Shown here: positions 1-64,000 of the stretch, in pieces
Position numbering within the stretch: position 1 is the stretch's first letter
How the letters are laid out: each line of letters starts with the position of its first letter
DNA from: Planctomycetota bacterium
GTDB lineage: Bacteria; Planctomycetota; Phycisphaerae; UBA1845; UTPLA1
Assembly: GCA_015654675.1 (NCBI GenBank)
Contig: JAATGM010000051.1
Coordinates: 1 to 64,000, forward strand
DNA length: 64,000 nucleotides
Direction of reading: 5' to 3'
The notes under the pieces: generated by a model
Database searches by the model: none
What the model was told of the DNA's origin: nothing
The model's input: the letters and a program-made list of their open reading frames with translations, nothing else
Program-made: the position numbers and the translations under genes

Positions 1-1
1 C

Positions 2-1249
2 ATTCCCGCCGCACGCGACGGCGACTGGGAGGCCTTCTTTGTCATTCAAAATCGTTTCAGCGGCTTTTCACCGGATGAACGAAGCGCGTTCATCGACGCA
101 GCGCTCGACCGACAGTCGTTCAATTGCCCGCATTGGGGAGCATCGCTCTGGGTCGATCTGCTCGACCAGCTTTGGCGCCACAACCAACTGACCGACCAGC
201 AGCAGGCGCAGTTCGAAGAGCAATTCGCCCGCCTGCAACTGGCGATCAGGCCGCGTGTCAAAGCCGGCGACCGAATCCCGATTGATATCATTCAGGAGTT
301 CCGAGCGCCCCGCTCATCGCCGTATTCTGACGAATTCACCATCGAGGGACTGACGCTCGATGGGACAAGAATGGACGTGCCGCGGTACTGGGTCACCGAA
401 CGAGCCCGTCCTCTTGTGAATTGCTTGGAGGACACGGTTTCTTACTTTCTCGATCCGCCGGGGGACTTTAAGACTGGCTCGCATTGTATCGCCATCGATG
501 TCGTCCACAGACGATCACGATGGACCGATGACCCACGCCCGAGTTCGCGAACCGTCTGGCAGCGCGCAGAGAAACTCGAAGGTCATTTCGAAACGCTGCC
601 ACCGGGCCAGGATGGATCGATCACGATCCTGACCGACGCTGCAACAGGAAATCGTATTCGCGATGCGATTTCGCCGACGGTAACCATCGCGACCGAACCC
701 GCTACGGGAAAAAAGTTGCTATGGGTGGACGCTTTCGCGACGACAAGCAAAATTCCCGTCGTGGGATTGACGTATGCGGTATATGTCATCCCGCCGAACT
801 CAACGGATCGGCTTCGCTTCGGCGACTTTCGAGCGATGGAAAATAGCGGCAGCGGGTCCAACTCGGGCGGCGACGACATCGCGAAACGCATTAACGTAGG
901 CGATTCTGTCACCGTCGTCCTGCGTTTTGATCCCGAACCGGCACGCATGACGACCGGGATGGCGTCCACCTGGCAAGGTGAACTCGAATTCGGTCCGATC
1001 GTCGTGACTCAGGATACGCGGCGTGCGACCCGAGCATACACGCCGGATCCGACTCAGGCTCGATATCGAGAGCGAACAGCGGCAGAACGCTATAGCCCAA
1101 CTCGAGTCAGCCCACCTCCACCTCTGCCCGACTTCGCCGGCCCGCTCATGCCACCCCAAATCAGAGACGATGCGAACCTGCGATCGATACTGAATTCGTT
1201 CGGCCCGACTCCGACATCGCAACCAACTCCAAACCGGCCAAACCCATGA
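2..1249 (+). CDS. Hypothetical protein, 5' end outside window
   Basis: An open frame runs without a stop from the first bases of the window to TGA at 1247-1249, giving at least 415 residues, so the start lies upstream. Internal ATG codons such as that at 371 are not likely starts, because acceptable coding sequence continues before them. I recognise no family. The middle is acidic to neutral and rich in beta-type residues. The last 70 or so residues are Pro/Thr/Arg-rich and probably disordered, with runs such as SPPPPLPDF. No membrane segment or cysteine cluster is visible in the part seen. Its stop codon overlaps the start of the zinc-ribbon gene in an ATGA arrangement, so the two are probably translationally coupled. 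Function unknown. Confidence 0.75.
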   Translation: MPAARDGDWEAFFVIQNRFSGFSPDERSAFIDAALDRQSFNCPHWGASLWVDLLDQLWRHNQLTDQQQAQFEEQFARLQLAIRPRVKAGDRIPIDIIQEFRAPRSSPYSDEFTIEGLTLDGTRMDVPRYWVTERARPLVNCLEDTVSYFLDPPGDFKTGSHCIAIDVVHRRSRWTDDPRPSSRTVWQRAEKLEGHFETLPPGQDGSITILTDAATGNRIRDAISPTVTIATEPATGKKLLWVDAFATTSKIPVVGLTYAVYVIPPNSTDRLRFGDFRAMENSGSGSNSGGDDIAKRINVGDSVTVVLRFDPEPARMTTGMASTWQGELEFGPIVVTQDTRRATRAYTPDPTQARYRERTAAERYSPTRVSPPPPLPDFAGPLMPPQIRDDANLRSILNSFGPTPTSQPTPNRPNP

Positions 1250-1614
1250 GTGACCCAGCCCGCCGAACGCTGCGCTGCCCGACCTGCGATCGCGACACGC
1301 CCTGTCGCGAGACTGAAAGTGACCACAACATCATCGCCGCCATCCTGAATCTACCGCTCAAGCTCCTGGTGCTGCCGATCGCAATCGAGCTTGGATTCGA
1401 CCTTGTGGAACGCGCCGAGTGGGTGTCGAAGGAATTTGCCTGCCTCGCGTGTGGCGAAGTCTTTCGCGAGTGCTCATCCGAGCCGAAGCACCCGCACGCC
1501 TGCCCCGCCTGCGATTACAACCTCCGAGGCAACAAATCCGGCCGCTGCCCCGAATGCGGCCGGACCATCGCTCCTTCGATGAAAAGCTGGATCGATTCGC
1601 ACGGGCCTCGCTAA
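1246..1614 (+). CDS. Zinc-ribbon protein, planctomycete CxYxLxG/CPECG type
   Basis: 122 residues with three cysteine pairs or groups: C11/C14/C20, C66/C69 and C86/C89 with C101/C104. The last four form a classic ribbon, CPACDYNLRG followed by CPECG, a signature I associate with many small planctomycete proteins. A hydrophobic stretch around residues 33-52 could be a membrane segment, with the ribbons on either side. The ATG overlaps the preceding stop (ATGA), indicating an operon with the upstream unknown gene. Ligand spacing supports zinc binding; a nucleic-acid or protein partner cannot be named. The coding call is firm because the overlap and the cysteine pattern agree. Confidence 0.8.
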   Translation: MSDPARRTLRCPTCDRDTPCRETESDHNIIAAILNLPLKLLVLPIAIELGFDLVERAEWVSKEFACLACGEVFRECSSEPKHPHACPACDYNLRGNKSGRCPECGRTIAPSMKSWIDSHGPR

Positions 1615-1636
1615 CACTAATAATTTTCAAGCCGCC

Positions 1637-1664
1637 TTGACTCGTCAGAACACAAACCTAACAT
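1637..1664 (+). promoter_or_regulatory. Sigma-70-like promoter heading element A
   Basis: TTGACT at 1637-1642, a 16-base spacer, then TAACAT at 1659-1664. It begins 23 bases after a gene stop, and no gene on the same strand follows within 2 kb. The same hexamers with the same spacing occur at 26367-26394, in front of a related intergenic element, which makes chance less likely. Confidence 0.5.
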
Positions 1665-1910
1665 CTGGGCGCGTCCAGCCATAGGAACGCCGGCATTACG
1701 GGCTGAGTCCGCGCGAATCCCGAGCTAAACGGGAGTCGCTCGTGTTCTGCCCGCATCGGCTGTGCTCTTTGTCAAACGAATAGACGTGCGACGATCAGTC
1801 GCGATCGAAGCGGAGTGCCCCGAATCTCAAGAATCTCACAAATCTCACTCCGCGTATCACTCGAAACGGCGATTTTCGGGCGGAAAACGCAATCGTCTCA
1901 CAAATCTCAC
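1665..1910 (+). repeat. Intergenic element, copy A (candidate small RNA)
   Basis: This is the body of the 375-base gap between the zinc-ribbon gene and the convergent PEP-CTERM gene. After the promoter-like head it holds a hairpin, TCCCG-7-CGGGA, at 1718-1734, followed by CGCTC. ATAGACGTGCGA lies near 1781, and three tandem 9-mers of the form AATCTCAxx occupy 1823-1849. A second hairpin CGATTTTC...GAAAACG lies at 1870-1889, and two more TCTCAC units at 1896-1910. The same order of blocks recurs at about 26.4-26.7 kb and, on the minus strand, at 60.96-60.54 kb. No convincing protein is encoded: the open frame across it changes composition and has no ribosome binding site. It could be a transcribed small RNA, a 3'-end regulatory element for the convergent gene, or a decayed mobile repeat. 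Confidence 0.55.
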
Positions 1911-1989
1911 CGCGCCTCACCCGGCCTCGGATCACAGGTCAGCGACTTGGATCGGAACGCCGCGCCGACGAGCCACCGCGGGAAAACCC

Positions 1990-2232
1990 TCAGCGATACA
2001 GCCGTGCCCGCCGTCGCGGATAGAACATGGCCGACCCGCCCAGGGCAATCATCCCCAGCGTGGCCGGCTCCGGGACGGTGGCGCTCGGCGCGTCCTCGAA
2101 TCGCAAAAAACGATCCTGCGCCGACTCCGCCGCGCCGCTGCCACGCGAACGATCCGGCGTCAGCGCATGGGCGCCGCACGCCGCAACGATCGCGATCAGC
2201 AGGGCGCACAAAATGTAATGTTGGCGTCTCAT
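1990..2232 (-). CDS. Very small PEP-CTERM protein
   Basis: 80 residues. I chose the ATG at 2232 rather than longer in-frame starts because a strong ribosome binding site (GGAGGAG) sits just upstream and a signal peptide begins at once: MRRQHYILCALLIAIVAACG. The C-terminus has the PEP-CTERM layout: PEP at residues 54-56, a short hydrophobic span (about 58-70) and a basic tail ending RRRARLYR. Such tails are cleaved by exosortase and sort proteins to the outer surface; no exosortase gene is in this window. Only about 30 residues remain between signal and sorting motif, so the mature product would be a short peptide. C19 inside the signal region could instead suggest a lipobox, but PEP-CTERM is the better fit. 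Confidence 0.8.
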   Translation of the reverse strand: MRRQHYILCALLIAIVAACGAHALTPDRSRGSGAAESAQDRFLRFEDAPSATVPEPATLGMIALGGSAMFYPRRRARLYR

Positions 2233-2524
2233 GATTCTCCTCCGAGGGCGAATCTTTCCCGTCCGGCTTCCCACCAGGGACGCCACCGACCACCGCGCGC
2301 GGAATCCCCGCAAGGCCGGGTCGGTCCGAACATTCGGACCGCGCGCACGTCAAATCGATGAATCCCCCAAAGGACGGGCTGCGTGGCGTGTGTCGCTTGG
2401 AGCAGCGCGACGCGCAGCGGCCGTCATCTCATATATGGAATTTAGAACCCCGAGAGTCAAATGAAAGGGCTATAAACGGTCGCAATTTGTGTAAGACCGC
2501 AACGGTTTTTATGCGACCAAGCGC

Positions 2525-2767
2525 TCAGTTGGCCCGAAAAATCCGCTGCGTCGTCCCGCCCGGCCCAACCGCCACCCGCAAACGCCCGGCACATCGCGGG
2601 CATCGGCCTTCATAGGCGTCGTCGGTGGGGGAGCGATAGATCCGGGCATAGACCCCGCAGCAATCGAAATGAACCCCGATCCATCGCCGCCGATCACATG
2701 CTTCGCCTTCAGGCGCGCCGCCGTCGAGATGGGAGATGTTGATGATGTAGTCGGGGTCTGCTGACAC
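2525..2767 (-). CDS. Small conserved CxxC protein, planctomycete type
   Basis: 80 residues from a GTG at 2767; an in-frame ATG at 2869 would give 114 residues but would overlap the end of the receiver gene by 47 bases and add a low-quality N-terminus. The conserved-looking core begins at DPDYIINISHLDGG and runs through WIGVHFDCCGVYARIYR and the ribbon GRCPRC to a C-terminal GPGGT. I recall similar short proteins as common in planctomycetes, without an assigned function. Pairs CC and CPRC suggest a metal site. It is the last gene of the leftward rpsP operon. The start codon is uncertain; the reading frame is not. Confidence 0.7.
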   Translation of the reverse strand: MSADPDYIINISHLDGGAPEGEACDRRRWIGVHFDCCGVYARIYRSPTDDAYEGRCPRCAGRLRVAVGPGGTTQRIFRAN

Positions 2768-2822
2768 GCTATGAGGTATATCGGCCGGAGAGGACGCGAA
2801 TTCGAAGCAGCAGTGGGGGGGG

Positions 2823-3293
2823 CTACTGCGCGGCCGACGGGGCCACAGTAAGCCGCTGACGCCGCGCATCCAACACCTTGCGCACCCGTGCGATCAGCTC
2901 GTGCCGGTTCACCGGCTTGCTGACGAAGTCGTCCGTGCCGACCTCGGTCCCGCGCTCGACGTCCGCAAACTCGTTCAGGGCCGTCACCATGATGATGCCG
3001 ATGTCCGCCGTCGCCGGATCGGCCCGCAGCTTCTTGCAGACTTCGTAGCCGCTCATTTTCGGCATCATGATGTCGAGCAGAATCAGCTCCGGCCGATGCT
3101 CGCGCACCGCATCCAGCGCCTCGGCCCCGCCCGTCGCGCGCAGCGTGCTGATCTCCGGAACGCCTTCGAGGTACGCCTCGAGCAGCTCCAGATTCTGGAT
3201 GTTGTCATCGACGATGAGTACTTTGCTCGGGTTGGATTCGTTGCTCGGCTGCACGGCCTGCTCCGTCACGCGTTCGCGGTCGCTGCACCCCAC
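2823..3293 (-). CDS. Stand-alone response-regulator receiver
   Basis: 156 residues, GTG start. It consists of one CheY-like receiver domain (about 24-145) with all key positions: acidic pair D29/D30, phospho-acceptor D74 in LILLDIMMP, T104 in VTALN and K126 in VSKPV. There is no DNA-binding or enzymatic output domain, only an N-terminal Gln/Asn/Ser-rich linker and a short basic tail. Such single-domain regulators act by protein contact or in a phosphorelay. No histidine kinase is encoded in the window, so its partner is elsewhere. It follows the ROK kinase by 54 bases in the leftward operon. Confidence 0.92.
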   Translation of the reverse strand: MGCSDRERVTEQAVQPSNESNPSKVLIVDDNIQNLELLEAYLEGVPEISTLRATGGAEALDAVREHRPELILLDIMMPKMSGYEVCKKLRADPATADIGIIMVTALNEFADVERGTEVGTDDFVSKPVNRHELIARVRKVLDARRQRLTVAPSAAQ

Positions 3294-3347
3294 GCATCGC
3301 GCCGTCTTCCGCGTCGGTTGGATTGTAACCGGATGCCGTGCGAGCGA

Positions 3348-4352
3348 CTATCGCCCGCCCGTCGTCGCCCCGACCGCAACACCCGCGTGCTTCATCGCCA
3401 GATACGCCGCGCCGACAAACCCCGCGTCGTTGCCCAACTCGGCCAGCACGATCTCCGGCCGGTCGCCGATGTCCGCCCACATCTGCCGCCCGAAATGCTC
3501 GCGAACCGGCCGCAACAGGTCGTCACCCGCCGCCGACATGCCACCGGCCAGGATGATCCGCTCGAGGTTCAGCGTGTGCTGCAGGTTGACGCACGCCACC
3601 GCCAGCAACCGGCAGGTTTCTTCCCAGACTTCGCGTGCCAGCGCATCCCCCGCCCGCGCCGCGGTGCAGACATGCTTGGATGTCAAAGTCTCGCCCCGGG
3701 ACACGACGTCTGCCAGCGACGAGCGCTTCCCGCCCGCGATCAGCTCGCACGCGCGTTGGGCCGTGGTCGATGCCGAGGCGTACGCCTCGAGGCACCCGCG
3801 CTGCCCGCACTTGCACACCCGGCCGTCGGGGATCACGATCTTGTGCCCCAATTCACCGGCGTTTTCGTGCCGCCCGCGCCACAGCGCGCCGTTCAACACA
3901 ACCCCGCCGCCAATACCGGTCCCGAGCGTCAGCATCGCCATGTCGCGCGTCCCGCGACCGGCCCCGCTCCAGAACTCGCCGACCACCGCCGCGTTCGCGT
4001 CATTATCCAGCGTGACTGGTACGCCCGCCGCCCGTGACACCGGCTCCACCAGCGCCACCTCGGTCCAGCCCGGAAGATTGGGCGGAGAAACCACCGTGCC
4101 GCGCGCTGCCCGAATCGAGCCAGGCGCGCCAATCCCGATGCCGGTCAGCCGCACCCCGCGCCGCGAAGCCGCCTGCTTGAAGTCGTTTGAGAGATCAATT
4201 ACCCGCCGAATGACATGTTCCGGCCCGGCCGACGCCTCGGTGGGAATGACGCGTCGCTCCAGGATCGATTGATCACTCGCGACCATGCCCGCCTTGATAT
4301 CTGTTCCGCCGATATCAACGCCGACGGCTGCCGTTACTGGAGATGAGGTCAT
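3348..4352 (-). CDS. ROK-family sugar kinase (glucokinase-like)
   Basis: 334 residues from the ATG at 4352; this places the phosphate-binding motif DIGGT at residues 13-17, as usual for the family. Longer in-frame starts at 4394 (ATG) and 4421 (TTG, overlapping the TatD-family stop) are possible. The ROK sequence features are present: DNDANAAVVGEFWSGAG, the ELGH motif with the catalytic-region histidine, and the zinc-site cysteines CKCGQRGC. Known members phosphorylate glucose, fructose or N-acetylated amino sugars with ATP. No helix-turn-helix is attached, so this is an enzyme rather than a NagC/XylR repressor. Substrate cannot be read from sequence, but glucose is a reasonable default. Confidence 0.9.
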   Translation of the reverse strand: MTSSPVTAAVGVDIGGTDIKAGMVASDQSILERRVIPTEASAGPEHVIRRVIDLSNDFKQAASRRGVRLTGIGIGAPGSIRAARGTVVSPPNLPGWTEVALVEPVSRAAGVPVTLDNDANAAVVGEFWSGAGRGTRDMAMLTLGTGIGGGVVLNGALWRGRHENAGELGHKIVIPDGRVCKCGQRGCLEAYASASTTAQRACELIAGGKRSSLADVVSRGETLTSKHVCTAARAGDALAREVWEETCRLLAVACVNLQHTLNLERIILAGGMSAAGDDLLRPVREHFGRQMWADIGDRPEIVLAELGNDAGFVGAAYLAMKHAGVAVGATTGGR

Positions 4353-4417
4353 GGGTGATCGGTTCTTCGGTGAGTCTTTCAGAGAAACTGCCATTAGACG
4401 GCCCCGTTGCGGCAAGG

Positions 4418-5191
4418 TCAATCGAGCCGCAAATCGAAGAACCGGATCGTGTTCGCGCGCGTCAACGCCGCGAACTCCTCGAACGCCACGCCGCGCAACT
4501 CAGCAACCCGACGCGCGACATATACGACCAGCGCCGGCTCATTCGGCCGCCGGCTGCGAACCGGCTCGGGCGAAAGGTACGGCGAGTCAGTCTCAATCAT
4601 AATCCGATCGGGCGGTAAAAAACGTGCCACTTCCTGAAGTTCGCGAGAATTTTTGAATGTGACCACCCCGGTCAGCGAGATCCAGTAACCGCGATCAAGG
4701 ATTTCGCGCGCCTCGGCAAGCGTTCCGGTGAAGCAATGAAACACAACCCGCTTCAGTCCCGTGAACCCCGCCAGGACAGCCATCACATCGGCATGCGCCT
4801 CGCGACAATGAATCACGACCGGCTTGCCAGTATCGGTAGCGAGGGCGAGCTGGCCTTCAAAAACCGCTCGCTGCCGATCGCGTGGCGAGAAATCGTAGTG
4901 ATAGTCGAGCCCCGTCTCACCGATTGCGACCACGTTGGTGTCCGCCGCCAGCGCTCGCAGCTCCGCCTCCCAGCCCGCCTCCGTCTTGCCGGCTTGGTGC
5001 GGGTGAACGCCGCTCGATGCGAAAACGTTTGCATGACCCGCCGCCAGCTCGATGGCCGCCCGTGAATCTGCGAGGTCGGTGCCGATGCTGATCATCTGCG
5101 TCACCCCGGCCTCGGCCGCCCGAAGGAGCACTTCGCCGCGCATCGCGGTCAGGGGCTCGTAAGTCAGGTGGCAGTGCGAGTCGATCAGCAC
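4418..5191 (-). CDS. TatD-family metal-dependent deoxyribonuclease/hydrolase
   Basis: 257 residues, a typical length, with a GTG start at 5191. The metal ligands of the TIM-barrel family are all visible: HCH at residues 6-8, the GETGLDYH segment, HCREA, HCFTG and ETDSPYL near the C-terminus. Family members are 3'-5' DNA exonucleases or related phosphodiesterases dependent on Mg or Mn; some also act on D-aminoacyl-tRNA. It starts 3 bases after the yraN stop (5195) in the rpsP operon. Which of the TatD paralogues (YcfH, YjjV) it matches best cannot be told without alignment. Confidence 0.93.
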   Translation of the reverse strand: MLIDSHCHLTYEPLTAMRGEVLLRAAEAGVTQMISIGTDLADSRAAIELAAGHANVFASSGVHPHQAGKTEAGWEAELRALAADTNVVAIGETGLDYHYDFSPRDRQRAVFEGQLALATDTGKPVVIHCREAHADVMAVLAGFTGLKRVVFHCFTGTLAEAREILDRGYWISLTGVVTFKNSRELQEVARFLPPDRIMIETDSPYLSPEPVRSRRPNEPALVVYVARRVAELRGVAFEEFAALTRANTIRFFDLRLD

Positions 5192-5194
5192 CCG

Positions 5195-5572
5195 CTATCT
5201 CTCCGGAACAAACGCTTCCACGATATGCCGGATTTCCGGCTCGCCCGTCGCTGGCATGACCACTGAAACGGCATCGAAGCGATAGGCACGATCTGGGTAC
5301 CGATGGCGCGTCAGCCAGTCTCGCGCCACTCGAAGAAGCTTGTCTTGCTTTCGGCGGTCGACCTTTCCCTCTGGGTCGCCTGCCGCGTCCGATCGCAGCG
5401 TCTTCACTTCGACAAATACGATTGTTTCCGCGTCCAGCGCAATCACGTCGATCTCGCCGATCGCCGTTCGAAAGTTCTTATCGATAATACGAAAACCGGC
5501 GTGTCGCAGGAATTGGACGGCAGCGCGCTCACCTTGTGCGCCCAGGTCGAGCTTGCGGCCGAATCCAAACAT
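5195..5572 (-). CDS. yraN: YraN/UPF0102 endonuclease-like protein
   Basis: 125 residues, full family length, ATG start. The family core is present: the N-terminal GAQGERAA, the restriction-endonuclease-fold motif GEIDVIALD (E and D ligands), then FVEVKT (catalytic E-x-K), and a Lys/Arg-rich helix DRRKQDKLLRVARDWL. This is the Holliday-junction-resolvase-like nuclease fold; the cellular role of the family is not settled. It lies directly downstream of rplS with a 12-base gap, an arrangement common in other bacteria. Confidence 0.93.
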   Translation of the reverse strand: MFGFGRKLDLGAQGERAAVQFLRHAGFRIIDKNFRTAIGEIDVIALDAETIVFVEVKTLRSDAAGDPEGKVDRRKQDKLLRVARDWLTRHRYPDRAYRFDAVSVVMPATGEPEIRHIVEAFVPER

Positions 5573-5584
5573 GACGATCGGAGA

Positions 5585-6007
5585 CTAGACGCTCGCGAGT
5601 TCCGCGGCGCGGGGCTTGTGCCCGGCAGGTGGCTTCTCGGGCGTCGCTTCGCCCGTGATCTCGCGGCGCTCGGCCAGCTTTCGGGCCTTTCCAACGCGAT
5701 CGCGCAGGAAGTAGAGCTTGCTGCGGCGAACCTTGCCGTGCCGGATCACTTCAATGTGAGCGACCCGCGGCGAATGGCTCGGGAAGGTTCGCTCGACGCC
5801 TTCGTTGTTGACGATGCGCCGAACGGTGAACGTCGCACTCGTGCCGGCGCCGCGCTGTCCGATCACCACTCCGATGAACGGCTGGACGCGCTCCTTGTCG
5901 CCTTCAACGATGCGGACGCCGACCTCGACGGTGTCACCGATGACAAACTGCGTCTTGCTCGATTTTTGGTGGCTGGCCTCGACGGCCTGGATCAGTCTGT
6001 TTCGCAT
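5585..6007 (-). CDS. rplS: Large-subunit ribosomal protein bL19
   Basis: 140 residues. The bL19 fold is clear from FVIGDTVEVGVRIVEGDKER, FIGVVIGQRG, the FTVRRI segment, GVERTFPSHSP and the basic C-terminal helix VRRSKLYFLRDRVGKARKL. A good ribosome binding site (GAGG) precedes the ATG. The C-terminal 25 residues (after the REI segment) are a Pro/Ala/Lys-rich extension longer than in E. coli. bL19 sits at the subunit interface. The gene follows trmD by 32 bases, the standard order. Confidence 0.97.
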   Translation of the reverse strand: MRNRLIQAVEASHQKSSKTQFVIGDTVEVGVRIVEGDKERVQPFIGVVIGQRGAGTSATFTVRRIVNNEGVERTFPSHSPRVAHIEVIRHGKVRRSKLYFLRDRVGKARKLAERREITGEATPEKPPAGHKPRAAELASV

Positions 6008-6039
6008 GACACCTACCTCACGACGTGTATCGATCTATT

Positions 6040-6726
6040 CTACCCGGGTCGGTCAAGCAAATCCGGCCGACGTTCCTGGGTAATCCGCCGGGCCTGCTCC
6101 CGACGCCATTGTTCAATCTTCTGGTGGTCGCCGTTGAACAGGACTTCCGGAACGACCAGCCCTTCATATTCGCGGGGGCGCGTGTACTGCGGATACTCCA
6201 GCAGCCCGCCCGTAAACGACTCTTCCGCCAGGGCGTCCGGGTCGCCCAGGGCGCCCGGCCTCAATCGCACGATCGCATCGACCAGCACCATCGCGGCTGC
6301 TTCGCCACCCGACAGCACATAGTCGCCGACCGAAATCTCCCGCGGCTTCAGCAGCTCGAAGATTCGCTCGTCGAATCCTTCGTAGTGCCCGGCGATCAGC
6401 ATCAGCCGCTCGCACCCGGCCAGTTCGCTCGCGATCGACTGCGTCAGTCGTTCGCCGCGCGGCGAAAGCACCACTCGTGTCGTCGGACCGCCGGCTTCTT
6501 GTTCAACGGCCTCAACCGCATCCTTTACCGGCTGGCACATCAGCACCATTCCCGGTCCGCCGCCGAACGGTCGGTCATCCACCTTTCGATGAGAGTCGGT
6601 GCTGTAGTGCCGAATGTTGTGGCAGCGGATCGTGACTAGCCCGGCCGTCTGTGCCCGCCCCAGAATGCTCGCCGCAAAATAGGGCTCGCAGACTTCGGGG
6701 AACAACGTCAGGACATCGATCCGCAT
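6040..6726 (-). CDS. trmD: tRNA (guanine-N1)-methyltransferase
   Basis: 228 residues, ATG start. TrmD methylates G37 of tRNAs reading CNN and CGG-type codons, using SAM in a deep trefoil knot. Motifs seen: MRIDVLTLFPE at the N-terminus, DDRPFGGGPGMV, VVLSPRGE, the GHYEGFDERI loop and YVLSGGE in the cofactor knot, then the C-terminal PRPREYEGL-type helper region. Full length for the family. It lies 30 bases downstream of rpsP; rimM, normally between the two, is absent. Confidence 0.97.
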   Translation of the reverse strand: MRIDVLTLFPEVCEPYFAASILGRAQTAGLVTIRCHNIRHYSTDSHRKVDDRPFGGGPGMVLMCQPVKDAVEAVEQEAGGPTTRVVLSPRGERLTQSIASELAGCERLMLIAGHYEGFDERIFELLKPREISVGDYVLSGGEAAAMVLVDAIVRLRPGALGDPDALAEESFTGGLLEYPQYTRPREYEGLVVPEVLFNGDHQKIEQWRREQARRITQERRPDLLDRPG

Positions 6727-6756
6727 GGTCGACCCGCCGACTCGCGGACTGGCGCG

Positions 6757-7032
6757 CTAGGCCTTGGTCTGAGTCCTCCGCTTGATGGCGATACCTGCTC
6801 GTCGCAAAAGGCCCACGGCGGTGACGGACGGTTGCGCCCCGACCCCGAGCCAATATTCGATTCGTTCTTTCTTCAGCGAGATGGCCTTCTCGGCATTCTT
6901 CTCGAGAGGATCGTAATGGCCGAGCTCCTCGATGGGCCGGCCGTCGCGCCGTACGCGGCTGTCGATTGATTGAAGTCGGTAGAACGCACGCCCGGAGCGC
7001 CCCATGCGCTTAAGTCTGATCTTGACTGCCAT
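6757..7032 (-). CDS. rpsP: Small-subunit ribosomal protein bS16
   Basis: 91 residues starting MAVKIRLKRMGRSGRAFYRL, a near-invariant bS16 opening, followed by VDSRxxRDGRPIEELGHYDPL-type sequence and the C-terminal WLGVGAQPSVTAVGLLRRAG. GAGG precedes the ATG at the right distance. It is the first gene of the leftward operon, with a plausible promoter about 60 bases upstream. bS16 is an early-assembly protein of the 30S body. Confidence 0.97.
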   Translation of the reverse strand: MAVKIRLKRMGRSGRAFYRLQSIDSRVRRDGRPIEELGHYDPLEKNAEKAISLKKERIEYWLGVGAQPSVTAVGLLRRAGIAIKRRTQTKA

Positions 7033-7094
7033 AACAACCTCGCTGCAATGCCTCGTGCCTGACCGGGCCTACCCCGGCGTGCGACGGATCGTTG

Positions 7095-7122
7095 ATTGTA
7101 TCAGACCCTGCCGGGCGAGCAA
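7095..7122 (-). promoter_or_regulatory. rpsP: Probable promoter of the rpsP operon
   Basis: On the minus strand, TTGCTC (7122-7117), 16 bases, then TACAAT (7100-7095). The -10 hexamer is close to consensus and the predicted leader to the rpsP ATG at 7032 is about 56 bases. Read by eye only. Confidence 0.5.
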
Positions 7123-7190
7123 GCACTGATCGGCCGGGCCCGTTTGTCCTTGTCGCAGCGGGAGTTATGGAGGCGATTTGTCCTGCTCCG

Positions 7191-8627
7191 TCACTCCAGC
7201 AGGCGCGTCACGAACGCGGCCACGTCCTGACCGTCCACCCGGCCATCGCAGTTCGCGTCGGCGGTCAGGAATCCTCCCGGAATCCCTTGCCCTTCCAATA
7301 GAGCCAGGACGAACTCGGTCGTGTCGCTCTGCGACACCTGATGGTCTTCATTGAAATCACCGTGCAGCGGTACAGCTTGGAGCGCGGCCAACGCGTCGAC
7401 GCGGACAGGATGCGGAAATACCGAACACCGGTCGATCGTCGGAACAGAAGTATCGATCATGATCTGCAGCAGTTCGTTCGCCGACAGCAAATCACAATCG
7501 CGGGCATCCTTCTCGCGGAGCAGGGCGGCGACGGCTGCCACATGCGGCGCCGCAAACGATGTCCCCGATCCGGTAATCGTCCCGCCTCCGACGAAGGTCG
7601 TGGTGATGTCCGCGCCAGGCGCCGCCAACTTGTTGCATGGGCTTCGATTTGACTCGCACGTGATTTCGTCGGGCAACCCCGGCCCGGTGCAATCCGGAGT
7701 GTGCGGCGCATCGTAAACGCCCGCTACGGCGACCGCCGGCGACAGGCAGGCCGGACTTGTCATTCCGGCGCACGAGCCATCATTCAGCGTAGCGGCGAAG
7801 GTAAGTACGCCCGCGTTGCGCGCCGCCTGAATCGCGATCGCCATCAACTGCGCCGACGCACTCACGTTGTCGCACGGGCACTGGTTGTAAATGGGAAAGC
7901 TGCCCAGACTGATGCTGATCGCGGCAATCGGGCGCGTCGTTTCGTGCAATCCGATGACGTAGTCGACCGCCGCCGCAATGTCGCTGAGATATCCGAACCC
8001 GGTGCCGTCCATCGTCTGCACCGGGAGTACGTCGGCGTCGGGAGCCACGCCGCGCGGGGCGATGATGCCGTTCGACGTGATCACACCGGCGCACAAAGTC
8101 CCATGTCCGTAATAGTCCTCAGCGCCCGGGCCAACGTCTTCGCCCTGATAGAGAAAATGCCATGCTTCAGGTGCGATGCTGTCCGCCAGGTCCGGGTGGC
8201 TCGATTCGACGCCTGAATCGATCACGGCCACAGTCTGTCCGTGTCCGGTGAGCCCGAAACTGTGTACGACGTCCGCATGGATGAACGGCACACTGGTGTC
8301 CAGCCCGGTTCGAACTATCTCGTCCGCGCCGATGAACGACACGCGCTCATCGGTCGACAGCGTCCGCAGTCCGCTGCGCGACAATCGCCCCGTCACTGCG
8401 GCAAAATGCTTGAATTGATAGACCGGTCTAAACTCTGCTCCGACGCCCGCCAGGACTTCTTCGCGAAGCTGGCCGGGCGTCGACCCCGGAGTGCTTTTCA
8501 GTACGACGATCGCATACGACGAATGCTCCGCGGAACGATCCAGCAATTGAACCAATGCGGGCTCGACCACAGGCGGCGTGGCCAGCGCGTGCGAAATCAC
8601 GATCGACAGCACGGAACCGATATTCAT
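7191..8627 (-). CDS. Secreted S8 subtilisin-like protease with dockerin-like tail
   Basis: 478 residues. Residues about 36-110 look like an inhibitor-I9-type propeptide, ending just before the catalytic domain. The triad is intact: D137 in AVIDSGV, H175 in YYGHGTLCAG and S357 in GSGTSFAAPH, with N282 placed as the oxyanion residue. Residues about 422-478 carry two calcium-loop repeats (GDFNEDHQVSQSD and DANCDGRVDGQD), each with a following helix, as in type I dockerins. The N-terminal segment MNIGSVLSIVISHALA is a weak, uncharged signal peptide, so export is inferred. Start supported by GGTGA upstream. It is divergent from ade. The cysteine-rich inserts suggest disulfides outside the cytoplasm. 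Confidence 0.93.
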   Translation of the reverse strand: MNIGSVLSIVISHALATPPVVEPALVQLLDRSAEHSSYAIVVLKSTPGSTPGQLREEVLAGVGAEFRPVYQFKHFAAVTGRLSRSGLRTLSTDERVSFIGADEIVRTGLDTSVPFIHADVVHSFGLTGHGQTVAVIDSGVESSHPDLADSIAPEAWHFLYQGEDVGPGAEDYYGHGTLCAGVITSNGIIAPRGVAPDADVLPVQTMDGTGFGYLSDIAAAVDYVIGLHETTRPIAAISISLGSFPIYNQCPCDNVSASAQLMAIAIQAARNAGVLTFAATLNDGSCAGMTSPACLSPAVAVAGVYDAPHTPDCTGPGLPDEITCESNRSPCNKLAAPGADITTTFVGGGTITGSGTSFAAPHVAAVAALLREKDARDCDLLSANELLQIMIDTSVPTIDRCSVFPHPVRVDALAALQAVPLHGDFNEDHQVSQSDTTEFVLALLEGQGIPGGFLTADANCDGRVDGQDVAAFVTRLLE

Positions 8628-8652
8628 GGAATCACCGGAGAAAACGCAAACT

Positions 8653-8670
8653 GGACTCGATTCCGAGTCC
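8653..8670. promoter_or_regulatory. Perfect palindrome in the protease/ade divergent spacer
   Basis: GGACTCG-ATTC-CGAGTCC, a 7-base perfect inverted repeat, lies 26 bases upstream of the protease start in the 170-base spacer between the divergent protease and adenine deaminase genes. It could be an operator or a leader hairpin of the protease mRNA. No purine-riboswitch core is apparent here. Confidence 0.3.
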
Positions 8671-8797
8671 GGATGGCAGGAATGCGACGGGAGGGACCAC
8701 CGCCGATTGCTTCATTCTACTCTGGCTGGCTCGGAGGTTCAATCATCGCCGCTGCACGATCAGCCGCGATTCTGTACGATGGAGCCGGAGGTCGATC

Positions 8798-10540
8798 ATG
8801 ATTGAAAGCGACCCGCGCCGCGGGCTGGAATATCTCATTGATGTAGCCGCCGGCCGAAAACCGGCCGATCTGCTCATTCGCGGTGCGCAAATCGTCAATG
8901 TGTTCACCGGTGAAATCTATCCCGCCGACATCGCTATCCTTGGCGACCGGATTGCCGGGGTCGGCGCGGGTTATGCCGCGGATAAGGTCATCGATGCGGC
9001 CGGGCAGTTCGTCTGTCCCGGGTTTATCGATGCACATGTTCATATCGAATCATCATTGCTCTCGGTTCCGGAATATGCCCGCGTCGTGGCGGCCCGCGGC
9101 ACGACCGCCATCGTGGCAGACCCGCACGAATTCGCCAACGTCATGGGAATTGAAGGAATTCGATTCGTTCTGCGAGCCGCCAAACACGCCCCGATCGACG
9201 TCTACGTGATGCTCAGCTCCTGCGTACCGGCTTCGCCCTTTGAGGGCGCTGGCGCCGAGTTGTCGGCCGTCGACCTGCTTCCTTTCCTTTCGGATCCCTG
9301 GGTGCGCGGCATCGCCGAGATGATGAACTATCCCGGTGTCGTCGCTGGCGACGAGCACGTGCTGGATAAGATTCGCATCGCCGGCGATCGCGTGATCGAC
9401 GGTCACGCCCCCGGCCTCTCCGGTAAGCCGCTGGTGGCCTATTCGGCGGCCGGCATTGGCAGCGACCACGAGTGCGTCTCAGCCGATGAGGCCCGTGAGA
9501 AGCTGCGGCTTGGGTTTCATGTCTTCATTCGCGAGGGGTCGCAAACGCGGAATCTCGCGGCCCTCCTGCCGGCCGTCACGCCGGCCACAGCTTCCCAGTT
9601 CAGTTTCTGTACCGATGACAAGACCGTCGACGATCTGCTCGCCGAAGGTCACATCGATTACATGGTCCGTAAAGCGATCGAGGCGGGCATGCACCCGGCC
9701 CAGGCCGTCCGCCTGGCGAGCTACAACACCGCGCGATACTTCCGCCTGCAAAGAACCGGCGCGATCGCCCCCGGGTTTCGGGCCGATCTCGCGATCGTCT
9801 CCGACTGGAAGAGCTGTCGCGTGACCCGTTGCATCCGCAACGGCATTGTGACGGCCGAAAACGGCGCCTGTCTCACCGGACCGCAGGCCCCATCCGCCGG
9901 TGTATTGTTGCGCAGCACCATCAACATTCAGCGACTCGACGTTGGTAAGTTCCGCATTCCCGTCAATGGGCATGCCCAGCCGCGCGTGCATGTAATTGAG
10001 GCCATGGAGAACCGGATCGATACCGAACGGACGATCGAGCCCACCCCGACGCGCGACGGCGCGGTTGTGGCCGACATCGATCGAGATCTGCTGAAGCTCG
10101 CCTCCGTTGAGCGGCATCGTGCCAGTGACGAGATCGGCCTCGGCCTGGTCCGCGGCTTTGGACTGCGGCGGGGAGCGCTGGCGTCCTCGGTTGCCCACGA
10201 CGCCCACAACCTCATCGCGGTTGGGACAAACGATGACGACATACTTGCCGCGCTGGTCCACCTCGTGAAAATTCGCGGCGGCCTCTGCGTCGTCGACCAG
10301 GGGCGCGTGATCGCAGATGTTCCACTGCCGATCGCCGGACTTGTAAGCGACGGCACGGCTGAAACAGTCGCGGCTCAGCACCAGCGACTGCAACAGGCCG
10401 CCGCCACTCTCGGTTGCAAGCTGCAACAGCCCTTCATGGCCCTGGCATTTCTGAGTCTGTCGGTCATCGGCAAGCTCAAACTGACCAACCAGGGACTGGT
10501 CGATGTTGAACGTTTTGAAAAGATTCCCCTATTTGCTTAG
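8798..10540 (+). CDS. ade: Adenine deaminase
   Basis: 580 residues from the ATG at 8798, chosen because GGAGG lies 6 bases upstream and sequence before it is not conserved-looking; the open frame itself extends further. The amidohydrolase metal motif is PGFIDAHVHIESS, followed by DPHEFANVMG, DGHAPGLSGK and GSDHECVSADEA, all features of the bacterial Ade/YtcJ-like branch that deaminates adenine to hypoxanthine. The C-terminal domain has VAHDAHNLIAVGTND and a final LPIAGLVSD, also typical. The enzyme feeds purine salvage. It stands alone on its strand; the following sigma factor gene converges on it. Confidence 0.95.
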   Translation: MIESDPRRGLEYLIDVAAGRKPADLLIRGAQIVNVFTGEIYPADIAILGDRIAGVGAGYAADKVIDAAGQFVCPGFIDAHVHIESSLLSVPEYARVVAARGTTAIVADPHEFANVMGIEGIRFVLRAAKHAPIDVYVMLSSCVPASPFEGAGAELSAVDLLPFLSDPWVRGIAEMMNYPGVVAGDEHVLDKIRIAGDRVIDGHAPGLSGKPLVAYSAAGIGSDHECVSADEAREKLRLGFHVFIREGSQTRNLAALLPAVTPATASQFSFCTDDKTVDDLLAEGHIDYMVRKAIEAGMHPAQAVRLASYNTARYFRLQRTGAIAPGFRADLAIVSDWKSCRVTRCIRNGIVTAENGACLTGPQAPSAGVLLRSTINIQRLDVGKFRIPVNGHAQPRVHVIEAMENRIDTERTIEPTPTRDGAVVADIDRDLLKLASVERHRASDEIGLGLVRGFGLRRGALASSVAHDAHNLIAVGTNDDDILAALVHLVKIRGGLCVVDQGRVIADVPLPIAGLVSDGTAETVAAQHQRLQQAAATLGCKLQQPFMALAFLSLSVIGKLKLTNQGLVDVERFEKIPLFA

Positions 10541-10555
10541 CAGCGGCGCGATGAA

Positions 10556-11155
10556 TCAATGGGCTGCGGGCGGCTCGTCGTCGCTGAGCAGCAGGTCGCG
10601 CAGACGTGCCTGTAGTTTTTGAGTCACCCGCCATTTGACCTTGTAGAGTTGCCCCGGCGTCAATGAATACGCGGTGCAGACCGCCTCAACCTCATCTCCA
10701 TCGAGGACATGCCGCCGGTATGCCCCATACGCGACCGGTGTGATTTCCCTTTTTATCTGCTCGAGTGCAAAACGCAGGTGTTCCTCCATCCACGCCCGCT
10801 CAAACTCCTCGTCGGGTGAAGACTCACGCTGTTGCGCCGCTTCGAAAATGCTGGCGCCTATTTCAGGTTTGGGACGGTCGCGATAAAGCGATCTCACGCG
10901 ATTGTTGATGAGCGTGCAGAGCCAGCCCTTGAACCGTCCCCGGCTGCGGTCATATTCGAAAGACTTGATATGCTGGACGACTGCCAGCAGGCAATGCTGC
11001 ACGACATCTTCGACGTCCGCTTGGTTTAGACCGCGGGCCCGCGCCACCCGCCGCAGCATCGGCCGGTAGATCGCGTCGAACTCGCTCCATGCGGCATTGT
11101 CTCCGTCATTCTTCAGACGGATCAATAAACTGGGGCGGGTGGTGCTGTCGCTCAT
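10556..11155 (-). CDS. ECF-type RNA polymerase sigma factor
   Basis: 199 residues from ATG at 11155; a longer frame to 11227 lacks conserved sequence. Region 2 is clear: WSEFDAIYRPMLRRVAR, ADVEDVVQHCLLAVVQHI (core binding) and YDRSRGRFKGWLCTLINNRVR, the latter a form characteristic of planctomycete ECF factors. Region 4 (about 135-190) has the helix-turn-helix YSLTPGQLYKVKWRVTQKLQ. No anti-sigma factor or zinc-binding partner gene is adjacent: the neighbours are ade (convergent) and tRNA-Val. Regulation and target promoters cannot be inferred. Confidence 0.88.
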   Translation of the reverse strand: MSDSTTRPSLLIRLKNDGDNAAWSEFDAIYRPMLRRVARARGLNQADVEDVVQHCLLAVVQHIKSFEYDRSRGRFKGWLCTLINNRVRSLYRDRPKPEIGASIFEAAQQRESSPDEEFERAWMEEHLRFALEQIKREITPVAYGAYRRHVLDGDEVEAVCTAYSLTPGQLYKVKWRVTQKLQARLRDLLLSDDEPPAAH

Positions 11156-11244
11156 GGCGGAGTGCGCAGGACGCCGTCCTGAGTGGCCGCGAAAACCCGA
11201 TTTCAGCCCGTCAAATGGCCGGCACACCCGTGAACGACGTGGAT

Positions 11245-11318
11245 TGGGCGTTGCAGGACTCGAACCTGCGACCTCTTCCGTGTGAAGGAAGCGCTCTAAC
11301 CAACTGAGCTAAACGCCC
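11245..11318 (-). tRNA. tRNA-Val (anticodon CAC)
   Basis: 74-base cloverleaf on the minus strand. Acceptor GGGCGTT pairs with AACGCCC; D arm GCTC/GAGC; anticodon stem CTTCC/GGAAG with loop TTCACAC, so anticodon CAC; T arm GCAGG/CCTGC with TTCGAGT; discriminator A. The CCA end is not encoded in the DNA. Reads GUG valine codons. Confidence 0.96.
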
Positions 11319-11397
11319 GCGCTTTCCGGACTATAAACCCTCCGACCGCCGCCTTCAACCGACCCCACTATCTGCGCCGATTCGGCATAACAGGGCC

Positions 11398-11427
11398 TTT
11401 ACACTCGGCCCGACTCTTTCATAATAG
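11398..11427 (+). promoter_or_regulatory. Possible promoter of ino1
   Basis: TTTACA at 11398-11403, an 18-base spacer, TAATAG at 11422-11427, about 125 bases ahead of the inositol-phosphate synthase start. The spacing is slightly long. The intervening leader contains a GC-rich segment. The match is modest. Confidence 0.3.
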
Positions 11428-11554
11428 ACGCCCTTCGGGGTGCCGAGTGCCCGGCACGCCCCGGCGGGCCGGCAGCGCGGTTGACGCGGCCCAAGCTGCA
11501 AGTCGAGCAGGAGGCGCGCGACGAGCCAGATCGGCCGTGCGAGCACCGTAAATC

Positions 11555-12655
11555 ATGAGCGACATCAAAGCAGCCATCATCGGCATCGGGAATTGTGCGA
11601 GCGCCCTGGTTCAGGGCCGGTTTTTCTACGCCGACCCCGAGTCGGACGTGCCCGGACTCATCACGCGCGTCTTCGGCGGCTATCGCGTCTGCGATATTCA
11701 ATTCGTGGCCGCGTTCGACGTCGACGAGCGCAAGGTCGGACTCGATCTTTCCGAAGCCATATTCGCGCCGCCGAATTGCACCGCTGTTTTCCATCGCGAT
11801 ATACCGCGACTGAATTGCCCCATTCAAATGGGCTACATCATCGACAGTATTGCCGCGCACAATGCCCGCTATCCTGAGCCGGTCCGGTTCCGGCCGCTGG
11901 CCAACAAGTATGAATCTCCCGTTCAGGCCAAGGCCGAGATCGTCAGGACGCTTCGAGCCGCGAAAGCCGAAGTGCTCATCAATTATCTTCCGGTCGGCAG
12001 CGAACAGAATTCGCATTTCTATGCCGAGTGCGCCATCGAGGCCGGCTGCGCGTTCGTCAACGCCGTGCCGGTCTTCCTGTCGCGGACGCTCGGCGGGCAG
12101 TTCAAGGAAGCCGGCCTGCCGGTTCTCGGCGACGATGTAAAGTCGCAGGTCGGTGCAACCATCGTCCACCGGGTGCTGACCAAGCTATTTGAGGATCGCG
12201 GGCAACCGGTCCGGCGCACCTATCAGCTCAACGTCGGCGGCAATACCGATTTCCTCAATATGCTCGATCGCTCGCGGCTCGAAAGCAAAAAACGCAGCAA
12301 GACCGACTCTGTCCGCAGCCAGACGGCCGACCACCCCATCGCCGATGGCGACATTCACATCGGCCCCAGCGACTACATCCCCTGGCTCAACGACAACAAG
12401 GTCTGCTTCATCCGCATCGAGGCCGAGCAGTTCGGCGGCATCCCGATGAACCTGGAGTTGCGGCTCAGCGTCGAAGACTCGCCCAACTCGGCCGGCGTCA
12501 TTGTGGACGCTGTGCGGGCCGCCAAGGTCGCGCTCGACCGCAAGCTCTCCGGCCCCATTATCGAAGCCAGCGCCTACCTCTTTAAGTCGCCCGTCAAGCA
12601 GTTTGATGACGGCGAGGCCCGCGAAAAGCTCCGCCGCTTCGCCGCCGCGCCCTGA
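11555..12655 (+). CDS. ino1: myo-Inositol-1-phosphate synthase
   Basis: 366 residues, the length of the short bacterial/archaeal type. It isomerises glucose 6-phosphate to inositol 1-phosphate with bound NAD. Seen: the Rossmann start AIIGIGNCASALVQG, the NAD-region sequence LINYLPVGSEQNSHFYAECA, GDDVKSQVGATIVHR, YQLNVGGNTDFLNM, KTDSV and PSDYIPWLNDNKVCFIRIE, which together form the catalytic core of the family. In bacteria the product supports inositol phospholipids, mycothiol-like thiols or compatible solutes; nothing near this gene says which. It is likely monocistronic, followed after 46 bases by bpt. Confidence 0.95.
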   Translation: MSDIKAAIIGIGNCASALVQGRFFYADPESDVPGLITRVFGGYRVCDIQFVAAFDVDERKVGLDLSEAIFAPPNCTAVFHRDIPRLNCPIQMGYIIDSIAAHNARYPEPVRFRPLANKYESPVQAKAEIVRTLRAAKAEVLINYLPVGSEQNSHFYAECAIEAGCAFVNAVPVFLSRTLGGQFKEAGLPVLGDDVKSQVGATIVHRVLTKLFEDRGQPVRRTYQLNVGGNTDFLNMLDRSRLESKKRSKTDSVRSQTADHPIADGDIHIGPSDYIPWLNDNKVCFIRIEAEQFGGIPMNLELRLSVEDSPNSAGVIVDAVRAAKVALDRKLSGPIIEASAYLFKSPVKQFDDGEAREKLRRFAAAP

Positions 12656-12701
12656 GTCCCGCTCACCAACCTCCGGCGCATTCGTCCGCTAGAATCCGCG
12701 C

Positions 12702-13418
12702 ATGGATCCCGCTTCGGCGCCTTCGCTCCACGAATTGCCGCTGTTCCGCGGCGCCGCACACGCCTGCCCCTATCTTCCCGGCCGCACGGCGACTGACTTG
12801 TGGCTGATCGAGCCGCGCATCGACGCGGCGGGCTATCAGACGCTGATGAACCGCGGCTTTCGTCGCAGCGGCCGGGTGTTCTATCGCCCGCAGTGCGATG
12901 GGTGCCGCGAATGCGTCCCCATCCGCGTCCCCGTCGCCGAATTCGCCGCCAGCCGCTCGCAGCGCCGCGCCGCGCGCCGGAACGAAGACCTGTCAGTCCA
13001 GATCGGCCGGCCGCAGCTCGATGACGAGCGCTACCTGGTCTATAAGGCGTTTCAAGAGGTGCGCCACGGTGGCGGAATGGGGATCGATCGGCAGGATTTC
13101 GCCCGCTTTCTCTACGATTCGCCGATTGAAACAATCGAGTTCACCTATCGCCTCGGCCCGCGGCTGATCGGCGTCGGCATTGTCGACGCCTGCCCCGCGT
13201 GCCTGAGCAGCGTCTATTTCTACTTCGATCCGGAGTTCGAACGCCGCAGCCCGGGCGTTTTTTCGGCTCTGTGCGAGATAGAACACTGTCGTCACCTCGG
13301 TCTGCCCTGGTGGTATATCGGGTTGTATGTCCGCGATTGCCGCGAGATGAATTACAAGGCGCAGTACCGACCCCATGAACTGCTCGGGGCGGATGGGATT
13401 TGGCGCCGGCCGGAGTGA
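12702..13418 (+). CDS. bpt: Leucyl/arginyl-tRNA--protein transferase
   Basis: 238 residues. The Ate/Bpt family is recognised from CPYLPGRTATDLWLI, GFRRSGRVFYRPQCDGCREC, where the CxxC-like cluster and arginine-rich turn lie, RSQRRAARRNEDL, and the GNAT-like core SVYFYFDPEFERRSPGV, then WWYIGLYVRDCREMNYKAQY. Bacterial Bpt attaches leucine to N-terminal Asp/Glu of proteins, marking them for ClpS/ClpAP; some homologues attach arginine. The degradation partners are not in the window. It is followed on the same strand by a LysE-type exporter, which may be chance. Confidence 0.93.
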   Translation: MDPASAPSLHELPLFRGAAHACPYLPGRTATDLWLIEPRIDAAGYQTLMNRGFRRSGRVFYRPQCDGCRECVPIRVPVAEFAASRSQRRAARRNEDLSVQIGRPQLDDERYLVYKAFQEVRHGGGMGIDRQDFARFLYDSPIETIEFTYRLGPRLIGVGIVDACPACLSSVYFYFDPEFERRSPGVFSALCEIEHCRHLGLPWWYIGLYVRDCREMNYKAQYRPHELLGADGIWRRPE

Positions 13419-13453
13419 TTGCGTTTTTTCGCGTGGTCGTTTGAATACCCGCG

Positions 13454-14107
13454 ATGTCCGATCCAACGATCGCCCGGCTTGTCGGTGAAGGTTTGTTGCT
13501 CGGGTGGTCGGTTGCCTGGCCGCCGGGGCCGATCAATGCCGAGATGATTCGGCGCGGGCTGACCGGGCATGCGGCATCGGGCGTGGCCGTTGGCCTGGGG
13601 GCCAGCACCGGCGACTTCTTATGGGCGCTCGCGGTAGCGACCGGTCTTGGGGCAGTCGCAAATGTGCCCGCACTGCGGCCGGTCCTGGCCGCGATCAGCG
13701 TGATTTTGTTACTGGTATTGGCCTGGGTTTTTCTAAAGGGGGCTTATCGAAGTTGGGCCGCGGTTCGACGCGGAGCGTTTCACGAGGAGACAGCTGCGGC
13801 GCGGCCGACGGCGCGGGGCGGCTATCTGCTTGGGCTGACGCTCGCGCTGACCAGCCCGTGGAATATTGCTTTTTGGTTTGGGGTGTTGGGGGGCGAGTCG
13901 GGGGCCGGGCTTCCGTTTCGGTCGGCGGTGATCAAGGCGGCGGCAGTGGTGGGGGGCGCGTTGAGTTGGTGCATGGTTCTGTCGATCGCCCTGCGTGCCG
14001 GGGCGAGGTTTGCGAAGCCGTCGTGGGATATTCTGACGCGCGGGCTGACCGGCCTGCTGATGCTATTCTTCGCCGCGAAGTTGATTTTACAGATGACGCG
14101 TCTTTGA
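13454..14107 (+). CDS. LysE/RhtB-family amino-acid exporter
   Basis: 217 residues with about six hydrophobic segments. The family N-terminus is present: LLGWSVAWPPGPINAEMIRRG, with the PGP turn, then GVAVGLGASTGDFLWAL; a later TSPWNIAFWFGV matches the conserved NP/NW segment of the second half. Such proteins export basic or neutral amino acids across the inner membrane by proton exchange. The substrate cannot be predicted. The gene is visibly G-rich at third codon positions compared with its neighbour bpt. Confidence 0.85.
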   Translation: MSDPTIARLVGEGLLLGWSVAWPPGPINAEMIRRGLTGHAASGVAVGLGASTGDFLWALAVATGLGAVANVPALRPVLAAISVILLLVLAWVFLKGAYRSWAAVRRGAFHEETAAARPTARGGYLLGLTLALTSPWNIAFWFGVLGGESGAGLPFRSAVIKAAAVVGGALSWCMVLSIALRAGARFAKPSWDILTRGLTGLLMLFFAAKLILQMTRL

Positions 14108-14116
14108 TGGCGCGGA

Positions 14117-15202
14117 TCAGAGCGACTTGAGCCGCTGCTGTCGGTCGAAGCTGCGGAGCGCACTGACCAGTTCGTCGAGCTTCCCGGCCACTACGCCGTC
14201 GAGCGGAAAGTTGGCATTCAGGCGATGATCCGTGCAGCGGCTCTGGGGGAAGTTGTAGGTGCGGATGCGCTCATTGCGATCGCCCGAGCCGATCATGGTG
14301 CGCCGTTTCTCGGAGCGTTCGGCGTGGTCGCGCTGCTGGTAAAAGTCCTTCAGGCGGGCGGCCATGATGCGGCGGGCACGGTCGCGGTTCTTATGCTGAC
14401 TGCGTTCGTCACGCATCGAAACCGTGATGCCCGTCGCCTTGTGCTCAAGCTTGATGGCCGTCGCGACCTTGTTGACATTCTGCCCGCCCGGGCCGCCGGC
14501 GCAGCTCACGTGCTCGACGACATCCTTGCTCCAGTCGATGCTGGCGTCGGTCTGCTGTGCCTCGGGCAGAACGGCGACAGTCGCGGCGGACGTGTGAATG
14601 CGCCCCTGTGACTCGGTTTCGGGAACGCGCTGCACGCGATGGCCGCCGCCTTCGTAGCCGAGCATGCGGTAAACGTCGGGACCCTTCACGCTGGCGACGA
14701 TTTCGCGGAAGCCGCCCATGTCGGAGTGGGAGACGTCAAGAACTTCGAACTTCAGGCCGTGATCGCGGGAATAGGCCTCGTACATTTTCAGCAAGTCGCC
14801 GGCGAACAGGGCGGCCTCCTCGCCGCCGGTTCCGGCACGGATTTCCATGATGATCGAATCGACCGCGGCTTCGTCACCGGTGAGGAGGTCGTCGAGCAGG
14901 CCTTCGGCGAGGCGGTCGGCTTCAACCCGCAGGGCGGGCAGCTCAGATTCGGCAAGACTCTTGAAATCAGCATCGCCGGCCGGATCAGCAATGATCGTCT
15001 CGGCCTCGGCGATCTGGCTGCGGACTTGCTGGAGGCGCTTGTAGGGCTCCACCATCCGGCCGAGGCGCGCATGCTCCCGGCTGAGCTGGACCAGGCGGGC
15101 CGACTGGCCGGCCATGGCGGCTTCGTTCAGCTCATTTGCGACTTTCTCGTGCTGGGCGACGATTTCGTCGAGCTTCTTCAGAAATGCCGGGTCGAGTTCC
15201 AT
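14117..15202 (-). CDS. prfA: Peptide chain release factor 1
   Basis: 361 residues, the family length. The peptidyl-tRNA hydrolysis loop GGQ is in CAGGPGGQNVNK. The stop-codon recognition tripeptide region reads RVPETESQGRIHTSA (P-x-T), diagnostic of RF1, which reads UAA and UAG, rather than RF2. The N-terminal coiled-coil and the C-terminal SDHRLN-type segment are present. It lies 103 bases downstream of rpmE with a terminator between them. The prmC methylase that often follows prfA is not here; a convergent LysE gene ends 9 bases away. Confidence 0.97.
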   Translation of the reverse strand: MELDPAFLKKLDEIVAQHEKVANELNEAAMAGQSARLVQLSREHARLGRMVEPYKRLQQVRSQIAEAETIIADPAGDADFKSLAESELPALRVEADRLAEGLLDDLLTGDEAAVDSIIMEIRAGTGGEEAALFAGDLLKMYEAYSRDHGLKFEVLDVSHSDMGGFREIVASVKGPDVYRMLGYEGGGHRVQRVPETESQGRIHTSAATVAVLPEAQQTDASIDWSKDVVEHVSCAGGPGGQNVNKVATAIKLEHKATGITVSMRDERSQHKNRDRARRIMAARLKDFYQQRDHAERSEKRRTMIGSGDRNERIRTYNFPQSRCTDHRLNANFPLDGVVAGKLDELVSALRSFDRQQRLKSL

Positions 15203-15240
15203 ATAGGTCGTTGCATTGGCGCAGCTGGGCCGGATTCACT

Positions 15241-15292
15241 CAAAACAGAAAAACGCCGCGAGACTGTGCAAATTGACAGGCACGCGGCGTTT
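15241..15292 (-). terminator. Rho-independent terminator after rpmE
   Basis: On the minus strand, a perfect 10-base stem AAACGCCGCG/CGCGGCGTTT (15292-15283 with 15260-15251) with a loop of 22 bases that itself pairs CTGT/ACAG, followed by TTTCTGTTTTG. It lies directly after the rpmE stop and before prfA. Confidence 0.8.
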
Positions 15293-15305
15293 GAGATTCG
15301 GGTAG

Positions 15306-15554
15306 CTAGGCGGATGCGGCGCCGGCCTTCTTGGCCGACTTGGCATCCTTGAAGTAGTTGCCGGCATACTTCTTCTGGAACTTCTCAACCCGTCCGGCCG
15401 TGTCGAGGAACTTCTGCTGGCCGGTGAAAAACGGGTGGCAGGCCGAGCAGATTTCGACGCTGATCTTGGGCTTGGTTGAGCGGGTCTGGAAGGTATTGCC
15501 GCAACCGCAGATCACGGTGCTATCGATGTACTTGGGGTGAATGTCTTTTTTCAT
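15306..15554 (-). CDS. rpmE: Large-subunit ribosomal protein bL31, zinc type
   Basis: 82 residues from the ATG at 15554, chosen for its GAGG site and because [19 protein letters not shown] is the standard bL31 opening. Zinc ligands CGCG and [10 protein letters not shown] are intact, marking the C+ type. Residues after KYA form an Ala/Lys-rich tail. bL31 bridges the two ribosomal subunits. The gene has its own near-consensus promoter 30 bases upstream and its own terminator, making it a single-gene unit. Confidence 0.96.
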
Positions 15555-15583
15555 GGCCTGCCTCAACTTGGGTTCAAAGACAA

Positions 15584-15611
15584 AGTATAGCGGGCCGCCG
15601 CCGTCTCGCAA
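15584..15611 (-). promoter_or_regulatory. rpmE: Promoter of rpmE
   Basis: Minus strand TTGCGA (15611-15606), 16-base spacer, TATACT (15589-15584). The -10 is one base from consensus. The predicted start near 15577 gives a leader of about 23 bases containing the ribosome binding site. Confidence 0.55.
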
Positions 15612-15688
15612 GGGGGGCCTCGGGAGGGTCTCCCGGGCGGCCTCACGGGGCGGCAGTCGGCCCGCTTAGATGCACTAAAGTCCGCGAA

Positions 15689-18600
15689 CTACGGCAGACT
15701 TACGTAAGTCTGGACGTCCTTTCCGTTGGCAATTCCGTCGATATTGACGTCGGTCCGGCTGACATGCATTGGATCGGTGTCCAGGCCGAGCAGGACGTTG
15801 ATAAAGAAGCCGTTGTCCGCCGCATTGTGGACACCGTCGTTGTTGATGTCCCCGAGGATCGGCGCCCGTCGGCCCTTGATCTGGATGTCGTCAATGTTCC
15901 AGCCGGAGAAAACGACCGAACCGTCAGTCGTCCCCATGCCCCAGCGAAGCTTGACCGCGGCCTGACCAGCCGCCGCCGGCAACGCATAGGTCTGCAATGA
16001 CCACGCAGTCTCGGAGATCGAATTGCCCGAACCGGACGGATTTGACCAGAAGTTGGTCCAGCTTCCGCCATTGTTCGTGCTGATGTCGATCGTCGCATGG
16101 TCAAACGCGGCTTGCTCGACTCCCAGCCAGCGCCGGAACTCGAGCGATATATCCACGATGTTGGACAGATTGAGCGTCGTCGTGGTAAGGAACCGAGCCG
16201 GCGTCAGGTTGTTCGGATAGTCGCCGGCCAGGTTGTAACCGTACACGTTCGTGCCGGTGAAGCCGTTCGCCGGATCGTGATTGCTCGTTCCGCCGCCGGT
16301 CGGGTGGCCAAACGCCCAATCCGAATCGACTGCCCAACCCGGATTGCTGTCGAGCGGGAAGTCGTAGATCACTTCCACCGCGGTTCCCGGAACCACGGTG
16401 ACATTTGCCGTCGCCACATTCGATTCTTGGCCGTCGTTGCCCTTGAAGGTGAACGAAGTCAGCCCGATGAAGTAGGAAGGTGGTCGGTAATTGACGATCT
16501 TGCCGTGCGCCAGCAGCGTGTAAGGAACGCTGCTGATCTGCCCACCGTTCGGGTCGTAAAGCGTCCCGCTGGCGGGCAGCGACACGATGATTGAGTTCAA
16601 TGCTGCCGGAAGGCCCGACGCAATGCTCAGGTTGATCGGCGTCGTCAACGAATCAGGCACGCTGACAGCCATATTCGTGGCGATCGGCGGACAAACGGCG
16701 CCGGATGCGGCTATTCGCAACGTCCACGCGTTGAGCGTTCCGGTGTCGATGGTCGCTAGGTCGCTGACCGTCAACGTCCAAACGCCGCCGACACCAATTC
16801 CACTGAATCCAGCCAGAGGATTGGCCGGTGTGAAGCTCGGCGGTGACGTCGGAGTTGGAGCATCGCTATTCGCTCCGCAGTTATTCTGAATCGAACCACC
16901 GCTCCCGAGATCGTCGAGCCGGACGTTGAGATTGTTCGACGAGCAGTTTCCGCTCGGGCTCTGCGGCCGATTGACTACCGTCACCGTGGTCGCGTTGTGC
17001 GCCAGGGTGATCGCCAGGTCGCCCACGAACGTGTGCGTGATATTCAGATCGAGCTGAATGTCTCCCACGCAGTACCCGTCCGGAACCGTCAGCGTACTGC
17101 TGACGCTCGAATTGTCGGCAATCGGCTTCGGCACGTCGGTCGAGACGTACGTGAAGCGTCCGATGTCGAGCGTAATGGTTCGCGTGGTGTTTCCAGCCGG
17201 AGGCGTCGTCAGATTTGTAAAGCTGACGGTCGCGTTATAAAGTCCCGCCGCCAGCGAGTTCGCCGCAGCGCCAATCCCGATGGTCACGGGGGCATTCGAG
17301 CCGGTCCCGCCGAGATTGATGGTCGCCGGGCCAGGCCCGCCGTTGATCGTGATCCACGGCTGGTTGGCCGAAACCTGAATGCTCACGGAAGAAGGCCGAA
17401 TGCTGGTCAGGGTATAGATTTGGGTGCCCGTAAACGGCCCACCCACCGGCCCGCCCGTGACGTATCCGCCCGCGGGTGCGGTCGTGAAGTCGGCCAGGCC
17501 GACCGACAGACTCACCGGCCGGGTCGTATTGCCCGCGCCGCCGGCCGTATTCGTAAACGTGATCGTTCCGCTATAGACGCCCGCCGGCAGCGATGCGGCC
17601 GCCGCTGAGTAGGCAATCGTCGCGGTACCGGTCGAACCGTTGCTTGGCAGATTGATGGTGACCGGGCCGGGAACGCCGTTGACCGACAACCACGGCTGAT
17701 CGACCGAAACCTGCACGCCGACGGGAGTCGGTTTGGTGCTGGTCAGTGTGTAGACCGCCGTGTCGGGGAACGGACCGCCGACCGGAACATCCGAAGTCAG
17801 GCCGGTCGCCGGCGTCGTCGTGAACGCCGTCTGCCCGATTTCGACCGTGTGTTGCCGCGTCGACGTGCGGCTGTTGGTTAGGTCGTCGAAGTTGATCGAC
17901 TCAACATAGACGCCTGCTGGCAGCGAGTTGATGGCCGGCCCGAGCGTCACAACGATGTTCGTCGTCCCGCCCAACGGGGCCAGCGTTCCGCTGATCGGCG
18001 CGTTGCTGCCGTTGAGCAGAATTCCGAAGTCGATCGTCAGAGAAACCTGGTAGTTGATCGGCGTCGTCGTCGGATTCGAAAGCGTGTAGGTAACCGAGTT
18101 GTTGGTGAACGGCCCGCCGACCAAGCCTTCGCTCAGCACATTGGCCGACGGCGTGACCGTCATTCCAGCGCCCGAAATGGTGTCGAGGTTCATGACGCCG
18201 GTATTGAGCGGGTCAAGCCAATTGCTCAACCGCGTGGCATTGGTTCCTCCGCCGGTCCACGAAACAGAGACGCGGCCATAGCAATCGGAGAGGTTGTCGC
18301 CGGTCTGGCCGCACGCCGACGGGCCGCCGTGAAGCTGGCCGATGACGCGCTTGTTGTTGTCGAACAGGGGCGAGCCGGATGAACCGCCCTCAGTGACCTG
18401 CGGCGGCGTCGGGGTCGGATCCCAATAGACGCGAATGTGAGTATTGTCGCCGGGGCCCGGGAACGGAGAGCAGCCCCACGACGAACCGTGGCTCGGGTGT
18501 GTGATGCTGTTCCAGAACGTAATGCGCTTCTCATCGACATTTGGGTGGTGAATGCACGCGCCATCGGGCGGGTTAACGCCGGTGCGATCCCAGCCGAGCC

Positions 18601-19642
18601 ACGAAACGGCCCAGGCCGGATTAGGAGACGAAGACAACTCGACGAGCGTAAAGTCGGACGCGGCGCTCGCGGCCCGGAAGGTCGAGCCGCTGTTGAACTG
18701 CGTCAGAGTGCCGTCACCCGCGCCGCCACTGGCGCCGCTGCCCGGCGTACGGCAGGTTGAATTCTGAAAGTTCCAATAGGCCACGACTGTGGCAGCGGTG
18801 CCCGCCGTCACGCCGCAGTGATTGGCCGTTTGGAGATACGGTTTCAGGTCCTGGGCAGTGTTGTTCACCATGAACGAAGTGCAGTTGAGCGATCCGCTGA
18901 TCTGAAGCACCGAGACGCCGGGGATCTGCAAATCCCACGGATCGGCGATTGAGCAGACCACGTCCAGATTGCAGGAACCCGATCGCGGTTGCGGCGCGCC
19001 TGCCATCGTCAGGTCTTCCAGGCCGAATCCGCGATAGCCGACGTTGATTGAACCGAGCTCCAAATCGAGCAGATGCATCTCGGCAGTGCTGATCGTCACT
19101 TCAATGACGACCGAGCCGGACGGGATGATTGGCGTCCAAAGCTGGCCATGATCCGCGTTGTCTTCACTCGTGAAAGGTCGGATCGCCGACATCTGATCGG
19201 CCGAGTAGATGTAGAGTTGGCCACTGGCCGGCATGTGATAGCGGGTGAACCCGAAGTTGACGTGCGGGACATTGCCGGCGTCGATGTGCAGCCGCCAGAC
19301 CTGCGTCTTGGGGTCGAGCTGCTCCCACGTACCACCCGTGAACGGGGTGATCTTTACCGGCTGTGGGACGGCGAAACGATATGCGTTCGCGCCTTTCGTC
19401 GCGGCGATATCCTCCTGGCGGAGGACGTCCAACTGCAATTCCTTGACGCCCTGCACCGCTATCTTTTCCAATGGCAAAGACTGGAATCGTGCCGCGGCCG
19501 GCTGGATTCGCAACCTGCCCTTGGCCGTGGCGGCGTCCTTGGCGACGATCACCTGGGCTTGGCTCGCCGATGCGGCCAATCCCACCATCGCGCCGAAAAT
19601 TGTCAGACGGAGAATGCTTCGCTTTAGACTTGCTCGCAACAT
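15689..19642 (-). CDS. Secreted trypsin-fold endopeptidase with P domain and dockerin
   Basis: 1317 residues, multidomain. A signal peptide is likely at 1-29 (ending SASQAQ). The S1-type catalytic domain resembles lysyl endopeptidase: H275 in QTANHCGV, D330 in ASDFTLVEL and S422 in EGGSSGSPLFD, within about 225-485. Three similar beta-sandwich repeats of about 100 residues follow, each starting VGGPF and containing QPW..NG.PGP..INL, BACON-like in appearance. Next come a proprotein-convertase P domain (about 890-1020), a cadherin/Ig-like segment, a jelly-roll-like module, and a dockerin-like tail at 1264-1317 (GDINNDGVHNAAD, DVNIDGIANGKD). Strong AAGGTGAGGA site before the ATG. Probably anchored or released outside the cell, attacking protein polymers. 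Sequence specificity is inferred only from family resemblance. Confidence 0.93.
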   Translation of the reverse strand: MLRASLKRSILRLTIFGAMVGLAASASQAQVIVAKDAATAKGRLRIQPAAARFQSLPLEKIAVQGVKELQLDVLRQEDIAATKGANAYRFAVPQPVKITPFTGGTWEQLDPKTQVWRLHIDAGNVPHVNFGFTRYHMPASGQLYIYSADQMSAIRPFTSEDNADHGQLWTPIIPSGSVVIEVTISTAEMHLLDLELGSINVGYRGFGLEDLTMAGAPQPRSGSCNLDVVCSIADPWDLQIPGVSVLQISGSLNCTSFMVNNTAQDLKPYLQTANHCGVTAGTAATVVAYWNFQNSTCRTPGSGASGGAGDGTLTQFNSGSTFRAASAASDFTLVELSSSPNPAWAVSWLGWDRTGVNPPDGACIHHPNVDEKRITFWNSITHPSHGSSWGCSPFPGPGDNTHIRVYWDPTPTPPQVTEGGSSGSPLFDNNKRVIGQLHGGPSACGQTGDNLSDCYGRVSVSWTGGGTNATRLSNWLDPLNTGVMNLDTISGAGMTVTPSANVLSEGLVGGPFTNNSVTYTLSNPTTTPINYQVSLTIDFGILLNGSNAPISGTLAPLGGTTNIVVTLGPAINSLPAGVYVESINFDDLTNSRTSTRQHTVEIGQTAFTTTPATGLTSDVPVGGPFPDTAVYTLTSTKPTPVGVQVSVDQPWLSVNGVPGPVTINLPSNGSTGTATIAYSAAAASLPAGVYSGTITFTNTAGGAGNTTRPVSLSVGLADFTTAPAGGYVTGGPVGGPFTGTQIYTLTSIRPSSVSIQVSANQPWITINGGPGPATINLGGTGSNAPVTIGIGAAANSLAAGLYNATVSFTNLTTPPAGNTTRTITLDIGRFTYVSTDVPKPIADNSSVSSTLTVPDGYCVGDIQLDLNITHTFVGDLAITLAHNATTVTVVNRPQSPSGNCSSNNLNVRLDDLGSGGSIQNNCGANSDAPTPTSPPSFTPANPLAGFSGIGVGGVWTLTVSDLATIDTGTLNAWTLRIAASGAVCPPIATNMAVSVPDSLTTPINLSIASGLPAALNSIIVSLPASGTLYDPNGGQISSVPYTLLAHGKIVNYRPPSYFIGLTSFTFKGNDGQESNVATANVTVVPGTAVEVIYDFPLDSNPGWAVDSDWAFGHPTGGGTSNHDPANGFTGTNVYGYNLAGDYPNNLTPARFLTTTTLNLSNIVDISLEFRRWLGVEQAAFDHATIDISTNNGGSWTNFWSNPSGSGNSISETAWSLQTYALPAAAGQAAVKLRWGMGTTDGSVVFSGWNIDDIQIKGRRAPILGDINNDGVHNAADNGFFINVLLGLDTDPMHVSRTDVNIDGIANGKDVQTYVSLP

Positions 19643-19864
19643 TCCTCACCTTTCGCTTCGCCCGGTTGGCCGTACCCCCTGGAGCTGCGGCGCTTCGGGC
19701 TGAATCTCCCGACCGGATCCGGCGGGCGAACGCCCGCGCGACGATCCACCTTGTAGAGTACCGAAATGATTTTCACGAATCAATCCCGGGTGCCAATGCA
19801 CAGCCCCGCCTCGCGCTAAGATTGGCCCGTTTTCCAGCACGTCGCGCGTTCGTACAATCGCGCT

Positions 19865-20269
19865 GTGGCTTCAACCGCCGATTGGCTGACCCGGATCGCG
19901 CTGGTCGCAGGCGGCGGTGCCGTCGGCTCTGTGCTTCGATACCTTTTCTCGGGCTGGCTCCAGTCTAAATCCGGTTTCAACTTTCCCTGGGGCACCCTCG
20001 GCGTCAATCTCGTCGGCTGCCTCGCGGTCGGATTCATCGCATCTGTCCTCTCGGGACCGATCCTCCGCCCGCCGGAATACCGCCTGCTGCTCGTCGTCGG
20101 CCTCCTCGGCGGATTCACGACCTTCTCGGCGTTTGCTTGGGAGACGATGGCCCTGCTTCGCGAAGGCCAAACCGGACTGGCCCTGCTTAACATCGCCCTG
20201 AGCAACATGGTCGGCCTCGCCGCTGTCTGGGCGGGCTTGGCCGTCGCCCGCAAGCTCTTCGGAGTCTGA
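19865..20269 (+). CDS. crcB: Fluoride ion exporter CrcB/FluC
   Basis: 134 residues, GTG start, four hydrophobic helices. The family motifs are GGAVGSVLRY, GTLGVNLVGC and GFTTFSAFAWE, the last containing the phenylalanine box of the fluoride channel. FluC forms an antiparallel dimer that leaks fluoride out of the cell. A DUF190 gene follows after 4 bases, as often seen with crcB. I looked for a fluoride riboswitch in the 220-base spacer upstream and saw none. Confidence 0.94.
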   Translation: MASTADWLTRIALVAGGGAVGSVLRYLFSGWLQSKSGFNFPWGTLGVNLVGCLAVGFIASVLSGPILRPPEYRLLLVVGLLGGFTTFSAFAWETMALLREGQTGLALLNIALSNMVGLAAVWAGLAVARKLFGV

Positions 20270-20273
20270 CGCG

Positions 20274-20618
20274 ATGAAAATCCCCGAACGCGGTCACCTG
20301 CTGCGAGTCTTCATTGGCGAAAGCGATAAGTGGAAAGGCAAACCGCTTTTTGAGGCCATCGTCATGAAGGCCCGTGAGCTTCACTTGGGAGGTGCGACGG
20401 TTCTCCGCGGCCCCATGGGCTTCGGCGCGAGTAGCCGCGTCCACACGTCCAAAATCCTCCGTCTCTCCGAAGACCTCCCCATCGTCATCGAGATCGTCGA
20501 CAGCAAGGCCAAGATCGACGAGCTTATGCCGTACATCGACCAGATGGTCACCGAAGGCCTGGTGACCCTCGAACCGGTCCGCGTGATCCACTACCGCGCC
20601 GACCGCAACGCAAAATGA
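20274..20618 (+). CDS. DUF190 PII-like protein
   Basis: 114 residues. The DUF190 pattern is complete: LLRVFIGESDKWKGKPLFEA, then GGATVLRGPMGFGASSRVHT, ILRLSEDLPIVIEIVDS and a closing ELMPYIDQMV. The fold is PII-like, which suggests ligand binding and regulation by protein contact. The genes sit close to crcB in many genomes, and family knowledge links them to fluoride tolerance, but the mechanism is not established. Only 4 bases separate it from crcB, so the two are surely co-transcribed. Confidence 0.92.
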   Translation: MKIPERGHLLRVFIGESDKWKGKPLFEAIVMKARELHLGGATVLRGPMGFGASSRVHTSKILRLSEDLPIVIEIVDSKAKIDELMPYIDQMVTEGLVTLEPVRVIHYRADRNAK

Positions 20619-20652
20619 CGCGGCCGGCAGCCCGCCTCGCAGGAGACGCAGG

Positions 20653-21003
20653 ATGGAATTCTGCTACGACGAATCCGAACACGACGTCCTCATCATCCGC
20701 GCCGACGGCGGACTCAATTCGCAAAACGCCGCCGAATTCGTGAAGGGACTCGAAAAACTCATCGACGCCGGCCTGCAGCGGATCATTGTCGATTGCACGT
20801 CGCTCGATTACGTATCGAGCTATGGCCTGGGCGTGCTGGTCGGGCTGCACTCTCGTCTTCGAAAGCACGGCGGCGATATCAAGCTCGCCGGCCTCAAGGG
20901 AACGCTGGCCGATCTGCTGCATGTCACGCGCCTGAGCGCACTGTTTTCGATTTATCCCGACGTCAATCGCGCGCGTCTCGCCTTCCGCCCCAAAGACGCC
21001 TGA
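20653..21003 (+). CDS. STAS-domain protein (anti-sigma factor antagonist type)
   Basis: 116 residues, a single STAS domain. The segment VDCTSLDYVSSYGLGVLV is the diagnostic loop; SS in DYVSSYGL is where SpoIIAA-like proteins are phosphorylated by a partner kinase. No RsbW-like kinase, phosphatase or sigma gene is adjacent. It lies 34 bases after the DUF190 gene on the same strand, so co-transcription with the fluoride genes is likely. A role in a partner-switch cascade is inferred from family. Confidence 0.9.
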   Translation: MEFCYDESEHDVLIIRADGGLNSQNAAEFVKGLEKLIDAGLQRIIVDCTSLDYVSSYGLGVLVGLHSRLRKHGGDIKLAGLKGTLADLLHVTRLSALFSIYPDVNRARLAFRPKDA

Positions 21004-21026
21004 CTTCGCCGCCCGCACCAGCGCAA

Positions 21027-21057
21027 CAAAAAGCCCCCGGCCGCGTGGCCAGGGGCT
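21027..21057 (-). terminator. Rho-independent terminator after the DUF1579 gene
   Basis: On the minus strand: AGCCCC-t-GGCC, loop ACGC, GGCC-g-GGGGCT, then TTTTTG. Strong stem with one internal mismatch, directly followed by five T. It lies 25 bases after the stop of the minus-strand gene and also ends the convergent STAS unit. Confidence 0.8.
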
Positions 21058-21081
21058 CGATGCTCTAATTCAGCCGCTCGC

Positions 21082-21810
21082 CTACGCCTTGGTGTAGGTA
21101 ATGTCGAGGCAGCAGTACTCCTTCCCATCCGGACCCGCGCAGAACATCTTGTATGTGCTCTTGTCCGCCCCTTCGATCGTCGTCACGGTCTTGTACTTGG
21201 CCATCTTGCCGGCCGCCATCGGATCAGGCATCTCGCCTTCCATGGTGAACGACTTGTGGGCCGCGTCGGCCGTGCCATAGGTCACCATCATCCCGGTGCT
21301 CATGGTGTCGGTCCACGTCGAAACGTACTTCTTCGTCATGTTGTCGTAGCCCATGAGGCCCATGCCGGCGAACGGCTGACCCATTGACTCGCCGTTGAAG
21401 TCCATCTGCAGCCAGCGCCCGCCCAGGACCATCTTGTTCGTCATGACGCCCTTCGACTCTGCCCACGGCGCATCCGGCCCCATCTTCATCTTCACAACCG
21501 CGTTCCACTTGCCCTCCAGCGCCTTGATGTACTCGTGCTCCGGGCCCGGCATGCCCATCTTTGTCATGTTGTCCATGTCTTCCTTCGACATGCCCGCCGG
21601 CATCCCGTCCTTCCCCATTTTCCCGGCCGCGTCCTGCAGTTTCTTCTTTGCCTCGTCCGCCATCTGCTGGCCGGCGTCGCCCATCTTCTTCTTGGCTTCG
21701 TCAGCAGCCGCCCCGGCCGCATCCTTCAGCTTGTCGTCTGCCCAGACCGGACGTGCGCCCAGCGCGGCGATACACAGCAGCAGACACGGCAACATCAGTC
21801 GACGCTTCAT
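21082..21810 (-). CDS. Secreted DUF1579-domain protein
   Basis: 242 residues from ATG at 21810, selected for its AAGGAG site and the immediate signal peptide MKRRLMLPCLLLCIAALGA, cleaved near VWA-DD. After it comes an Ala/Lys/Asp-rich amphipathic stretch (about 26-75) with repeated DEAKKKM/DEAKKKL units, likely a coiled coil. The C-terminal 150 residues form a DUF1579 domain: EHEYIKALEGKW, GRWLQMDFNGE, GLMGYDNMTKKYVSTW, a probable beta-barrel of lipocalin-like fold. The family has no assigned activity. Unusually methionine-rich (many GM and KM pairs). It is divergent from mutS and ends with its own terminator. Confidence 0.85.
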   Translation of the reverse strand: MKRRLMLPCLLLCIAALGARPVWADDKLKDAAGAAADEAKKKMGDAGQQMADEAKKKLQDAAGKMGKDGMPAGMSKEDMDNMTKMGMPGPEHEYIKALEGKWNAVVKMKMGPDAPWAESKGVMTNKMVLGGRWLQMDFNGESMGQPFAGMGLMGYDNMTKKYVSTWTDTMSTGMMVTYGTADAAHKSFTMEGEMPDPMAAGKMAKYKTVTTIEGADKSTYKMFCAGPDGKEYCCLDITYTKA

Positions 21811-21979
21811 GGGATTTCTCCTTTTCAAAAAGTACTTCTTCGGCTCACGATTGATGGGGCGCCATTCTAATCCGCGCGCGATCGCCATGCTACAAGGGCT
21901 TTCCCGGCATCAGTCGGACGCCCGATTCGTGACGGCCAGCGCCATTTCCCCTACGCTATCCGCGTCCCGGGATACGCCG

Positions 21980-24775
21980 ATGCCGCCGGTCTCAACCTCA
22001 AACCCCCAGCAACCCGCCGCGCCGCGCCAGGATCCGCCGCCCTGCCCCGCCTCCACCGCAACACCGGCCATGCGCCAATACCTGGAGCAGAAGGCCGCCG
22101 TTCCCGACGCGCTCCTGCTCTTTCGCATGGGCGACTTCTACGAAACCTTCTTTGACGACGCTAAAACGATCGCCCGCGTCCTCGGCCTGACTCTCACCGC
22201 CCGCGACCGAAACTCCGAAAACCCCATCCCCCTCGCCGGCGTTCCCTATCACGCCATCGACGGCTACGTCGCCCGCCTCGTCCGCGCCGGCTTCAAGGTC
22301 GCCATCAGCGAGCAGATGGAAGACCCGCGCCTCGCGAAAGGCGTCGTCAAACGCGAGATCGTCCGCATCATCACGCCCGGGACGCTCACCGACGAGCGAT
22401 TACTGGACGAGAAGTCCGCCAACTGGCTCGCCGCCGTCTTTGCCGACGACGCGCCCGCCCGCCGCGGCGCGAAGCGAAGTATGACGCAGACGGCTGAGAT
22501 CGGTCTCGCAGCCGTCGAGCTTTCCAGCGGACGATTTTTTGCACAGATGCTGCCCGCCGCCCGCCTGGTCGACGAGCTGGCACGCCTTCGCCCGGCCGAG
22601 CTGCTCATTCCTGAGCGCGACATCGACGCAGTCGACGCTTGGTCTTCCGATTTGCACGCCGCGTTGGGAATCCCCGTCACGCCGCGCGGCGCTCACTGGT
22701 TCGACGCCCACGAATCGCAGCGCGTACTTTGCAAGCAACTGGGCGTAGCGAGTCTGGCCGGGTTTGGATTTGAAACAGTCGACGGTTCGCTCCGCGCTGC
22801 GGGCGCGCTGATTCAGTACGTTCAGGAAACGCAGAAGGCCGCCCTCCGCCACATCGCCTCGATTGAGGCCCGACACGACGGCGACTTCCTGGCGATCGAT
22901 TCATCCACGCTGCGCGCGTTGGAGGTCGAGCGAACGGCGCGCGACGGCTCTCGCGACGGATCGCTCCTCGCCGCGGTGGACCGCACCGTCACAACGATGG
23001 GCGCCCGCCGCCTCCGCGACTGGCTCTGCTTTCCGCTTCGCGATGTGGCCGCCGTCCGGCGCCGGCAGGATGCGATCGAAGACCTGCGACAGGATCGCAC
23101 TGGCCTGGCTCGCCTTCGCGATCTGTTGCGAGAAATACGCGACATCGAACGTATTACCGCCCGTCTCGGGCTCGGCCGCGCCAACCCGCGCGATCTGCTG
23201 AGCCTCGGGCAGTCGATCGCCTCGTTCCGTCCATTGCGAGAATTGCTTTGCGATGCGCCGGCTGCTGCACTGGGCGGCGCCGCGCCCCTTCTGGCCGACG
23301 CCGCCGATTCGCTCGCCGGCCTCGACCCGCTCGCCGAATATCTCGACAAGTCGCTCCGTGAGGACGCGCCTCCCGTCACGCGCGACGGCGGCTTCGTTCG
23401 CGCCGGATTCAATCCCGAACTCGACCGGCTGCAATCGCTGGAGCAAGACGGCCAGCGCTGGCTCGCCGAGTACCAGGCCGCCGAGGCCGCCCGCAGCGGC
23501 ATCACCTCGCTCAAGGTCGGCTTCAATCAGGTCTTCGGCTACTACATCGAAGTCACCAATACCCACAAGGACAAAGTCCCGCCCAACTATGTCCGCAAGC
23601 AGACCGTCCGCAACGCCGAACGCTATATCACCGACGAGCTGAAGCGCCACGAAACTGATGTGCTTACGTCGAAAGAGCGCGCCGTCCGCCTCGAAATCGA
23701 ATTGTTCGACCAGATCTGCCGTCGCGCCTTCGACGAACTCGCCAAGCTGCAGCGCGCCGCCGACGCCGTCGCCAATCTCGACGTCCTCGCTGGACTCGCC
23801 GAACTCTCCATGCAACGTGGGTACTGTCGCCCGGCCTTCGTCGAATCAGCCGACGCCCCGGACAAAAAATCGAAACGCGCCGCAGCCCTTCTCGAAATCG
23901 ACGACGGCCGCCACCCTGTCCTCGAACAGACCCTTGCCGAAAAGTTCGTCCCCAACGATACCCACCTCGGCCCCGACGCCGGCCGCGTCTTCATCATCAC
24001 CGGCCCCAACATGGCCGGTAAGTCGACCTACATCCGCCAGACTGCCCTGCTCGTTCTGCTCGCACACACCGGCTCGTGGGTCCCCGCGCGTTCCATGCGA
24101 CTCGCGCCCGCCGATCGAATATTCGCCCGCGTCGGCGCTGCCGACGAACTCGCCCGCGGCCACTCGACTTTCATGGTCGAGATGGTGGAGACCGCCCGCA
24201 TTCTCAACTCGGCGTCCGCCGCGTCGCTCGTCATCCTCGACGAAATCGGCCGCGGCACGAGCACTTTCGACGGCCTCGCCCTCGCCTGGGCCCTCACCGA
24301 ACATCTCGCGCGCCGCATCGGCTGCCGCACGCTCTTCGCCACGCACTATCACGAGCTGACCGAGTTGGCGACGTCCTGTCCCGGCGTCGTGAATTACAAC
24401 GTCGCTGTGCAGGAGTCGCGCCGCGCCGACGGAATCCCCAGCGACATTGTCTTCCTCCATCGCATCGTTCCGGGCGGCACCGACAAGAGCTACGGCATCC
24501 ACGTCGCCCGCATGGCCGGCATCCCGCCCAGCGTTGTCGCTCGCAGCGTCGAAGTCCTCGCCGAACTCGAACAGAGCTTCGCCGCCGAATCGCGCCGCGT
24601 CTCCGGCGCGCCGGCCGAACCGGATCAGCCCACGCTCTTCCCCGCGGCCCCGCCGCCGCCCGCCTGGTGGCAAGCCCTCAGCGACGAAATCCGCCGCATC
24701 GACGTCGACGCCACCACCCCGATCGACGCCCTCAACACCCTCCGCGACATCCAGACTCGGTTGCGGGAATCCTGA
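21980..24775 (+). CDS. mutS: DNA mismatch repair protein MutS
   Basis: 931 residues from the ATG at 21980; the frame is open further upstream but passes through the promoter region of the divergent gene. Domain I has the mismatch-reading FRMGDFYETF (the F-x-E motif). The clamp and lever regions follow, then the ATPase: Walker A GPNMAGKS at 675-682, Walker B VILDEIGRGTSTFDG, and TLFATHYHELTEL. The C-terminus ends with a short helix LRDIQTRL. The first 40 or so residues are a Pro/Ser/Ala-rich extension that MutS proteins usually lack. MutL is not in the window. No good ribosome binding site is visible, so the start is less certain than the identity. Confidence 0.95.
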   Translation: MPPVSTSNPQQPAAPRQDPPPCPASTATPAMRQYLEQKAAVPDALLLFRMGDFYETFFDDAKTIARVLGLTLTARDRNSENPIPLAGVPYHAIDGYVARLVRAGFKVAISEQMEDPRLAKGVVKREIVRIITPGTLTDERLLDEKSANWLAAVFADDAPARRGAKRSMTQTAEIGLAAVELSSGRFFAQMLPAARLVDELARLRPAELLIPERDIDAVDAWSSDLHAALGIPVTPRGAHWFDAHESQRVLCKQLGVASLAGFGFETVDGSLRAAGALIQYVQETQKAALRHIASIEARHDGDFLAIDSSTLRALEVERTARDGSRDGSLLAAVDRTVTTMGARRLRDWLCFPLRDVAAVRRRQDAIEDLRQDRTGLARLRDLLREIRDIERITARLGLGRANPRDLLSLGQSIASFRPLRELLCDAPAAALGGAAPLLADAADSLAGLDPLAEYLDKSLREDAPPVTRDGGFVRAGFNPELDRLQSLEQDGQRWLAEYQAAEAARSGITSLKVGFNQVFGYYIEVTNTHKDKVPPNYVRKQTVRNAERYITDELKRHETDVLTSKERAVRLEIELFDQICRRAFDELAKLQRAADAVANLDVLAGLAELSMQRGYCRPAFVESADAPDKKSKRAAALLEIDDGRHPVLEQTLAEKFVPNDTHLGPDAGRVFIITGPNMAGKSTYIRQTALLVLLAHTGSWVPARSMRLAPADRIFARVGAADELARGHSTFMVEMVETARILNSASAASLVILDEIGRGTSTFDGLALAWALTEHLARRIGCRTLFATHYHELTELATSCPGVVNYNVAVQESRRADGIPSDIVFLHRIVPGGTDKSYGIHVARMAGIPPSVVARSVEVLAELEQSFAAESRRVSGAPAEPDQPTLFPAAPPPPAWWQALSDEIRRIDVDATTPIDALNTLRDIQTRLRES

Positions 24776-24791
24776 TTCAGGATTTATTTCC
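24768..24791 (+). terminator. Possible terminator overlapping the mutS stop
   Basis: AATCCTG-ATT-CAGGATT (24768-24784), a perfect 7-base stem containing the TGA stop, followed by TATTTCC. The T-tract is short. The remaining bases to the HAF gene (to 25003) show no gene. Confidence 0.4.
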
Positions 24792-25003
24792 GCCCCGCGA
24801 CATCGCTGACTCGCCAGAATCATGAGGCTACAGCTGCACCGCGGGCCGGGCCGTAGATTGCAGGCCACGAGTGATCGGGATCGAATCGAAGAGGTGCTTT
24901 GGAAAGTCCTGACCCACGACTCCTCAGGCGTGCCGCGTGAGATCGTCAACGGAGCAAACTCATCTTAGTGCGGCCTACCCGGCGATCTAGAATGTCCCCT
25001 TTG

Positions 25004-26122
25004 CTAGCTGACCCGGGCGTTCCCGTCGCGTACTCGATTGCAACCCTTCGCCATCACAAGAATGGCGAAGAGAAGCCAGGTGCCCGGTTCGGGGATGTGC
25101 GCGACCCAAGCCTCAAACGAACCGGTTGAATTAAGACCACCGCCCACGATGGTCAAACCGTCCGCGGAGACACTCCCGGCCGCATTTAGCGTCCACCCCG
25201 TCAGGTTGAGACCACAGTCGTTCGAAAGTACATCGCGAAGAAGACGCATCCCGCCTGACTGGGTCCAAAGGAATGCTTCCCGTTGGCCCGACGCGAAAGT
25301 TCCAAAACCAACGACTGTGGAACCATCCCCGGACACGTCCAGCGGATACGTGTCGCTAAACCCTCCCGGACGACCTAATCCAATGGGGCCTGACGCCTCT
25401 GTCCATCGAAAGGCCTCGAAATGACCCTCCGAATCAACGCGAGAACCTATGACGACCGAGCCATCCGCGGAGATGCCTGCCTCCATGCCGAAATAGAAGC
25501 TTGTGGGCACTCCCAGGTCCACCATTCCAGTAGCCGCGGTCCAGCGAAACAAACTGGCGCCGGTGGAGCCGACAACCACGGAGCCGTCGGCTGATACGTC
25601 AGTTGCCTGGCTGAAATTGCCTCCGAGAAAACCCAGTCCCTGCATGCCCCCGGCCTCGGTCCATCTAAAGGCCTCCGACGCGCCGGACGAATTAGAACCT
25701 ACACCCACGACCACTGCGCCATTGGCTGATACCGCCGTGGCGTCGCTGTAACGCTCGTTGCTGGGATTCGGAAGGAACCCGAGGTTGACGGTGCCTTCGG
25801 TCGCGGTCCAGCGGAATGCCCTGTACGTATCACGCGACCCGACGACGGTTGAGCCGTCCCCCGAAACATCGCGTGCGATCGTGCCGAATGGAAGGGCGAT
25901 CATTCCTGTTGGTGACGTCCAACGGAAAGCTTGGTATCCCGCTCCGGAAGCACCGTATGAAGTTCCGGCCACCACCGAACCATCGGCCGATACGCCCGCC
26001 GGGCTGGATATGCTCCATCCGGGCAACACGCCGATACCCATGAACGAAGGCGGAGCGGCCTGCGCACCTAATTGCAGAAGAAACGTAACCATGCCAGTGA
26101 CGAATAACCTGGATCGCAACAT
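25004..26122 (-). CDS. HAF-repeat PEP-CTERM protein
   Basis: 372 residues from ATG at 26122, which has an excellent GGAGGAGAAAGG site; a longer frame to 26149 has none. Signal peptide at about 1-22 (LFVTGMVTFLLQLGAQA). The body is seven or eight copies of a 45-residue repeat whose centre reads AFRWT...GM..LG and whose start reads VSADGSVVVG, the so-called HAF or probable extracellular repeat, likely forming a beta-propeller. The C-terminus has PEP at IPEPGTW, a hydrophobic span and a basic-polar tail, so it is a likely exosortase substrate. Function unknown. Nothing in the neighbourhood is co-directional within 500 bases upstream. Confidence 0.88.
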   Translation of the reverse strand: MLRSRLFVTGMVTFLLQLGAQAAPPSFMGIGVLPGWSISSPAGVSADGSVVAGTSYGASGAGYQAFRWTSPTGMIALPFGTIARDVSGDGSTVVGSRDTYRAFRWTATEGTVNLGFLPNPSNERYSDATAVSANGAVVVGVGSNSSGASEAFRWTEAGGMQGLGFLGGNFSQATDVSADGSVVVGSTGASLFRWTAATGMVDLGVPTSFYFGMEAGISADGSVVIGSRVDSEGHFEAFRWTEASGPIGLGRPGGFSDTYPLDVSGDGSTVVGFGTFASGQREAFLWTQSGGMRLLRDVLSNDCGLNLTGWTLNAAGSVSADGLTIVGGGLNSTGSFEAWVAHIPEPGTWLLFAILVMAKGCNRVRDGNARVS

Positions 26123-26366
26123 CCTTTCTCCTCCGTGAATTCGCACCAAGCTTTTAAGCAGCGTATTGAGCGTGCCGCCGTCTGGTAATGATTCTACCGC
26201 GGCGCGGCAGTCAAATGGAAGTGAGAACGGAAGACCCTCGCCGGGGGCATTCGATCATTGAAACCCCGCGCTGCACCGGCGGCAAACCCCTCTGCGAATC
26301 TCGCCCCCTCTACATCGTGCCTCACGCCGCGCCTGTGGCTAACTGCTAATTGTTAAGCCCCGCGAC
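26123..26366. other. Spacer upstream of element B
   Basis: Non-coding 244 bases between the HAF gene start and the element B promoter. The last 25 bases resemble the sequence preceding the element A promoter: both contain GCTAAC...CTAAT...AAGCC. No other motif recognised. Confidence 0.4.
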
Positions 26367-26394
26367 TTGACTTACTCAGACAGCTACCTAACAT
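26367..26394 (+). promoter_or_regulatory. Sigma-70-like promoter heading element B
   Basis: TTGACT (26367-26372), 16 bases, TAACAT (26389-26394): the same two hexamers and spacing as at 1637-1664. No gene on this strand follows for more than 6 kb. Confidence 0.5.
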
Positions 26395-26680
26395 AAATCG
26401 AACTCGTCCGCCGAAAATCGCTTTCCGGGCGGAGCGAGCGGATCAATCTGCGTGCGCAAATTCCCGGTAGGTGGGGGAGCGCTGACTCCCCGCGCTCGCA
26501 AAATTTGATAGACGTGCGATCAGGTCAGCGCGCATCCCTTAGGAGATGAACGACTTGCAACTCGTCTCAAAAATCTCACGCAGCCGTCTCACCCGCGTCT
26601 CACGCCCGGAAGTCGCTGTCGACGGGAACCGCCGAGTCGAAAAGAGGTCAAATTCTCGAAAATCTCACCGCCCAAAGCTC
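26395..26680 (+). repeat. Intergenic element, copy B (candidate small RNA)
   Basis: Related to the elements at 1665-1910 (+) and 60545-60953 (-). It has a stem GGGGA/TCCCC at 26474-26491 in the place where the others carry TCCCG/CGGGA, then ATAGACGTGCGA near 26509, shared with copy A. The block at 26552-26604 (starting ACTTGCAAC and containing GTCTCAAAAATCTCA) is near-identical to 60780-60727 read on the minus strand. A further AAATCTCACC lies at 26661. It points toward the 3' end of the nucleotidyltransferase gene. The plus-strand open frame through it continues into the antisense of that gene and is not a credible protein. Confidence 0.55.
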
Positions 26681-26723
26681 AAGACCCAGGACTCGAGACT
26701 CAGGACTCTTCCCCCGCCGCCCC

Positions 26724-27836
26724 CTACGAAAGCGTCAGCGAACGCCGCGCCGCCGAGACCGCCAGCCGTAACCCCATCGCCAGCGTTGGTCGCTCTAGCC
26801 ACATTTTGCGTCGCGCGAGCTGCGCCGCCAGCCGCCGGTCCGGCTCACGCCGAACGACCGCGCAAATGGCCCGCTCATAGCGATCGACGTCAGCGGGTGC
26901 TGTGGCCGAATGCGCAAGCCCGCGATCTTCAAGCAGCAACGGCGGGACATAGGTGCCAAAGATTCGCCGCAGTAATTCAACCGACGTATTCAGCCAGTCC
27001 TGTAATCCGTACTGCCGCGCACGAACTGAAACACGCTGCCAATAGGCGGAATTGCCGCCGGCCCGGCTCGCCAGCACGTGCAGGTCCAGCAACTGCCGCA
27101 ACCGCCCGACGATCGGCGACGAATACAGCAAATGCAGCATCACGTGCAGAAACTGATCCGCCGGCGAGAGCACATACACGCCCGCTCCCGGTGCGATCGG
27201 CCGGACATCCGACCAGAGTACGGACGACTCGATTCGCACCTTCGCCGACGGCGGCACCAGCGCATGGTGCAGCTCGATCGTGTCCCCGTGCTTTGGATGG
27301 CGGTATTCCGGCAGGTGATGCAGCCAGCGCCGTGCGTCGCGCTCGTGGCGGCGCGACACGCATATCTGATAACCCAGCCGGCGAAGCAATAGTTCGCCGC
27401 GTTCGACTTCCTGCGGCGGAACCAGCAGATCGATATCCACCATCGGCCGCGCCGCCGGATCGACATACGTCCATTTCGCCAGCGCCACGCCCTTCAGCAG
27501 CGCCACCGGAATGTCCGCGTCGGCAAACGCGTGTACCACTTGTTCCGTTCGCTTCAGCAAATGAGTCGTGTGCCCAGCCGTGGTGAAATATCGTTCGCGA
27601 CAACGCGGCAGCAGGTCATCGCAGCGTTCCTCCGCCCCAGCCAGCCCCCGGGCCGCCGCAAAAAAAGCCGCTCCGACCTCGGCCTCGACCGCGACATCGT
27701 CCATCTCGGCACTGAGCGGCCGCAGATCAGGGTCGTGCGCCGATCCGGTGCCCAGTGTCGCGAGAATCGCGCAAACGTCGTCCGCAAGCTTGCGTCGGCT
27801 GGCCAGCACTGATCGCGTCGAAAGGCTCTCGATCAT
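26724..27836 (-). CDS. NTP_transf_5-like nucleotidyltransferase
   Basis: 370 residues from ATG at 27836, with GGGGATGGAAG before it. The core resembles the large putative nucleotidyltransferase family (NTP_transf_5): IPVALLKGVALA at 109-120, then RPMVDIDLLVP with metal-binding D134 and D136, and a helical C-terminal half with DTIELHHALV. Such genes accompany PqqD and HPr-kinase-like genes in presumed peptide-modification loci. Possible reaction: transfer of an NMP to a protein or peptide; this is inference. It is the fourth gene of the overlapping operon, 13 bases after the kinase-like gene, and ends against element B. Confidence 0.82.
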   Translation of the reverse strand: MIESLSTRSVLASRRKLADDVCAILATLGTGSAHDPDLRPLSAEMDDVAVEAEVGAAFFAAARGLAGAEERCDDLLPRCRERYFTTAGHTTHLLKRTEQVVHAFADADIPVALLKGVALAKWTYVDPAARPMVDIDLLVPPQEVERGELLLRRLGYQICVSRRHERDARRWLHHLPEYRHPKHGDTIELHHALVPPSAKVRIESSVLWSDVRPIAPGAGVYVLSPADQFLHVMLHLLYSSPIVGRLRQLLDLHVLASRAGGNSAYWQRVSVRARQYGLQDWLNTSVELLRRIFGTYVPPLLLEDRGLAHSATAPADVDRYERAICAVVRREPDRRLAAQLARRKMWLERPTLAMGLRLAVSAARRSLTLS

Positions 27837-27849
27837 CTTCCATCCCCTT

Positions 27850-28725
27850 TCAGGCCACGCGGCGCACGGCCGCATTCTCCGTCGCGCGCTCGATCATTTC
27901 AATCGCGCCGCGAATCGTCCCGCTCTCCATCTCGAAGCAGCGTGTATCCCGAAGCAGGCGCGCCAGCAGCTCAACCCCGGTTCCGCCATGCTGGTGAAAA
28001 TTGAAGCTCAGCCGCCCGAGCCGCATGAGCGCATCGGCCGGCGAAATCTCGCGCAGCATACCCGGCGCTCCGGCACGATAGGTCGGAAAGACGACGGTTC
28101 GCAGCGGAACCGGACTGCTGACGGCTCCGGCACGGATGCGATCAACCGGCAGCACCGCCACGCGACCTTTGCCGCACGGCCGCCGGCTGAGCCGAATCCC
28201 GACGTGCGGCGACAACTTGTTCAACACCGCCGCCGACCCGGCCTTCACGTTCAAGGCCTTCGGAAACGGCTGAAGCAATCCGGTTGCCGGATCGATCAGT
28301 GCAAACTCGTCGCAAAGATACTGCCATCCACCCAGCGTCAGCGCCGCCGCAAGCGTCGTCTTGCCCGCTTCCGGCTTCCCGCCCAACAACACGCCGCCAG
28401 CGCCGCGACTGACGCACGCCGCATGCACCTGAAGGAATCGATGACAATCCAGCGCCACCGCCCAGTTACAGGTCCACTCCAGGTGCGGCAGGACATGCTC
28501 AAAATGGCGAATCACCGTCCGTCGCCGGCCATTGCCAGAGATTTCATAACGCCGATCGCGCCCGTCGCGCGACCCGCAACGAATCGCGTCGATCACCACA
28601 TCGACTTGCTCAGTTGTTGGCGTCGCAAATGCGCGGCAGCATTGCTCATAACCGGCCATCACGGCCGAACTGTTCGTCCGCAGCCGGATCGAAATCGCGC
28701 CGACCTGGAACGCGCTATCCAACAA
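27850..28725 (-). CDS. HPr-kinase-related P-loop protein (HprK-rel-A type)
   Basis: 291 residues from a TTG at 28725, supported by AGGAG 7 bases upstream and an 11-base overlap with the PqqD-like gene. The P-loop GKPEAGKT lies at 116-123, preceded by the beta strand HAACVSRGAGGVLLG as in HPr kinase/phosphorylase. CDEFALID (138-145) corresponds to the Walker B region, and FPKALNVK to a following conserved turn. The N-terminal 100 residues are family-specific. Classical HprK phosphorylates Ser46 of HPr; no HPr gene or ptsI is nearby, and the context here is a PqqD-like chaperone and a serine-containing peptide. My best reading is a kinase of the so-called HPr-rel-A system, acting on another substrate. 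Confidence 0.85.
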   Translation of the reverse strand: MLDSAFQVGAISIRLRTNSSAVMAGYEQCCRAFATPTTEQVDVVIDAIRCGSRDGRDRRYEISGNGRRRTVIRHFEHVLPHLEWTCNWAVALDCHRFLQVHAACVSRGAGGVLLGGKPEAGKTTLAAALTLGGWQYLCDEFALIDPATGLLQPFPKALNVKAGSAAVLNKLSPHVGIRLSRRPCGKGRVAVLPVDRIRAGAVSSPVPLRTVVFPTYRAGAPGMLREISPADALMRLGRLSFNFHQHGGTGVELLARLLRDTRCFEMESGTIRGAIEMIERATENAAVRRVA

Positions 28726-28972
28726 GCCCCAGCTCCTGAAACTGCTTCACCATCGCCAGGACGCATTCCCGCGCCGTCTGGTATTCAACCTCGAACATCT
28801 GATGCAGCCGCATCGCGGCCCGGTCCACGTCGGGCTCCTCGCGCCAGCATCTCCAGATCGCCGCAGCCGTCGCGTTCAGCCGATTGGTCGCGTTGCTGCG
28901 CGGGTCAAAAATGATCAATTCATCACCCAGCGCATGCACCGAGATGGTTGATGAGCTGGCCTCCAACTTCAC
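28715..28972 (-). CDS. PqqD-like peptide chaperone
   Basis: 85 residues, GTG start overlapping the preceding stop as GTGA. The PqqD fold pattern is present: DELIIFDPRSNATNRLNATA, AAIWRCW, then a helical half with a hydrophobic heptad and a closing QFQELGLVG. PqqD proteins bind leader peptides of ribosomally made precursors and deliver them to modifying enzymes. The gene sits between a small peptide gene and an HPr-kinase-like gene with overlaps on both sides, which strongly suggests that the encoded products act together. It is slightly shorter than PqqD itself, and no radical-SAM enzyme is adjacent. Confidence 0.87.
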   Translation of the reverse strand: MKLEASSSTISVHALGDELIIFDPRSNATNRLNATAAAIWRCWREEPDVDRAAMRLHQMFEVEYQTARECVLAMVKQFQELGLVG

Positions 28973-29166
28973 CCTCCAGCCGAGCCACCCGCCGACCCGG
29001 CCGTGCTCGTCTGAGCCAGCAGGGGGGTAGCGCGAAACGTCTCTATCAGCGGAATGACCCAGACCAGCCGCCGCGCCGAGCGCGAAAGGAACTCCCGCCG
29101 GTCCGTCGCCTCGGCAGTCGTATCATCTGCCGCCCGCGGGACTTCGCTGTGATTTGCCTCATCCAT
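28969..29166 (-). CDS. 65-residue twin-arginine-like peptide, possible substrate of the operon
   Basis: 65 residues from ATG at 29166; a TTG at 29187 would add 7. An acidic leader (1-22) precedes the twin-arginine-type motif DRREFLSRS (R23, R24), a hydrophobic run LVWVIPLIETF and a possible cleavage at LLA-QT (after residue 51). The remainder is only 14 residues, QTSTAGSAGGSAGG, rich in Gly, Ala, Ser and Thr. The stop overlaps the PqqD-like start, so stoichiometric co-expression is likely. I infer that the serines or threonines may be the target of the downstream kinase-like protein. Alternatively it may be a small Tat-exported subunit. Small size limits certainty. Confidence 0.72.
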   Translation of the reverse strand: MDEANHSEVPRAADDTTAEATDRREFLSRSARRLVWVIPLIETFRATPLLAQTSTAGSAGGSAGG

Positions 29167-29274
29167 TCGGCCGATCCCTGAGCGCAATTTCTGCGCAGGC
29201 GATGTCCAAATCGCCCGTCAGGGTTATCGGATGGCCGCCCGAAACGCGGACAACGAAAAGCGCTGGTTTCAGGG

Positions 29275-31335
29275 TCAGGGAGCCATACTGGCGTTGGATT
29301 CGGCCAGTGGCTGCTTGAGATCGATTAGTTCAAACCCGCAGGCCAGCGGCAGCCGCCTGATAAGGCACCCAGGATCGGTCGCGAGGTGCTGTGCAATCGC
29401 CGGAGCCAGGTTGGAGTCGGTTTCCGGCGGCGCGGTCCCGGGAAATCCGCTGGCCGCCCAGGCATCGGCCCAGTTCCGAGTTGCTCCACGCACAAGGTAG
29501 CGCGCCCCCGCGCCGCCCGACGGTTTGCTTCGGTAGTGCCCGAGCCGCGGCCAGAACGGTTGGAACTCGCTCACCTTACATCGTTGCTCGGTCAGATACG
29601 AAAGTATGTGTGCGTCAAACAGCTCGGCCTGTGCCGAAGTGATCCCTTCGCGCCGTAGCTCGTTTGCCAGCGGCCGCAGTGGGTGCTCCGCTCCGAGCCG
29701 TTGCCAGAGCCCGAACTGGCCAATCGACCATCCAAACAATATCGTGACAAATGCCGCTCGCGCCGCCACGACGTGCGAACTCGGCTCGCCATCACCCTTC
29801 CCGACCGCGGCGCATGCAATCAGCCCCGGCAAAAAGGCCCACATCGGAATCAGATAACGGATGGTATTGAAATCATGCGCGCAGCCGCTCATCAGATAGA
29901 GCGCTGCCAATCCACACATGCCCGACACTAGCAGCGTCACCGGCGACCCGCGCGACGGCTCGAGCCGCAGCCAACTCGCCAGCCCGCGGCGATTCTGTAG
30001 CACCAGGGCAGCGGCCAGCGTCACCAGCCCGCCTGCCACCAACCAGTTCGCGAATTGCATCAACCCAGCGGTCATTTCATTTATTGGCCGGAGAACATCC
30101 TCCCGGCCAATGCAGATCAACTGCAGGAATCGATCGGAACTCGCCCCTAGCAGCAGCGGCAAGCCATTCGCGAGAAACCCGGCCGTCTCGCCGATTTTCC
30201 AAAGCGGCCGAAACCCAAGCGGAAGGGCCGGCTCGATAGCGTGGGTTCCCAGCGCGCCGCCCGCCACGTAATAAATGATCGGGATGACCCCAACGATGAT
30301 TCCAAACAGCAGCGGCCCATTGGTGCCCAGTGCCCGCCGCGCAATCGCGAGCGCGTTCCATCGCAGCTGTGCATAGCTCATCGCTGCACCGGCCGCCAAT
30401 CCCTGAACGGCGATGGCCAACGGCTTTGGTAGCAGCCCGAGCAAGACCTGACTGACGACCTTTCCGTTCTCCACATGCACGGTCTGCACAAGATTCAATG
30501 CCAGCGCCGCTCCCAGCACAAAAATCGGAAGGGCGAGTGTCCCCAATTGTTGGAGTGCGCGATCGACCGAAGCTGAACTCCGCAACGTCCTCATCGGCCC
30601 CGCCAGCAGGGCGTGCAAGGCGATCGGCGCGACAAAAATCACAATGCTGGGATTGATCCAGAGCCCCGACCCGATCAGTACGCCGAACAGAAATCGCTGC
30701 ATCGCAGTCGGCCCGGCGACAGTTCGAATCCACCACTCGCTATAAGCCCATAACAGCAGTGTTCCCCACAGCAGAATCTCGATATATCCGCCGCGCGCCG
30801 AAATGCTCCACTGAGCGAACATCGGCGCACCGGCCAGCAGAACCAGCGCGGCCGCAAGACCGCATCCCCGTCCGCGCCACCGCGTCAGCATGAGGTATTG
30901 CGCGCTCACCATCGCGGCAAAAAACATGGCCGGCGCAAGCCGCAGCGCGGTGATGGGGCGGTCGACGAATCCGAGCAGACCCGCCACCACATACGCCTCA
31001 AGCGCCCCCATGTAACGTTGGCCGTAGAAAAACACCGGCAGCGACCGCCCGGCCGCGATGTCCTGCGCCATGATGCCGACAATGGCCTCGTCGGAGTGCA
31101 GCAGCGTCTCGCCCCGCTCAATCAGCGGCCACCGCACTAGAATCGCGGCCGTGAAAAGCGCAGCACAAACAACCACGTCCCAGCGCGTGAGCCGCGTCCA
31201 CACCCAAGCCGCCGGCTTCGTGGCCGGCATTTCGCCCCTCGGGCGCAGCATCCGCTCAAACTCGCCGTGCGACGGTGCACCGGCGATCTTTTCCGGAGTC
31301 TTGGGCAACGACTCAGCCAAAACGCGCATGCGCAT
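29275..31335 (-). CDS. Polytopic GT39/ArnT-like membrane glycosyltransferase
   Basis: 686 residues with about 11-12 hydrophobic helices and a soluble C-terminal part of about 150 residues. The first loop after helix 1 holds HSDEAIVGIMAQDIAAG and FYGQRYMGALEAY, matching the acidic loop of lipid-linked-sugar transferases of the GT-C class, where D/E residues are catalytic. Starts with a tandem ATG (residues 1 and 3) behind GGGAGAGG. It is 108 bases upstream of the peptide/PqqD operon on the same strand and could belong to that transcript. Substrate unknown; the sugar donor is presumably a polyprenyl-phosphate sugar. Confidence 0.82.
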   Translation of the reverse strand: MRMRVLAESLPKTPEKIAGAPSHGEFERMLRPRGEMPATKPAAWVWTRLTRWDVVVCAALFTAAILVRWPLIERGETLLHSDEAIVGIMAQDIAAGRSLPVFFYGQRYMGALEAYVVAGLLGFVDRPITALRLAPAMFFAAMVSAQYLMLTRWRGRGCGLAAALVLLAGAPMFAQWSISARGGYIEILLWGTLLLWAYSEWWIRTVAGPTAMQRFLFGVLIGSGLWINPSIVIFVAPIALHALLAGPMRTLRSSASVDRALQQLGTLALPIFVLGAALALNLVQTVHVENGKVVSQVLLGLLPKPLAIAVQGLAAGAAMSYAQLRWNALAIARRALGTNGPLLFGIIVGVIPIIYYVAGGALGTHAIEPALPLGFRPLWKIGETAGFLANGLPLLLGASSDRFLQLICIGREDVLRPINEMTAGLMQFANWLVAGGLVTLAAALVLQNRRGLASWLRLEPSRGSPVTLLVSGMCGLAALYLMSGCAHDFNTIRYLIPMWAFLPGLIACAAVGKGDGEPSSHVVAARAAFVTILFGWSIGQFGLWQRLGAEHPLRPLANELRREGITSAQAELFDAHILSYLTEQRCKVSEFQPFWPRLGHYRSKPSGGAGARYLVRGATRNWADAWAASGFPGTAPPETDSNLAPAIAQHLATDPGCLIRRLPLACGFELIDLKQPLAESNASMAP

Positions 31336-31381
31336 GACCTCTCCCCCTCGCTTCTCGGCTCCCCGAGTCCCCAGATTCAGT

Positions 31382-33082
31382 TCAGGAAAGTTTGCCGCTG
31401 CGCAAGATGGCGATAACCAGCCAAACCGCCATGAAAAAAGAAATGACGTAGCCGGCGAACCCGAAAAATCGGATAGGCATACCCCAGATCGTCTCGGCCG
31501 CCGGCCGGCTGATCACCATCGAACTACCGATAAACGTCGCCGCCATCAGGATTGAAAATGCCAGCCGATTGCTCGACCGATCCAACTCGCTCGCCAGGTG
31601 ATCGAGGTTTTGATGGCGGATCGTCACCTGAAGCTGCCCGCGCGTCCCGCGCCGCATCAGGTCTCGCAGCATCCGCGGCGCATCCCGCAGTGCGTTGACG
31701 AGGTTCCAGCCCGCGAACCCCAACTCACGGACGATCCGCTTCCCCGAAAACTGCCGCTTCAGCGTCTCGGTCAGCCGCGGGCGGATGATTTCCAGGATAT
31801 TCAGCTCCGGATCGATCAGCAGCGCCGTCCCCGCCACCGCCACCAGACTGCGCCCCAACTGCACGAATTCGCGCGGCAGCACCACGTCGTTTCGCTGCGC
31901 CAGTTCCATCAGCTCGGTAAAGATCGCCCCGAACTCCAACCGTCGCAGTGGCAGCCCGTAGTACTTCTCCAGCATCTCGCGCAAATCGCGGCGCAGCAGC
32001 GACCGGTCCGTATGCGGCCCCAACGCCCCCGTGTCCGCCAGAGAATCGATCACCAGATCGACCTCCTTGCGAATCGTCCCCACCAGCGCCACCACCAGCC
32101 GTCCCATCAGCTCGTCGTCGATCTGCCCCGCGTTCCCGAAGTCGATCAGCGCGATCGTCGCCGGCGGTATGAATATCAAGTTCCCGGGATGCGGGTCGGC
32201 GTGAAACAAGCCGAACTGGAAAAACTGCCGCATGAATGCTTCGGCCAGGTTTCGGCCCAATTCCCGCCGGTCGAATCCCGCGCTCGGTCGCTCAAGCACG
32301 TCACGAATCCGCTGCCCGTCCACGTACTCCAGCGTCAGCACATTCGACTCGGTCAGATCCCAATGCACCCTTGGAACTTTGATGTTCGCGTTGTCCGCGA
32401 ATGCCTCTCCAAAGCGAGTCGTCACCGACGCCTCATTCACGAAATCTAGCTCCTTCGTGATCGCGTGTGCGAATTCCTGAACCAGTACGGTCGGCCGCGC
32501 GAATGCCACCTCCGGAACGTACTTCTCGACCGCGTCCGCCAGCCAGCGAAGTATGGTGACGTCCGTCGCAATCACCCCGTCGATCCCCGGCCGCCGCACC
32601 TTGATTACCACGTTCTCGCCAGCCGCCGTCACGCCCCGGTGCACCTGCGCGATCGACCCGCTTGCGAACGGCTCGCTCTCGAACGTGCGAAACACACTCT
32701 CGATCGGCTGACCGATCGCTTCGGCGACCAGCGCACGCGCCTGGTCCGCCGGAAACGGCGCGACGTGGTCCTGCAGCTTCGAGAGTTCCTCAATAATCGA
32801 TTTGGGGACCAGATCGGGCCGCGCCGCCGAAAGCTGACCGAGCTTGATGAACGTCGGCCCCAGCTCCTCGCAAACCTTCACCAGTCGCTGGCCGATGCTT
32901 CGCAGCGCGTCGTGTTCGGGCGGCGGTGGGGGAGGGCCGACCAACCACTGTGGCATCGGGATGTAACGCCGGATCTGAACCCGCTCGACGATGTGGCCGA
33001 AGCCGTGCCGCGTCAGCACCTGCGCGATCGTGCGAAGCCGGGCAAAGCTGCGGACGGTCTGCGGCAGACTGACGATCGACAT
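31382..33082 (-). CDS. UbiB/ABC1/AarF-family atypical kinase
   Basis: 566 residues. Hallmarks: the KxGQ motif in TFIKLGQLSAARPDL, the alanine-rich nucleotide loop ASGSIAQVHRG, the lysine in VVIKVRRPG, the HRD-like HADPHPGNL and the metal-binding ALIDFGNAG. Two hydrophobic helices close the C-terminus (about 505-560). UbiB proteins support quinone synthesis, probably as ATPases at the membrane. No ubi or men gene is in the window. The gene is 46 bases upstream of the GT39-like gene on the same strand. Confidence 0.94.
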   Translation of the reverse strand: MSIVSLPQTVRSFARLRTIAQVLTRHGFGHIVERVQIRRYIPMPQWLVGPPPPPPEHDALRSIGQRLVKVCEELGPTFIKLGQLSAARPDLVPKSIIEELSKLQDHVAPFPADQARALVAEAIGQPIESVFRTFESEPFASGSIAQVHRGVTAAGENVVIKVRRPGIDGVIATDVTILRWLADAVEKYVPEVAFARPTVLVQEFAHAITKELDFVNEASVTTRFGEAFADNANIKVPRVHWDLTESNVLTLEYVDGQRIRDVLERPSAGFDRRELGRNLAEAFMRQFFQFGLFHADPHPGNLIFIPPATIALIDFGNAGQIDDELMGRLVVALVGTIRKEVDLVIDSLADTGALGPHTDRSLLRRDLREMLEKYYGLPLRRLEFGAIFTELMELAQRNDVVLPREFVQLGRSLVAVAGTALLIDPELNILEIIRPRLTETLKRQFSGKRIVRELGFAGWNLVNALRDAPRMLRDLMRRGTRGQLQVTIRHQNLDHLASELDRSSNRLAFSILMAATFIGSSMVISRPAAETIWGMPIRFFGFAGYVISFFMAVWLVIAILRSGKLS

Positions 33083-33247
33083 GCGCCCCTACAATATCGC
33101 CGTGCCGTCCGTCCGGCCATGCGGTCGTGGCGGGTGCAGTCGCCTCGTTTTGCCGATTCGGCCAGAAACGTGTACGATCGGGCGCGCACAGACAGACCCA
33201 AAAGGACGCACACTAAGGCGTTCGTTGGCGGGCAGGACTCATCCGAC

Positions 33248-34066
33248 ATGGGCAAGCACCACGACATCCGACTCGGCGCCTGCGGCTGGCACTATCACGA
33301 TTGGGTCGGCCCTTTCTATCCCGAGGGCACGCAGCCCGGCAGCTATCTGGTCGAGTACGCTCACCAACACGACATCGTCGAAGCCGAGTCCACGGCGCGG
33401 CAAATGCCGACATCCGAGCAGATCGACGAATGGCGTATGAGCACACCGCGTAAGTTTCAATTCGTCCTGCGTGCGCCGCGGATCATCACCCACGAACAGA
33501 TCCTTCAGGGAAGCCGCGAGGTATTCAGGCAGTTTGTCGAGTCCGTCCACGGGCTGGAAAACAAGCTCCATAGTGTGCTCCTGCAATTCGACACCTTCAC
33601 CAAGCAGGCCTTTCCCCAGCACACCAAGTTCTTCGAACGGCTTGACGAGTTCCTCGAGTCGGCCGCCGGCGACGTTCCCATCGCTGTCGAGATTCGAAAT
33701 CGCAACTGGCTCACAGCCGAATGGTTCGAACTCTTGAAGCGTCATCACACCATGGCCGTTCTTGTTGACCATCCGTGGCTCACGCCAATCGCGGAACTGG
33801 TGGACAAGTTTGACGTTGCCTCTGGCAACGCCGTCTTCGTCCGCCTGCTGGGTGACACCGAAGCGATCGAAAAGAAAACCACGCGATGGGACAAGCCCAT
33901 CATCGATCGAACTGCCGCGTTGGAGTCACTGTCCGAAACCGTCACGCAACTCATTGAAAAAACGGATGTTATCATTCTGGCGGACAATCACTACGCCGGA
34001 AACGCACCCGCCACTCTTGCTCAATTGGCTACATTTATGGGACGCGCCGAGTCGATAGACGACTAA
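33248..34066 (+). CDS. DUF72 family protein
   Basis: 272 residues from ATG at 33248; the open frame continues upstream through the UbiB gene on the other strand and is not coding there. Family features: the start DIRLGACGWHYHDWVGPFYP, EAESTARQMPT, FQFVLRAPRIITHEQIL, AVEIRNRNWL and VLVDHPWL. DUF72 proteins form a TIM barrel related to endonuclease IV-like folds with no settled function. The second half has a longer C-terminal part than some homologues. It is transcribed divergently from ubiB with 165 bases between. Confidence 0.92.
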   Translation: MGKHHDIRLGACGWHYHDWVGPFYPEGTQPGSYLVEYAHQHDIVEAESTARQMPTSEQIDEWRMSTPRKFQFVLRAPRIITHEQILQGSREVFRQFVESVHGLENKLHSVLLQFDTFTKQAFPQHTKFFERLDEFLESAAGDVPIAVEIRNRNWLTAEWFELLKRHHTMAVLVDHPWLTPIAELVDKFDVASGNAVFVRLLGDTEAIEKKTTRWDKPIIDRTAALESLSETVTQLIEKTDVIILADNHYAGNAPATLAQLATFMGRAESIDD

Positions 34067-34166
34067 GGGCTTGGCCGGCCGAAGGATGCGTTCGTCGACC
34101 GGCCACCCGTGCGATGCGTTCCTAATCATTCGCTCGTGCGGTGCCCCGACGAGGTGAACCGCTGCG

Positions 34167-35798
34167 ATGAGGCCTCCGCCGGAGCTTGGCGGTCACGCGG
34201 ACCCGCGCGATGCGCGGACAGGAGCCGCACCGTCGAACTTCGCGGAAGCCGAGCAGCCGGCCGGATGGCGCGATCGCGCCGCCCGCGTCGTGGAGGAGCG
34301 AGGCGTTTCCTTGAGACTCGGAATTTACAGCGGGCTCGTTCTCACGGTCGGATTGATCGCGTTTCATCTCTATCGCTCCGTCCCGCAGACCATCAACCTT
34401 GAGCAGCCCGTGCCATTTGTCGTCATGGCCGAACCCGGCGATTGCGACGTCTATCTCGACGGAAAACTGCTCGGGCGGACTGAATCCGGCCGACTCACCC
34501 TCGAACTCGATCCGCGAAACACCGACGTGCGCTGGATGGAGCTGCGCAAGCCCGGATTCGAACCAACCAAGCGCGCCCTCTCGGCCTACTTAGGTTTGGC
34601 CAGCATGCAGCTCAAGCTGCGGCGCCGTCCATTCGAAGTCCTGGTTTCGTCGATCCCGACCGGCGCCGAGATCTGGGTCGAAAACGAACTGCGCGGCTTC
34701 AGCCCTCTCGTGGTGAAGTGCCTGCCGGATGGCGAGAAGCCGCTGCATGTGATCGCGAAGCAGGCCGGCTACGAACCCGTCGAAAGCGAGCTACTGCCGC
34801 CCGAGAACGAAGCTCCAGCCCGCCTCGACCTGACGCTCCGCGCCAGGCCACCGCAGCTCGCCGTGACGACCGAACCGCCCGGGGCCCAGGTGAGCATCGA
34901 CGGAAAAGCGGTCGGCGTCTCTCCCTTAACAGCCACGCTCGACGACGCAGCCCGCGGAAAGTCGGTCGCCGTCCGCGTCGCACTGGATAAGCACGACGCT
35001 GTCGAGCGGCTTGTCGAAATTCCGAAATCCGCCGGACCCGAATTGCGTGCGGAATTCAAACTGGGCGATTCGGCCACCGCACTGCGGATTGAGACCGAAC
35101 CGTCCGGCGCTGAGGTGAAAGTTAACGGCGAACCCAGGGGCCGTTCGCCGCTGACCGTCAAACTGCCCGACGATCAGCTCGCAACCGCCTTGCAGGTTGA
35201 GGCGCTCGTCCCGGGCGCGTGGTTCGGCAAACTCACCGTCAACGACATCGAGCGCTCAGCGACCAAAACCGTGCGCATTCCGATGGCCATGTTCTCGCGA
35301 ACGGTTGTCTTCGCGCTGGACTGCGCCGCCGCGAAGGCCGAGCAATTCGAGCTGAGACGCGAAAACATCAAGCAGAAAATTCATCGCCTGCCGAAGGACC
35401 GCGCCTTTGCCGTCATCGCGTTGTCCGGCGGGCGGACCTTCATCGGCCCCGAGCCCAAACCGACTCAGTCCACCAGCGAACAAAAGGTGCGCGCCTACGA
35501 CCGCATGGATGGCCTGCGGTGGGGCGGGCCCGGAAGCGAGGCAATCGCGCTCGTTACCGCCGCTGCGTCCTTGAAGCCCGATTCCATCTGGCTCTACACA
35601 TCGTCGTCCGTCGAGCGCGGCGAATGGATGGTCGCCTTCGAACCGTTTGGCGAAAACCCGCCGGCCGTGCAGCTTTTGGTCGACTCGGCTGATCAGGTCG
35701 AGCCGTGGCTGGCCGCCTGGTTGTCCGAGCACCGCGGGACCGTACGGGTGGTGGGGGAGGATCGCCCCGAAGCGACTCAATCCGCGGACGCACGCTAA
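34167..35798 (+). CDS. Single-span membrane protein with PEGA repeats
   Basis: 543 residues. A cytoplasmic N-terminus of about 48 residues is followed by one membrane helix (LRLGIYSGLVLTVGLIAFHLY) and then an outer domain. At least three, probably four, PEGA-like repeats of about 70 residues can be seen, with cores SIPTGAEIWVENELRG, TEPPGAQVSIDGKAVG and TEPSGAEVKVNGEPRG, each followed by SPL. The C-terminal 170 residues (VVFALDCAA, later SIWLYTSSSVERG) resemble a von Willebrand A-like alpha/beta domain without a clear MIDAS. PEGA proteins bind or present surface polymers. Specific role unknown. Confidence 0.85.
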   Translation: MRPPPELGGHADPRDARTGAAPSNFAEAEQPAGWRDRAARVVEERGVSLRLGIYSGLVLTVGLIAFHLYRSVPQTINLEQPVPFVVMAEPGDCDVYLDGKLLGRTESGRLTLELDPRNTDVRWMELRKPGFEPTKRALSAYLGLASMQLKLRRRPFEVLVSSIPTGAEIWVENELRGFSPLVVKCLPDGEKPLHVIAKQAGYEPVESELLPPENEAPARLDLTLRARPPQLAVTTEPPGAQVSIDGKAVGVSPLTATLDDAARGKSVAVRVALDKHDAVERLVEIPKSAGPELRAEFKLGDSATALRIETEPSGAEVKVNGEPRGRSPLTVKLPDDQLATALQVEALVPGAWFGKLTVNDIERSATKTVRIPMAMFSRTVVFALDCAAAKAEQFELRRENIKQKIHRLPKDRAFAVIALSGGRTFIGPEPKPTQSTSEQKVRAYDRMDGLRWGGPGSEAIALVTAAASLKPDSIWLYTSSSVERGEWMVAFEPFGENPPAVQLLVDSADQVEPWLAAWLSEHRGTVRVVGEDRPEATQSADAR

Positions 35799-35903
35799 GC
35801 GATTCAGCCAAGCATACTTATCCGCCGCGCTCGGGCTCCGCGCCGTGCTGATCGCGCCCTCCAATCGACCCGATACAATAGAGATATAGGAATACAACCA
35901 CCC

Positions 35904-37847
35904 GTGTCGATTCGACCCAGTTTCCACCCCACGCTTCTTTTGCTAATGCTCTGCTCGGCATGGCCGGCGGATGTCCGAGCGCAGCGTCCGGCCACTCAGC
36001 CGAGTTCCTCGATTGCCGACGCCTATCGTCGTGCGACGTTTGTCCTCAATCTCACACCCGCCGCCTGGGATCAGGTTCGCGCCGACTCCGCCGTAATCGC
36101 CACCGCCCTCAAGCCCGTCGAAGCCGCCAGTGCCGACGCACTGATGGCCACTGTCGATCACGTCATCGCCGCACTCGCCAAGCCGATGCCATTGCCGGAC
36201 CCCGACGTCCCCAACGCCGACCCTGACGACATTGTCGACGCCCTTCCGCCGCGCGAGGCCGCCCGCCAGGTCTTTGAGCAGCTCACTCGCGCCACCAGCG
36301 CCCTCCTTCAGCAGCGCCTCGCCGCACTTGCCCCTGCTGGCCCGACATCTACCCGCGCCCTGGCCGACGCGCGCGACGCCTTCGCTGCATTCGAGCCCAC
36401 TCTGCGTGCATGCGACCCCAAAGCGCTGGATGAACTCGAACGCGACTGGCGCGAGCTGGCCCATCGGTTGTCGGCTCCGGCATCGCAGCCCGCCGCGGCC
36501 GATCGCCGCAATGAATTAAACAAACTATCTTCAAGGATTTCCGAATACGCTGTGGCCAATTTCGGGCCCGGATTCACCGCCCCGCTCAACGGTCCGCTTA
36601 TTCCATACCCAAACGCCAGTCCCACCGCCAAGCGTCCGTCCAGTCTGCCCATCTCACTGCCGCCGGGCACTCACATCGACCGGCCCATTCCTCGCCCGCG
36701 CCAGCTGCTTCACAGCGTTCAGCTCGGCGCCGCCGAACGAGACATGCCGCTTTCCTCCCTCGGCGCCGCCGCCTTTAACAATCCCAACGTGTTCGGCGAG
36801 CCGGCCAGATCCCTCGGCATCTCGTGCAACACCTGCCATAACAAGACCGGCATCAATCCCGGTTTCTTCATTCCCGGGCTCTCTCACCGGCCGGGCAGCG
36901 TCGATGTCACCAGCAGCTTCTTCTCGCCTCACGCCAACAACGCCGTCTTTGATCCGCTCGACATCCCTGATCTCCGCGGAATCCGCTTCACCGCGCCTTA
37001 TGGCCGCAACGGCCGCTTCGCTTCACTGCGCGAGTTCGTCAGAAATGTAATCGTGAACGAGTTCGATGGCGACGAGCCCGACCCCATCATTCTCGACGCC
37101 ATGGTCATCTATATGAACGAGTTCGACTTCCTCCCCAATCCGGCCCTCAATCGTGATGGCACGCTCAATTCGCGCGCCAGCACCGAAGCGCGCCGCGGCG
37201 AAGTGCTGTTCAACAAGATCTTTCCGCAGATGGACAACAAAAGCTGCGCGAGCTGCCACATTCCCTCTTCAAATTTTCTCGATCATCAGCGGCACGACAT
37301 CGGCACCGTCCACGGCTATTCCGACTTTTCGCGCGATGGCGCCCTCGACACGCCTACCCTCTTGGGCGTCGCCCTCACGGCTCCCTATTTTCACGACGGA
37401 AGCCAGCCCACCCTCCGTGCCGTCGTCGAGTGGTTCAACGACCACAACAAGCTCAGCCTCACCGAACCCGAAATCGCCGACCTGGCCTCTTACCTCGTCA
37501 CGGTCGGCAACGGACAGTTCCCCTTCGACCTCGGCGATTACTTCCTCGCGGAAGACCTCGAAGATCAAGAGTCTTTCCTGTCTGCGTTCGAGTTCCTGGA
37601 TCAGAAAAACAAGTGGCCGCTCGTCGCCGACCTCCTCCGCGGCGTTGCGCTCGAACACCGGCATCAGATCGCCATCCTGCGCCAGAAATCGCACGCCCCG
37701 ATTCTCGAACAGTTGGCAGCCCTGCTGGAAAATGCCGCCGACGACGCCGACGCAGCCCAACAGGACCCTAAGCGCCGCGATCAGGCCCGCGCCAAACTCG
37801 CCCAGTGGCGTGAACTCTATCGCCGCAACAAATACGACCTCCGCTAG
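35904..37847 (+). CDS. Periplasmic di-heme cytochrome c peroxidase-like protein
   Basis: 647 residues, GTG start, signal peptide ending near VRA-QR. Two heme c sites are visible: CNTCH and CASCH. Between and after them come FTAPYGRNGRFASLREFV and LTAPYFHDGSQPTLRAVVEWF, typical of the MauG/CcpA di-heme family. The first 230 residues are an alanine-rich helical region that is not part of the peroxidase core and that I do not recognise. Heme ligand histidines are present in both motifs. It may be a peroxidase, a tryptophylquinone-forming enzyme or an electron carrier; context does not decide. The next gene (pckA) begins about 100 bases later. Confidence 0.88.
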   Translation: MSIRPSFHPTLLLLMLCSAWPADVRAQRPATQPSSSIADAYRRATFVLNLTPAAWDQVRADSAVIATALKPVEAASADALMATVDHVIAALAKPMPLPDPDVPNADPDDIVDALPPREAARQVFEQLTRATSALLQQRLAALAPAGPTSTRALADARDAFAAFEPTLRACDPKALDELERDWRELAHRLSAPASQPAAADRRNELNKLSSRISEYAVANFGPGFTAPLNGPLIPYPNASPTAKRPSSLPISLPPGTHIDRPIPRPRQLLHSVQLGAAERDMPLSSLGAAAFNNPNVFGEPARSLGISCNTCHNKTGINPGFFIPGLSHRPGSVDVTSSFFSPHANNAVFDPLDIPDLRGIRFTAPYGRNGRFASLREFVRNVIVNEFDGDEPDPIILDAMVIYMNEFDFLPNPALNRDGTLNSRASTEARRGEVLFNKIFPQMDNKSCASCHIPSSNFLDHQRHDIGTVHGYSDFSRDGALDTPTLLGVALTAPYFHDGSQPTLRAVVEWFNDHNKLSLTEPEIADLASYLVTVGNGQFPFDLGDYFLAEDLEDQESFLSAFEFLDQKNKWPLVADLLRGVALEHRHQIAILRQKSHAPILEQLAALLENAADDADAAQQDPKRRDQARAKLAQWRELYRRNKYDLR

Positions 37848-37943
37848 CGCTCCGCATGTCTTCCCGCTCGGACCAGCTTGCATCTCCCTCCCTCCCTCCG
37901 GCACAATGCCGATATTGAAACACGAACGCGAGGAATTCTCCGC

Positions 37944-39533
37944 ATGAACCCCAGCAAACACGGCCTCGATCTTCACGGCCTTCAGCAAACCGGTCCGGTT
38001 CATTGGAACCTCGCCGCGCCGCTACTCTCCGAGCATGCCATTCGACGAAACGAGGGTCAGCTCGCAGCGAACGGCGCCCTGGTCGCCCTCACGGGCGCCC
38101 GCACCGGCCGCTCACCGAAGGACAAGTTCATCGTCCGCGACAGCATCACCGACTCGACGGTCGAGTGGGGCACGACCAATGTCCCCATGACCCCCGAACA
38201 CTTCGACAAATTGCACTCGGCCATCGCCAAACACTTCGTCGACCGCGAATTATTTGTCGTAGACGCCTGGGCCGGCGCCGACCCGCAACTCCAAATGCCT
38301 ATTCGGGTAGTAGCCGAGTTTGCCTGGCACGCGCTGTTCTGCCGCCAGCTCTTTCGCCGGCCCGCGCCCGCCGAGCGCGATTCCATGCGCCCGGAGTTCA
38401 CCATCCTCGCTGCCCCGCGCTGCAATCCCGGCGACCTCAAAGCCGTCGGACTCAATTCTGAGGTCTTCGTCGTCATCAATTTCACTAACAAACTGGTCCT
38501 CATTGGCGGTACCCACTACGCCGGAGAAATGAAAAAGTCGATTTTCTCGATCCTCAACTTCCTCCTGCCTGACAAGCAGGTTTTCCCCATGCACTGTTCG
38601 GCCAACGTCGGCCCCGGCGGTGACTCAGCGCTTTACTTCGGCCTCTCCGGAACCGGCAAGACCACGCTCTCGGCCGATCCGCAGCGCCGCCTCATCGGTG
38701 ACGACGAACACGGCTGGTCCGATCGCGGCATCTTCAACTTTGAAGGCGGCTGCTACGCCAAGTGCATCAAGCTCAGCGAAAAATCCGAACCCGAGATCTT
38801 TCGCGCCATCCGATTCGGTGCCGTGCTAGAGAACGTCGTCATGGCCCCGGACACCCGCGAGCCGAATTACGACGACGGCTCCCTCACCGAGAACACGCGC
38901 GTCGCCTATCCGCTGGAGTACATCGCGAACGCCGTTCCCGAGGGTTTCGTAAATATTCATCCGAAGGCCGTCGTCTTCCTCACCGCCGATGCCTTCGGCG
39001 TGCTGCCGCCCATCGCGCGTCTCACCACGCCCCAGGCCATGTATCACTTTCTTTCCGGGTACACGGCGAAAGTCGCTGGAACTGAGGCCGGCATGGGCAA
39101 CGAGCCGCAGGCCACCTTTAGCAGCTGCTTCGGAGCGCCGTTCCTCCCGCGCCCGCCGATGGCCTACGCCCGGCTCCTCGCTGAGCGTGTTGAGAAGCAC
39201 CGGGCCAATTGCTGGCTCCTGAACACCGGCTGGTCGGGCGGCCCATTCGGCGTCGGCCAGCGAATGAAACTTGACTACACCCGCGCCATGCTCCGCGCCG
39301 CACTCAGCGGCAAACTCGCGGAGGTCCCCTCAAAACCCGACCCCATCTTTGGCGTCCTTGTCCCGCAAAGCTGCCCCGACGTCCCTGAAAACGTCCTCCA
39401 GCCGCGGTCAACTTGGAAGTCGGCCAACGACTATGACACTAAGGCCTGCGACCTCGCCAACCGCTTCATCGCCAACTTCAAGAAGTTCGCCGGCGTCTCA
39501 TTAGAAGTGGCGGCCGCCGGCCCCAAGGCGTAA
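37944..39533 (+). CDS. pckA: Phosphoenolpyruvate carboxykinase (ATP)
   Basis: 529 residues from ATG at 37944 (AGGA upstream; the frame is open further). The kinase-1a P-loop is GLSGTGKTTLS, with preceding MHCSANVGPGG and following DDEHGW, which bind Mn and phosphate; NFEGGCYAKCIKLSE and NTGWSGGPFGVGQRM are also diagnostic of the ATP-dependent class. The enzyme converts oxaloacetate and ATP to PEP and CO2 for gluconeogenesis. Full length. It is followed after 10 bases by a GT39-like gene, probably on the same transcript but functionally unrelated. Confidence 0.97.
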   Translation: MNPSKHGLDLHGLQQTGPVHWNLAAPLLSEHAIRRNEGQLAANGALVALTGARTGRSPKDKFIVRDSITDSTVEWGTTNVPMTPEHFDKLHSAIAKHFVDRELFVVDAWAGADPQLQMPIRVVAEFAWHALFCRQLFRRPAPAERDSMRPEFTILAAPRCNPGDLKAVGLNSEVFVVINFTNKLVLIGGTHYAGEMKKSIFSILNFLLPDKQVFPMHCSANVGPGGDSALYFGLSGTGKTTLSADPQRRLIGDDEHGWSDRGIFNFEGGCYAKCIKLSEKSEPEIFRAIRFGAVLENVVMAPDTREPNYDDGSLTENTRVAYPLEYIANAVPEGFVNIHPKAVVFLTADAFGVLPPIARLTTPQAMYHFLSGYTAKVAGTEAGMGNEPQATFSSCFGAPFLPRPPMAYARLLAERVEKHRANCWLLNTGWSGGPFGVGQRMKLDYTRAMLRAALSGKLAEVPSKPDPIFGVLVPQSCPDVPENVLQPRSTWKSANDYDTKACDLANRFIANFKKFAGVSLEVAAAGPKA

Positions 39534-39543
39534 TTCTCCCTCT

Positions 39544-41205
39544 ATGGACCGCCCGGCCGGGACAAAACACTTCTCAATCGTCGCGGTCCTGCTGGTTCTA
39601 GCCATCCTTCATGTGGCCCTCACGCGCGTCAGTTGGCGCGACATCCCAATCCAAACCGACGTCGGCATCTGGTCCTACATCGGCGCCCGCCTGAACGAAG
39701 GCCGTCGCCTTTACGTCGATCTCTGGGACAGCAAACCGCCCGGCATCTACTGGGTCTTCGCCGCCTGCAATCGGCTGGGTGGAACAGGCAACGACCGCCC
39801 GGCGTTCTGGCTGGACACGGCTCTACCGTTCGCGATCCTCGGCGTCTCCTGGAAACTCGCCCGCCGATTCGCATCGGCCGAGTCGGCCGCCCTCGCGGTC
39901 TTTCTCGCGTCTTTCATCTGCTGTCACCGCATCCTGGCCGACTGGGGTTGCAACGTTGAAAAATTCGTCGCCGTCTTCGAGGGTTTGGCAATCCTCGCCG
40001 GGACGAGGGCAATCGAGCGGCGAAACTTAAGCGCATGGCTTCAATCCGGCATTTGGGCGGGACTCGCGGGATGCTTCAAGCAGACTGCGATCCTGTATCC
40101 CGTCGCCGCCGCCATCTATCTCCTCTTTGCTCAGCGCCGTACGGGCGAATCGCTCACAGCCCGGCTGCGATTCTTGCTAGTGCTCGCGTTCGGCGCCGCC
40201 CTCGTTTGGCTTCCCGTGCTCGCATGGCTCCTCCATCGCGGCGAACTCGCCGGCTTCTGGAAGCTTGCCGTTCTCTACGATCTCCGCCGCGCGACGCCCG
40301 GCTCCGAGGCCCCGCGTATCGCTTCGATCGACCACTGGTTCGACGTCGCCCGCCAATTCAAACTTGCCTCTGCTCTCTTGTTGCCGGCGGCCGTCGGCGC
40401 CGTCATCGCGATGAAGCCCACAATCGCACTGCCCGAAAACGCGCGCCGCGGCCTCGGACTCGTGCTCCTCGTCGTCGCGCTCGAATTGGCGACCTTTTCG
40501 CTCGCACCGTTCGGCTACGGCCATTACCTTCTCCAACTCATTCCCGCCGCTGCCACACTGGCGGCCGTCGCCTTCCAATTCGTGTTCTTCGACCCCGCAA
40601 CGCGCCGGCCGCGCACCGCCCGGCGCTGCGCCGCAGCCATGTTCGTCGCCCTCTTCACGCTCGCCGACCATCTCAGCTTCACCCTGAGTTCGACTCATCC
40701 CGCCCGCATCGCCTACGCATTTCAACGCGAAGCCATCGACGGCTGGATTCATCGCATCCAAAGCGAAACCCATCCCGACGACGCGGTCCTCGTCTGGCCG
40801 CCGGATTATCCGCTCAGCTATTACGCCCGCCGTCGCACTCCACTCGAAATCTCCAACGCCGACGTTCTCTTTCAGGAAAAGAGCTACCGCCTCGATCCCT
40901 CGATCGATGCCCTCCTCGCCAACATCCGGTCCGACTCGCCCGCGCTGATCATTGACCGCACCCACCTCAAACTGAATCCACTCCAGGACGGCCGGTTCGA
41001 AATCCTCGTCCCCGAGAACGAAATCTCTCTCTACCAGCAACTGAACGCTCAGCCATTCCACCCCCAGGTACGCCTCACCGCGCCGCTGCTCGACTGGGTC
41101 CGTGCCAACTACGGCGGACAATCGCGCGGTCCGGATGGCATTTGCCTGGTTCTCCACCAGAATTGGCGCGACCTGATTGAGGTTCTTCGTGCGCCAGGAA
41201 ATTGA
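39544..41205 (+). CDS. Polytopic GT39-like membrane protein
   Basis: 553 residues with about 10-11 hydrophobic helices. The first periplasmic loop carries DIPIQTDVGIWSYIGARLN and GRRLYVDLWDSKPPGIYW, the pattern of GT-C glycosyltransferases of the dolichyl-phosphate-mannose-mannosyltransferase type. The C-terminal 150 residues are soluble and include VLVWPPDYPLSYYARRR. It is the second such gene in the window but only generally similar to the one at 29275-31335. Starts 10 bases after pckA. Donor and acceptor unknown. Confidence 0.82.
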   Translation: MDRPAGTKHFSIVAVLLVLAILHVALTRVSWRDIPIQTDVGIWSYIGARLNEGRRLYVDLWDSKPPGIYWVFAACNRLGGTGNDRPAFWLDTALPFAILGVSWKLARRFASAESAALAVFLASFICCHRILADWGCNVEKFVAVFEGLAILAGTRAIERRNLSAWLQSGIWAGLAGCFKQTAILYPVAAAIYLLFAQRRTGESLTARLRFLLVLAFGAALVWLPVLAWLLHRGELAGFWKLAVLYDLRRATPGSEAPRIASIDHWFDVARQFKLASALLLPAAVGAVIAMKPTIALPENARRGLGLVLLVVALELATFSLAPFGYGHYLLQLIPAAATLAAVAFQFVFFDPATRRPRTARRCAAAMFVALFTLADHLSFTLSSTHPARIAYAFQREAIDGWIHRIQSETHPDDAVLVWPPDYPLSYYARRRTPLEISNADVLFQEKSYRLDPSIDALLANIRSDSPALIIDRTHLKLNPLQDGRFEILVPENEISLYQQLNAQPFHPQVRLTAPLLDWVRANYGGQSRGPDGICLVLHQNWRDLIEVLRAPGN

Positions 41206-41340
41206 GATTTCGCGTTTCGCAGGTCAAGGGCTGGGACTCCGGGAGCTGGATGTCGCATTTGCCGATTGTCGATCAGCCAGAACCCGGATACCGTCCCGCC
41301 CGTATCAATTGTGGTTACTGATCTGATGGAGATTCGTTCG

Positions 41341-42066
41341 ATGCGGCCGGTGATTGGCGTTACTTGCAGTGTGGACGTCGGGGCTGATGAGGGCGGCAAG
41401 CTGCGGGCCTACGTGAACTCGGCTTATACCGATGCCATTTTCGCGGCGGGCGGGCTGGCACAGCCGATCGTGGCTCCGGGCGAAGTCGATGACGGGCTAC
41501 TCGCGGAACTGGCCGGCCGGTTCGATGGCTTCCTGTTCACGGGCGGGGCGGATCTCGACCCGCGCCACTATGGCCAGGCGCGGCATGCAAAGACCCACGT
41601 CATGCACACGCGGCGCGACGCGCTGGAACTCGAGATGTTTCGAGCCGCGGATGAAAGCGGCAAACCGATACTGGCCATCTGCCTCGGTTGTCAGGTCGCG
41701 AATGTCGGGCGAGGTGGCTGTCTTGTTCAGCACGTCGATGACCTGCCGCGAAAGACCGGGGTTGAACACCACAAACCGGGTGGTGCCTCGGCGTTTCACG
41801 AGGTCGAACTGGAAGCGGGATCGCGGCTGGCTCAGATCACGGGCAAGCAACGATTCGAAGTGAACAGTCGGCACCACCAGGTCCTGGACCGGGAGAAGGT
41901 GGGCGGCCGGCTGCGGCCGGTCGCGTTTGCGCCGGATGGCTGCGTTGAGGCGGCCGAATCGACTGAAGATCGATTTTTGATCGCCGTCCAGTGGCATCCG
42001 GAGGACCTGATCGAGCGTCCGGAGCACTTGCGCCTCTTCGAGGCGCTCGTATCAGCGTCGAGTTAA
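41341..42066 (+). CDS. Class I glutamine amidotransferase, PuuD/C26 type
   Basis: 241 residues from the ATG at 41341, preceded by GGAGA at 8 bases; two upstream starts (41326, 41266) are weaker. The family start is RPVIGVTCSVD. The nucleophile cysteine lies in ILAICLGCQVANV and the catalytic histidine and glutamate in AVQWHPEDL. FTGGADLDPRHYG is a typical gamma-Glu-hydrolase segment. PuuD-type enzymes hydrolyse gamma-glutamyl-GABA in putrescine breakdown, but no other puu genes are present, so the natural substrate is open. The nucleophile elbow reads ICLGC rather than the common ICRG-x-Q. Confidence 0.88.
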   Translation: MRPVIGVTCSVDVGADEGGKLRAYVNSAYTDAIFAAGGLAQPIVAPGEVDDGLLAELAGRFDGFLFTGGADLDPRHYGQARHAKTHVMHTRRDALELEMFRAADESGKPILAICLGCQVANVGRGGCLVQHVDDLPRKTGVEHHKPGGASAFHEVELEAGSRLAQITGKQRFEVNSRHHQVLDREKVGGRLRPVAFAPDGCVEAAESTEDRFLIAVQWHPEDLIERPEHLRLFEALVSASS

Positions 42067-42122
42067 AGTCGCAACCGCGCGGCGCGTTCGACTGTGTTCG
42101 CGCCGGCGTCGCGCTGAGAGGT

Positions 42123-43628
42123 TCAGAATCCGATCTTGTATTTTTGAGTCATTGCCGCGCGGATCTGGGCCCGCGATGTCTCAATGTCTCGAAGCAGCTG
42201 TGTGACGGACTGGCCGGTCTGGGCTTTCGCCGCGGCCAGGGCTGCGCGTCTCTGTCGCGTCACATTCTGGCGATTGACGGCGTCATTGGGGTCAACCTGA
42301 GCCGTAGCGGAATCGTCGTTCATGTAATCGATCTGAGCATTCTGGATTCCGACGGTGCTGGAGCGGGCCTGGAATCCGCCGACTGTCATCGTGCCAGCCA
42401 GCTGATCGATCTGGGTGCTCACACCCGTTCCCCACTGAATCATGATTGGGTCAACGTTGAGAATCGGCAGGCGATCGATGCGACGCGCGTCGCGGGCGAT
42501 GTAGGTGCCCGACTGAATCATGGACGGGGCGCGGCGAATCTTCACACCGATGCCGTCAATAATGCTTCCGACGGCTTCGAAATACTGCTTGGTTGCGGCG
42601 GCCGTCGGTTCATCGTTGTTGGCAGCGGGCGCGGCGGGCTTGTCGGCGGAGGCCGGCGCGTCGGCATCGCCGGTGTGCATGGGAGTGGGAGGATCGACGA
42701 TGCTGAACAGCTCGCGAAGGCCTTCGGTCGAGAGCTTTCCGCTCAAGGTGATCGAATTACCCTTCACCGAAGCATCCCAATTCTGAAAATCATCAAGGCC
42801 CACGCCAAACTTGCCCAGGGCTTCGAGAACAAACGGTTTGGCGTAAGGAGCCAGCGGCGCCGCTGACTGGCCGAAATCGATGGTTCCCTTGCCGACGGCG
42901 TCGTCGTTGATGTCGACCTGGAGTGTGACGCCCTTGAGTGAACCGAGTGCCGCGCTGAATTTGTCCGCATCGACGTTTTTCCCGGCCAGGCAGTCGAATT
43001 CGTCAAGCGCGATGCGGCGCCGCACGCGCTTCGGCGAGACGGCGTTCTGAAGATCGATCGCAAATAGATAGTCGGTGCTTGGGTCCATTCCGTCGACGGC
43101 TGACTGGAGATAGGGCGCGACAACGTCGCCGACTGATCCGGACTGATTGGCCCAGCGGGCGAGGAACTGCCGATCGGCCGGGCAGAGCGCGCCGAGGATT
43201 CGAGAATCGAGACGAATGAAATAGGCGTTGATCGGCGACCAGGCGGCCGGTTTGTCGGCGACGGACTCAGCGAAGCCGCGCTCGGCCTTCGCGATTTTTT
43301 CCATCGAAGGCGCCTTGTCCAATTCAATCGCGGATGCCTCCCAGACCGGGCGCATGGTCGCCGGTTCGATCCAGGACGCGAGAACGAGCTTCAGCGCGCC
43401 GGGGGGAACAACGAGAGGTTTCGCGGCATAGGCATCGGCAAGCTTTTCCTTCCAGTGGTTCTGCTTGCCCATGGGCGTATTGATCACGCCATTCACGTCT
43501 ATGACGGCGATTGTGTTAGCGCCGGGTGGAATGCGCGAGAGCAGGGTTTTGACGTCGGCACGTGCGATTGAGCCAATCGCAAGCAGGTAGGCAGGCAGAG
43601 CGATACGGAGGAACGCGGCGGCGCGCAT
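42123..43628 (-). CDS. Secreted protein of unknown function
   Basis: 501 residues from ATG at 43628, chosen because AAGGAG precedes it by 7 bases and a signal peptide starts there (MRAAAFLRIALPAYLLAIGS, cleaved near ARA-DV); the frame is open to 43883 without conserved-looking sequence. I do not recognise a family. The region 23-320 looks like alternating strands and helices without cysteines except two. An Ala/Pro/Asp linker lies near 325-350, and the last 70 residues are Gln/Ala-rich and helical, ending in RAAMTQKYKIGF. It is divergent from ftsK. Confidence 0.78.
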   Translation of the reverse strand: MRAAAFLRIALPAYLLAIGSIARADVKTLLSRIPPGANTIAVIDVNGVINTPMGKQNHWKEKLADAYAAKPLVVPPGALKLVLASWIEPATMRPVWEASAIELDKAPSMEKIAKAERGFAESVADKPAAWSPINAYFIRLDSRILGALCPADRQFLARWANQSGSVGDVVAPYLQSAVDGMDPSTDYLFAIDLQNAVSPKRVRRRIALDEFDCLAGKNVDADKFSAALGSLKGVTLQVDINDDAVGKGTIDFGQSAAPLAPYAKPFVLEALGKFGVGLDDFQNWDASVKGNSITLSGKLSTEGLRELFSIVDPPTPMHTGDADAPASADKPAAPAANNDEPTAAATKQYFEAVGSIIDGIGVKIRRAPSMIQSGTYIARDARRIDRLPILNVDPIMIQWGTGVSTQIDQLAGTMTVGGFQARSSTVGIQNAQIDYMNDDSATAQVDPNDAVNRQNVTRQRRAALAAAKAQTGQSVTQLLRDIETSRAQIRAAMTQKYKIGF

Positions 43629-43886
43629 GGTCAACTCCTTGTGTTGAGGCGGCGAGTGATACTCGGAGGCGGGAACAGGATTCTGCGTCCGAGGATCCGG
43701 GTTGGGATGATAACGAAGGCAGCCATGCCGATCAACACGCTCGCGCGGCCAAGAATTGATTCCAGCACTGAAAACGAGGCGGTCGATATCGAAGAAGAGG
43801 ACCCCCGCGGCGGAGGAACCCGCGCGCATTGAATCCGGCGCCGGGGCACGGAGGAAGCGGACCGCGGCCTGACATCGGCACAAACC

Positions 43887-46382
43887 ATGGCGGACAACCT
43901 ACGCATTCGGACCATTAAGACCTGCGGAATGATCGCCGGACTTGCCCTCTGCGCCGTGGCGTGGGTGGCACTTCTGACGTTTGACGCGCACGACTGGCCC
44001 AGCCCGGCAGCATGGCCGGCAAATTTCCCGACGCGGAACGCCGCGGGGCGCGGCGGGGCGCTGCTGGCTTATGTGCTCCTGCACTACCTGGGTGAGGGGG
44101 CGTATCCGCTGGTTCTATTTGCGACCGTGGGAGCGATTGCGCGGCTAGCGCGAGATTCGATAACAGATCTGCCGCTGCGGATGATCGGGGTGGCGCTGCT
44201 CGTCACGGTGACTTCGACGGCGGTAGCGATGATCGCCCCGCAATCCGTTCGGGGCCTTCCAGAGGGAAACGGGGGAATTCTTGGGATCGCCACGCTGGCG
44301 GCGTTACAGCGGTACTTCTCCTCGGCCGGAATGGCGCTGATCCTGCTTTGCTCGTTGCTGGTGGGCTTGTTACTTGCGGCTGACGACCTTGTGTTGCGGG
44401 CCCCATCGGCCTACGCGTGGGCACGGCGACACGGAACTGTCCTAGCTGCTGCATTTCGTTGGCTGATCCAACCGCTGCGGCCGGCATTGGCGACGATGGG
44501 CGGAGCCATCACTGGTGCGGACGAAAAGGTTGAGCCGGCCGTGCAGCGCCGCGCGACAAGTGCGGCCAAGATCAGCCATCCGCGAGGGCTGGTCGCCGGA
44601 TCGCTGGAGTCGGCCAAGGCAGTCGAGGCAACGGAGAAGGAACCCGCCAGCACCGAAGTCGCCACTGACTCCAAGAATCCAGAGACGAAGGCCGCCGAAG
44701 CGCGGACCGCCGCGGCAAATGTCGCGGCAGGCGAAGCGCGGGCCGATTCACTGGCGGCTGCGGTTCGCGACCTGGTAGTGCGGACGTCCGGCGTCCAGAA
44801 CACGGCCAAGAAGCCGTCGGCGAGTCCCTGGCCCAAAGAGCTGGGTGATTACGTGCTGCCGCCGTTGTCGCTGCTCCGCGATCCGGAGTATGTGCGGTCG
44901 GCGGCGCATGAGGGAATGGTTCGAGATCAGGCACGGGTGCTGGAGAAGGCCCTTCAGGAGTTTCGGATCGAGGCGCGGGTGGTCGAGATCGACACCGGGC
45001 CGGTTATCACGCTGTTCGAGGTGGAGCTCGCGCCGGGGATCAAGGTTGGGCAGATATCGGCTCTTTCTAATGATATTGCACGGGCTTTGAAGGCGCCGGT
45101 GGTGCGAGTGGTGCCGACATTGCCGGGGAAGAACACGATTGGCATTGAAGTACCGAATCTCGACAAGGAAAAGGTGCGGCTGAAGGAGCTGATCATGCTT
45201 GGCGGCGTGAAGCCGACCAAGATGGCGCTGCCGGTGTTCCTCGGGAAGGATGCGAGCGGGAACCCGTTGATTTCGGACATCGCGGGCATGCCGCACATGC
45301 TGATCGCGGGGACGACGGGCAGCGGCAAGAGCGTTTGCATCAATTCGCTGATCATGAGCTTCCTCCTTACGCAGCGGCCGGACCATGTGAAGCTGATTCT
45401 GATCGATCCGAAGATGGTGGAACTGAGCGTCTTTAAGGATGTGCCGCATCTGATGTGTCCGATCGTGACGGACATGAAGCAGGCCGAGCTGATCCTGGAT
45501 TGGGCGACGACGAAGATGGACGAGCGGTATGAGCTGCTCGCCGAGGCGGGGGTCAAGAACATCGAGGCATTCAACCGGCTGGGCAAAGAGGAGATCTTCA
45601 AGCGGTTTGAGCCGACCAACGACGACGAGCGGGCGAAGATTCCGACGCATCTGCCGTACATTATCGTGGTGATCGACGAGTTGGCCGACCTGATGATGAC
45701 GAGCGGAAAGGAAGTGGAGCATCACCTGGCGCGGTTGGCACAAAAGAGCCGGGCGGTCGGCATTCACTTGATTGTTGCGACGCAACGTCCGCAGGCGAAC
45801 GTGGTAACCGGGCTCATTAAGAGCAACTTGCCCTGCCGGATTGCATTCCGCGTTGCGAGCCGGATGGATTCGCGGATTGTGTTGGATCAGAACGGGGCCG
45901 AACTGCTGATGGGGCAGGGCGACATGCTGTTCCTGCCGCCGGGCTCGGCGAAGCTGATGCGGTCGCAGGGGACATTTGTCGAGGATGATGAGCTGCGGGC
46001 GACGATTGATGACCTGCGCGGTAAGGCGCAGCCGGAGTTCCACCATGAGCTGGTGAAGCTGCGGCCGACTGGGGACGAGGATACGGGCGAGCGCGATCCG
46101 CTGTTTGACGAGGCGGTGGACATCATTGTTGATTCGCGGCGCGGGAGCGTGAGTCTGTTGCAGCGGCGGTTAGAGGTTGGCTACTCGCGGGCCAGCCGGC
46201 TGATCGACCAGATGGCGGCAGCGGGGATCGTGGGCGAATACAAGGGGAGCCAAGCCCGCGAAGTCGCTATCACGCGCGATGAGTGGGAGCAGATCAAGGC
46301 GCAACGGAATCGTGAAGTCGCCACCGCAGGGTATGAAGCGGATCAGCCGGACGCCGAGAGCGAAGACGCCCCGGTCGAGTAG
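43887..46382 (+). CDS. ftsK: DNA translocase FtsK/SpoIIIE
   Basis: 831 residues. Four hydrophobic helices lie in the first 190 residues, then an Ala/Glu/Lys linker of about 150, then the motor. Walker A is GTTGSGKS at 475-482; Walker B is VVIDELADLMM; MDSRIVLDQNGAELLMGQGDML matches the RecA-like beta domain. The C-terminal gamma winged helix is complete (LLQRRLEVGYSRASRLIDQM), so it should read polar sequence signals. It clears DNA from the septum during division. Like other genes beyond 41 kb it is G-rich at third positions. Confidence 0.96.
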   Translation: MADNLRIRTIKTCGMIAGLALCAVAWVALLTFDAHDWPSPAAWPANFPTRNAAGRGGALLAYVLLHYLGEGAYPLVLFATVGAIARLARDSITDLPLRMIGVALLVTVTSTAVAMIAPQSVRGLPEGNGGILGIATLAALQRYFSSAGMALILLCSLLVGLLLAADDLVLRAPSAYAWARRHGTVLAAAFRWLIQPLRPALATMGGAITGADEKVEPAVQRRATSAAKISHPRGLVAGSLESAKAVEATEKEPASTEVATDSKNPETKAAEARTAAANVAAGEARADSLAAAVRDLVVRTSGVQNTAKKPSASPWPKELGDYVLPPLSLLRDPEYVRSAAHEGMVRDQARVLEKALQEFRIEARVVEIDTGPVITLFEVELAPGIKVGQISALSNDIARALKAPVVRVVPTLPGKNTIGIEVPNLDKEKVRLKELIMLGGVKPTKMALPVFLGKDASGNPLISDIAGMPHMLIAGTTGSGKSVCINSLIMSFLLTQRPDHVKLILIDPKMVELSVFKDVPHLMCPIVTDMKQAELILDWATTKMDERYELLAEAGVKNIEAFNRLGKEEIFKRFEPTNDDERAKIPTHLPYIIVVIDELADLMMTSGKEVEHHLARLAQKSRAVGIHLIVATQRPQANVVTGLIKSNLPCRIAFRVASRMDSRIVLDQNGAELLMGQGDMLFLPPGSAKLMRSQGTFVEDDELRATIDDLRGKAQPEFHHELVKLRPTGDEDTGERDPLFDEAVDIIVDSRRGSVSLLQRRLEVGYSRASRLIDQMAAAGIVGEYKGSQAREVAITRDEWEQIKAQRNREVATAGYEADQPDAESEDAPVE

Positions 46383-46462
46383 CGCCAACCGCGCTCACTT
46401 CGCATTATTCAATCAGAAACTGCGAGGATTTCCGGCTGGGCATCGCGGCGGCATGCCGGCGC

Positions 46463-48766
46463 CTAGGCCGACGGAGCGATCTCAACCGTTAGGTGCTTCA
46501 TCAGCGGCTGGTCGCTCTGGGGGCTGAAATCACCGATCGCGCATAGAGCGTTGAGCTCTGGCATGTAGCCGGCGGCGCAACCGGGCGGGATTGCGTATTT
46601 GACGGCGCGGTAGCCGCGGACGCAGCGCGTGGTGCCGTCTTTGGCAAAGCTTGTGATGTCGACCAGTGCAAATTCCTGCAGGCCGCGCTCGCGCATGTCG
46701 TCTACATTCATGAAGACGAGCGTGCGCAGATTTTTGACGCCGCGATAACGGTCATTGTTGGAGTAAATGGTCGTGTTGAACTGATCGTGCGATCGCATTG
46801 TAGATAGGACGAGCTTTCCAGCCGGCGGGACGACGTCCGGCAGTGCGGCGGATGAGAAATTCGCGCGGCCGGTGTCGGTCTGGAATACGAGCTCACGCGC
46901 GGGCTGGCGAAGCCGGAAACCGAGCGGCTGGCGGACGCGGCGGTTGAAGTCCTCGAAGCCGCCGATCGCTTCTCCCATCTTGTCGCGGATTCGGTCGTAG
47001 TCGGCCACGTAGTCTTCCCAGGGCGTGCGGGAGTTTGGCAGCGTTGCCTGGGCGATGCCGGCGACGATGGCCGGTTCCGAAAGTAGCTGCTCAGATGCCG
47101 GCTGTTTCATCCCGCGCGATAGGTGCACCATACTCATGGAATCTTCGACAGTGACCTGCTGGGGTCCGCCGCGCTGATTGTCGATCTCGGTTCGGCCCAG
47201 GCAGGGCAGAATGAGCGCTTCGCGACCATGCACGAGATGGCTGCGATTGAGCTTGGTGCTGACGTGGACGGTCAAGTCACACTTACGAAGGGCTTCGAAA
47301 GTGAATGCCGTGTCCGGCGTAGCCGAAGCGAAGTTGCCACCCATGCCAAGGAAGACCCGCACGTCGCCACGGTGCATGGCCATGATCGTTTGCACCGTAT
47401 CGAGCCCGTGCGCGCGGGGCGACGCAATCTCGCATGCGGCGTCCATGCGGGCCAGCCACGCTTCGGACGGACGGTGGTCGATGCCGCAAGTGCGGTTCCC
47501 CTGAACATTACTATGGCCGCGGATCGGGCACGGTCCCGCGCCCTCCCGACCGATGTTGCCGCGCAACAGGAGGACATTCACGATTTCGCGGATGGTGTCG
47601 ACGGCGCGCTCCTGCTGCGTAATGCCCAGGCACCAACTAATGATCGACGAGCGAGCACGACGGTAGATCTCACCGGCCGAACGAATCTGATCGGCGGACA
47701 CTCCGGATTGGCGCTCGAGTTCGCTCCAGGAAACCGCTTCGCAGGCGGCGCGGTAGGCGTCGAAGCCGGCCGTGTGATGTTTGATGAACGATGCGTCGAT
47801 TGCCGCGGGATCGCTGCGCGACGCTTCGAGTAAGTGTTTGGCGATGCCGCGCATGATCGCGAAATCGCCTGCGATGCGCGGTTGGAGGTTGAGCGTACTG
47901 GTCGGCGTCGAGCGGAACAGCATCATGCTGAGGATTTCGTGCGGAGTAATAGCGCGCGTGGCGGCGGCTTCGATGAGCGGATTGATGTGGACAATTTTGA
48001 GCCCGCGCGCGTTCACGCCGTCGGCCAGTGCGGTGAGCATGCGTGGCGTGTTGGACGCTGCGTTGACGCCGATAACGAAAATCGCGTCGGCCTTCTGCCA
48101 ATCGACCAGGTCCACGGTGCCTTTGCCGGTTCCGAGCGCGGCGGTCAACGCCCGGCCGCTGGCTTCGTGGCACATGTTGGAGCAATCCGGCAGGTTGTTG
48201 GTGCCGAACTCGCGGGCGAAAAGCTGATAGAGAAACGTGGCCTCATTACTCAGCCGGCCGGATGTGTAAAACGCGGCGTGATTCGGGCTCGGCAAGCCGC
48301 GGAGGTGCCGGGAAATCAGGGCGAAGGCGTCATTCCACGCGATTGGGTGGTAGCGATCGGTGTCCGGGTTGTAAACCATCGGCTCGGTCAGCCGGCCCTC
48401 GTTTTCAAGGGCGAAATCACTTTGGTTCATCAGCTCGGCGACGCGATGGGCGGCGAAAAATTCGCGAGTAACGCGCTTCGAGGTCATCTCCCAGGTGACG
48501 TGTTTGATGCCGTTCTCGCAGATGTCCATGCGCAGGCCTTTGCGGTCGTCGGGCCATGCGCAGCCGGGGCAGTCGAAACCGCCGTTTTCGTGGTTCATGC
48601 GAAAGATTGCGCGAACGCCCTCGACCATTTCCCCTTGTCGAAGGAGAGTCAGCGCGACGCTCTTTGCAGCCCCCCAAGCAGCCGCCGGATGGTGGTAATT
48701 GTTCTGGGAGAATGGGACCGGCGCGGCGTGATCAGGCGGCGTCTGCATTTTGTCTGTATCTGACAT
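46463..48766 (-). CDS. YdeP-type molybdopterin oxidoreductase (FdhF-related)
   Basis: 767 residues from ATG at 48766, where GGAAG precedes it; ATG at 48793 adds nine residues without conserved sequence. The YdeP/Fdhalpha-related family is recognised by GFDCPGCAWPDDRKG and CENGIKHVTWE near the N-terminus, then FGTNNLPDCSNMCHEASG, GANPA-type IGVNAASNTPRM, PCPIRGHSNVQGNRTCG and the C-terminal molybdopterin-dinucleotide-binding domain (MRSHDQFNTTIYSNNDRYRG). There is no in-frame UGA for selenocysteine. The substrate is unknown; E. coli YdeP is linked to acid resistance. No mob, moa or fdhD gene is in the window. Confidence 0.92.
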   Translation of the reverse strand: MSDTDKMQTPPDHAAPVPFSQNNYHHPAAAWGAAKSVALTLLRQGEMVEGVRAIFRMNHENGGFDCPGCAWPDDRKGLRMDICENGIKHVTWEMTSKRVTREFFAAHRVAELMNQSDFALENEGRLTEPMVYNPDTDRYHPIAWNDAFALISRHLRGLPSPNHAAFYTSGRLSNEATFLYQLFAREFGTNNLPDCSNMCHEASGRALTAALGTGKGTVDLVDWQKADAIFVIGVNAASNTPRMLTALADGVNARGLKIVHINPLIEAAATRAITPHEILSMMLFRSTPTSTLNLQPRIAGDFAIMRGIAKHLLEASRSDPAAIDASFIKHHTAGFDAYRAACEAVSWSELERQSGVSADQIRSAGEIYRRARSSIISWCLGITQQERAVDTIREIVNVLLLRGNIGREGAGPCPIRGHSNVQGNRTCGIDHRPSEAWLARMDAACEIASPRAHGLDTVQTIMAMHRGDVRVFLGMGGNFASATPDTAFTFEALRKCDLTVHVSTKLNRSHLVHGREALILPCLGRTEIDNQRGGPQQVTVEDSMSMVHLSRGMKQPASEQLLSEPAIVAGIAQATLPNSRTPWEDYVADYDRIRDKMGEAIGGFEDFNRRVRQPLGFRLRQPARELVFQTDTGRANFSSAALPDVVPPAGKLVLSTMRSHDQFNTTIYSNNDRYRGVKNLRTLVFMNVDDMRERGLQEFALVDITSFAKDGTTRCVRGYRAVKYAIPPGCAAGYMPELNALCAIGDFSPQSDQPLMKHLTVEIAPSA

Positions 48767-49109
48767 GCGGGCTTCCAACGTTTGTCGCGTCATGAGGCGC
48801 GCCGATCGAAGGGCGAATTGTACCGTCGCTTGCGGCGGAATGGCCGGGGTAAGCCAATCGTCTTCGAGTTAGTACGGGCAAAACGGTTGATACTTCCTCA
48901 CGCCGGATAGTAGCGGCCAGATGGCATAATCACTCGCGACCGGCGACGCACGATGCGCACGGGGGGAGCAGCTAATCGCGGCGACGAAGAAACGGATGGC
49001 CGAACGGAAGGCCGCACAAGAAAAGTGAATTGCAAAAGTGCAAGGCGTTGTAGGTCGCAGTGAGCGGTCGTCGCGTCATCTCATTCCCTGACGGACTTTG
49101 AATCGCGCT
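48767..49109. other. Intergenic gap, no gene seen
   Basis: 343 bases between the start of the oxidoreductase and the end of the beta-propeller gene. The 5' part should hold the promoter of the oxidoreductase; I could not identify one with confidence. No RNA gene, repeat of the three-copy family or convincing short frame was seen. Confidence 0.5.
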
Positions 49110-51818
49110 TCAGGGCAGAAGCAGCGAGGCGACGAAGCCCTGAATGTCGCGGCCGTCTTCGAGCATGTCGCAGTTCATGTCGCTACGGGCGATGTGGGAC
49201 GGGTTTTGCGGGGTGCCCATCAGGACTGCGATGAAGGCGGCGACGTCGAACTGGTCTTCGACGCCGTTGCCGTCGATGTCGGCGCCGGGCGCGCCGGGGA
49301 TGCTGTGGGGGTCCATTGGATTGCTGCACTGGTCTAATTCGTCGCGGTCGAAGTAGCCATCTTCGTCGCGGTCGACTCCGATGCGCTGCTCGGTGTTGGT
49401 GGGGACTACTGTGAAGGTGATTTCGGCGCCGGCGGCGGCGGATTGGCGGAGTGATGCGGCCGAGACGATTTGCACAAGGCGGTCTGACTGCATGTTGCCG
49501 GTATTAGGGAGGTAGTAGTAGCCGCGCGGGAGGCCCACCACGATTCCCTTGGCGACGACTCCAACTGCGCCCGAGTCGGCCAGGGAGAGCATGGTGTTGA
49601 GCAGGGCGGTGGCGGTGGCGTCGTTGTTGTTTGTGCCGGTGAAGGTGATCTGGACTCCGACGGCCGGATGGGTCGCGGTGGGGAAGCAGACGAGGAAGGC
49701 CTCGAGGTCGCGGCGCTGCGGGTCGGTGGGCGTGGCGAAATGGCCGGAGAGGAAGGCGAAGATCGAGTCGAAGCTGCCGTCGTGGCTGTAGCCGAAGCCG
49801 CGGGTGTTGTTGAGCGAGGCCTTGGAGAAGCCGGTCTGGCGGTAGAGGTCGCGGAGTTGCGGAATTTTCAGGGCCTGCGATTGGCCGAGCAGGTTGGCCG
49901 AGATGAGGGTATTGCTTCCGCCGGTGGGGAGACCGTGGCAGTCGGTGCATTTGACAGCGCCGCCGCCGATGGGGGGACCGTTGAAGAGCGATGCGCCGTT
50001 GGCGGGATTCCCGGAGTAGCCGACGATGGAAGCGGGCAGCGTGTCGGTCATGGTGCGGTTGGGTTGCGGCGGTGAGACGAGCGTGTTGAGGAATGCCTGA
50101 AGGTCGGCCATCTGGGCGGGCGTCGGCGCGGGCGTGCCGAGAAAACCGGGGAAGCCGGCGCTGAAGGCGAGCAGGTCTTCGCGATCGCCGCGCCAGTGGA
50201 AGGGCTCGGCGCCGGTGAGATCGACAAGAGTCTGCGTCATCAGGGCGCCCTTCATCGGGTGCCAGTCGTTGCAGGCACCGACGAGGGGGATTCCGGCGTT
50301 GCAACTCTGATTGAGCGGCTTCATCGCGCCGGCGGGATCGCCCGCGTCCCATGCTTGCATGTCGGTCTTGCCGTCGACGTGGCAGCTTGCGCAGGAGACC
50401 TGACCGCGCATCGAGGTGAGATGAGTGTCGTAGAAGAGCGGGCGGCCGGTTTTGATGGAGGCGGGTGTGGGATCAAAGAAGGAGACGCGACCAAGCTCGG
50501 TGTCGTTGGCGGTGTTAATGATTGAGAGGGTGGCATCGAAGCGATTTAGGCAATAGACGCGGCTGCGCGGGCCGTCGAAGACGAGGCCGGTTGGGCCCTG
50601 GCCGACGTTGATCGTGGCGAAGCGCTGACCGAGGGCGTTGGTGCGGATGACATTGTTGGAGCCCATGCCGGCGACGTAGGCGAAGGTGCCGTTCGTGTTC
50701 CATGCGACCCCGCGGACGAGGCCTATCGAGAGGTCGTGCTCGGCCTGTGTGACTGACTGCTTGTAGATGGGGATGGGCGGGTTCACAAAGAGGTGCTGAT
50801 TGAGGTCGGAAATGTGGTTGAGGGGGCCGTTGGCCGGAAATGGATTGGCGGGGTCGAAGGTGATGATGCGGACGTGCGAGAGCGTGTCGCGCGCGGCTTG
50901 TTCGAAGCGGTGTTCGTTGACGAGGTATTCGCCGAGGACGGTTGGCGCATTGGTTCCCGGCTGGATGGTCATGGCGGTGAGGATGTTGGCGACGTCGTGT
51001 GCGTAGGTGACTGCTAGGGTTGCCGGGTTAATAATCGCGACGTCGTTAGTGTTCAATCCCCATGGGGCTTTCGCGTCCCAGATGGCGTTGTTGTCGTCGC
51101 GCCAGTGGCCGATTTCGCGGTTGATGATCAGAGCGGTGGGCGGTGCCGGCGGATTGGCGGGGTTGATCGGTGGATTAAAGCTTGCACCGCTGTTTGGCGG
51201 CGGGTTCTGCCCGGACCAGGGGCCGGTCGGGTCGGAGGCGACGGCGGCGTTGAGGACGGTGGAGACGTTTCCGGAGTTGAAGGCGGCGACATAAACGTGC
51301 GTGCTGTCGGCGGCCATGGCACGCGGATCGTAGAGGGCGAGCGTGACGAGGGTAGGGGCGGCGGCGAGGTTAGCGGGGCTAAAGGCCTTAAGCTGCGGCG
51401 GGGAGGAGATGCTGACCCAGGCCTTCTGAAGAGCGCCGGAAAAGACGACGTCGCCGGGCTCGTCGCCGACGAATAGCGTTGCGCTGACGTTCATGGTGGT
51501 GAGATTTACGATGCTGATGGAATCGGAAATGCGGTTGACGACCCATGCTTCGGTGTTGGTGCGGGCGCGGACGCTGGTTGGGTCGAGGCCGACGGGGATG
51601 GAGTTGATCCAGACCGGCGCGCCGGTGGCGAGACTGAAGACTTCGAGGCGGTTGTCGGCGATGTTGCAGGCGAGGAGCTTGAGGCCGTCGGGCGTGAGCT
51701 CAAGCGGGTGGACCGGGGCGGATTCCCAGTTCACAAAGCCGGCGAGCGCTTCGGGCGCGAGAGCGGCAATCGACAGACAGACGAACGGCGCAACGAAATG
51801 ACGCAGGCGGGGCGACAT
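49110..51818 (-). CDS. Secreted beta-propeller di-heme protein with dockerin tail
   Basis: 902 residues; signal peptide 1-26 (ending PEALA-GF). The first 430 residues contain YVTN-type repeats with VAVVNRISDSISIVNLTT-like units (WVVNRISDSISIVNLTT, YCLNRFDATLSIINTANDT). Two heme c motifs follow, CASCH and CTDCH, in a MauG/Ccp-like part with HWRGDREDL and GYSHDGSFDSIFAFLSGHF. An EF-hand-like DRDEDGYFDRDE lies near 840, then a dockerin-like pair (DIDGNGVEDQFD, DMNCDMLEDGRD). The fusion of propeller, cytochrome and dockerin suggests an electron-transfer enzyme tethered at the cell surface. Substrate unknown. Confidence 0.9.
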   Translation of the reverse strand: MSPRLRHFVAPFVCLSIAALAPEALAGFVNWESAPVHPLELTPDGLKLLACNIADNRLEVFSLATGAPVWINSIPVGLDPTSVRARTNTEAWVVNRISDSISIVNLTTMNVSATLFVGDEPGDVVFSGALQKAWVSISSPPQLKAFSPANLAAAPTLVTLALYDPRAMAADSTHVYVAAFNSGNVSTVLNAAVASDPTGPWSGQNPPPNSGASFNPPINPANPPAPPTALIINREIGHWRDDNNAIWDAKAPWGLNTNDVAIINPATLAVTYAHDVANILTAMTIQPGTNAPTVLGEYLVNEHRFEQAARDTLSHVRIITFDPANPFPANGPLNHISDLNQHLFVNPPIPIYKQSVTQAEHDLSIGLVRGVAWNTNGTFAYVAGMGSNNVIRTNALGQRFATINVGQGPTGLVFDGPRSRVYCLNRFDATLSIINTANDTELGRVSFFDPTPASIKTGRPLFYDTHLTSMRGQVSCASCHVDGKTDMQAWDAGDPAGAMKPLNQSCNAGIPLVGACNDWHPMKGALMTQTLVDLTGAEPFHWRGDREDLLAFSAGFPGFLGTPAPTPAQMADLQAFLNTLVSPPQPNRTMTDTLPASIVGYSGNPANGASLFNGPPIGGGAVKCTDCHGLPTGGSNTLISANLLGQSQALKIPQLRDLYRQTGFSKASLNNTRGFGYSHDGSFDSIFAFLSGHFATPTDPQRRDLEAFLVCFPTATHPAVGVQITFTGTNNNDATATALLNTMLSLADSGAVGVVAKGIVVGLPRGYYYLPNTGNMQSDRLVQIVSAASLRQSAAAGAEITFTVVPTNTEQRIGVDRDEDGYFDRDELDQCSNPMDPHSIPGAPGADIDGNGVEDQFDVAAFIAVLMGTPQNPSHIARSDMNCDMLEDGRDIQGFVASLLLP

Positions 51819-52006
51819 GCTTCACTCCCAGACGAGGTCGGCTACTGCCCGGGTGTGCGAGTCACTTATAATCATCGCAGGGTACCGGGCTTGAAGCAAG
51901 GTCCGGAATTCGACGCATTAGACGATTGGATGGGGCGAACCAAATCACGCGGAGTATCTGTTTCTGGACGGCTTGGCCCGGTGAACTCGCACTTCGTGGG
52001 GGTTAA

Positions 52007-53089
52007 TCAAAACAACGCGGTTGGATCGGTTTGTGTCTCAAAAAAGTGGCCGGTCGAGCCCATTCCGGGCGCGATCATCATTCCGCCTTGATCAAAGCCG
52101 GCGCCCACGCCGCCGCTGCCACCACAGGCCCCGCCGCCACCGCCTCCGAAGTAACGATTGCTCGGACCGATCGTATTGGTGAAACCGGCGGCCCCGCCTT
52201 CAACGTGCACCTCACCGAATCCCGAGAGCGAAGGGGCAATCAGATGGACGATCCCGCCACCGCCGCCACCACCCGCGCCGACGTTCTGATTCTGCGACAT
52301 GCCCCCGCTGCCCTTGGCCGTCAGCATTCCTTCCTGTTGGACCGAAGTTTTGCTGGCCAGGACGACAATTCCTCCTCCTCCGCCGCCGGTCCCGTCTCCG
52401 AACCCGGCCGTGCCGTCGGCCATCACGGTCGCGCCGGCGGCGTTCAGGATCGCGCCAGCGGCGAGCACAACCAGCGTCCCACCACCGCGGCCGGCTTCGA
52501 TTCCGAAACTCGTACCCGTGGCTCCGCCGCCGCCGCCGCCAAGCCGGCCGGGGTTCACGATGTTGATCGCTTCATAGCGCTCCAATCCGCGCCCGCCAAG
52601 TCCGCCGTAGGCATAGTCGCCGTTCACTGACACGGACCCGCTGCCTGCCGCGCCGTTCGACAAACCGGCGTCAGCGGGCCGAACTCCCGACTGCGGCATG
52701 TTTCCACCGTTGAAGTTGGTGCCACCACCGCCCGCCCCGGTGCTGACCCAAATGGTTCCGTAATTAGTGAACGTTCCGGTGCAGCGGAGGACAGTCCCGC
52801 TGGCGACGCGTAGCGTCACGCCGGCGTCAATGGTCACGTCAGTGAACTGATAGTTGCCGTCGGTCGCGAGGTCATGGCCGAGGATTCGGTTCTCAGCCAG
52901 ATGGAGCTCACCGGCCGAACCATCGCCGTAGACACGCAGTTGGCCATCGGCGCCATCTGGTCCGGTGGGGCCATCGGGACCCTGAATGCCCGGTTCACCG
53001 GCGGTTCCGGGGAGCCCGCGAACGCCGCAGCCGGCGGCGAGCGCCAGGCAGAGCGATCCGATTGACAGAAGTCTTGCTGATTTTCTCAT
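52007..53089 (-). CDS. Collagen-like, glycine-rich surface lipoprotein
   Basis: 360 residues. The lipobox is LALAAGC with C21 as the lipidated residue. Directly after it lie eight Gly-x-y triplets (GLPGTAGEPGIQGPDGPTG and on), a short collagen-like stalk. The rest is highly Gly-rich, with beta-helix-like units (DVTIDAGVTLRVASGTVL, GTFTNYGTIWV) and GGGGGG runs separating hydrophobic strands such as GIVVLASKTSV. The layout is lipid anchor, collagen stalk, repetitive beta head. I see no catalytic motif. Similar Gly-rich proteins may act in adhesion or in an S-layer-like coat; this is inference. The 188-base spacer to the next gene downstream shows no gene. Confidence 0.85.
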   Translation of the reverse strand: MRKSARLLSIGSLCLALAAGCGVRGLPGTAGEPGIQGPDGPTGPDGADGQLRVYGDGSAGELHLAENRILGHDLATDGNYQFTDVTIDAGVTLRVASGTVLRCTGTFTNYGTIWVSTGAGGGGTNFNGGNMPQSGVRPADAGLSNGAAGSGSVSVNGDYAYGGLGGRGLERYEAINIVNPGRLGGGGGGATGTSFGIEAGRGGGTLVVLAAGAILNAAGATVMADGTAGFGDGTGGGGGGIVVLASKTSVQQEGMLTAKGSGGMSQNQNVGAGGGGGGGIVHLIAPSLSGFGEVHVEGGAAGFTNTIGPSNRYFGGGGGGACGGSGGVGAGFDQGGMMIAPGMGSTGHFFETQTDPTALF

Positions 53090-53214
53090 GATCCGTACTC
53101 CCGTTGGCCTGAATTGCGTGTGGATTTAGCCCCGCGACATCGCAAAGCATGTTCAAGCCGTCAGGCGACGGGAGTTGGCGAAAGCGGACGGGGATTTTGA
53201 AATTTGTGGCTGAC

Positions 53215-56200
53215 CTAGGGCGCCCCGGCTTTTTGCGAGGATGCGGGGGCGCTGGCGGGGGCATCGGCTCGAGATCGCCATTCGGCGCTTTTCTGGGCGT
53301 GGCCGGCACCGGGTTCCAGTTCGTCCCATATTTGATAGAGACGAGCAATGCGCTCTGTGACGATGCGAGTGTTACGGCTGCGGTACTGCGGCGGCATCGA
53401 TTCGAGACGAGCGCCGAGCTGCTGATGGCTGTCGAGGACGAGCGGCTCGGCCGCGCGAATCTTTGCGCGGGCGGTGGACGGGTCGTCGGTGGTGGCGGCC
53501 ATCATTGCGATGGCCGCGCCTTCCAGACTCTCGGACATCGGTGTCGTCCAGTGCTCAGGCGGATAGGCGGGCTGGGTGGCCGCTCGCACGGTGTGCATGA
53601 TTTCGGCCGCTTCGGCGGCGCGGCGCGCGGCCTCAGACCGATTCGGGCCCTTGCGATCGATCCAAGCCCGTTCGGTGAGGATCGAAGCAAGCTGGCTCTG
53701 GTCGCGGAAGACGAAGAATCGATTCGGGCCGGCCACCTTTTGTTGGATTGCGAGCGCCGCACGGGCCAGCGGCTCGGCGGCGGCGTAATCGTTCTTGCTG
53801 ATCTGAATCATGCACATGGTGCCCAGCACCTGGCCAACCTTGGGATGTTCCGGGCCGAGGGTCTTTTCCATGATTCGCCGCGCCTCAGACATCGTGCTCA
53901 GCGCGTCGTCCTTCTTGCCGCGCTCGAGGAGGATTTGTCCGAGGTTCATCATCGGGGTGCCGAGACTGGCGGCCTCCTTCCCCGCCGATCGCTGATAGGT
54001 CGCAACCTGCTCACGGAAGAGTTGCTCGGCCTCCTCGAGCTTGCCGCGGTTGTAGAGCACGAGGGCCAGCGCGCCCTTGCTGCCGGCCGTGCGCATGTGG
54101 TCTTCGCCGAGGATTCGTTTGCGCAGTTCGAGCGTGTGGCGGGCGATTTGCTCGGACTCGTCGAGTTTGCCCTGATAGTAGAGTGCGAGGCCGAGATTCG
54201 AGAGCGTGATGGCGAGTTCAGGGGAGTCTTTCGGGCCGAGCTTGGTCTGCAGAGCGATCGATTCGCGAAAGAGCGTCTCAGCCTTCGGGTAGTCACCCAT
54301 GTTCAGGTAGGCGTTCGCAAGCTCCCCCATGGCCTTCGCAGTGGTCAGATCTTCGTGCCCCAACACTTTCTCGTAGATTTCTATTGCCTGTTTGAGGAGG
54401 CGCTCGGCCTTGGGCAAATCCCCACGAATAATGGACAGACTTGCGAGCTGGTTGAGAGAGGTCGCCACGTCGATGTGGGTCTCGCCGAACAGTGATCGGC
54501 GCATCGCGAGCGCGTCGTCGATCAATTTTTCGGCGCCCTCGAGATCGCTTTGCTCTTGGCGCGTGACGGCGATGAGCGATAGCAAATTGGCGGCCTGTGC
54601 GTTCGTCGCGTCGCCGCGATCGCGGAGGAGTGCGAGGCCCTGGCGTTCGATTTCCTCAGCGCGAGCATACTGGCCGATGCTGCCATAGACGCCACCGATG
54701 GTGGCGTAGAGCTGGGCGGCAATGGCGGGCTGATCGGCGAGTTGCTTGCCGATTCGATCGGCGGCTTTGTCGAGGATTTCCTTGAGGATGGTCGTGTCAC
54801 GGCCTTGGGCGGTTTCGGGGTCGACGCCGCTGAAGATCTCCTGCATGAAGCGCGAGACCTGGGCGCTGCGGGCGGCTTCTTCGCGGGCTTTACGCTCGCC
54901 TGCCACCGCGGCGGCTTCGGCTCGGCGAGCGCGGACGAGCGCGACTCCCGTTCCGATCAAGCCGGCCAGCAGCACGATGAGCACGGCGGATGCGCCGATG
55001 ACGGCGGCGCGATGGCGGCGGACGAACTTGCGGACGAGATACGCCGCGCCCGGGGGACCGGCGGAGACGGGGCGGTCGGCGAGGAAGGCGACGATGTCGG
55101 CCGCGAGGGCGGCGGGCGATTCGTAGCGACGGGCGCGGTCCTTATCCAGGGCGTGCATGACAATCCAGTCGAGGTCGCCGCGAAGCTGACGCCGTAGCGA
55201 CGATGGGTCGCTTTGACGCTGTTGGGCGATTTCGACGATTGAAGTGCGGCCGCGCTGCTGGCTTGTCTCGATGACAACTTGTGTGCCAGTGGCGTGGGTT
55301 TTTATCCGCGTGCTGGGGCGGTCTGGTTCCTCCTCGCGAATGATGCGCTGCAATTCGGCGAATTCGCTTGAGCGGAGGCGCGTGGCGTCGAAGGGTGTGG
55401 TGCCGGTGAGCAGCTCATAGAGCAGGACTCCGAGGCTGTAGACATCGGTGCGGGTGTCGATGTCGAGACTGCCGGCGGCCTGCTCAGGGCTCATATACTG
55501 CGGCGTGCCGATAAGCTGGCGCTCCTGCGTTTCGATGGAGCGGTCGGTGAGGGACTGTTCGATCGCTTTGGCGACACCGAAGTCGATCACTTTCACCATG
55601 CCGCGGCCGTCGACCGTCACTGCGAGGACATTCGACGGCTTGATGTCGCGGTGGATGACTCCCTTTTGGTGGGCGTGTTGGACAGCGTGGCAGACGGTGA
55701 CGAAAAGATCGAGCCGCGAGCGAATGTCGAGGCGGTTCTGATCGCAGTAGGTCGTCAGGGGTGTACCGCGGACGAGCTCCATAACGAAGTAGGGGCGGCC
55801 GGTGTCGGTCGCGCCGCCATCGAGTACGCGGGCGATGTTGGGATGGTCCATCATCGCGAGGGCCTGGCGTTCGGCATCAAAGCGGGCGACGACCTGGCGG
55901 GTGTCCATGCCGAACTTGATCAGTTTGAGAGCTACCTGGCGGCGGACGGGCCTTTGCTGGTCGGCGAGATAGACGGTTCCGAAGCCGCCTTCACCGAGCG
56001 GCTCGATCAGGCGGTAGGGGCCGATCTGTTGACCAACGGCGATGGCGGCCGATGCGGGGAGCGATGCCCGGCCGTGCGGGGCCAGGGTGGGGCCGGGCGT
56101 ATCGGCGTCGGCCTCGTGCTCGAGAAGGGACTCGACTTCGCGGCGGAGGGCGGCGTCATCTTTACAGGCGCGATCCAGGAAGGCAGGCCGGTCGGCGGCG

Positions 56201-56259
56201 GGCAGATCGAGGGCGTCCTGCAGAATAGCTTTGACTCGCGGCCAGTCATCGTGCGGCAT
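53215..56259 (-). CDS. Membrane Ser/Thr protein kinase with TPR sensor
   Basis: 1014 residues. An N-terminal 80-residue part (RPAFLDRACKDDAALRREVE) is typical of planctomycete kinases. The Hanks-type kinase domain (about 82-360) has the glycine loop GEGGFGTVY, VALKLIK, HRDIKPSNVL, DFGVAK and GTPQYMSPEQ, so it should be active. One membrane helix follows (about 430-455: VIGASAVLIVLLAGLIGTGV), then at least eight TPR units in the outer C-terminal half (ANAYLNMGDYPKAETLFRES and relatives). Start 6 bases after the ECF sigma gene: the pair is surely one operon. It probably senses outside proteins and phosphorylates cytoplasmic targets. Confidence 0.95.
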   Translation of the reverse strand: MPHDDWPRVKAILQDALDLPAADRPAFLDRACKDDAALRREVESLLEHEADADTPGPTLAPHGRASLPASAAIAVGQQIGPYRLIEPLGEGGFGTVYLADQQRPVRRQVALKLIKFGMDTRQVVARFDAERQALAMMDHPNIARVLDGGATDTGRPYFVMELVRGTPLTTYCDQNRLDIRSRLDLFVTVCHAVQHAHQKGVIHRDIKPSNVLAVTVDGRGMVKVIDFGVAKAIEQSLTDRSIETQERQLIGTPQYMSPEQAAGSLDIDTRTDVYSLGVLLYELLTGTTPFDATRLRSSEFAELQRIIREEEPDRPSTRIKTHATGTQVVIETSQQRGRTSIVEIAQQRQSDPSSLRRQLRGDLDWIVMHALDKDRARRYESPAALAADIVAFLADRPVSAGPPGAAYLVRKFVRRHRAAVIGASAVLIVLLAGLIGTGVALVRARRAEAAAVAGERKAREEAARSAQVSRFMQEIFSGVDPETAQGRDTTILKEILDKAADRIGKQLADQPAIAAQLYATIGGVYGSIGQYARAEEIERQGLALLRDRGDATNAQAANLLSLIAVTRQEQSDLEGAEKLIDDALAMRRSLFGETHIDVATSLNQLASLSIIRGDLPKAERLLKQAIEIYEKVLGHEDLTTAKAMGELANAYLNMGDYPKAETLFRESIALQTKLGPKDSPELAITLSNLGLALYYQGKLDESEQIARHTLELRKRILGEDHMRTAGSKGALALVLYNRGKLEEAEQLFREQVATYQRSAGKEAASLGTPMMNLGQILLERGKKDDALSTMSEARRIMEKTLGPEHPKVGQVLGTMCMIQISKNDYAAAEPLARAALAIQQKVAGPNRFFVFRDQSQLASILTERAWIDRKGPNRSEAARRAAEAAEIMHTVRAATQPAYPPEHWTTPMSESLEGAAIAMMAATTDDPSTARAKIRAAEPLVLDSHQQLGARLESMPPQYRSRNTRIVTERIARLYQIWDELEPGAGHAQKSAEWRSRADAPASAPASSQKAGAP

Positions 56260-56265
56260 GTGTGC

Positions 56266-56841
56266 TCAATCGGGCGCTGAGACGAGTTCGCGCTGCAGCC
56301 AGGCGCGCGCGGCCGACCATTCGCGGCGGACGGTGCGATCGGTTACGCCGAGGGCCTCGGCAACTTCGAGTTCGCTGAGGCCGGCGTAGAAGCGGAGCCG
56401 AACGACGCGGCCTAGATCAGGGTCCTTGGCTTCGAGGCGTTTGACGGCTTCGTCGAGCGCAAGGATGTCGTCGGGATCGCCTTCGACGGCGAGGTCGACG
56501 ACGTTGAGTGAAACACGGCGGCGATCTTTTCCCGGGCCGCCGCGCTTGATGCGGCCGCGGGCGCGGGCGTGCTCGATGAGGATGCGGCGCATGGCTTCCG
56601 CAGCGGCCGCGAAGAAATGCGCGCGACCTTGCCAATCGACCGGGCCGTCGCCGACGAGACGCATGTAGGCCTCGTGGACGAGGGCGGTGGCCTGAAGGGT
56701 GTGGCCTTTGCGCTCTTCGGCGAGGCGTTGCTGGGCAATTTTTCGGAGCTGGTCGTAGACGAGTTCGAGGAGTGCGTCGGGGGCGCGGGGCGCGTTTGGC
56801 TGCATGCCCTGCAGAATCTGCGTTACGTCTTGCGTGGACAT
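56266..56841 (-). CDS. ECF sigma factor, Sig-70_X6 type, paired with kinase
   Basis: 191 residues from ATG at 56841; the frame runs upstream without conserved sequence, and an ATG two codons earlier is an alternative. The region 2 pattern is diagnostic: LLELVYDQLRKIAQQRLAEE, GHTLQATALVHEAYMRLV, FFAAAAEAMRRILIEHARAR. Region 4 has ELEVAEALGVTDRTVRREWS, the recognition helix. This subtype usually sits next to a kinase, as here. It could be controlled by phosphorylation rather than a classic anti-sigma; that is inference from the pairing. Divergent helicase gene upstream. Confidence 0.93.
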   Translation of the reverse strand: MSTQDVTQILQGMQPNAPRAPDALLELVYDQLRKIAQQRLAEERKGHTLQATALVHEAYMRLVGDGPVDWQGRAHFFAAAAEAMRRILIEHARARGRIKRGGPGKDRRRVSLNVVDLAVEGDPDDILALDEAVKRLEAKDPDLGRVVRLRFYAGLSELEVAEALGVTDRTVRREWSAARAWLQRELVSAPD

Positions 56842-57057
56842 GCGCATTCCCGAATTGCGACCTGCCGACATGGTACGGGATGGGGCGGGATGTCCCAAGC
56901 CGCAGGCCGGCCGATTGACAATGACCGAACCTCCGACTAGACTTGGGCTTGCACTTCGAAGGTATGGAACCATCGGAGCACAGCAGGCACCGATGGCTAT
57001 GAACGGCGTGAGTTGCGTCCGACACATCTTCGCCTGGGATTGATAAGAAGGTACAGA

Positions 57058-58386
57058 ATGCGTTTTGAAGACTTGCGGCTCAGCGAGCCGCTCCTGCGTG
57101 CGGTACGCACAGCGGGCTATAACCACCCCACGCCGATCCAGACCAGCGCCATTCCCCACGTACTCGCCGGGCGAGACGTGTTGGGTTGCGCCCAGACGGG
57201 CACGGGAAAGACGGCGGCCTTTGTGCTGCCGATGTTGCAGCGATTGAGCGAGCCGGGCCACGCGCCGCGATCGCCGGGCCGGGTGCGGGCACTGGTGCTT
57301 TGCCCGACGCGCGAGTTGGCGCAGCAGATCAGCGAGAGCGTGACTACGTACGGGCGGAACTCGCATGTTCGGCAGGCCGTGGTGTTCGGCGGCGTGCGGC
57401 AGGGGCCGCAGGCGCGGGCGCTGCAGGCCGGCGTGGATGTTCTGGTCGCGACGCCGGGACGGTTGCTTGACTTGATGAGCCAGGGACTGGCGAACCTTTC
57501 AGGCGTTGACATTCTTGTTCTCGATGAGGCCGATCGAATGCTGGACATGGGCTTCCTGCCCGACATTCGGCGGATCCTGCACCAGATTCCGAAGAAGCGG
57601 CAGACGCTGATGTTCTCGGCAACGATGCCTGAGCCGATTCGCAAGCTTGCGGACGACATTCTGAATCAGCCGGTGCCGGTACAGGTGGCGCGGATTTCGT
57701 CGCCGGCGCCGACGGTCGACCACAAGGTTCATTTTGTTCGCAGTCCGGAGAAACCGGCTCTGTTGATCCGGTTGCTGGCGCATACGCGGCACACACGGGC
57801 GCTGGTCTTCACGCGGACGAAGCGCGGGGCGGATCGATTGACGAAGAGTCTCATGCAGGCGGGCGTTCGCGCTGCAGCGCTGCATGGGAACAAGAGCCAG
57901 GGAGCACGCACACGGGCGCTGGCCGAGTTTCGCTCGGCGAAGACGCCGGTGCTGGTGGCTACCGACATCGCGGCGCGCGGGCTCGACATTGATGACATTT
58001 CGCACGTGTTCAACTACGACCTGACACCTGACGCGGAGACGTATGTTCACCGCATCGGACGGACGGGCCGGGCCGGAGCACGCGGGGCGGCTGTTTCGTT
58101 CTGCACGGACGACGATCGGGCCAACCTGCGGGCAATCGAGCGGCTGCTTCAAGCGCCGTTGGAGCGCGTGGGCCAGCCGGCGGGCCGAGTTGAATCGGCT
58201 CCGCATCCGAGGCGGCCGGAGACCGCGCGGCCGGCGGCGAGGCCGAGTGGCCGACCGGGGCAGCCGGGACCCGCTGGACATTTTGGCCGGCCGGGCCGCG
58301 GACGACCGGGCGGTGGACGGCCTGGGTCGCAGTGGGCGGGTGGCCGAGCACACAAGGGTGAGCGGGGTGGACGGCGCGAGGGATGA
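57058..58386 (+). CDS. DEAD-box RNA helicase, RhlE-like
   Basis: 442 residues from ATG at 57058, where AAGG precedes by 7 bases; an earlier ATG at 57013 is less likely. Both RecA domains are complete: Q-motif GYNHPTPIQTSAIP, motif I AQTGTGKT, II DEAD, III SAT, V ARGLDI and VI HRIGRTGRAG. The C-terminal 80 residues are Arg/Gly/Pro-rich (GRPGRGRPGGGRPGSQ), an RNA-binding tail. RhlE-type helicases act in ribosome maturation and RNA decay. The 215-base divergent spacer separates it from the ECF gene. Confidence 0.95.
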   Translation: MRFEDLRLSEPLLRAVRTAGYNHPTPIQTSAIPHVLAGRDVLGCAQTGTGKTAAFVLPMLQRLSEPGHAPRSPGRVRALVLCPTRELAQQISESVTTYGRNSHVRQAVVFGGVRQGPQARALQAGVDVLVATPGRLLDLMSQGLANLSGVDILVLDEADRMLDMGFLPDIRRILHQIPKKRQTLMFSATMPEPIRKLADDILNQPVPVQVARISSPAPTVDHKVHFVRSPEKPALLIRLLAHTRHTRALVFTRTKRGADRLTKSLMQAGVRAAALHGNKSQGARTRALAEFRSAKTPVLVATDIAARGLDIDDISHVFNYDLTPDAETYVHRIGRTGRAGARGAAVSFCTDDDRANLRAIERLLQAPLERVGQPAGRVESAPHPRRPETARPAARPSGRPGQPGPAGHFGRPGRGRPGGGRPGSQWAGGRAHKGERGGRREG

Positions 58387-58435
58387 GGGGCGCCGGTTTA
58401 GACGGCCGGGGTTAGCGAAACGTGACCAGGCGACA

Positions 58436-58466
58436 GCCCCCGGAATAATTGGGGGCGAGGTTTATT
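58436..58466 (+). terminator. Possible terminator after the helicase gene
   Basis: GCCCCC-GGAATAATT-GGGGGC, a 6-base GC stem at 58436-58456, followed by GAGGTTTATTG. The T-tract is poor, so termination is uncertain. It lies in a 358-base gap (58387-58744) that otherwise shows no gene. Confidence 0.35.
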
Positions 58467-58744
58467 GCCCGTCTTGAGATCCGCGGCATGCGCGGCGGTT
58501 CATTCACTTTTCAAAGAACTTTCTTTCGGGCCAGGACTCGGCGCTTCCTTTTGGGGCGGGCGTTTGTCCATTGAGACCCCGGACTGCTCCGTCCGCGTTG
58601 CATGAGAGTTTGTTCGGATGGTGTTTAGCCCGGACGAGTTCAAAGGCAAGGACGAATCGGTGAGCGGTCGCGGCGGAGGTGTTTGAGGGGGTCGTCCGGG
58701 GGCGGGGGATCGACTAGGCTTTTGCTGTGGAGTCCGTGACCGGC

Positions 58745-60484
58745 ATGCCTCCCGGCGCACTTGCTACCAGCTTTTATGATCGCAGCGGCGAGCCGGTTCC
58801 GGCTGCGCTCATGCTGCAACTTGGCAAGATCTTTGCCGAGGCCGAGATTGAAATCGTTCCACAGCCGGGAGCGAACGCGGAATCCAAGCCGAAGGTCGGC
58901 CGTGTGATCTTCCGCACCGACGCGCTTCATCAGCGTCTGCGGGACAGTCTTGTCCTGCGGCGGCTGCTGACGCATGGGGATCAAGCGACGCCCTATGTGT
59001 TGCTGGACGACGGGCGTGAACCGCGCAGCGCATTCTTGTACGTCAACGATCTGATTCCCAAGGTGGATGAGCTGGACGTTGCGCCTGATCCGGTGGACGA
59101 AAAGATTGCGCAGCAGGCGGAAGCGGATGCCGCCGACGTGCGGATATTCGTGCCGCAGGTGGCGGATGATCAGATCAAGCTGCTCAGTCCGCTGGCGGGC
59201 AAGGGGGGGATCTGGCACGACCGCGAGGGGCGGCCACGGACGAGCGGGGACTGGGCGCAGGCCGCGGCGAATTCGCTGGCGAGCCGGCTTTCGGCGGGGC
59301 GCTACTCGAAACGTCTGGATGCGCTGCGGGGTGACACGATTACCGTCATCGTCGCGCCGGCCGGTCGGTCGATCGATCTGACGTTCGCGCATCGGATCGC
59401 CGAGGAACATCATCTCAATCTGTCGGCCGTCGAAGAGGACCGGATTCGGCCGAACGAGAAGTCGCCGCGGAAGGTAGGGATGGCGTTTCATACGCGGCCG
59501 TTTGACGAGGCGCTGAAGACGAGCGAGGGCGACCTGCTGCGGTGGCGGCTGCTGCGATCGGCGGCGATGACGCGACAGGGGCTGGCGCGGAGCGCGGCGG
59601 GGCTGACGATTTTTGTCCTGCCGGCGGGGGCGGAGATTCGGCGGTCGGAAGGGCTGCCGCTCGAGCGGTACATCTCGGAGCATGTCGGGCCGATCGTCGT
59701 CGATGCGAAGAAAGCGGCGTGGTCGGTGATGATCGAGGTGCCGAAGCGGGTGGGCATGGAGCGGGCGATGGCGGCCGACGTTGTCCGCGAACTGATGGGG
59801 TTTGATGGGGCGGAGGCGCTGCGGCATCGGAGCGTGCCGGTTACGTACGTGGAGGTTCCGGGGGGTGGGAAGAAGAAGATTGTGGGGGCGGCCGAGGAGA
59901 TCGTGACTGGCGTGAGCATGCCGGCGCTGGAGTTCCGGCGGCGGCTCTACACGGACCCGCCATTTGCGCAATACATGCTGAAGGCGCATGAGTTGGCGCG
60001 GGGGCTGGATCGCGATCAGAGCAAGGCGGCGATCGAGGCGGAGATCAACGCGAAGGCGCGGCTGCCGGGGAAGGGCGTCGATCGCGAGTCGTGGGACGCC
60101 AAGGCGCTGCGGAAGCAACTGGAGAACCGGGCGGCCGAGGGGTTCCAGGTCACGGAGATTGATGACCGGAGCAAGATGCACGGGCCGACGCCGCTGCCGG
60201 CGTATGTGAAGACGGTGGAGGAGAAGGGGCCGGACGCGGTCATCGGGGAGGAGAAGGACCTGCGGCGGCGCGGGTCGCGGTTTGATTCGAGCGACGTTGC
60301 GCGGTGGATATTGCTGACGCTGATGGTGGCGATGATGTCGGTGGGGGTTTGCTCGATTTTCAAGTTCAAGGGGGCGGCGGAGGCGATCAAGAAACGGCAG
60401 GACGGCGTGGCGTTCAAGACGCAGGAGCCGGCGGAGCGGGCGCCGGCAGAGAAAGCGGCAGGCGAGGGGAGCAAACGCGAGTAG
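58745..60484 (+). CDS. Tail-anchored protein of unknown function
   Basis: 579 residues from ATG at 58745; a GTG at 58727 is an alternative start. The plus-strand frame is the real one: the antisense open frame across it is extremely Arg/Pro-rich. Most of the protein is hydrophilic with many charged residues, for instance LTFAHRIAEEHHLNLSAVEE and MERAMAADVVRELMGFDGAE. A single hydrophobic helix lies near the C-terminus (about 513-535, ARWILLTLMVAMMSVGVCSI), followed by a Lys/Glu/Ala-rich tail. I recognise no domain. GVDRESWDAKALRKQLE could be part of a coiled coil. It precedes element C, which points at its 3' end. Confidence 0.75.
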   Translation: MPPGALATSFYDRSGEPVPAALMLQLGKIFAEAEIEIVPQPGANAESKPKVGRVIFRTDALHQRLRDSLVLRRLLTHGDQATPYVLLDDGREPRSAFLYVNDLIPKVDELDVAPDPVDEKIAQQAEADAADVRIFVPQVADDQIKLLSPLAGKGGIWHDREGRPRTSGDWAQAAANSLASRLSAGRYSKRLDALRGDTITVIVAPAGRSIDLTFAHRIAEEHHLNLSAVEEDRIRPNEKSPRKVGMAFHTRPFDEALKTSEGDLLRWRLLRSAAMTRQGLARSAAGLTIFVLPAGAEIRRSEGLPLERYISEHVGPIVVDAKKAAWSVMIEVPKRVGMERAMAADVVRELMGFDGAEALRHRSVPVTYVEVPGGGKKKIVGAAEEIVTGVSMPALEFRRRLYTDPPFAQYMLKAHELARGLDRDQSKAAIEAEINAKARLPGKGVDRESWDAKALRKQLENRAAEGFQVTEIDDRSKMHGPTPLPAYVKTVEEKGPDAVIGEEKDLRRRGSRFDSSDVARWILLTLMVAMMSVGVCSIFKFKGAAEAIKKRQDGVAFKTQEPAERAPAEKAAGEGSKRE

Positions 60485-60544
60485 ATCGGCGGACCTGGGG
60501 CGGGTTGGGCTGAGACGGGCGGGGACATGGCAGGTGGGGACGTG

Positions 60545-60930
60545 GTGAGATCTGGCAGGTGAGATTCGTGAGATTTTACGGATTGCCCCCGTTTTTGGGG
60601 TGAAAACGAGGGTTGTTGCGTGAGATCGCTGAGATTTGCCATGGCGAGGCACGGGGGTACTCAGGCAGTCGCCGCGGCGACCAGGCTGCAGCACGAAGGG
60701 ACTGCGGTTGCGGGGCGGCACCGTTCGTGAGACGCGGTTGAGACGCCGCGATGAGATTTTTGAGACGCGTTGCAAGTGCAGGGCCTTTCGTTTCATGCGC
60801 GCGGGTTAGCGCGCGATGACGACGTTTTTTGCATTGGCGGAGTCTGAGCGGGTCCCGAATCAGACGGGATTTGCGCGGAATCCACCGGTTCGCCCCCCAG
60901 TCCTTGTTTCAGCGGGCGATGTTTGGTTAG
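60545..60930 (-). repeat. Intergenic element, copy C (candidate small RNA)
   Basis: Minus-strand relative of the elements at 1665-1910 and 26395-26680. Read on the minus strand it has TCCCG-7-CGGGA at 60869-60853 followed by CGCTC; the block 60780-60727 near-identical to 26552-26604; a second hairpin CGTTTTC...AAAACG at 60608-60590; and a total of nine TCTCA units between 60765 and 60546. It points toward the 3' end of the 58745-60484 gene. The long minus-strand open frame that spans it and continues antisense through that gene is rejected as a protein. Confidence 0.55.
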
Positions 60931-60959
60931 TGTTTAGTTAGCACACCTGGTGAAGTCAA
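60931..60959 (-). promoter_or_regulatory. Possible promoter heading element C
   Basis: Minus strand TTGACT (60959-60954), 17 bases, TAAACA (60936-60931). The -10 differs from that of copies A and B, but the -35 and the distance to the hairpin are alike. Confidence 0.4.
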
Positions 60960-60965
60960 GGAAGA

Positions 60966-61327
60966 AGATTTGTTGGGCGGTTGGCCGTTTGGGCGTGCGG
61001 TTGGGGCGGAACTCCTCGTTGGGGGCGAATGGGAAAATTGTGGGCTTTGCGAATTCGACCCTCTCCCGACCTCTCCCTATCCAGGGAGAGGAGCGGAGGG
61101 AATGGAGTTGCGAATTGTTGGGTCGTGGGGCTACCTGGGAATCATCGGGCGTCGCTGGTTGTTGTAGTGCTTCGCGACCGCTCGCTTGCGCTCGGGGTTC
61201 GGACTTGGTGGAGCGGTGCTTGCGGAGCACGCTCTTGTGGGCGGGTTGAGGATTGCGCGCATGGCTTTGGGGTTCTCGCTTCGCACTCGGCACCGTACCC
61301 GGGCTTGCGCCTCGGGCTCGGATTTTG
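60966..61327. repeat. Non-coding stretch with a strong hairpin and low-complexity motifs
   Basis: No gene. At 61070-61091 a 9-base perfect stem CCTCTCCCT/AGGGAGAGG with loop ATCC, a kind of dispersed hairpin seen in many bacterial genomes. From 61150 on, GCTCGCTTGCGCTCGG, GCTTGCGGAGCACGCTC and similar short inverted words recur, in the style of non-coding dispersed repeats. It lies just beyond the 3' end of the methyltransferase gene and could include its terminator. Confidence 0.5.
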
Positions 61328-62149
61328 TCAGCGATCTCGCTGGGCTACGAAGACTAGCCGGGTTAGGCGGCGTTCCTGGGTCAGCTTATGGACGGTGGCG
61401 AGGAAGCGTTGGAGGCCTTCGAAGGTTTCGGGGCCTTCGATTTTTGTGAGGGCTTCGGCTCGCTTGGCGCGGGCGTCGTGCCAGCGGCCGGAGATGCGGG
61501 CGGCCTGGTCGGTGGCGTCGCGGGTTTCGAGGAGGGTTAGGCCGGCGGCGGCGATGATGGCCTTGTCGGCGTCGGGGCCGGCGAAGTCGAAGTGGCCGAT
61601 GGAGGCGCGGATGGCGATCTCGTCTTTTGAGACGAGGCCGGTGACGACGGTGGGGTTGGTGTACAGGAGGCGGCCGGCGGGTTTGAGGATGCGGCGGCAG
61701 TCGGCGAGGAGGGCGGGGCGGTCGGGGATGTGGATGATGGCGTCGATGCAGATGATGGCGTCGAAGGATTGGTCGGGGAAGGGGAGCGGTTTGCCGGGTT
61801 GGATTTGCTGAAAGCGGGCGCGCTGGTCGAGGTTGCGCGAGCGGGCAAGGGTGGTGGCGTTGGCGATGCCTTCGGCGTTGATGTCGCAGCCGACGACGGA
61901 GCAGTTGGCCTCGGCGGCGAGGAAGAGGGCTGGGCCGCCGGAGCCGCAGCCGAGGTCGAGAACGGTGGAATCGGGCGAGAGGTTGAGAGCGGCGATGAAG
62001 GAGCGGTATTCGTCGGCGGTGGTCCAACTGGACTGGCCGATGTCGTCACCGTAGGTGTCGCGGCGGACTTCGGCGATGGCGCTGTCGGCGAAGTGGCCGT
62101 AGGCGTTGTCGTAGAGGTTGACCTGGGGGGTGGGGGGCATGGCGGGCAT
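61328..62149 (-). CDS. SAM-dependent methyltransferase (class I)
   Basis: 273 residues from ATG at 62149; ATG at 62140 is equally possible. The Rossmann SAM site is VLDLGCGSGGPALFLA, followed by VVGCDINAEG (acidic residue binding the ribose), FDAIICIDAIIHI and the post-core ILKPAGRLLYTNPTVV. The type resembles small-molecule or sarcosine/phospholipid-like methyltransferases with a helical cap in the second half; the acceptor cannot be told. Divergent from the lipoprotein gene by 79 bases. Confidence 0.9.
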   Translation of the reverse strand: MPAMPPTPQVNLYDNAYGHFADSAIAEVRRDTYGDDIGQSSWTTADEYRSFIAALNLSPDSTVLDLGCGSGGPALFLAAEANCSVVGCDINAEGIANATTLARSRNLDQRARFQQIQPGKPLPFPDQSFDAIICIDAIIHIPDRPALLADCRRILKPAGRLLYTNPTVVTGLVSKDEIAIRASIGHFDFAGPDADKAIIAAAGLTLLETRDATDQAARISGRWHDARAKRAEALTKIEGPETFEGLQRFLATVHKLTQERRLTRLVFVAQRDR

Positions 62150-62228
62150 GATAACGCGCGGGGTAGTTGGCCGGCCATTTCGCGATGATGATCGACTCTT
62201 GGGATTAACCTCGAATATCATCGTTTCG

Positions 62229-62726
62229 ATGCCATGCTATCGACGACGACTGCGCCAAGGACTGCGACTCGGAGCGCTAGTCACCGCGACGCTCGTTACC
62301 GGGTGCACCAACCAGTCCGAGACGAGCATCAAGAATGCTTACATCATGTATTCGGAGCAATCCGGCGATTTGGCTTCACCATCGGCGCGCTGGTATCAAT
62401 TTGTCGAGAAGGACATCGGGCGTGAGCAGTTTGTGCGCGACATGGCACACTTCGTGGGGACAAAATACCAAGCCGAGGCACTTTATTGTCTGGGATGGTT
62501 TGGCGGGAGGGCCGAATTACCAGTCGTGGCGAGTGGCCTCGAATCGAGCGACGCGCGCATTGCGCGCGTCGCGCTGCATTCGTTCAACCTTCTTTCCGGC
62601 AAAAACTTTGCGAGCGCCGGCGCGGCAGCCGAGTGGTGGCGTTCGGCGAGAATCGGCACGCGGAGCGGCGCGGAAGGCAGCGGGCGCGACGGAGGGCGGC
62701 GGAGCGGAGAAACGGGCGGCGGATGA
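62229..62726 (+). CDS. Small HEAT-like lipoprotein
   Basis: 165 residues from ATG at 62229. The N-terminus is basic (MPCYRRRLRQ) with a hydrophobic stretch and a lipobox LVTGC, so a lipoprotein is likely. The middle is helical and includes a HEAT-like unit: EALYCLGWFGGRAELPVVASG and ARIARVALHSFNLL. The C-terminal 25 residues are Gly/Arg-rich and may be disordered. Function unknown. It is convergent with a HEAT-like gene, the stops only 13 bases apart. Confidence 0.68.
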   Translation: MPCYRRRLRQGLRLGALVTATLVTGCTNQSETSIKNAYIMYSEQSGDLASPSARWYQFVEKDIGREQFVRDMAHFVGTKYQAEALYCLGWFGGRAELPVVASGLESSDARIARVALHSFNLLSGKNFASAGAAAEWWRSARIGTRSGAEGSGRDGGRRSGETGGG

Positions 62727-62739
62727 AGGAAGGCGGGGG

Positions 62740-63339
62740 TTAAGTGCTGTTCGCTCCTGAGTGCCCCCGGGGTTCAAGCGGATTTCTTTTGATCAATTGT
62801 TCAAATGCGGCATTGGCTGCGGCCTGTGTGGAAGGTGCGCCAGCGCCCGATACGAGAAAGTCGCGGAGCAGCCACGTTGGCCCGTAGCCGCCGGCGCTGG
62901 CCAATGCTGAAATCGCTTCGAGCCGCTCGGAATCGGTTCCGTGATCGAGACAGTCCCGGGCTATGTAGAAGATGGCGGTGCGGACCGGACCGTGAAGCGA
63001 TTCACGGGCTCCGCGACGTTTCTGACGTACCAGTGCCGGCAGCGAACAAGCGGCGCTGCGGCCGATGTAAGCGAGAGTCATGGCAATTCGGCGTCGCACT
63101 CGACGGCAGCGCGGATGTTCGAACATGATGGTTAATTCGCGGGCGGCTTCTTTCGCGAACTGGTGGCTTGAGTCGAACAGAATTTTCATCATCGCGTTCA
63201 GACAAATGGCGCGAAGTACTGGATCGTTTGTTTCTGAGCAGACCTTTACGAGGCGCGGGATCTCGTCGATGGCGGGTTTACCGACGCGGGCAAGCGAGAT
63301 GATCTGTTCTTTGGTGAGTGACGACATGGCGAGTTTCAT
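62740..63339 (-). CDS. HEAT-like helical repeat protein
   Basis: 199 residues from ATG at 63339 (ATG at 63327 also possible). No signal peptide. The sequence is a series of helix pairs, for example VLRAICLNAMMKILFDSSHQ, RRIAMTLAYIGRSAACSLP and ERLEAISALASAGGYG, of the ARM/HEAT kind. It has only a few cysteines and no catalytic motif. The neighbour lipoprotein also has a HEAT-like unit, so the two may act together; this is inference from their convergent pairing and shared repeat type. Confidence 0.72.
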   Translation of the reverse strand: MKLAMSSLTKEQIISLARVGKPAIDEIPRLVKVCSETNDPVLRAICLNAMMKILFDSSHQFAKEAARELTIMFEHPRCRRVRRRIAMTLAYIGRSAACSLPALVRQKRRGARESLHGPVRTAIFYIARDCLDHGTDSERLEAISALASAGGYGPTWLLRDFLVSGAGAPSTQAAANAAFEQLIKRNPLEPRGHSGANST

Positions 63340-63403
63340 GATAGCACGCGACTCATCGCGGTCGCGTGATTCCCCCGCCTGGTTGCGGCGGGGAAAGCTC
63401 GGC
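63340..63403. other. Spacer with stem TCCCCCGCC...GGCGGGGA
   Basis: Short non-coding spacer containing an inverted repeat at about 63371-63394, a palindromic module of the same style as those in the following repeats. Confidence 0.4.
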
Positions 63404-63487
63404 GCGCCCTTTCAGGGCTTTCACTAATTCATGCGATGCCTACCCAGGGCGTTGCCCTGGGCTATTTTGGCGCACGCCTTTGGCGTG
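63404..63487 (+). repeat. Palindromic module repeat, copy 1
   Basis: 84 bases made of three palindromes: GCCCTTTCAGGGC, CCCAGGGCGTTGCCCTGGG and GCACGCCTTTGGCGTG. The same sequence returns at 63709-63791 with a few changes in the linker. Short frames here are non-coding. Confidence 0.8.
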
Positions 63488-63708
63488 TAGTGGCGGACGA
63501 TTTGCAGTGGCGAACGATTTCGCCACGTGCGTTTTGCTGGCGTGTGATTCCTCCGCCCCCATTGGGGGCGGAAGAAATCGAGGGGTCGTTCGTTACCACG
63601 GGTTACGCGAGGGTAGACGGGCCTTCTGTTTCCACGGGCTGCGCGAGCCCCGGCGGGCTCGCTCCACCGCGTGGCTACATTCCTTCGCCCCGTTGGGGCG
63701 AGCTTGGT
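63488..63708. repeat. Spacer between the two module repeats, with more palindromes
   Basis: 221 bases without a gene. It holds further units of the same type: GCCCCCATTGGGGGC near 63556 and TCGCCCCGTTGGGGCGA near 63685, plus GAGCCCCGGCGGGCTC. Many planctomycete and verrucomicrobial genomes carry such interspersed modules. Confidence 0.6.
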
Positions 63709-63791
63709 GCGCCCTTTCAGGGCTTTTCTAACTGATGCGATGCGGGCCCAGGGCGTTGCCCTGGGCTATTTTGGCGCACGCCTTTGGCGTG
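63709..63791 (+). repeat. Palindromic module repeat, copy 2
   Basis: Near-identical to 63404-63487: about 90 percent of positions agree by eye, with all three palindromes preserved and differences confined mostly to the linkers TTCACTAATTC against TTTCTAACTG and TACCC against GGGCC. Confidence 0.8.
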
Positions 63792-63865
63792 CCGTGCAAT
63801 GCGGTTGCGCGAAGGCCGGCACATAAGACAACGACGCGTCTCGCGTTTGATTCGTGTCCGGTCGA

Positions 63866-64000
63866 TTACGAATCGTTTGGAAGGCGGCGGTATACCAGCC
63901 AGTAATCCCAGTTTGCGCGGACACGAGTGAGGTCGTAGCCTTCGCCGCACTCTGGGCACTTGTGCGCTTCTGGCAGGCCTTCGAGGGCGTATCCGCAATT
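63866..64000 (-). CDS. Zinc-ribbon protein, start outside window
   Basis: Reading leftward from the last base, 44 residues end at TAA (63868-63866): CGYALEGLPEAHKCPECGEG and then YDLTRVRANWDYWLVYRRL. The CxYxLxGL...CPECG ribbon is the same signature as in the gene at 1246-1614, but here it is near the C-terminus of a different protein. Only half of the first pair is visible (C2), because the window ends there. Function unknown; zinc binding inferred. Confidence 0.75.
   Translation of the reverse strand, partial: NCGYALEGLPEAHKCPECGEGYDLTRVRANWDYWLVYRRLPNDS

What the first reader, a model, noticed from the sequence alone, without database searches (positions are those of the whole stretch)
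1637..1910. Three intergenic elements share a promoter head, hairpins and TCTCAC arrays (copy A)
Copies at 1637-1910 (+), 26367-26680 (+) and 60959-60545 (-) each contain in the same order: TTGACT/TA(A)ACA(T) 16-17 bases apart, a short stem-loop 45-65 bases downstream, then tandem or scattered TCTCA units. Copies A and B share identical hexamers with identical spacing and ATAGACGTGCGA. In all three cases the element points at the 3' end of a convergent gene (PEP-CTERM peptide, nucleotidyltransferase, unknown tail-anchored protein). That placement suggests a family of small RNAs or antisense 3'-end elements rather than random repeats. No protein model fits.
Basis: partly seen in the sequence, partly recalled or inferred. 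Interest (0 to 1): 0.75.

Follow-up and report, generated by a model that had tools for sequence, protein, structure and literature searches.

The report
Strand-locked repeated noncoding RNA elements
One bacterium carries about 57 copies of a previously unseen element that looks like an RNA gene with a ribosomal-RNA-like start signal; nearly all copies face the same way relative to the strand bias of the DNA and often sit where that bias begins, which hints at a link with where DNA copying starts.

Summary
The window holds four copies, not three. A covariance model of the 5' part finds 57 copies in the 4.93-Mb genome. None was found in 60 relatives, nor by the patterns scanned in GTDB, IMG/VR, plasmids or phages. 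Anatomy: promoter (TTGACT, then TAAACA or TAACAT), a hairpin, a nested hairpin with supported covariation, an rrn-type boxA in 36 of 53 copies, then predicted single-stranded T[C/A][T/C]CA units with a 9-nt period, on the sense strand. No protein fits. The genome's own rRNA leader has a similar boxA. The convergent-gene rule fails genome-wide: 30 of 52. Unexpected: 56 of 57 copies lie on the C-rich strand, opposite to most tRNAs. Strand skew is strong upstream of copies and weaker downstream (19 of 24 loci), often dropping within 1-6 kb. A relative has ordinary two-replichore skew. Best reading: a lineage-specific family of antiterminated noncoding RNA units, polarised against replication and possibly marking fork start sites. 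Transcription and any replication role are inferred.

The parts
1637..1642 (+). copy A: -35 hexamer TTGACT
   Evidence: conservation starts sharply at C-TTGACT across copies
1659..1664 (+). copy A: TAACAT, -10-like, 16 bases after TTGACT (class I promoter spacing)
1648..1786 (+). copy A: conserved leader (direct-repeat head, P1 hairpin, nested P2/P3 hairpin)
   Evidence: covariance model R1, 77.7 bits
1767..1782 (+). copy A: degenerate boxA-like CTTTGTCAAACGAATA
1825..1909 (+). copy A: six TMYCA units (TCTCA/TATCA), mostly 9-nt period
26367..26394 (+). copy B: TTGACT-N16-TAACAT promoter
26389..26514 (+). copy B: leader, diverged, no boxA
   Evidence: R1 26.9 bits; R2 50.8 bits
26565..26667 (+). 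copy B: five TCTCA units
   Evidence: R1 68.4 bits; R2 91.0 bits
58508..58516 (-). copy D: boxA core CTTTGAAAA
58475..58479 (-). copy D: single TCTCA unit
60931..60959 (-). copy C: TTGACT-N17-TAAACA promoter (class II spacing)
60803..60935 (-). copy C: leader, no boxA
   Evidence: R1 74.8 bits; fold
60511..60765 (-). copy C: ten TCTCA units in several 9-11-nt phased groups

Best explanation
A lineage-specific family of about 57 noncoding transcription units. Shown from sequence: a sigma70-like promoter; an RNA leader with a hairpin and a nested hairpin kept by compensatory changes; in two thirds of copies an rrn-type boxA placed after hairpins as in rRNA leaders; then phased, predicted single-stranded T[C/A][T/C]CA units on the sense strand; almost invariable orientation on the C-rich strand; position at or inside the start of strand-asymmetry domains. 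Inferred: RNA polymerase starts at the promoter, is made Rho-resistant by NusB-S10 at boxA, and transcribes the C-rich array and some downstream DNA; the phased units bind a protein (KH-type or Rho-like, unknown). Because G-rich is normally the leading strand, this RNA is made head-on to the fork, from the lagging-strand template. The most likely role is replication-linked: a long, antiterminated, C-rich RNA helps open or prime DNA a few kb downstream, so that forks leave in the upstream direction.
For: 57 copies. Promoter conservation with a sharp left edge. Covariation: 72 cells with changes on both sides against 27.7 +/- 5.7 in shuffles, 0/500, and slid controls lower (the alignment was fitted to the model). 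boxA with <=1 mismatch in 36 of 53; own rrn leader boxA GTTCTTTGACAAGTGAACA; published order boxB-like, boxA, linear boxC in rrn leaders (PMC6614801, passages). Units: TCTCA 102/111/67/40 per 100-nt bin against 2/2/2/2 reversed, 151 gaps of exactly 9; unpaired 0.72 against 0.656 with the surroundings shuffled, p=4e-4. Polarity 56 of 57 (p=8e-16) against tRNAs 9 of 30 on the C-rich strand (Fisher 3.6e-12). Asymmetry: upstream skew -0.194, downstream 5-17 kb -0.094, 19 of 24, p=3e-4; permutation p=7.5e-4. Same on third codon positions for sense and antisense genes separately, p=1.2e-3 and 1.5e-3. The stretch around copy C28:288371, fetched after the idea had formed, shows the step and decay.
Against: No transcript, no replication profile and no protein partner is known. 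17 of 53 copies lack a recognisable boxA. Single-copy folds do not beat shuffles, and RNAalifold found no consensus on the first alignment. Several copies lie inside a skew domain with no step nearby (for example C25, C61, C62). Of nine upward skew jumps only five have a copy pointing at them from within 7 kb (p=0.023); two large ones (C28:43.5k, C25:10.5k) have none. Two strong DnaA-type ATPase genes are present, so ordinary oriC initiation probably exists. C>G composition extends far outside the copies, so it is not rut-specific.
Confidence: 0.5

Rival explanations
1. A non-autonomous mobile element that inserts only into the lagging-strand template (as IS200/IS605 or attC do), so that copies record fork direction; the promoter and boxA are cargo.
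For: 56 of 57 on one strand; many diverged copies, intergenic; published lagging-strand targeting by IS608-type Y1 transposases (PMC6006769, passages).
Against: Conservation begins at the -35 hexamer, not at a transposon end; no fixed right end was seen; copies are diverged (nearest neighbour median 73%, closest pair 94%); does not explain why skew starts at copies.
Confidence: 0.2
2. A large paralogous family of trans-acting or sponge small RNAs; the phased units titrate an RNA-binding protein and the strand bias is a by-product of where such genes survive.
For: Own promoters, structured leader, accessible repeated units.
Against: Does not predict 56 of 57 on the C-rich strand while tRNAs prefer the other, nor the up/down skew asymmetry.
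Confidence: 0.2
3. Transcription barrier or Rho-dependent terminator modules at gene ends.
For: Tail-to-tail gaps are over-represented: 16 of 43 copies with both genes called against 7 of 64 control gaps; units are YC-rich and predicted unpaired.
Against: Most units carry their own promoter, and 36 of 53 an antitermination boxA; 22 of 52 downstream genes are co-directional; C>G is not specific to the tail.
Confidence: 0.07
4. Low-complexity or chance repeats, or an assembly artefact.
For: TCTCA units are simple; the genome is in 62 contigs.
Against: Reversed-pattern controls 0-1; compensatory changes; copies diverge to a median 55% identity so reads would not collapse; the strong skew steps lie 1-6 kb from copies, not in them.
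Confidence: 0.02

Closest known systems
rrn operon leader / nut site (boxB-boxA-boxC, NusB-S10, NusA, SuhB)
   Same: Promoter, hairpins, then boxA (CTTTGAAAAGTGAATA here, CTTTGACAAGTGAACA in this genome's rRNA leader), then a linear element
   Different: 57 dispersed copies, no rRNA downstream, other promoter sequence, phased TMYCA arrays, opposite strand preference
boxA-led CRISPR arrays (recalled; search listing only)
   Same: Long untranslated transcript protected by boxA
   Different: No identical repeats with unique spacers; copies are separate loci
REP/BIME and IS200/IS605-type elements
   Same: Many intergenic copies; lagging-strand polarity
   Different: Promoter edge instead of a transposon end, boxA, no constant ends seen
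Polar chromosome motifs (KOPS, Chi; recalled)
   Same: Orientation locked to replication direction
   Different: Structured transcription units of about 200-570 bases, tens of copies, on the C-rich strand
Human skew N-domains and R-loop-primed (rnhA) replication in E. coli
   Same: Abrupt upward skew jumps with gradual decline (PMC3320577, passages); transcription-primed origins (PMC4631800, abstract)
   Different: Not described as a native bacterial arrangement in anything my ten searches showed; here tied to a defined element

Membership tests
rrn leader / nut site | boxA matching the organism's own rrn boxA | tested here: met
   36 of 53 copies within one mismatch of CTTTGAAAA; rrn boxA in L053
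rrn leader / nut site | hairpin (boxB-like) before boxA | tested here: met
   nested hairpins with covariation
rrn leader / nut site | followed by rRNA | tested here: not met
   own 16S match lies on C44; R1 does not match the rrn leader locus L053; only a tRNA found in the window by Rfam
CRISPR array | identical repeats with unique spacers | tested here: not met
   units are 5-6 nt in a 9-nt period, variable
IS200/IS605 or REP | conserved left and right ends with subterminal hairpins | tested here: not met
   left edge is the -35 hexamer; no constant right end by inspection
IS200/IS605 or REP | associated Y1 transposase gene | not tested
   no such search was run
Known Rfam RNA family | score above gathering threshold | tested here: not met
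   window: one tRNA only; five copies with flanks: only sub-threshold matches, chiefly miRNA models
Rho utilisation site | C>G bubble with regular YC, termination | tested here: inconclusive
   YC units phased at 9 nt, but C>G also in flanks
Replication origin | fork direction changes there | tested here: inconclusive
   skew steps near many but not all copies
Replication origin | measured initiation | not testable with these tools
   needs sequencing of growing cells

The most novel reading that the evidence does not exclude
This bacterium starts chromosome replication at many zones rather than one, and each zone is flagged by one or more copies of this RNA element: an antiterminated C-rich RNA, templated on the strand that becomes the lagging template, opens or primes DNA a few kb downstream and sends a fork back through the element. 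The skew domains are the mutational record of those forks, a bacterial counterpart of eukaryotic skew N-domains.
Probability: 0.22. Interest if true: 0.97.

Novelty: categorically new. Interest (0 to 1): 0.85.

Why it matters
No family that I know of or found combines a promoter, covarying leader, rrn-type boxA and phased unpaired units in tens of strand-locked copies. If the link with skew domains is causal, it would be a native bacterial chromosome with several RNA-marked replication start zones, a question usually closed by the single-origin rule. Even if it is not, the copies give a ready set of natural boxA units to study antitermination outside rRNA, and the genome has an unusually strong, many-domain strand asymmetry that needs an explanation.

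Tried and rejected
Simple DNA similarity recovers few full-length copies because copies are only about 55% alike. RNAalifold on the first alignment gave no structure, probably because P1 varies in length; a structure read by eye and tested by counting worked. Direction by convergent gene was tested and dropped (the first two gene callers were poor because codon usage differs by strand, so a two-class caller was used). The idea that transcription from the copies causes the skew was dropped: the skew lies mainly upstream of the promoter. A polar fork barrier was dropped because the sign is opposite if G-rich is leading. Inversions between copies were considered and thought unlikely because steps lie 1-6 kb away and decay is gradual. 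Common sequence at the skew steps: BLAST found mostly the elements themselves and another intergenic repeat. Viral hits were judged chance: L276 looks like coding DNA and the best of 57 loci scored E 0.018 with R1. The nine GTDB matches are single and in unrelated phyla; I judged them by title and did not score them with the model. The test of jump positions gave only p=0.023. The Wilcoxon line returned nan because of missing flanks; one search replaces it. Not counted: the R2 match at C20:164656 (E 0.87). For one search, 32 copies on the assembled contigs were reduced to 29 loci by merging neighbours under 5 kb, and 5 of the 29 were left out of the paired test for lack of flank.

Full report
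OBSERVATION. The three copies are present as described. The window's own genome (G000, 4.93 Mb, 62 contigs, 96% complete) has 11 matches to TTGACT-N14..20-TAACAT and none to the reversed pattern. A covariance model (R1) from 14 copies (alignment A1) found 52 copies in the genome at E<=0.0018 and 53 in the fetched stretches. A model rebuilt from those 53 (R2) found 57 at E<=0.007 and one more at E 0.87 that I do not count. Four lie in the window: A, B, C and a fourth at 58626-58497 (-).

ANATOMY. Conservation starts sharply at C-TTGACT (information per 10 nt rises from 4.0 to 14.5 in 41 copies of class II). In class II (37 of 53 with exact TTGAC 22-24 nt before AAACA, plus one with two sites) the -10-like box is TAAACA; in class I (9 of 53, TTGAC at 11 nt) it is TAACAT one repeat further on; 6 of 53 have no exact TTGAC in range. 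The two boxes AAACA and AACAT, 12 nt apart, are kept in both classes. Then comes hairpin P1, a nested hairpin P2/P3 around TGCGCAA...CCCG...CGGG...GCGC, and boxA CTTTGAAAA (36 of 53 within one mismatch). On the 53-copy alignment 72 cells carry changes on both sides of a pair against 27.7 +/- 5.7 in shuffles (0 of 500), covariation score 0.258 against 0.150, and all slid versions are lower. This alignment was fitted to the model, so the counts lean towards it; on the unfitted 14-row alignment the same measure was 24 against 14.0 (1 of 500). Single folds were unremarkable.

TAIL. Within 400 nt after the leader, TCTCA occurs 102, 111, 67 and 40 times per 100-nt bin over 53 copies, its reverse complement 2, 2, 2 and 2; paired units occur on the sense strand only (49, 55, 25, 9 against 0). 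Spacing of exactly 9 nt occurs 151 times. Units are T[C/A][T/C]CA: TCTCA, TATCA, TCCCA. Recurrent modules include ATTATCACTTTTATCACC and GGACCGCCCCAAATCTCA. Predicted unpaired probability of units is 0.72, other tail positions 0.49, units with everything else shuffled 0.656 (p=4e-4). Longest sense ORFs: median 49 aa against 55 in shuffles, so noncoding.

DISTRIBUTION. In 60 relatives the best R1 match was E 0.0057 over 57 bases. AATCTCANNAATCTCA occurs 62 times in the own genome and at most once in any of 60 relatives. IMG/VR (three patterns, scored), plasmids and phages gave nothing convincing. Rfam: only a tRNA in the window; sub-threshold matches only around five copies. So the family is restricted to this lineage as far as these searches reach.

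rRNA LIKENESS. The own 16S leader has TTGACA-N17-TACAAT and boxA GTTCTTTGACAAGTGAACA. The copies share the boxA and the order hairpin, boxA, linear element described for rrn leaders (PMC6614801, passages; PMC10250234, passages), but not the promoter, and no rRNA follows. I therefore say that they work like an rrn/nut leader, not that they are one.

GENE CONTEXT. With a two-class gene caller the upstream gene is co-directional in 31 of 44 and the downstream gene convergent in 30 of 52; both together in 16 of 43, against 7 of 64 control gaps of 250 nt or more. The caller is home-made and approximate.

STRAND POLARITY. GC skew of 3-kb flanks, read on the element's strand, is negative at 56 of 57 copies (median -0.175; exception C32:34722 at +0.02). 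tRNAs lie on the G-rich strand in 21 of 30 (30 of the 46 tRNAs had a locus), and rplB too. Genes overall are nearly balanced (371 on the G-rich strand, 339 on the C-rich strand). By the usual rule (G-rich = leading; recalled) the copies are transcribed head-on to forks. The skew shows at third codon positions whatever the gene orientation.

SKEW DOMAINS. Fetched contigs show several strong domains, up to about +/-0.35, with abrupt rises and gradual decline. In C1 the DNA between a (+) copy at 31.9k and (-) copies at 82.5k and 84.1k has about zero skew, with strong opposite skews outside; C50 between 50.2k and 146.5k and C35 between 37.0k and 57.2k are similar. Skew steps with t>10 lie 1.0-5.8 kb downstream of copies. 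Across 24 loci mean sense-strand skew is -0.194 in the 12 kb upstream and -0.094 at 5-17 kb downstream; weaker downstream in 19 of 24, Wilcoxon p=3.2e-4; random skew-oriented positions reach the observed difference in 0.075% of 4000 trials. Third-position skew gives the same for sense (19 of 24, p=1.2e-3) and antisense genes (17 of 22, p=1.5e-3). The stretch around copy C28:288371 was fetched after the idea had formed: about -0.2 upstream, about +0.07 downstream, decay over 50 kb. Against: of nine upward jumps five have a copy pointing at them from within 7 kb (p=0.023), two large ones do not; and many copies sit inside domains. Relative G013, sampled at 20 places, has ordinary two-replichore skew, positive to 2.0 Mb and mostly negative after it, mostly below 0.1 in size.

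MECHANISM. Shown: family, structure, boxA, unit phasing, strand lock, asymmetry. Inferred: transcription, antitermination, protein binding to units, replication role. In human chromosomes such upward skew jumps with linear decline are read as replication start zones (PMC3320577, passages), and in E. coli without RNase HI replication is thought to start at R-loops (PMC4631800, abstract). A head-on, antiterminated, C-rich RNA templated on the would-be lagging template could act that way. Two strong DnaA-type ATPase genes exist, so a normal origin is not excluded. The chief rival is a lagging-strand-inserting element; the promoter-edged left boundary and lack of a right end speak against it.

LITERATURE. 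Ten searches listed no paper on such elements; most subscription papers are not in that library.

Noticed in passing
genome G000, C45, C28, C50, C1, C62 (window: flips near 13, 19 and 41 kb): GC skew reaches about +/-0.35 in many domains with several origin-like sign changes, unlike the sampled relative G013.
   Followed up: yes
genome G000, C10:32399-32881 (-) and C11:132319-132777 (+): Two genes with strong DnaA ATPase domains (195 and 180 bits).
   Followed up: no
window 61060-61130 (-) and inside copies on C41, C50:50k, C36:85k, C25:38k: A CTCTCCC...GGGAGAGG...GAGGGT-type repeat, also found inserted in some leaders, often just before boxA.
   Followed up: partly
window 26676-26710; copies on C41, C45:15k, C61:44k: GACCCAGGACTCAAGACTCAGGACTC-like simple arrays within or after several tails.
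   Followed up: no
genome G000, C50:48058, C50:50019, C1:30757, C45:44-51k and 247-250k; window 1509-1559: Another dispersed repeat near several copies, revealed by BLAST around skew steps; its window match lies in the cysteine-rich end of the ORF at 1246-1614.
   Followed up: no
tails of L103, L107, L126, L135: A second head-like motif (AAACGATGTACTAACA type) without TTGACT precedes a module ending in TCCCACGAATCCCAC.
   Followed up: no

Follow-up and report, generated by a model that had tools for sequence, protein, structure and literature searches.

The window, by which we mean the whole 64,000-nucleotide stretch of planctomycete DNA analyzed here, carries on its minus strand (29166 to 26724) a genuine four-gene operon encoding a 65-residue peptide, a PqqD protein, an HprK-like kinase and a nucleotidyltransferase. 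This operon probably encodes a RiPP pathway resembling that of the linear polyphosphorylated peptides (LPPs). The leader of the window peptide would double as a Tat-type signal, and PqqD would present the peptide so that a serine can be phosphorylated and a second change made before the product is exported and cleaved. The genes, the peptide family, its motifs and their spacing, the gene fusions, the co-occurrence across genomes and the intact active sites can all be read directly, and they point to this peptide family as a candidate client of the so-called HPr-rel-A system, a set of genes with a family name but no client assigned to it.

Operon layout and gene assignments

The features discussed below are as follows.

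29275..31335, minus strand: multi-TM membrane protein with about 9 predicted TM stretches, ending 108 bases ahead of the peptide ATG
28969..29166, minus strand: precursor/client peptide gene, 65 aa, MDEANHSEVPRAADDTTAEATDRREFLSRSARRLVWVIPLIETFRATPLLAQTSTAGSAGGSAGG, ATG at 29166 and TGA ending at 28969
29086..29100, minus strand: twin-arginine motif R23-R24-E-F-L of the leader; RR also in relatives
29044..29061, minus strand: RRE-binding-like motif W36-V-I-P39-L-I41, of the form [Y/W]xxPx[L/V/I] (motif definition from PMC13381572)
28972..29013, minus strand: predicted core Q52-G65, QTSTAGSAGGSAGG, after the AxA-type site PLLA51; cleavage inferred
28715..28972, minus strand: pqqD, PqqD-type RiPP recognition element (RRE), 85 aa, GTG start; PF05402, TIGR04353
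27850..28725, minus strand: HprK-like P-loop kinase, 291 aa, TTG start with AGGAG upstream
28354..28380, minus strand: Walker A loop of the kinase, with G116, K117 and T119 invariant in 70 kinases
26724..27836, minus strand: NTP_transf_5 nucleotidyltransferase-like gene, ATG at 27836; PF14907

The first-pass annotation had described four tightly packed genes, and every element of that description was confirmed, including the TTG start and AGGAG of the kinase gene. Inspection of the junction sequences indeed showed that the GTG start of pqqD overlaps the peptide stop by 4 bases (GTGA), that the kinase gene and pqqD overlap by 11 bases, and that the nucleotidyltransferase ATG lies 13 bases past the kinase stop, with a longer in-frame ATG at 27875, overlapping the kinase gene, as an alternative start. 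The multi-TM protein, which is without a Pfam match, is a possible operon member in the window's clade only, as a homologue with 45% identity occupies the same position in one relative (G011/L061) and was not found in the other kinase loci examined. Just downstream of the operon, on the same strand, lies a HAF-repeat protein (25004-26149) with a weak PEP-CTERM match.

Profile searches of the three larger proteins returned the families expected from the first-pass annotation (PF05402/TIGR04353, TIGR04352 and PF14907), the kinase below its cut-off, and the resemblance to HPr-rel-A noted there holds in part: PqqD scores above its cut-off and the pqqD, kinase and nucleotidyltransferase genes are adjacent, but the kinase falls short. 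With E=2e-50 and 171.3 bits against TIGR04352, it does not reach the equivalog cut-off of 200, which just 4 of 200 relatives pass, and judging from these scores it is a sister of HprK-rel-A, not a strict member. HprK-rel-A-like kinases were found in 77 of the 200 relatives, those with names being mostly Phycisphaerae (Planctomycetota). Profile searches with the kinase lead to HprK, and fold searches to the HprK/PEPCK fold, where the fold itself, the Walker A loop, the His and the Asp are in the same places; differences from HPr kinase/phosphorylase are that the window family has DE where HprK has DD, and that HPr is not the substrate proposed here. All 70 kinases (69 relatives plus the window) share H96, G116, K117, T119, D134, E135 and K156 without exception, and nucleotide binding is therefore kept; the family-wide loss that the first-pass annotation had named as a finding against its reading was not seen.

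The nucleotidyltransferase scores 144.8 bits against PF14907 (NTP_transf_5). No variation was seen in K, G, R and DxD across 56 homologues, and the window protein departs at several other conserved columns. Both enzymes of the operon keep their catalytic residues. Nucleotidylation of the peptide, as first suggested, becomes one option among others, because in the nearest systems characterized so far the PsmN nucleotidyltransferase has been linked to hexose addition on phospho-Ser (PMC9266682) and deletion of LppN had no effect (PMC13381572).

The PqqD protein matches PF05402 with 42.1 bits and TIGR04353 with 36.1 bits (cut-off 35), and resembles an RRE of the lasso/LPP type. When compared to the PDB, the profile of its family matched TfuB1 and TbiB1, two RREs of lasso pathways, followed by LppB (9x8z) and PbaB1 (9x90), the last two solved with their leaders (PMC13381572). 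In the LppB crystal, a segment of the LppA leader pairs with the RRE, and N33 fixes the kink of the leader (PMC13381572); the Asn matching N33 is kept in 74 of 79 sequences and is found in the window protein. For a naturally occurring fusion of PqqD and peptide (L148), AlphaFold predicts a confident RRE (pLDDT >90) and, with a confidence of about 70, a short beta strand at leader positions -11 to -7, the counterpart of the LppA stretch that pairs with LppB; the best Foldseek matches of this model were TbiB1 and TfuB1. Leader position -16 also appeared linked to RRE residue 70, as Y is accompanied by D in 29 of 42 cases and F in 0 of 16 (Fisher 2e-6), the window combining Trp at -16 with Cys at residue 70. 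We regard this link as just a hint, because it reflects two to three independent changes on the tree and is non-significant once kinship is considered.

The leader family and its two core types

A leader profile built from the relatives, with the window left out, matched the window peptide at E=3.4e-11 among 11,107 frames, and the small ORF is for this reason not a chance ORF. It is also the sole match of that profile in the whole 4.9 Mb genome. A generic Tat protein was considered and rejected, given that this one match genome-wide lies at the operon locus. Near the kinase, a leader-type peptide was found in 56 of the 70 loci, so that the small gene is not, as the first-pass annotation had allowed for, missing from most related loci. 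Among the other 14, 5 loci are cut off by the end of the contig no more than about 1.1 kb upstream, L089 encodes a divergent RR peptide recognizable by eye, and 6 have the peptide elsewhere in the genome (G110, G090, G094, G098, G096); in G024 and G106 the kinase locus is present and no leader peptide was found in either genome.

The 58 related peptides follow a common pattern, namely RR, 13-14 residues, [Y/F/W]xxPx[V/I/L] and then A. The RR is present in 57 of the 58 once RGRR cases are read correctly, and an aromatic residue stands at P-3 in 51, the search pattern having demanded Pro and a hydrophobic residue two positions on, and neither the aromatic residue nor the A. From P39 to A51 the window peptide counts 13 residues, as do 56 of 58 relatives, in which A is exactly the twelfth residue after Pro if a PP ambiguity is allowed in five. 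In a 23-row leader alignment the sole invariant columns are RR, Pro and the last A of AxA. Leaders from distant phyla mostly have no aromatic residue at P-3, and their spacing is 12-14. At the predicted site, which in the window reads LLA and is of the AxA type, the peptide would be split into the leader RREFLSRSARRLVWVIPLIETFRATPLLA and the core QTSTAGSAGGSAGG, and Ser54 would become core position 3 if cleavage occurs after A51.

Of 120 genomes, 61 have both the leader and a strong kinase (>100 bits) and 54 have neither, whereas 3 have just the kinase and 2 just the leader, for a Fisher p of about 4e-28 that is uncorrected for kinship and inflated by relatedness (55 was entered for the genomes with neither instead of 54, with no effect on the outcome). 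Fusions join the peptide to the C-terminus of the kinase in five loci (L032, L043, L051, L063, L067), to PqqD in two (L072, L091) and to an NTase-SET protein in one (L062). In Acidobacteriota, Chloroflexota, Myxococcota and Aquisphaera, where reach beyond the window's order comes from a few inspected loci and is not a count, the PqqD C-terminus is an RR leader with a mostly Cys-rich tail. The RRE-binding motif, the gene pairs, the fusions to three partners and the co-occurrence all support the first-pass view of the peptide as a putative precursor, or client, bound by PqqD and tied to the kinase.

Cores fall into two kinds, 28 being short (5-14 residues) and 30 long, and that of the window is short and Ser-rich. 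Most long cores are rich in Cys, and 25 of the 30 fit the C-C-CC-C-C knottin pattern; weak knottin matches (E 0.16-0.74) also came from the PDB search. A VKOR-DsbA fusion protein is encoded in 22 of 29 Cys-core loci vs 0 of 37 short-core loci, 16 of the latter being covered by less than 8 kb of sequence, and it adjoins kinase loci with knottin-like cores in L046, L047, L057, L079-L082, L144 and L177. A neighbor survey of the short-core loci returned no partner fitting the pathway.

Comparison with LPP, HPr-rel-A and lasso systems

The enzyme set is already known from lasso and LPP clusters. In the LPP precursors of Bacilli, the leader has Y-16 and P-13, cleavage follows position -1, and an HprK-like kinase phosphorylates Ser3 of the core; the clusters (lppAKBSDN) were reported as restricted to Bacillota, and include LppS, a dedicated signal peptidase of the archaeal type, as well as an exporter resembling MsbA (PMC13381572). 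Our family shares the leader motif (YxxPxV in LPP, [Y/W]xxPx[VLI] here; W at -16 and P at -13 in the window), placed 13 residues before a cleavage site that is predicted in our case, a Ser at core position 3, a discrete PqqD-type RRE, an HprK-like kinase and an NTP transferase, without a macrolactam cyclase in the cluster. It differs, however, in that the window operon has an RR signal with an AxA site and belongs to Planctomycetota instead of Bacillota. No LppS/SipW-like signal peptidase is among the recurrent neighbor families, signal peptidase I being encoded elsewhere in the genome; no MsbA-like exporter or ABC transporter is among those families or was recognized among the window's neighbors, and the loci have no recurrent neighbor that would serve as a leader-specific peptidase or exporter comparable to LppS/LppD.

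With the HPr-rel-A system (NCBIfam TIGR04352/TIGR04353) the operon shares the order small ORF, PqqD, kinase, nucleotidyltransferase. The few canonical loci inspected, from Vibrio and Sphingomonas plasmids and the planctomycetes L089, L214 and L215, also start with an RR...AxA protein, with a spacing of 12-13 where the Pro is kept (Sphingomonas is without it), although that first gene can encode 160-270 aa and the window kinase reaches 171 vs 200 bits. The paeninodin and pseudomycoidin systems (PadeK, PsmK, PsmN) similarly combine an RRE that binds a WxxP leader with an HprK-like kinase and an NTase, whereas the window leader is Tat-like and no lasso protease/cyclase pair is nearby. A lasso peptide was in fact rejected for lack of that pair near the operon, the one match to the lasso B2 protease PF13471 being weak (26.7 bits) and on another contig. 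In a literature search of partial coverage we found no study of an HPr-rel-A product, nor any description of an HPr-rel-A-type client, of the Tat-like leader, of presence outside Bacillota, of the fusions or of the knottin branch.

Proposed pathway and alternative explanations

The steps of binding, phosphorylation, second modification, export and cleavage are inferred, and could proceed as follows. The 65-residue peptide would be the client, and PqqD, as RRE, would bind W36xxP39xI midway in the Tat-type signal and hold the C-terminal core beside the kinase. The HprK-like kinase would then phosphorylate a Ser that closely follows the cleavage site, with Ser54 as the first candidate, and the NTP_transf_5 protein might alter the phospho-Ser with a hexose or a nucleotide. 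Upon release by PqqD, the RR signal would direct the modified peptide to Tat, and signal peptidase would cleave after PLLA51, so that a short modified peptide rich in Ser and Gly ends up outside the cytoplasm.

Where the kinase acts could be questioned, as PadeK modifies a C-terminal Ser (PMC9266682), and 19 of the 28 short cores end in Ser. We nonetheless find it rather doubtful that a C-terminal Ser is the target in this family as in paeninodin, as just 2 of 30 long cores end in Ser and that of the window does not, whereas a Ser occurs within the first six residues of all 28 short and 28 of 30 long cores. Whether the signal is used for export is a related issue. TatC and signal peptidase I are present in the window genome, and the window peptide has a twin-arginine motif, a hydrophobic stretch and an AxA-type site; it matched no Tat signal profile, and among 23 leaders TIGR01409 was matched weakly by 5 and PF10518 by 1 (best value 0.0083). 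The h-region is moderately hydrophobic (mean 1.23 over 15 residues), and in the fusions RR is kept even 100-580 residues into the protein, so that Tat use there needs an N-in hairpin. These observations would suit a client of PqqD and the kinase in which the RR-hydrophobic-AxA element is a membrane anchor or an enzyme-docking element, and the product stays in or at the inner membrane. We deem this unlikely, however, as RR, the AxA alanine and the Pro are the sole invariant columns, relatives with Cys cores have VKOR-DsbA, a type of enzyme acting outside the cytoplasm, and canonical proteobacterial loci also open with an RR...AxA protein.

The 14 kinase loci without a nearby leader match would also agree with an ordinary small Tat-exported protein that lies by accident next to a PqqD-kinase-NTase trio with another substrate. 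Fusions to all three partners, a near-perfect co-occurrence, an RRE motif at fixed spacing and a single leader match in the genome, at this very locus, make such a coincidence highly improbable. Equally slim are the chances that the window operon is a degenerate, non-functional copy: it is an outlier of its family, with Trp replacing Tyr at -16, Cys in place of D70 and divergent NTase columns, but its four frames are intact, tight overlaps and catalytic residues are kept, and paeninodin leaders normally have WxxP.

If the peptide is indeed a modified and exported client, these loci could represent a wide class of RiPPs whose RREs bind within Tat signal peptides and, in the manner of Tat proofreading chaperones, couple (poly)phosphorylation or glycosylation of core Ser to export, with products ranging from 5-residue Ser peptides to disulfide-knotted, knottin-like ones in Planctomycetota, Acidobacteriota, Myxococcota, Chloroflexota and Pseudomonadota; we propose this wider view tentatively. 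Our results suggest that one sequence can serve as both Tat-type signal and RiPP leader, offer a rule at the level of single residues for the way in which PqqD should hold its client, tie an HPr-rel-A-type system to LPPs, previously reported from Bacillota only, and expose a bacterial family of knottin-like peptides with a VKOR-DsbA enzyme of its own.

Some loci showed variations in the number and arrangement of the peptide genes. Five tandem copies of the leader family lie away from the kinase locus in one genome (G096:C1:2913480-2915886), and in L201 and L203 two tandem RR peptides are found upstream of PqqD, one copy in L201 ending in DWWQLWRKL and at least one in L203 in DWWMFWRKL. In L062, a single ORF (1036-2967, minus strand) joins NTP_transf_5, SET and an RR leader followed by a Cys-rich core, and a SET-like ORF lies near the peptide in L054. 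A second leader match in L033, at about -3665 from the kinase, is decayed, with RG for RR and the AxA lost, and is apparently a relic.
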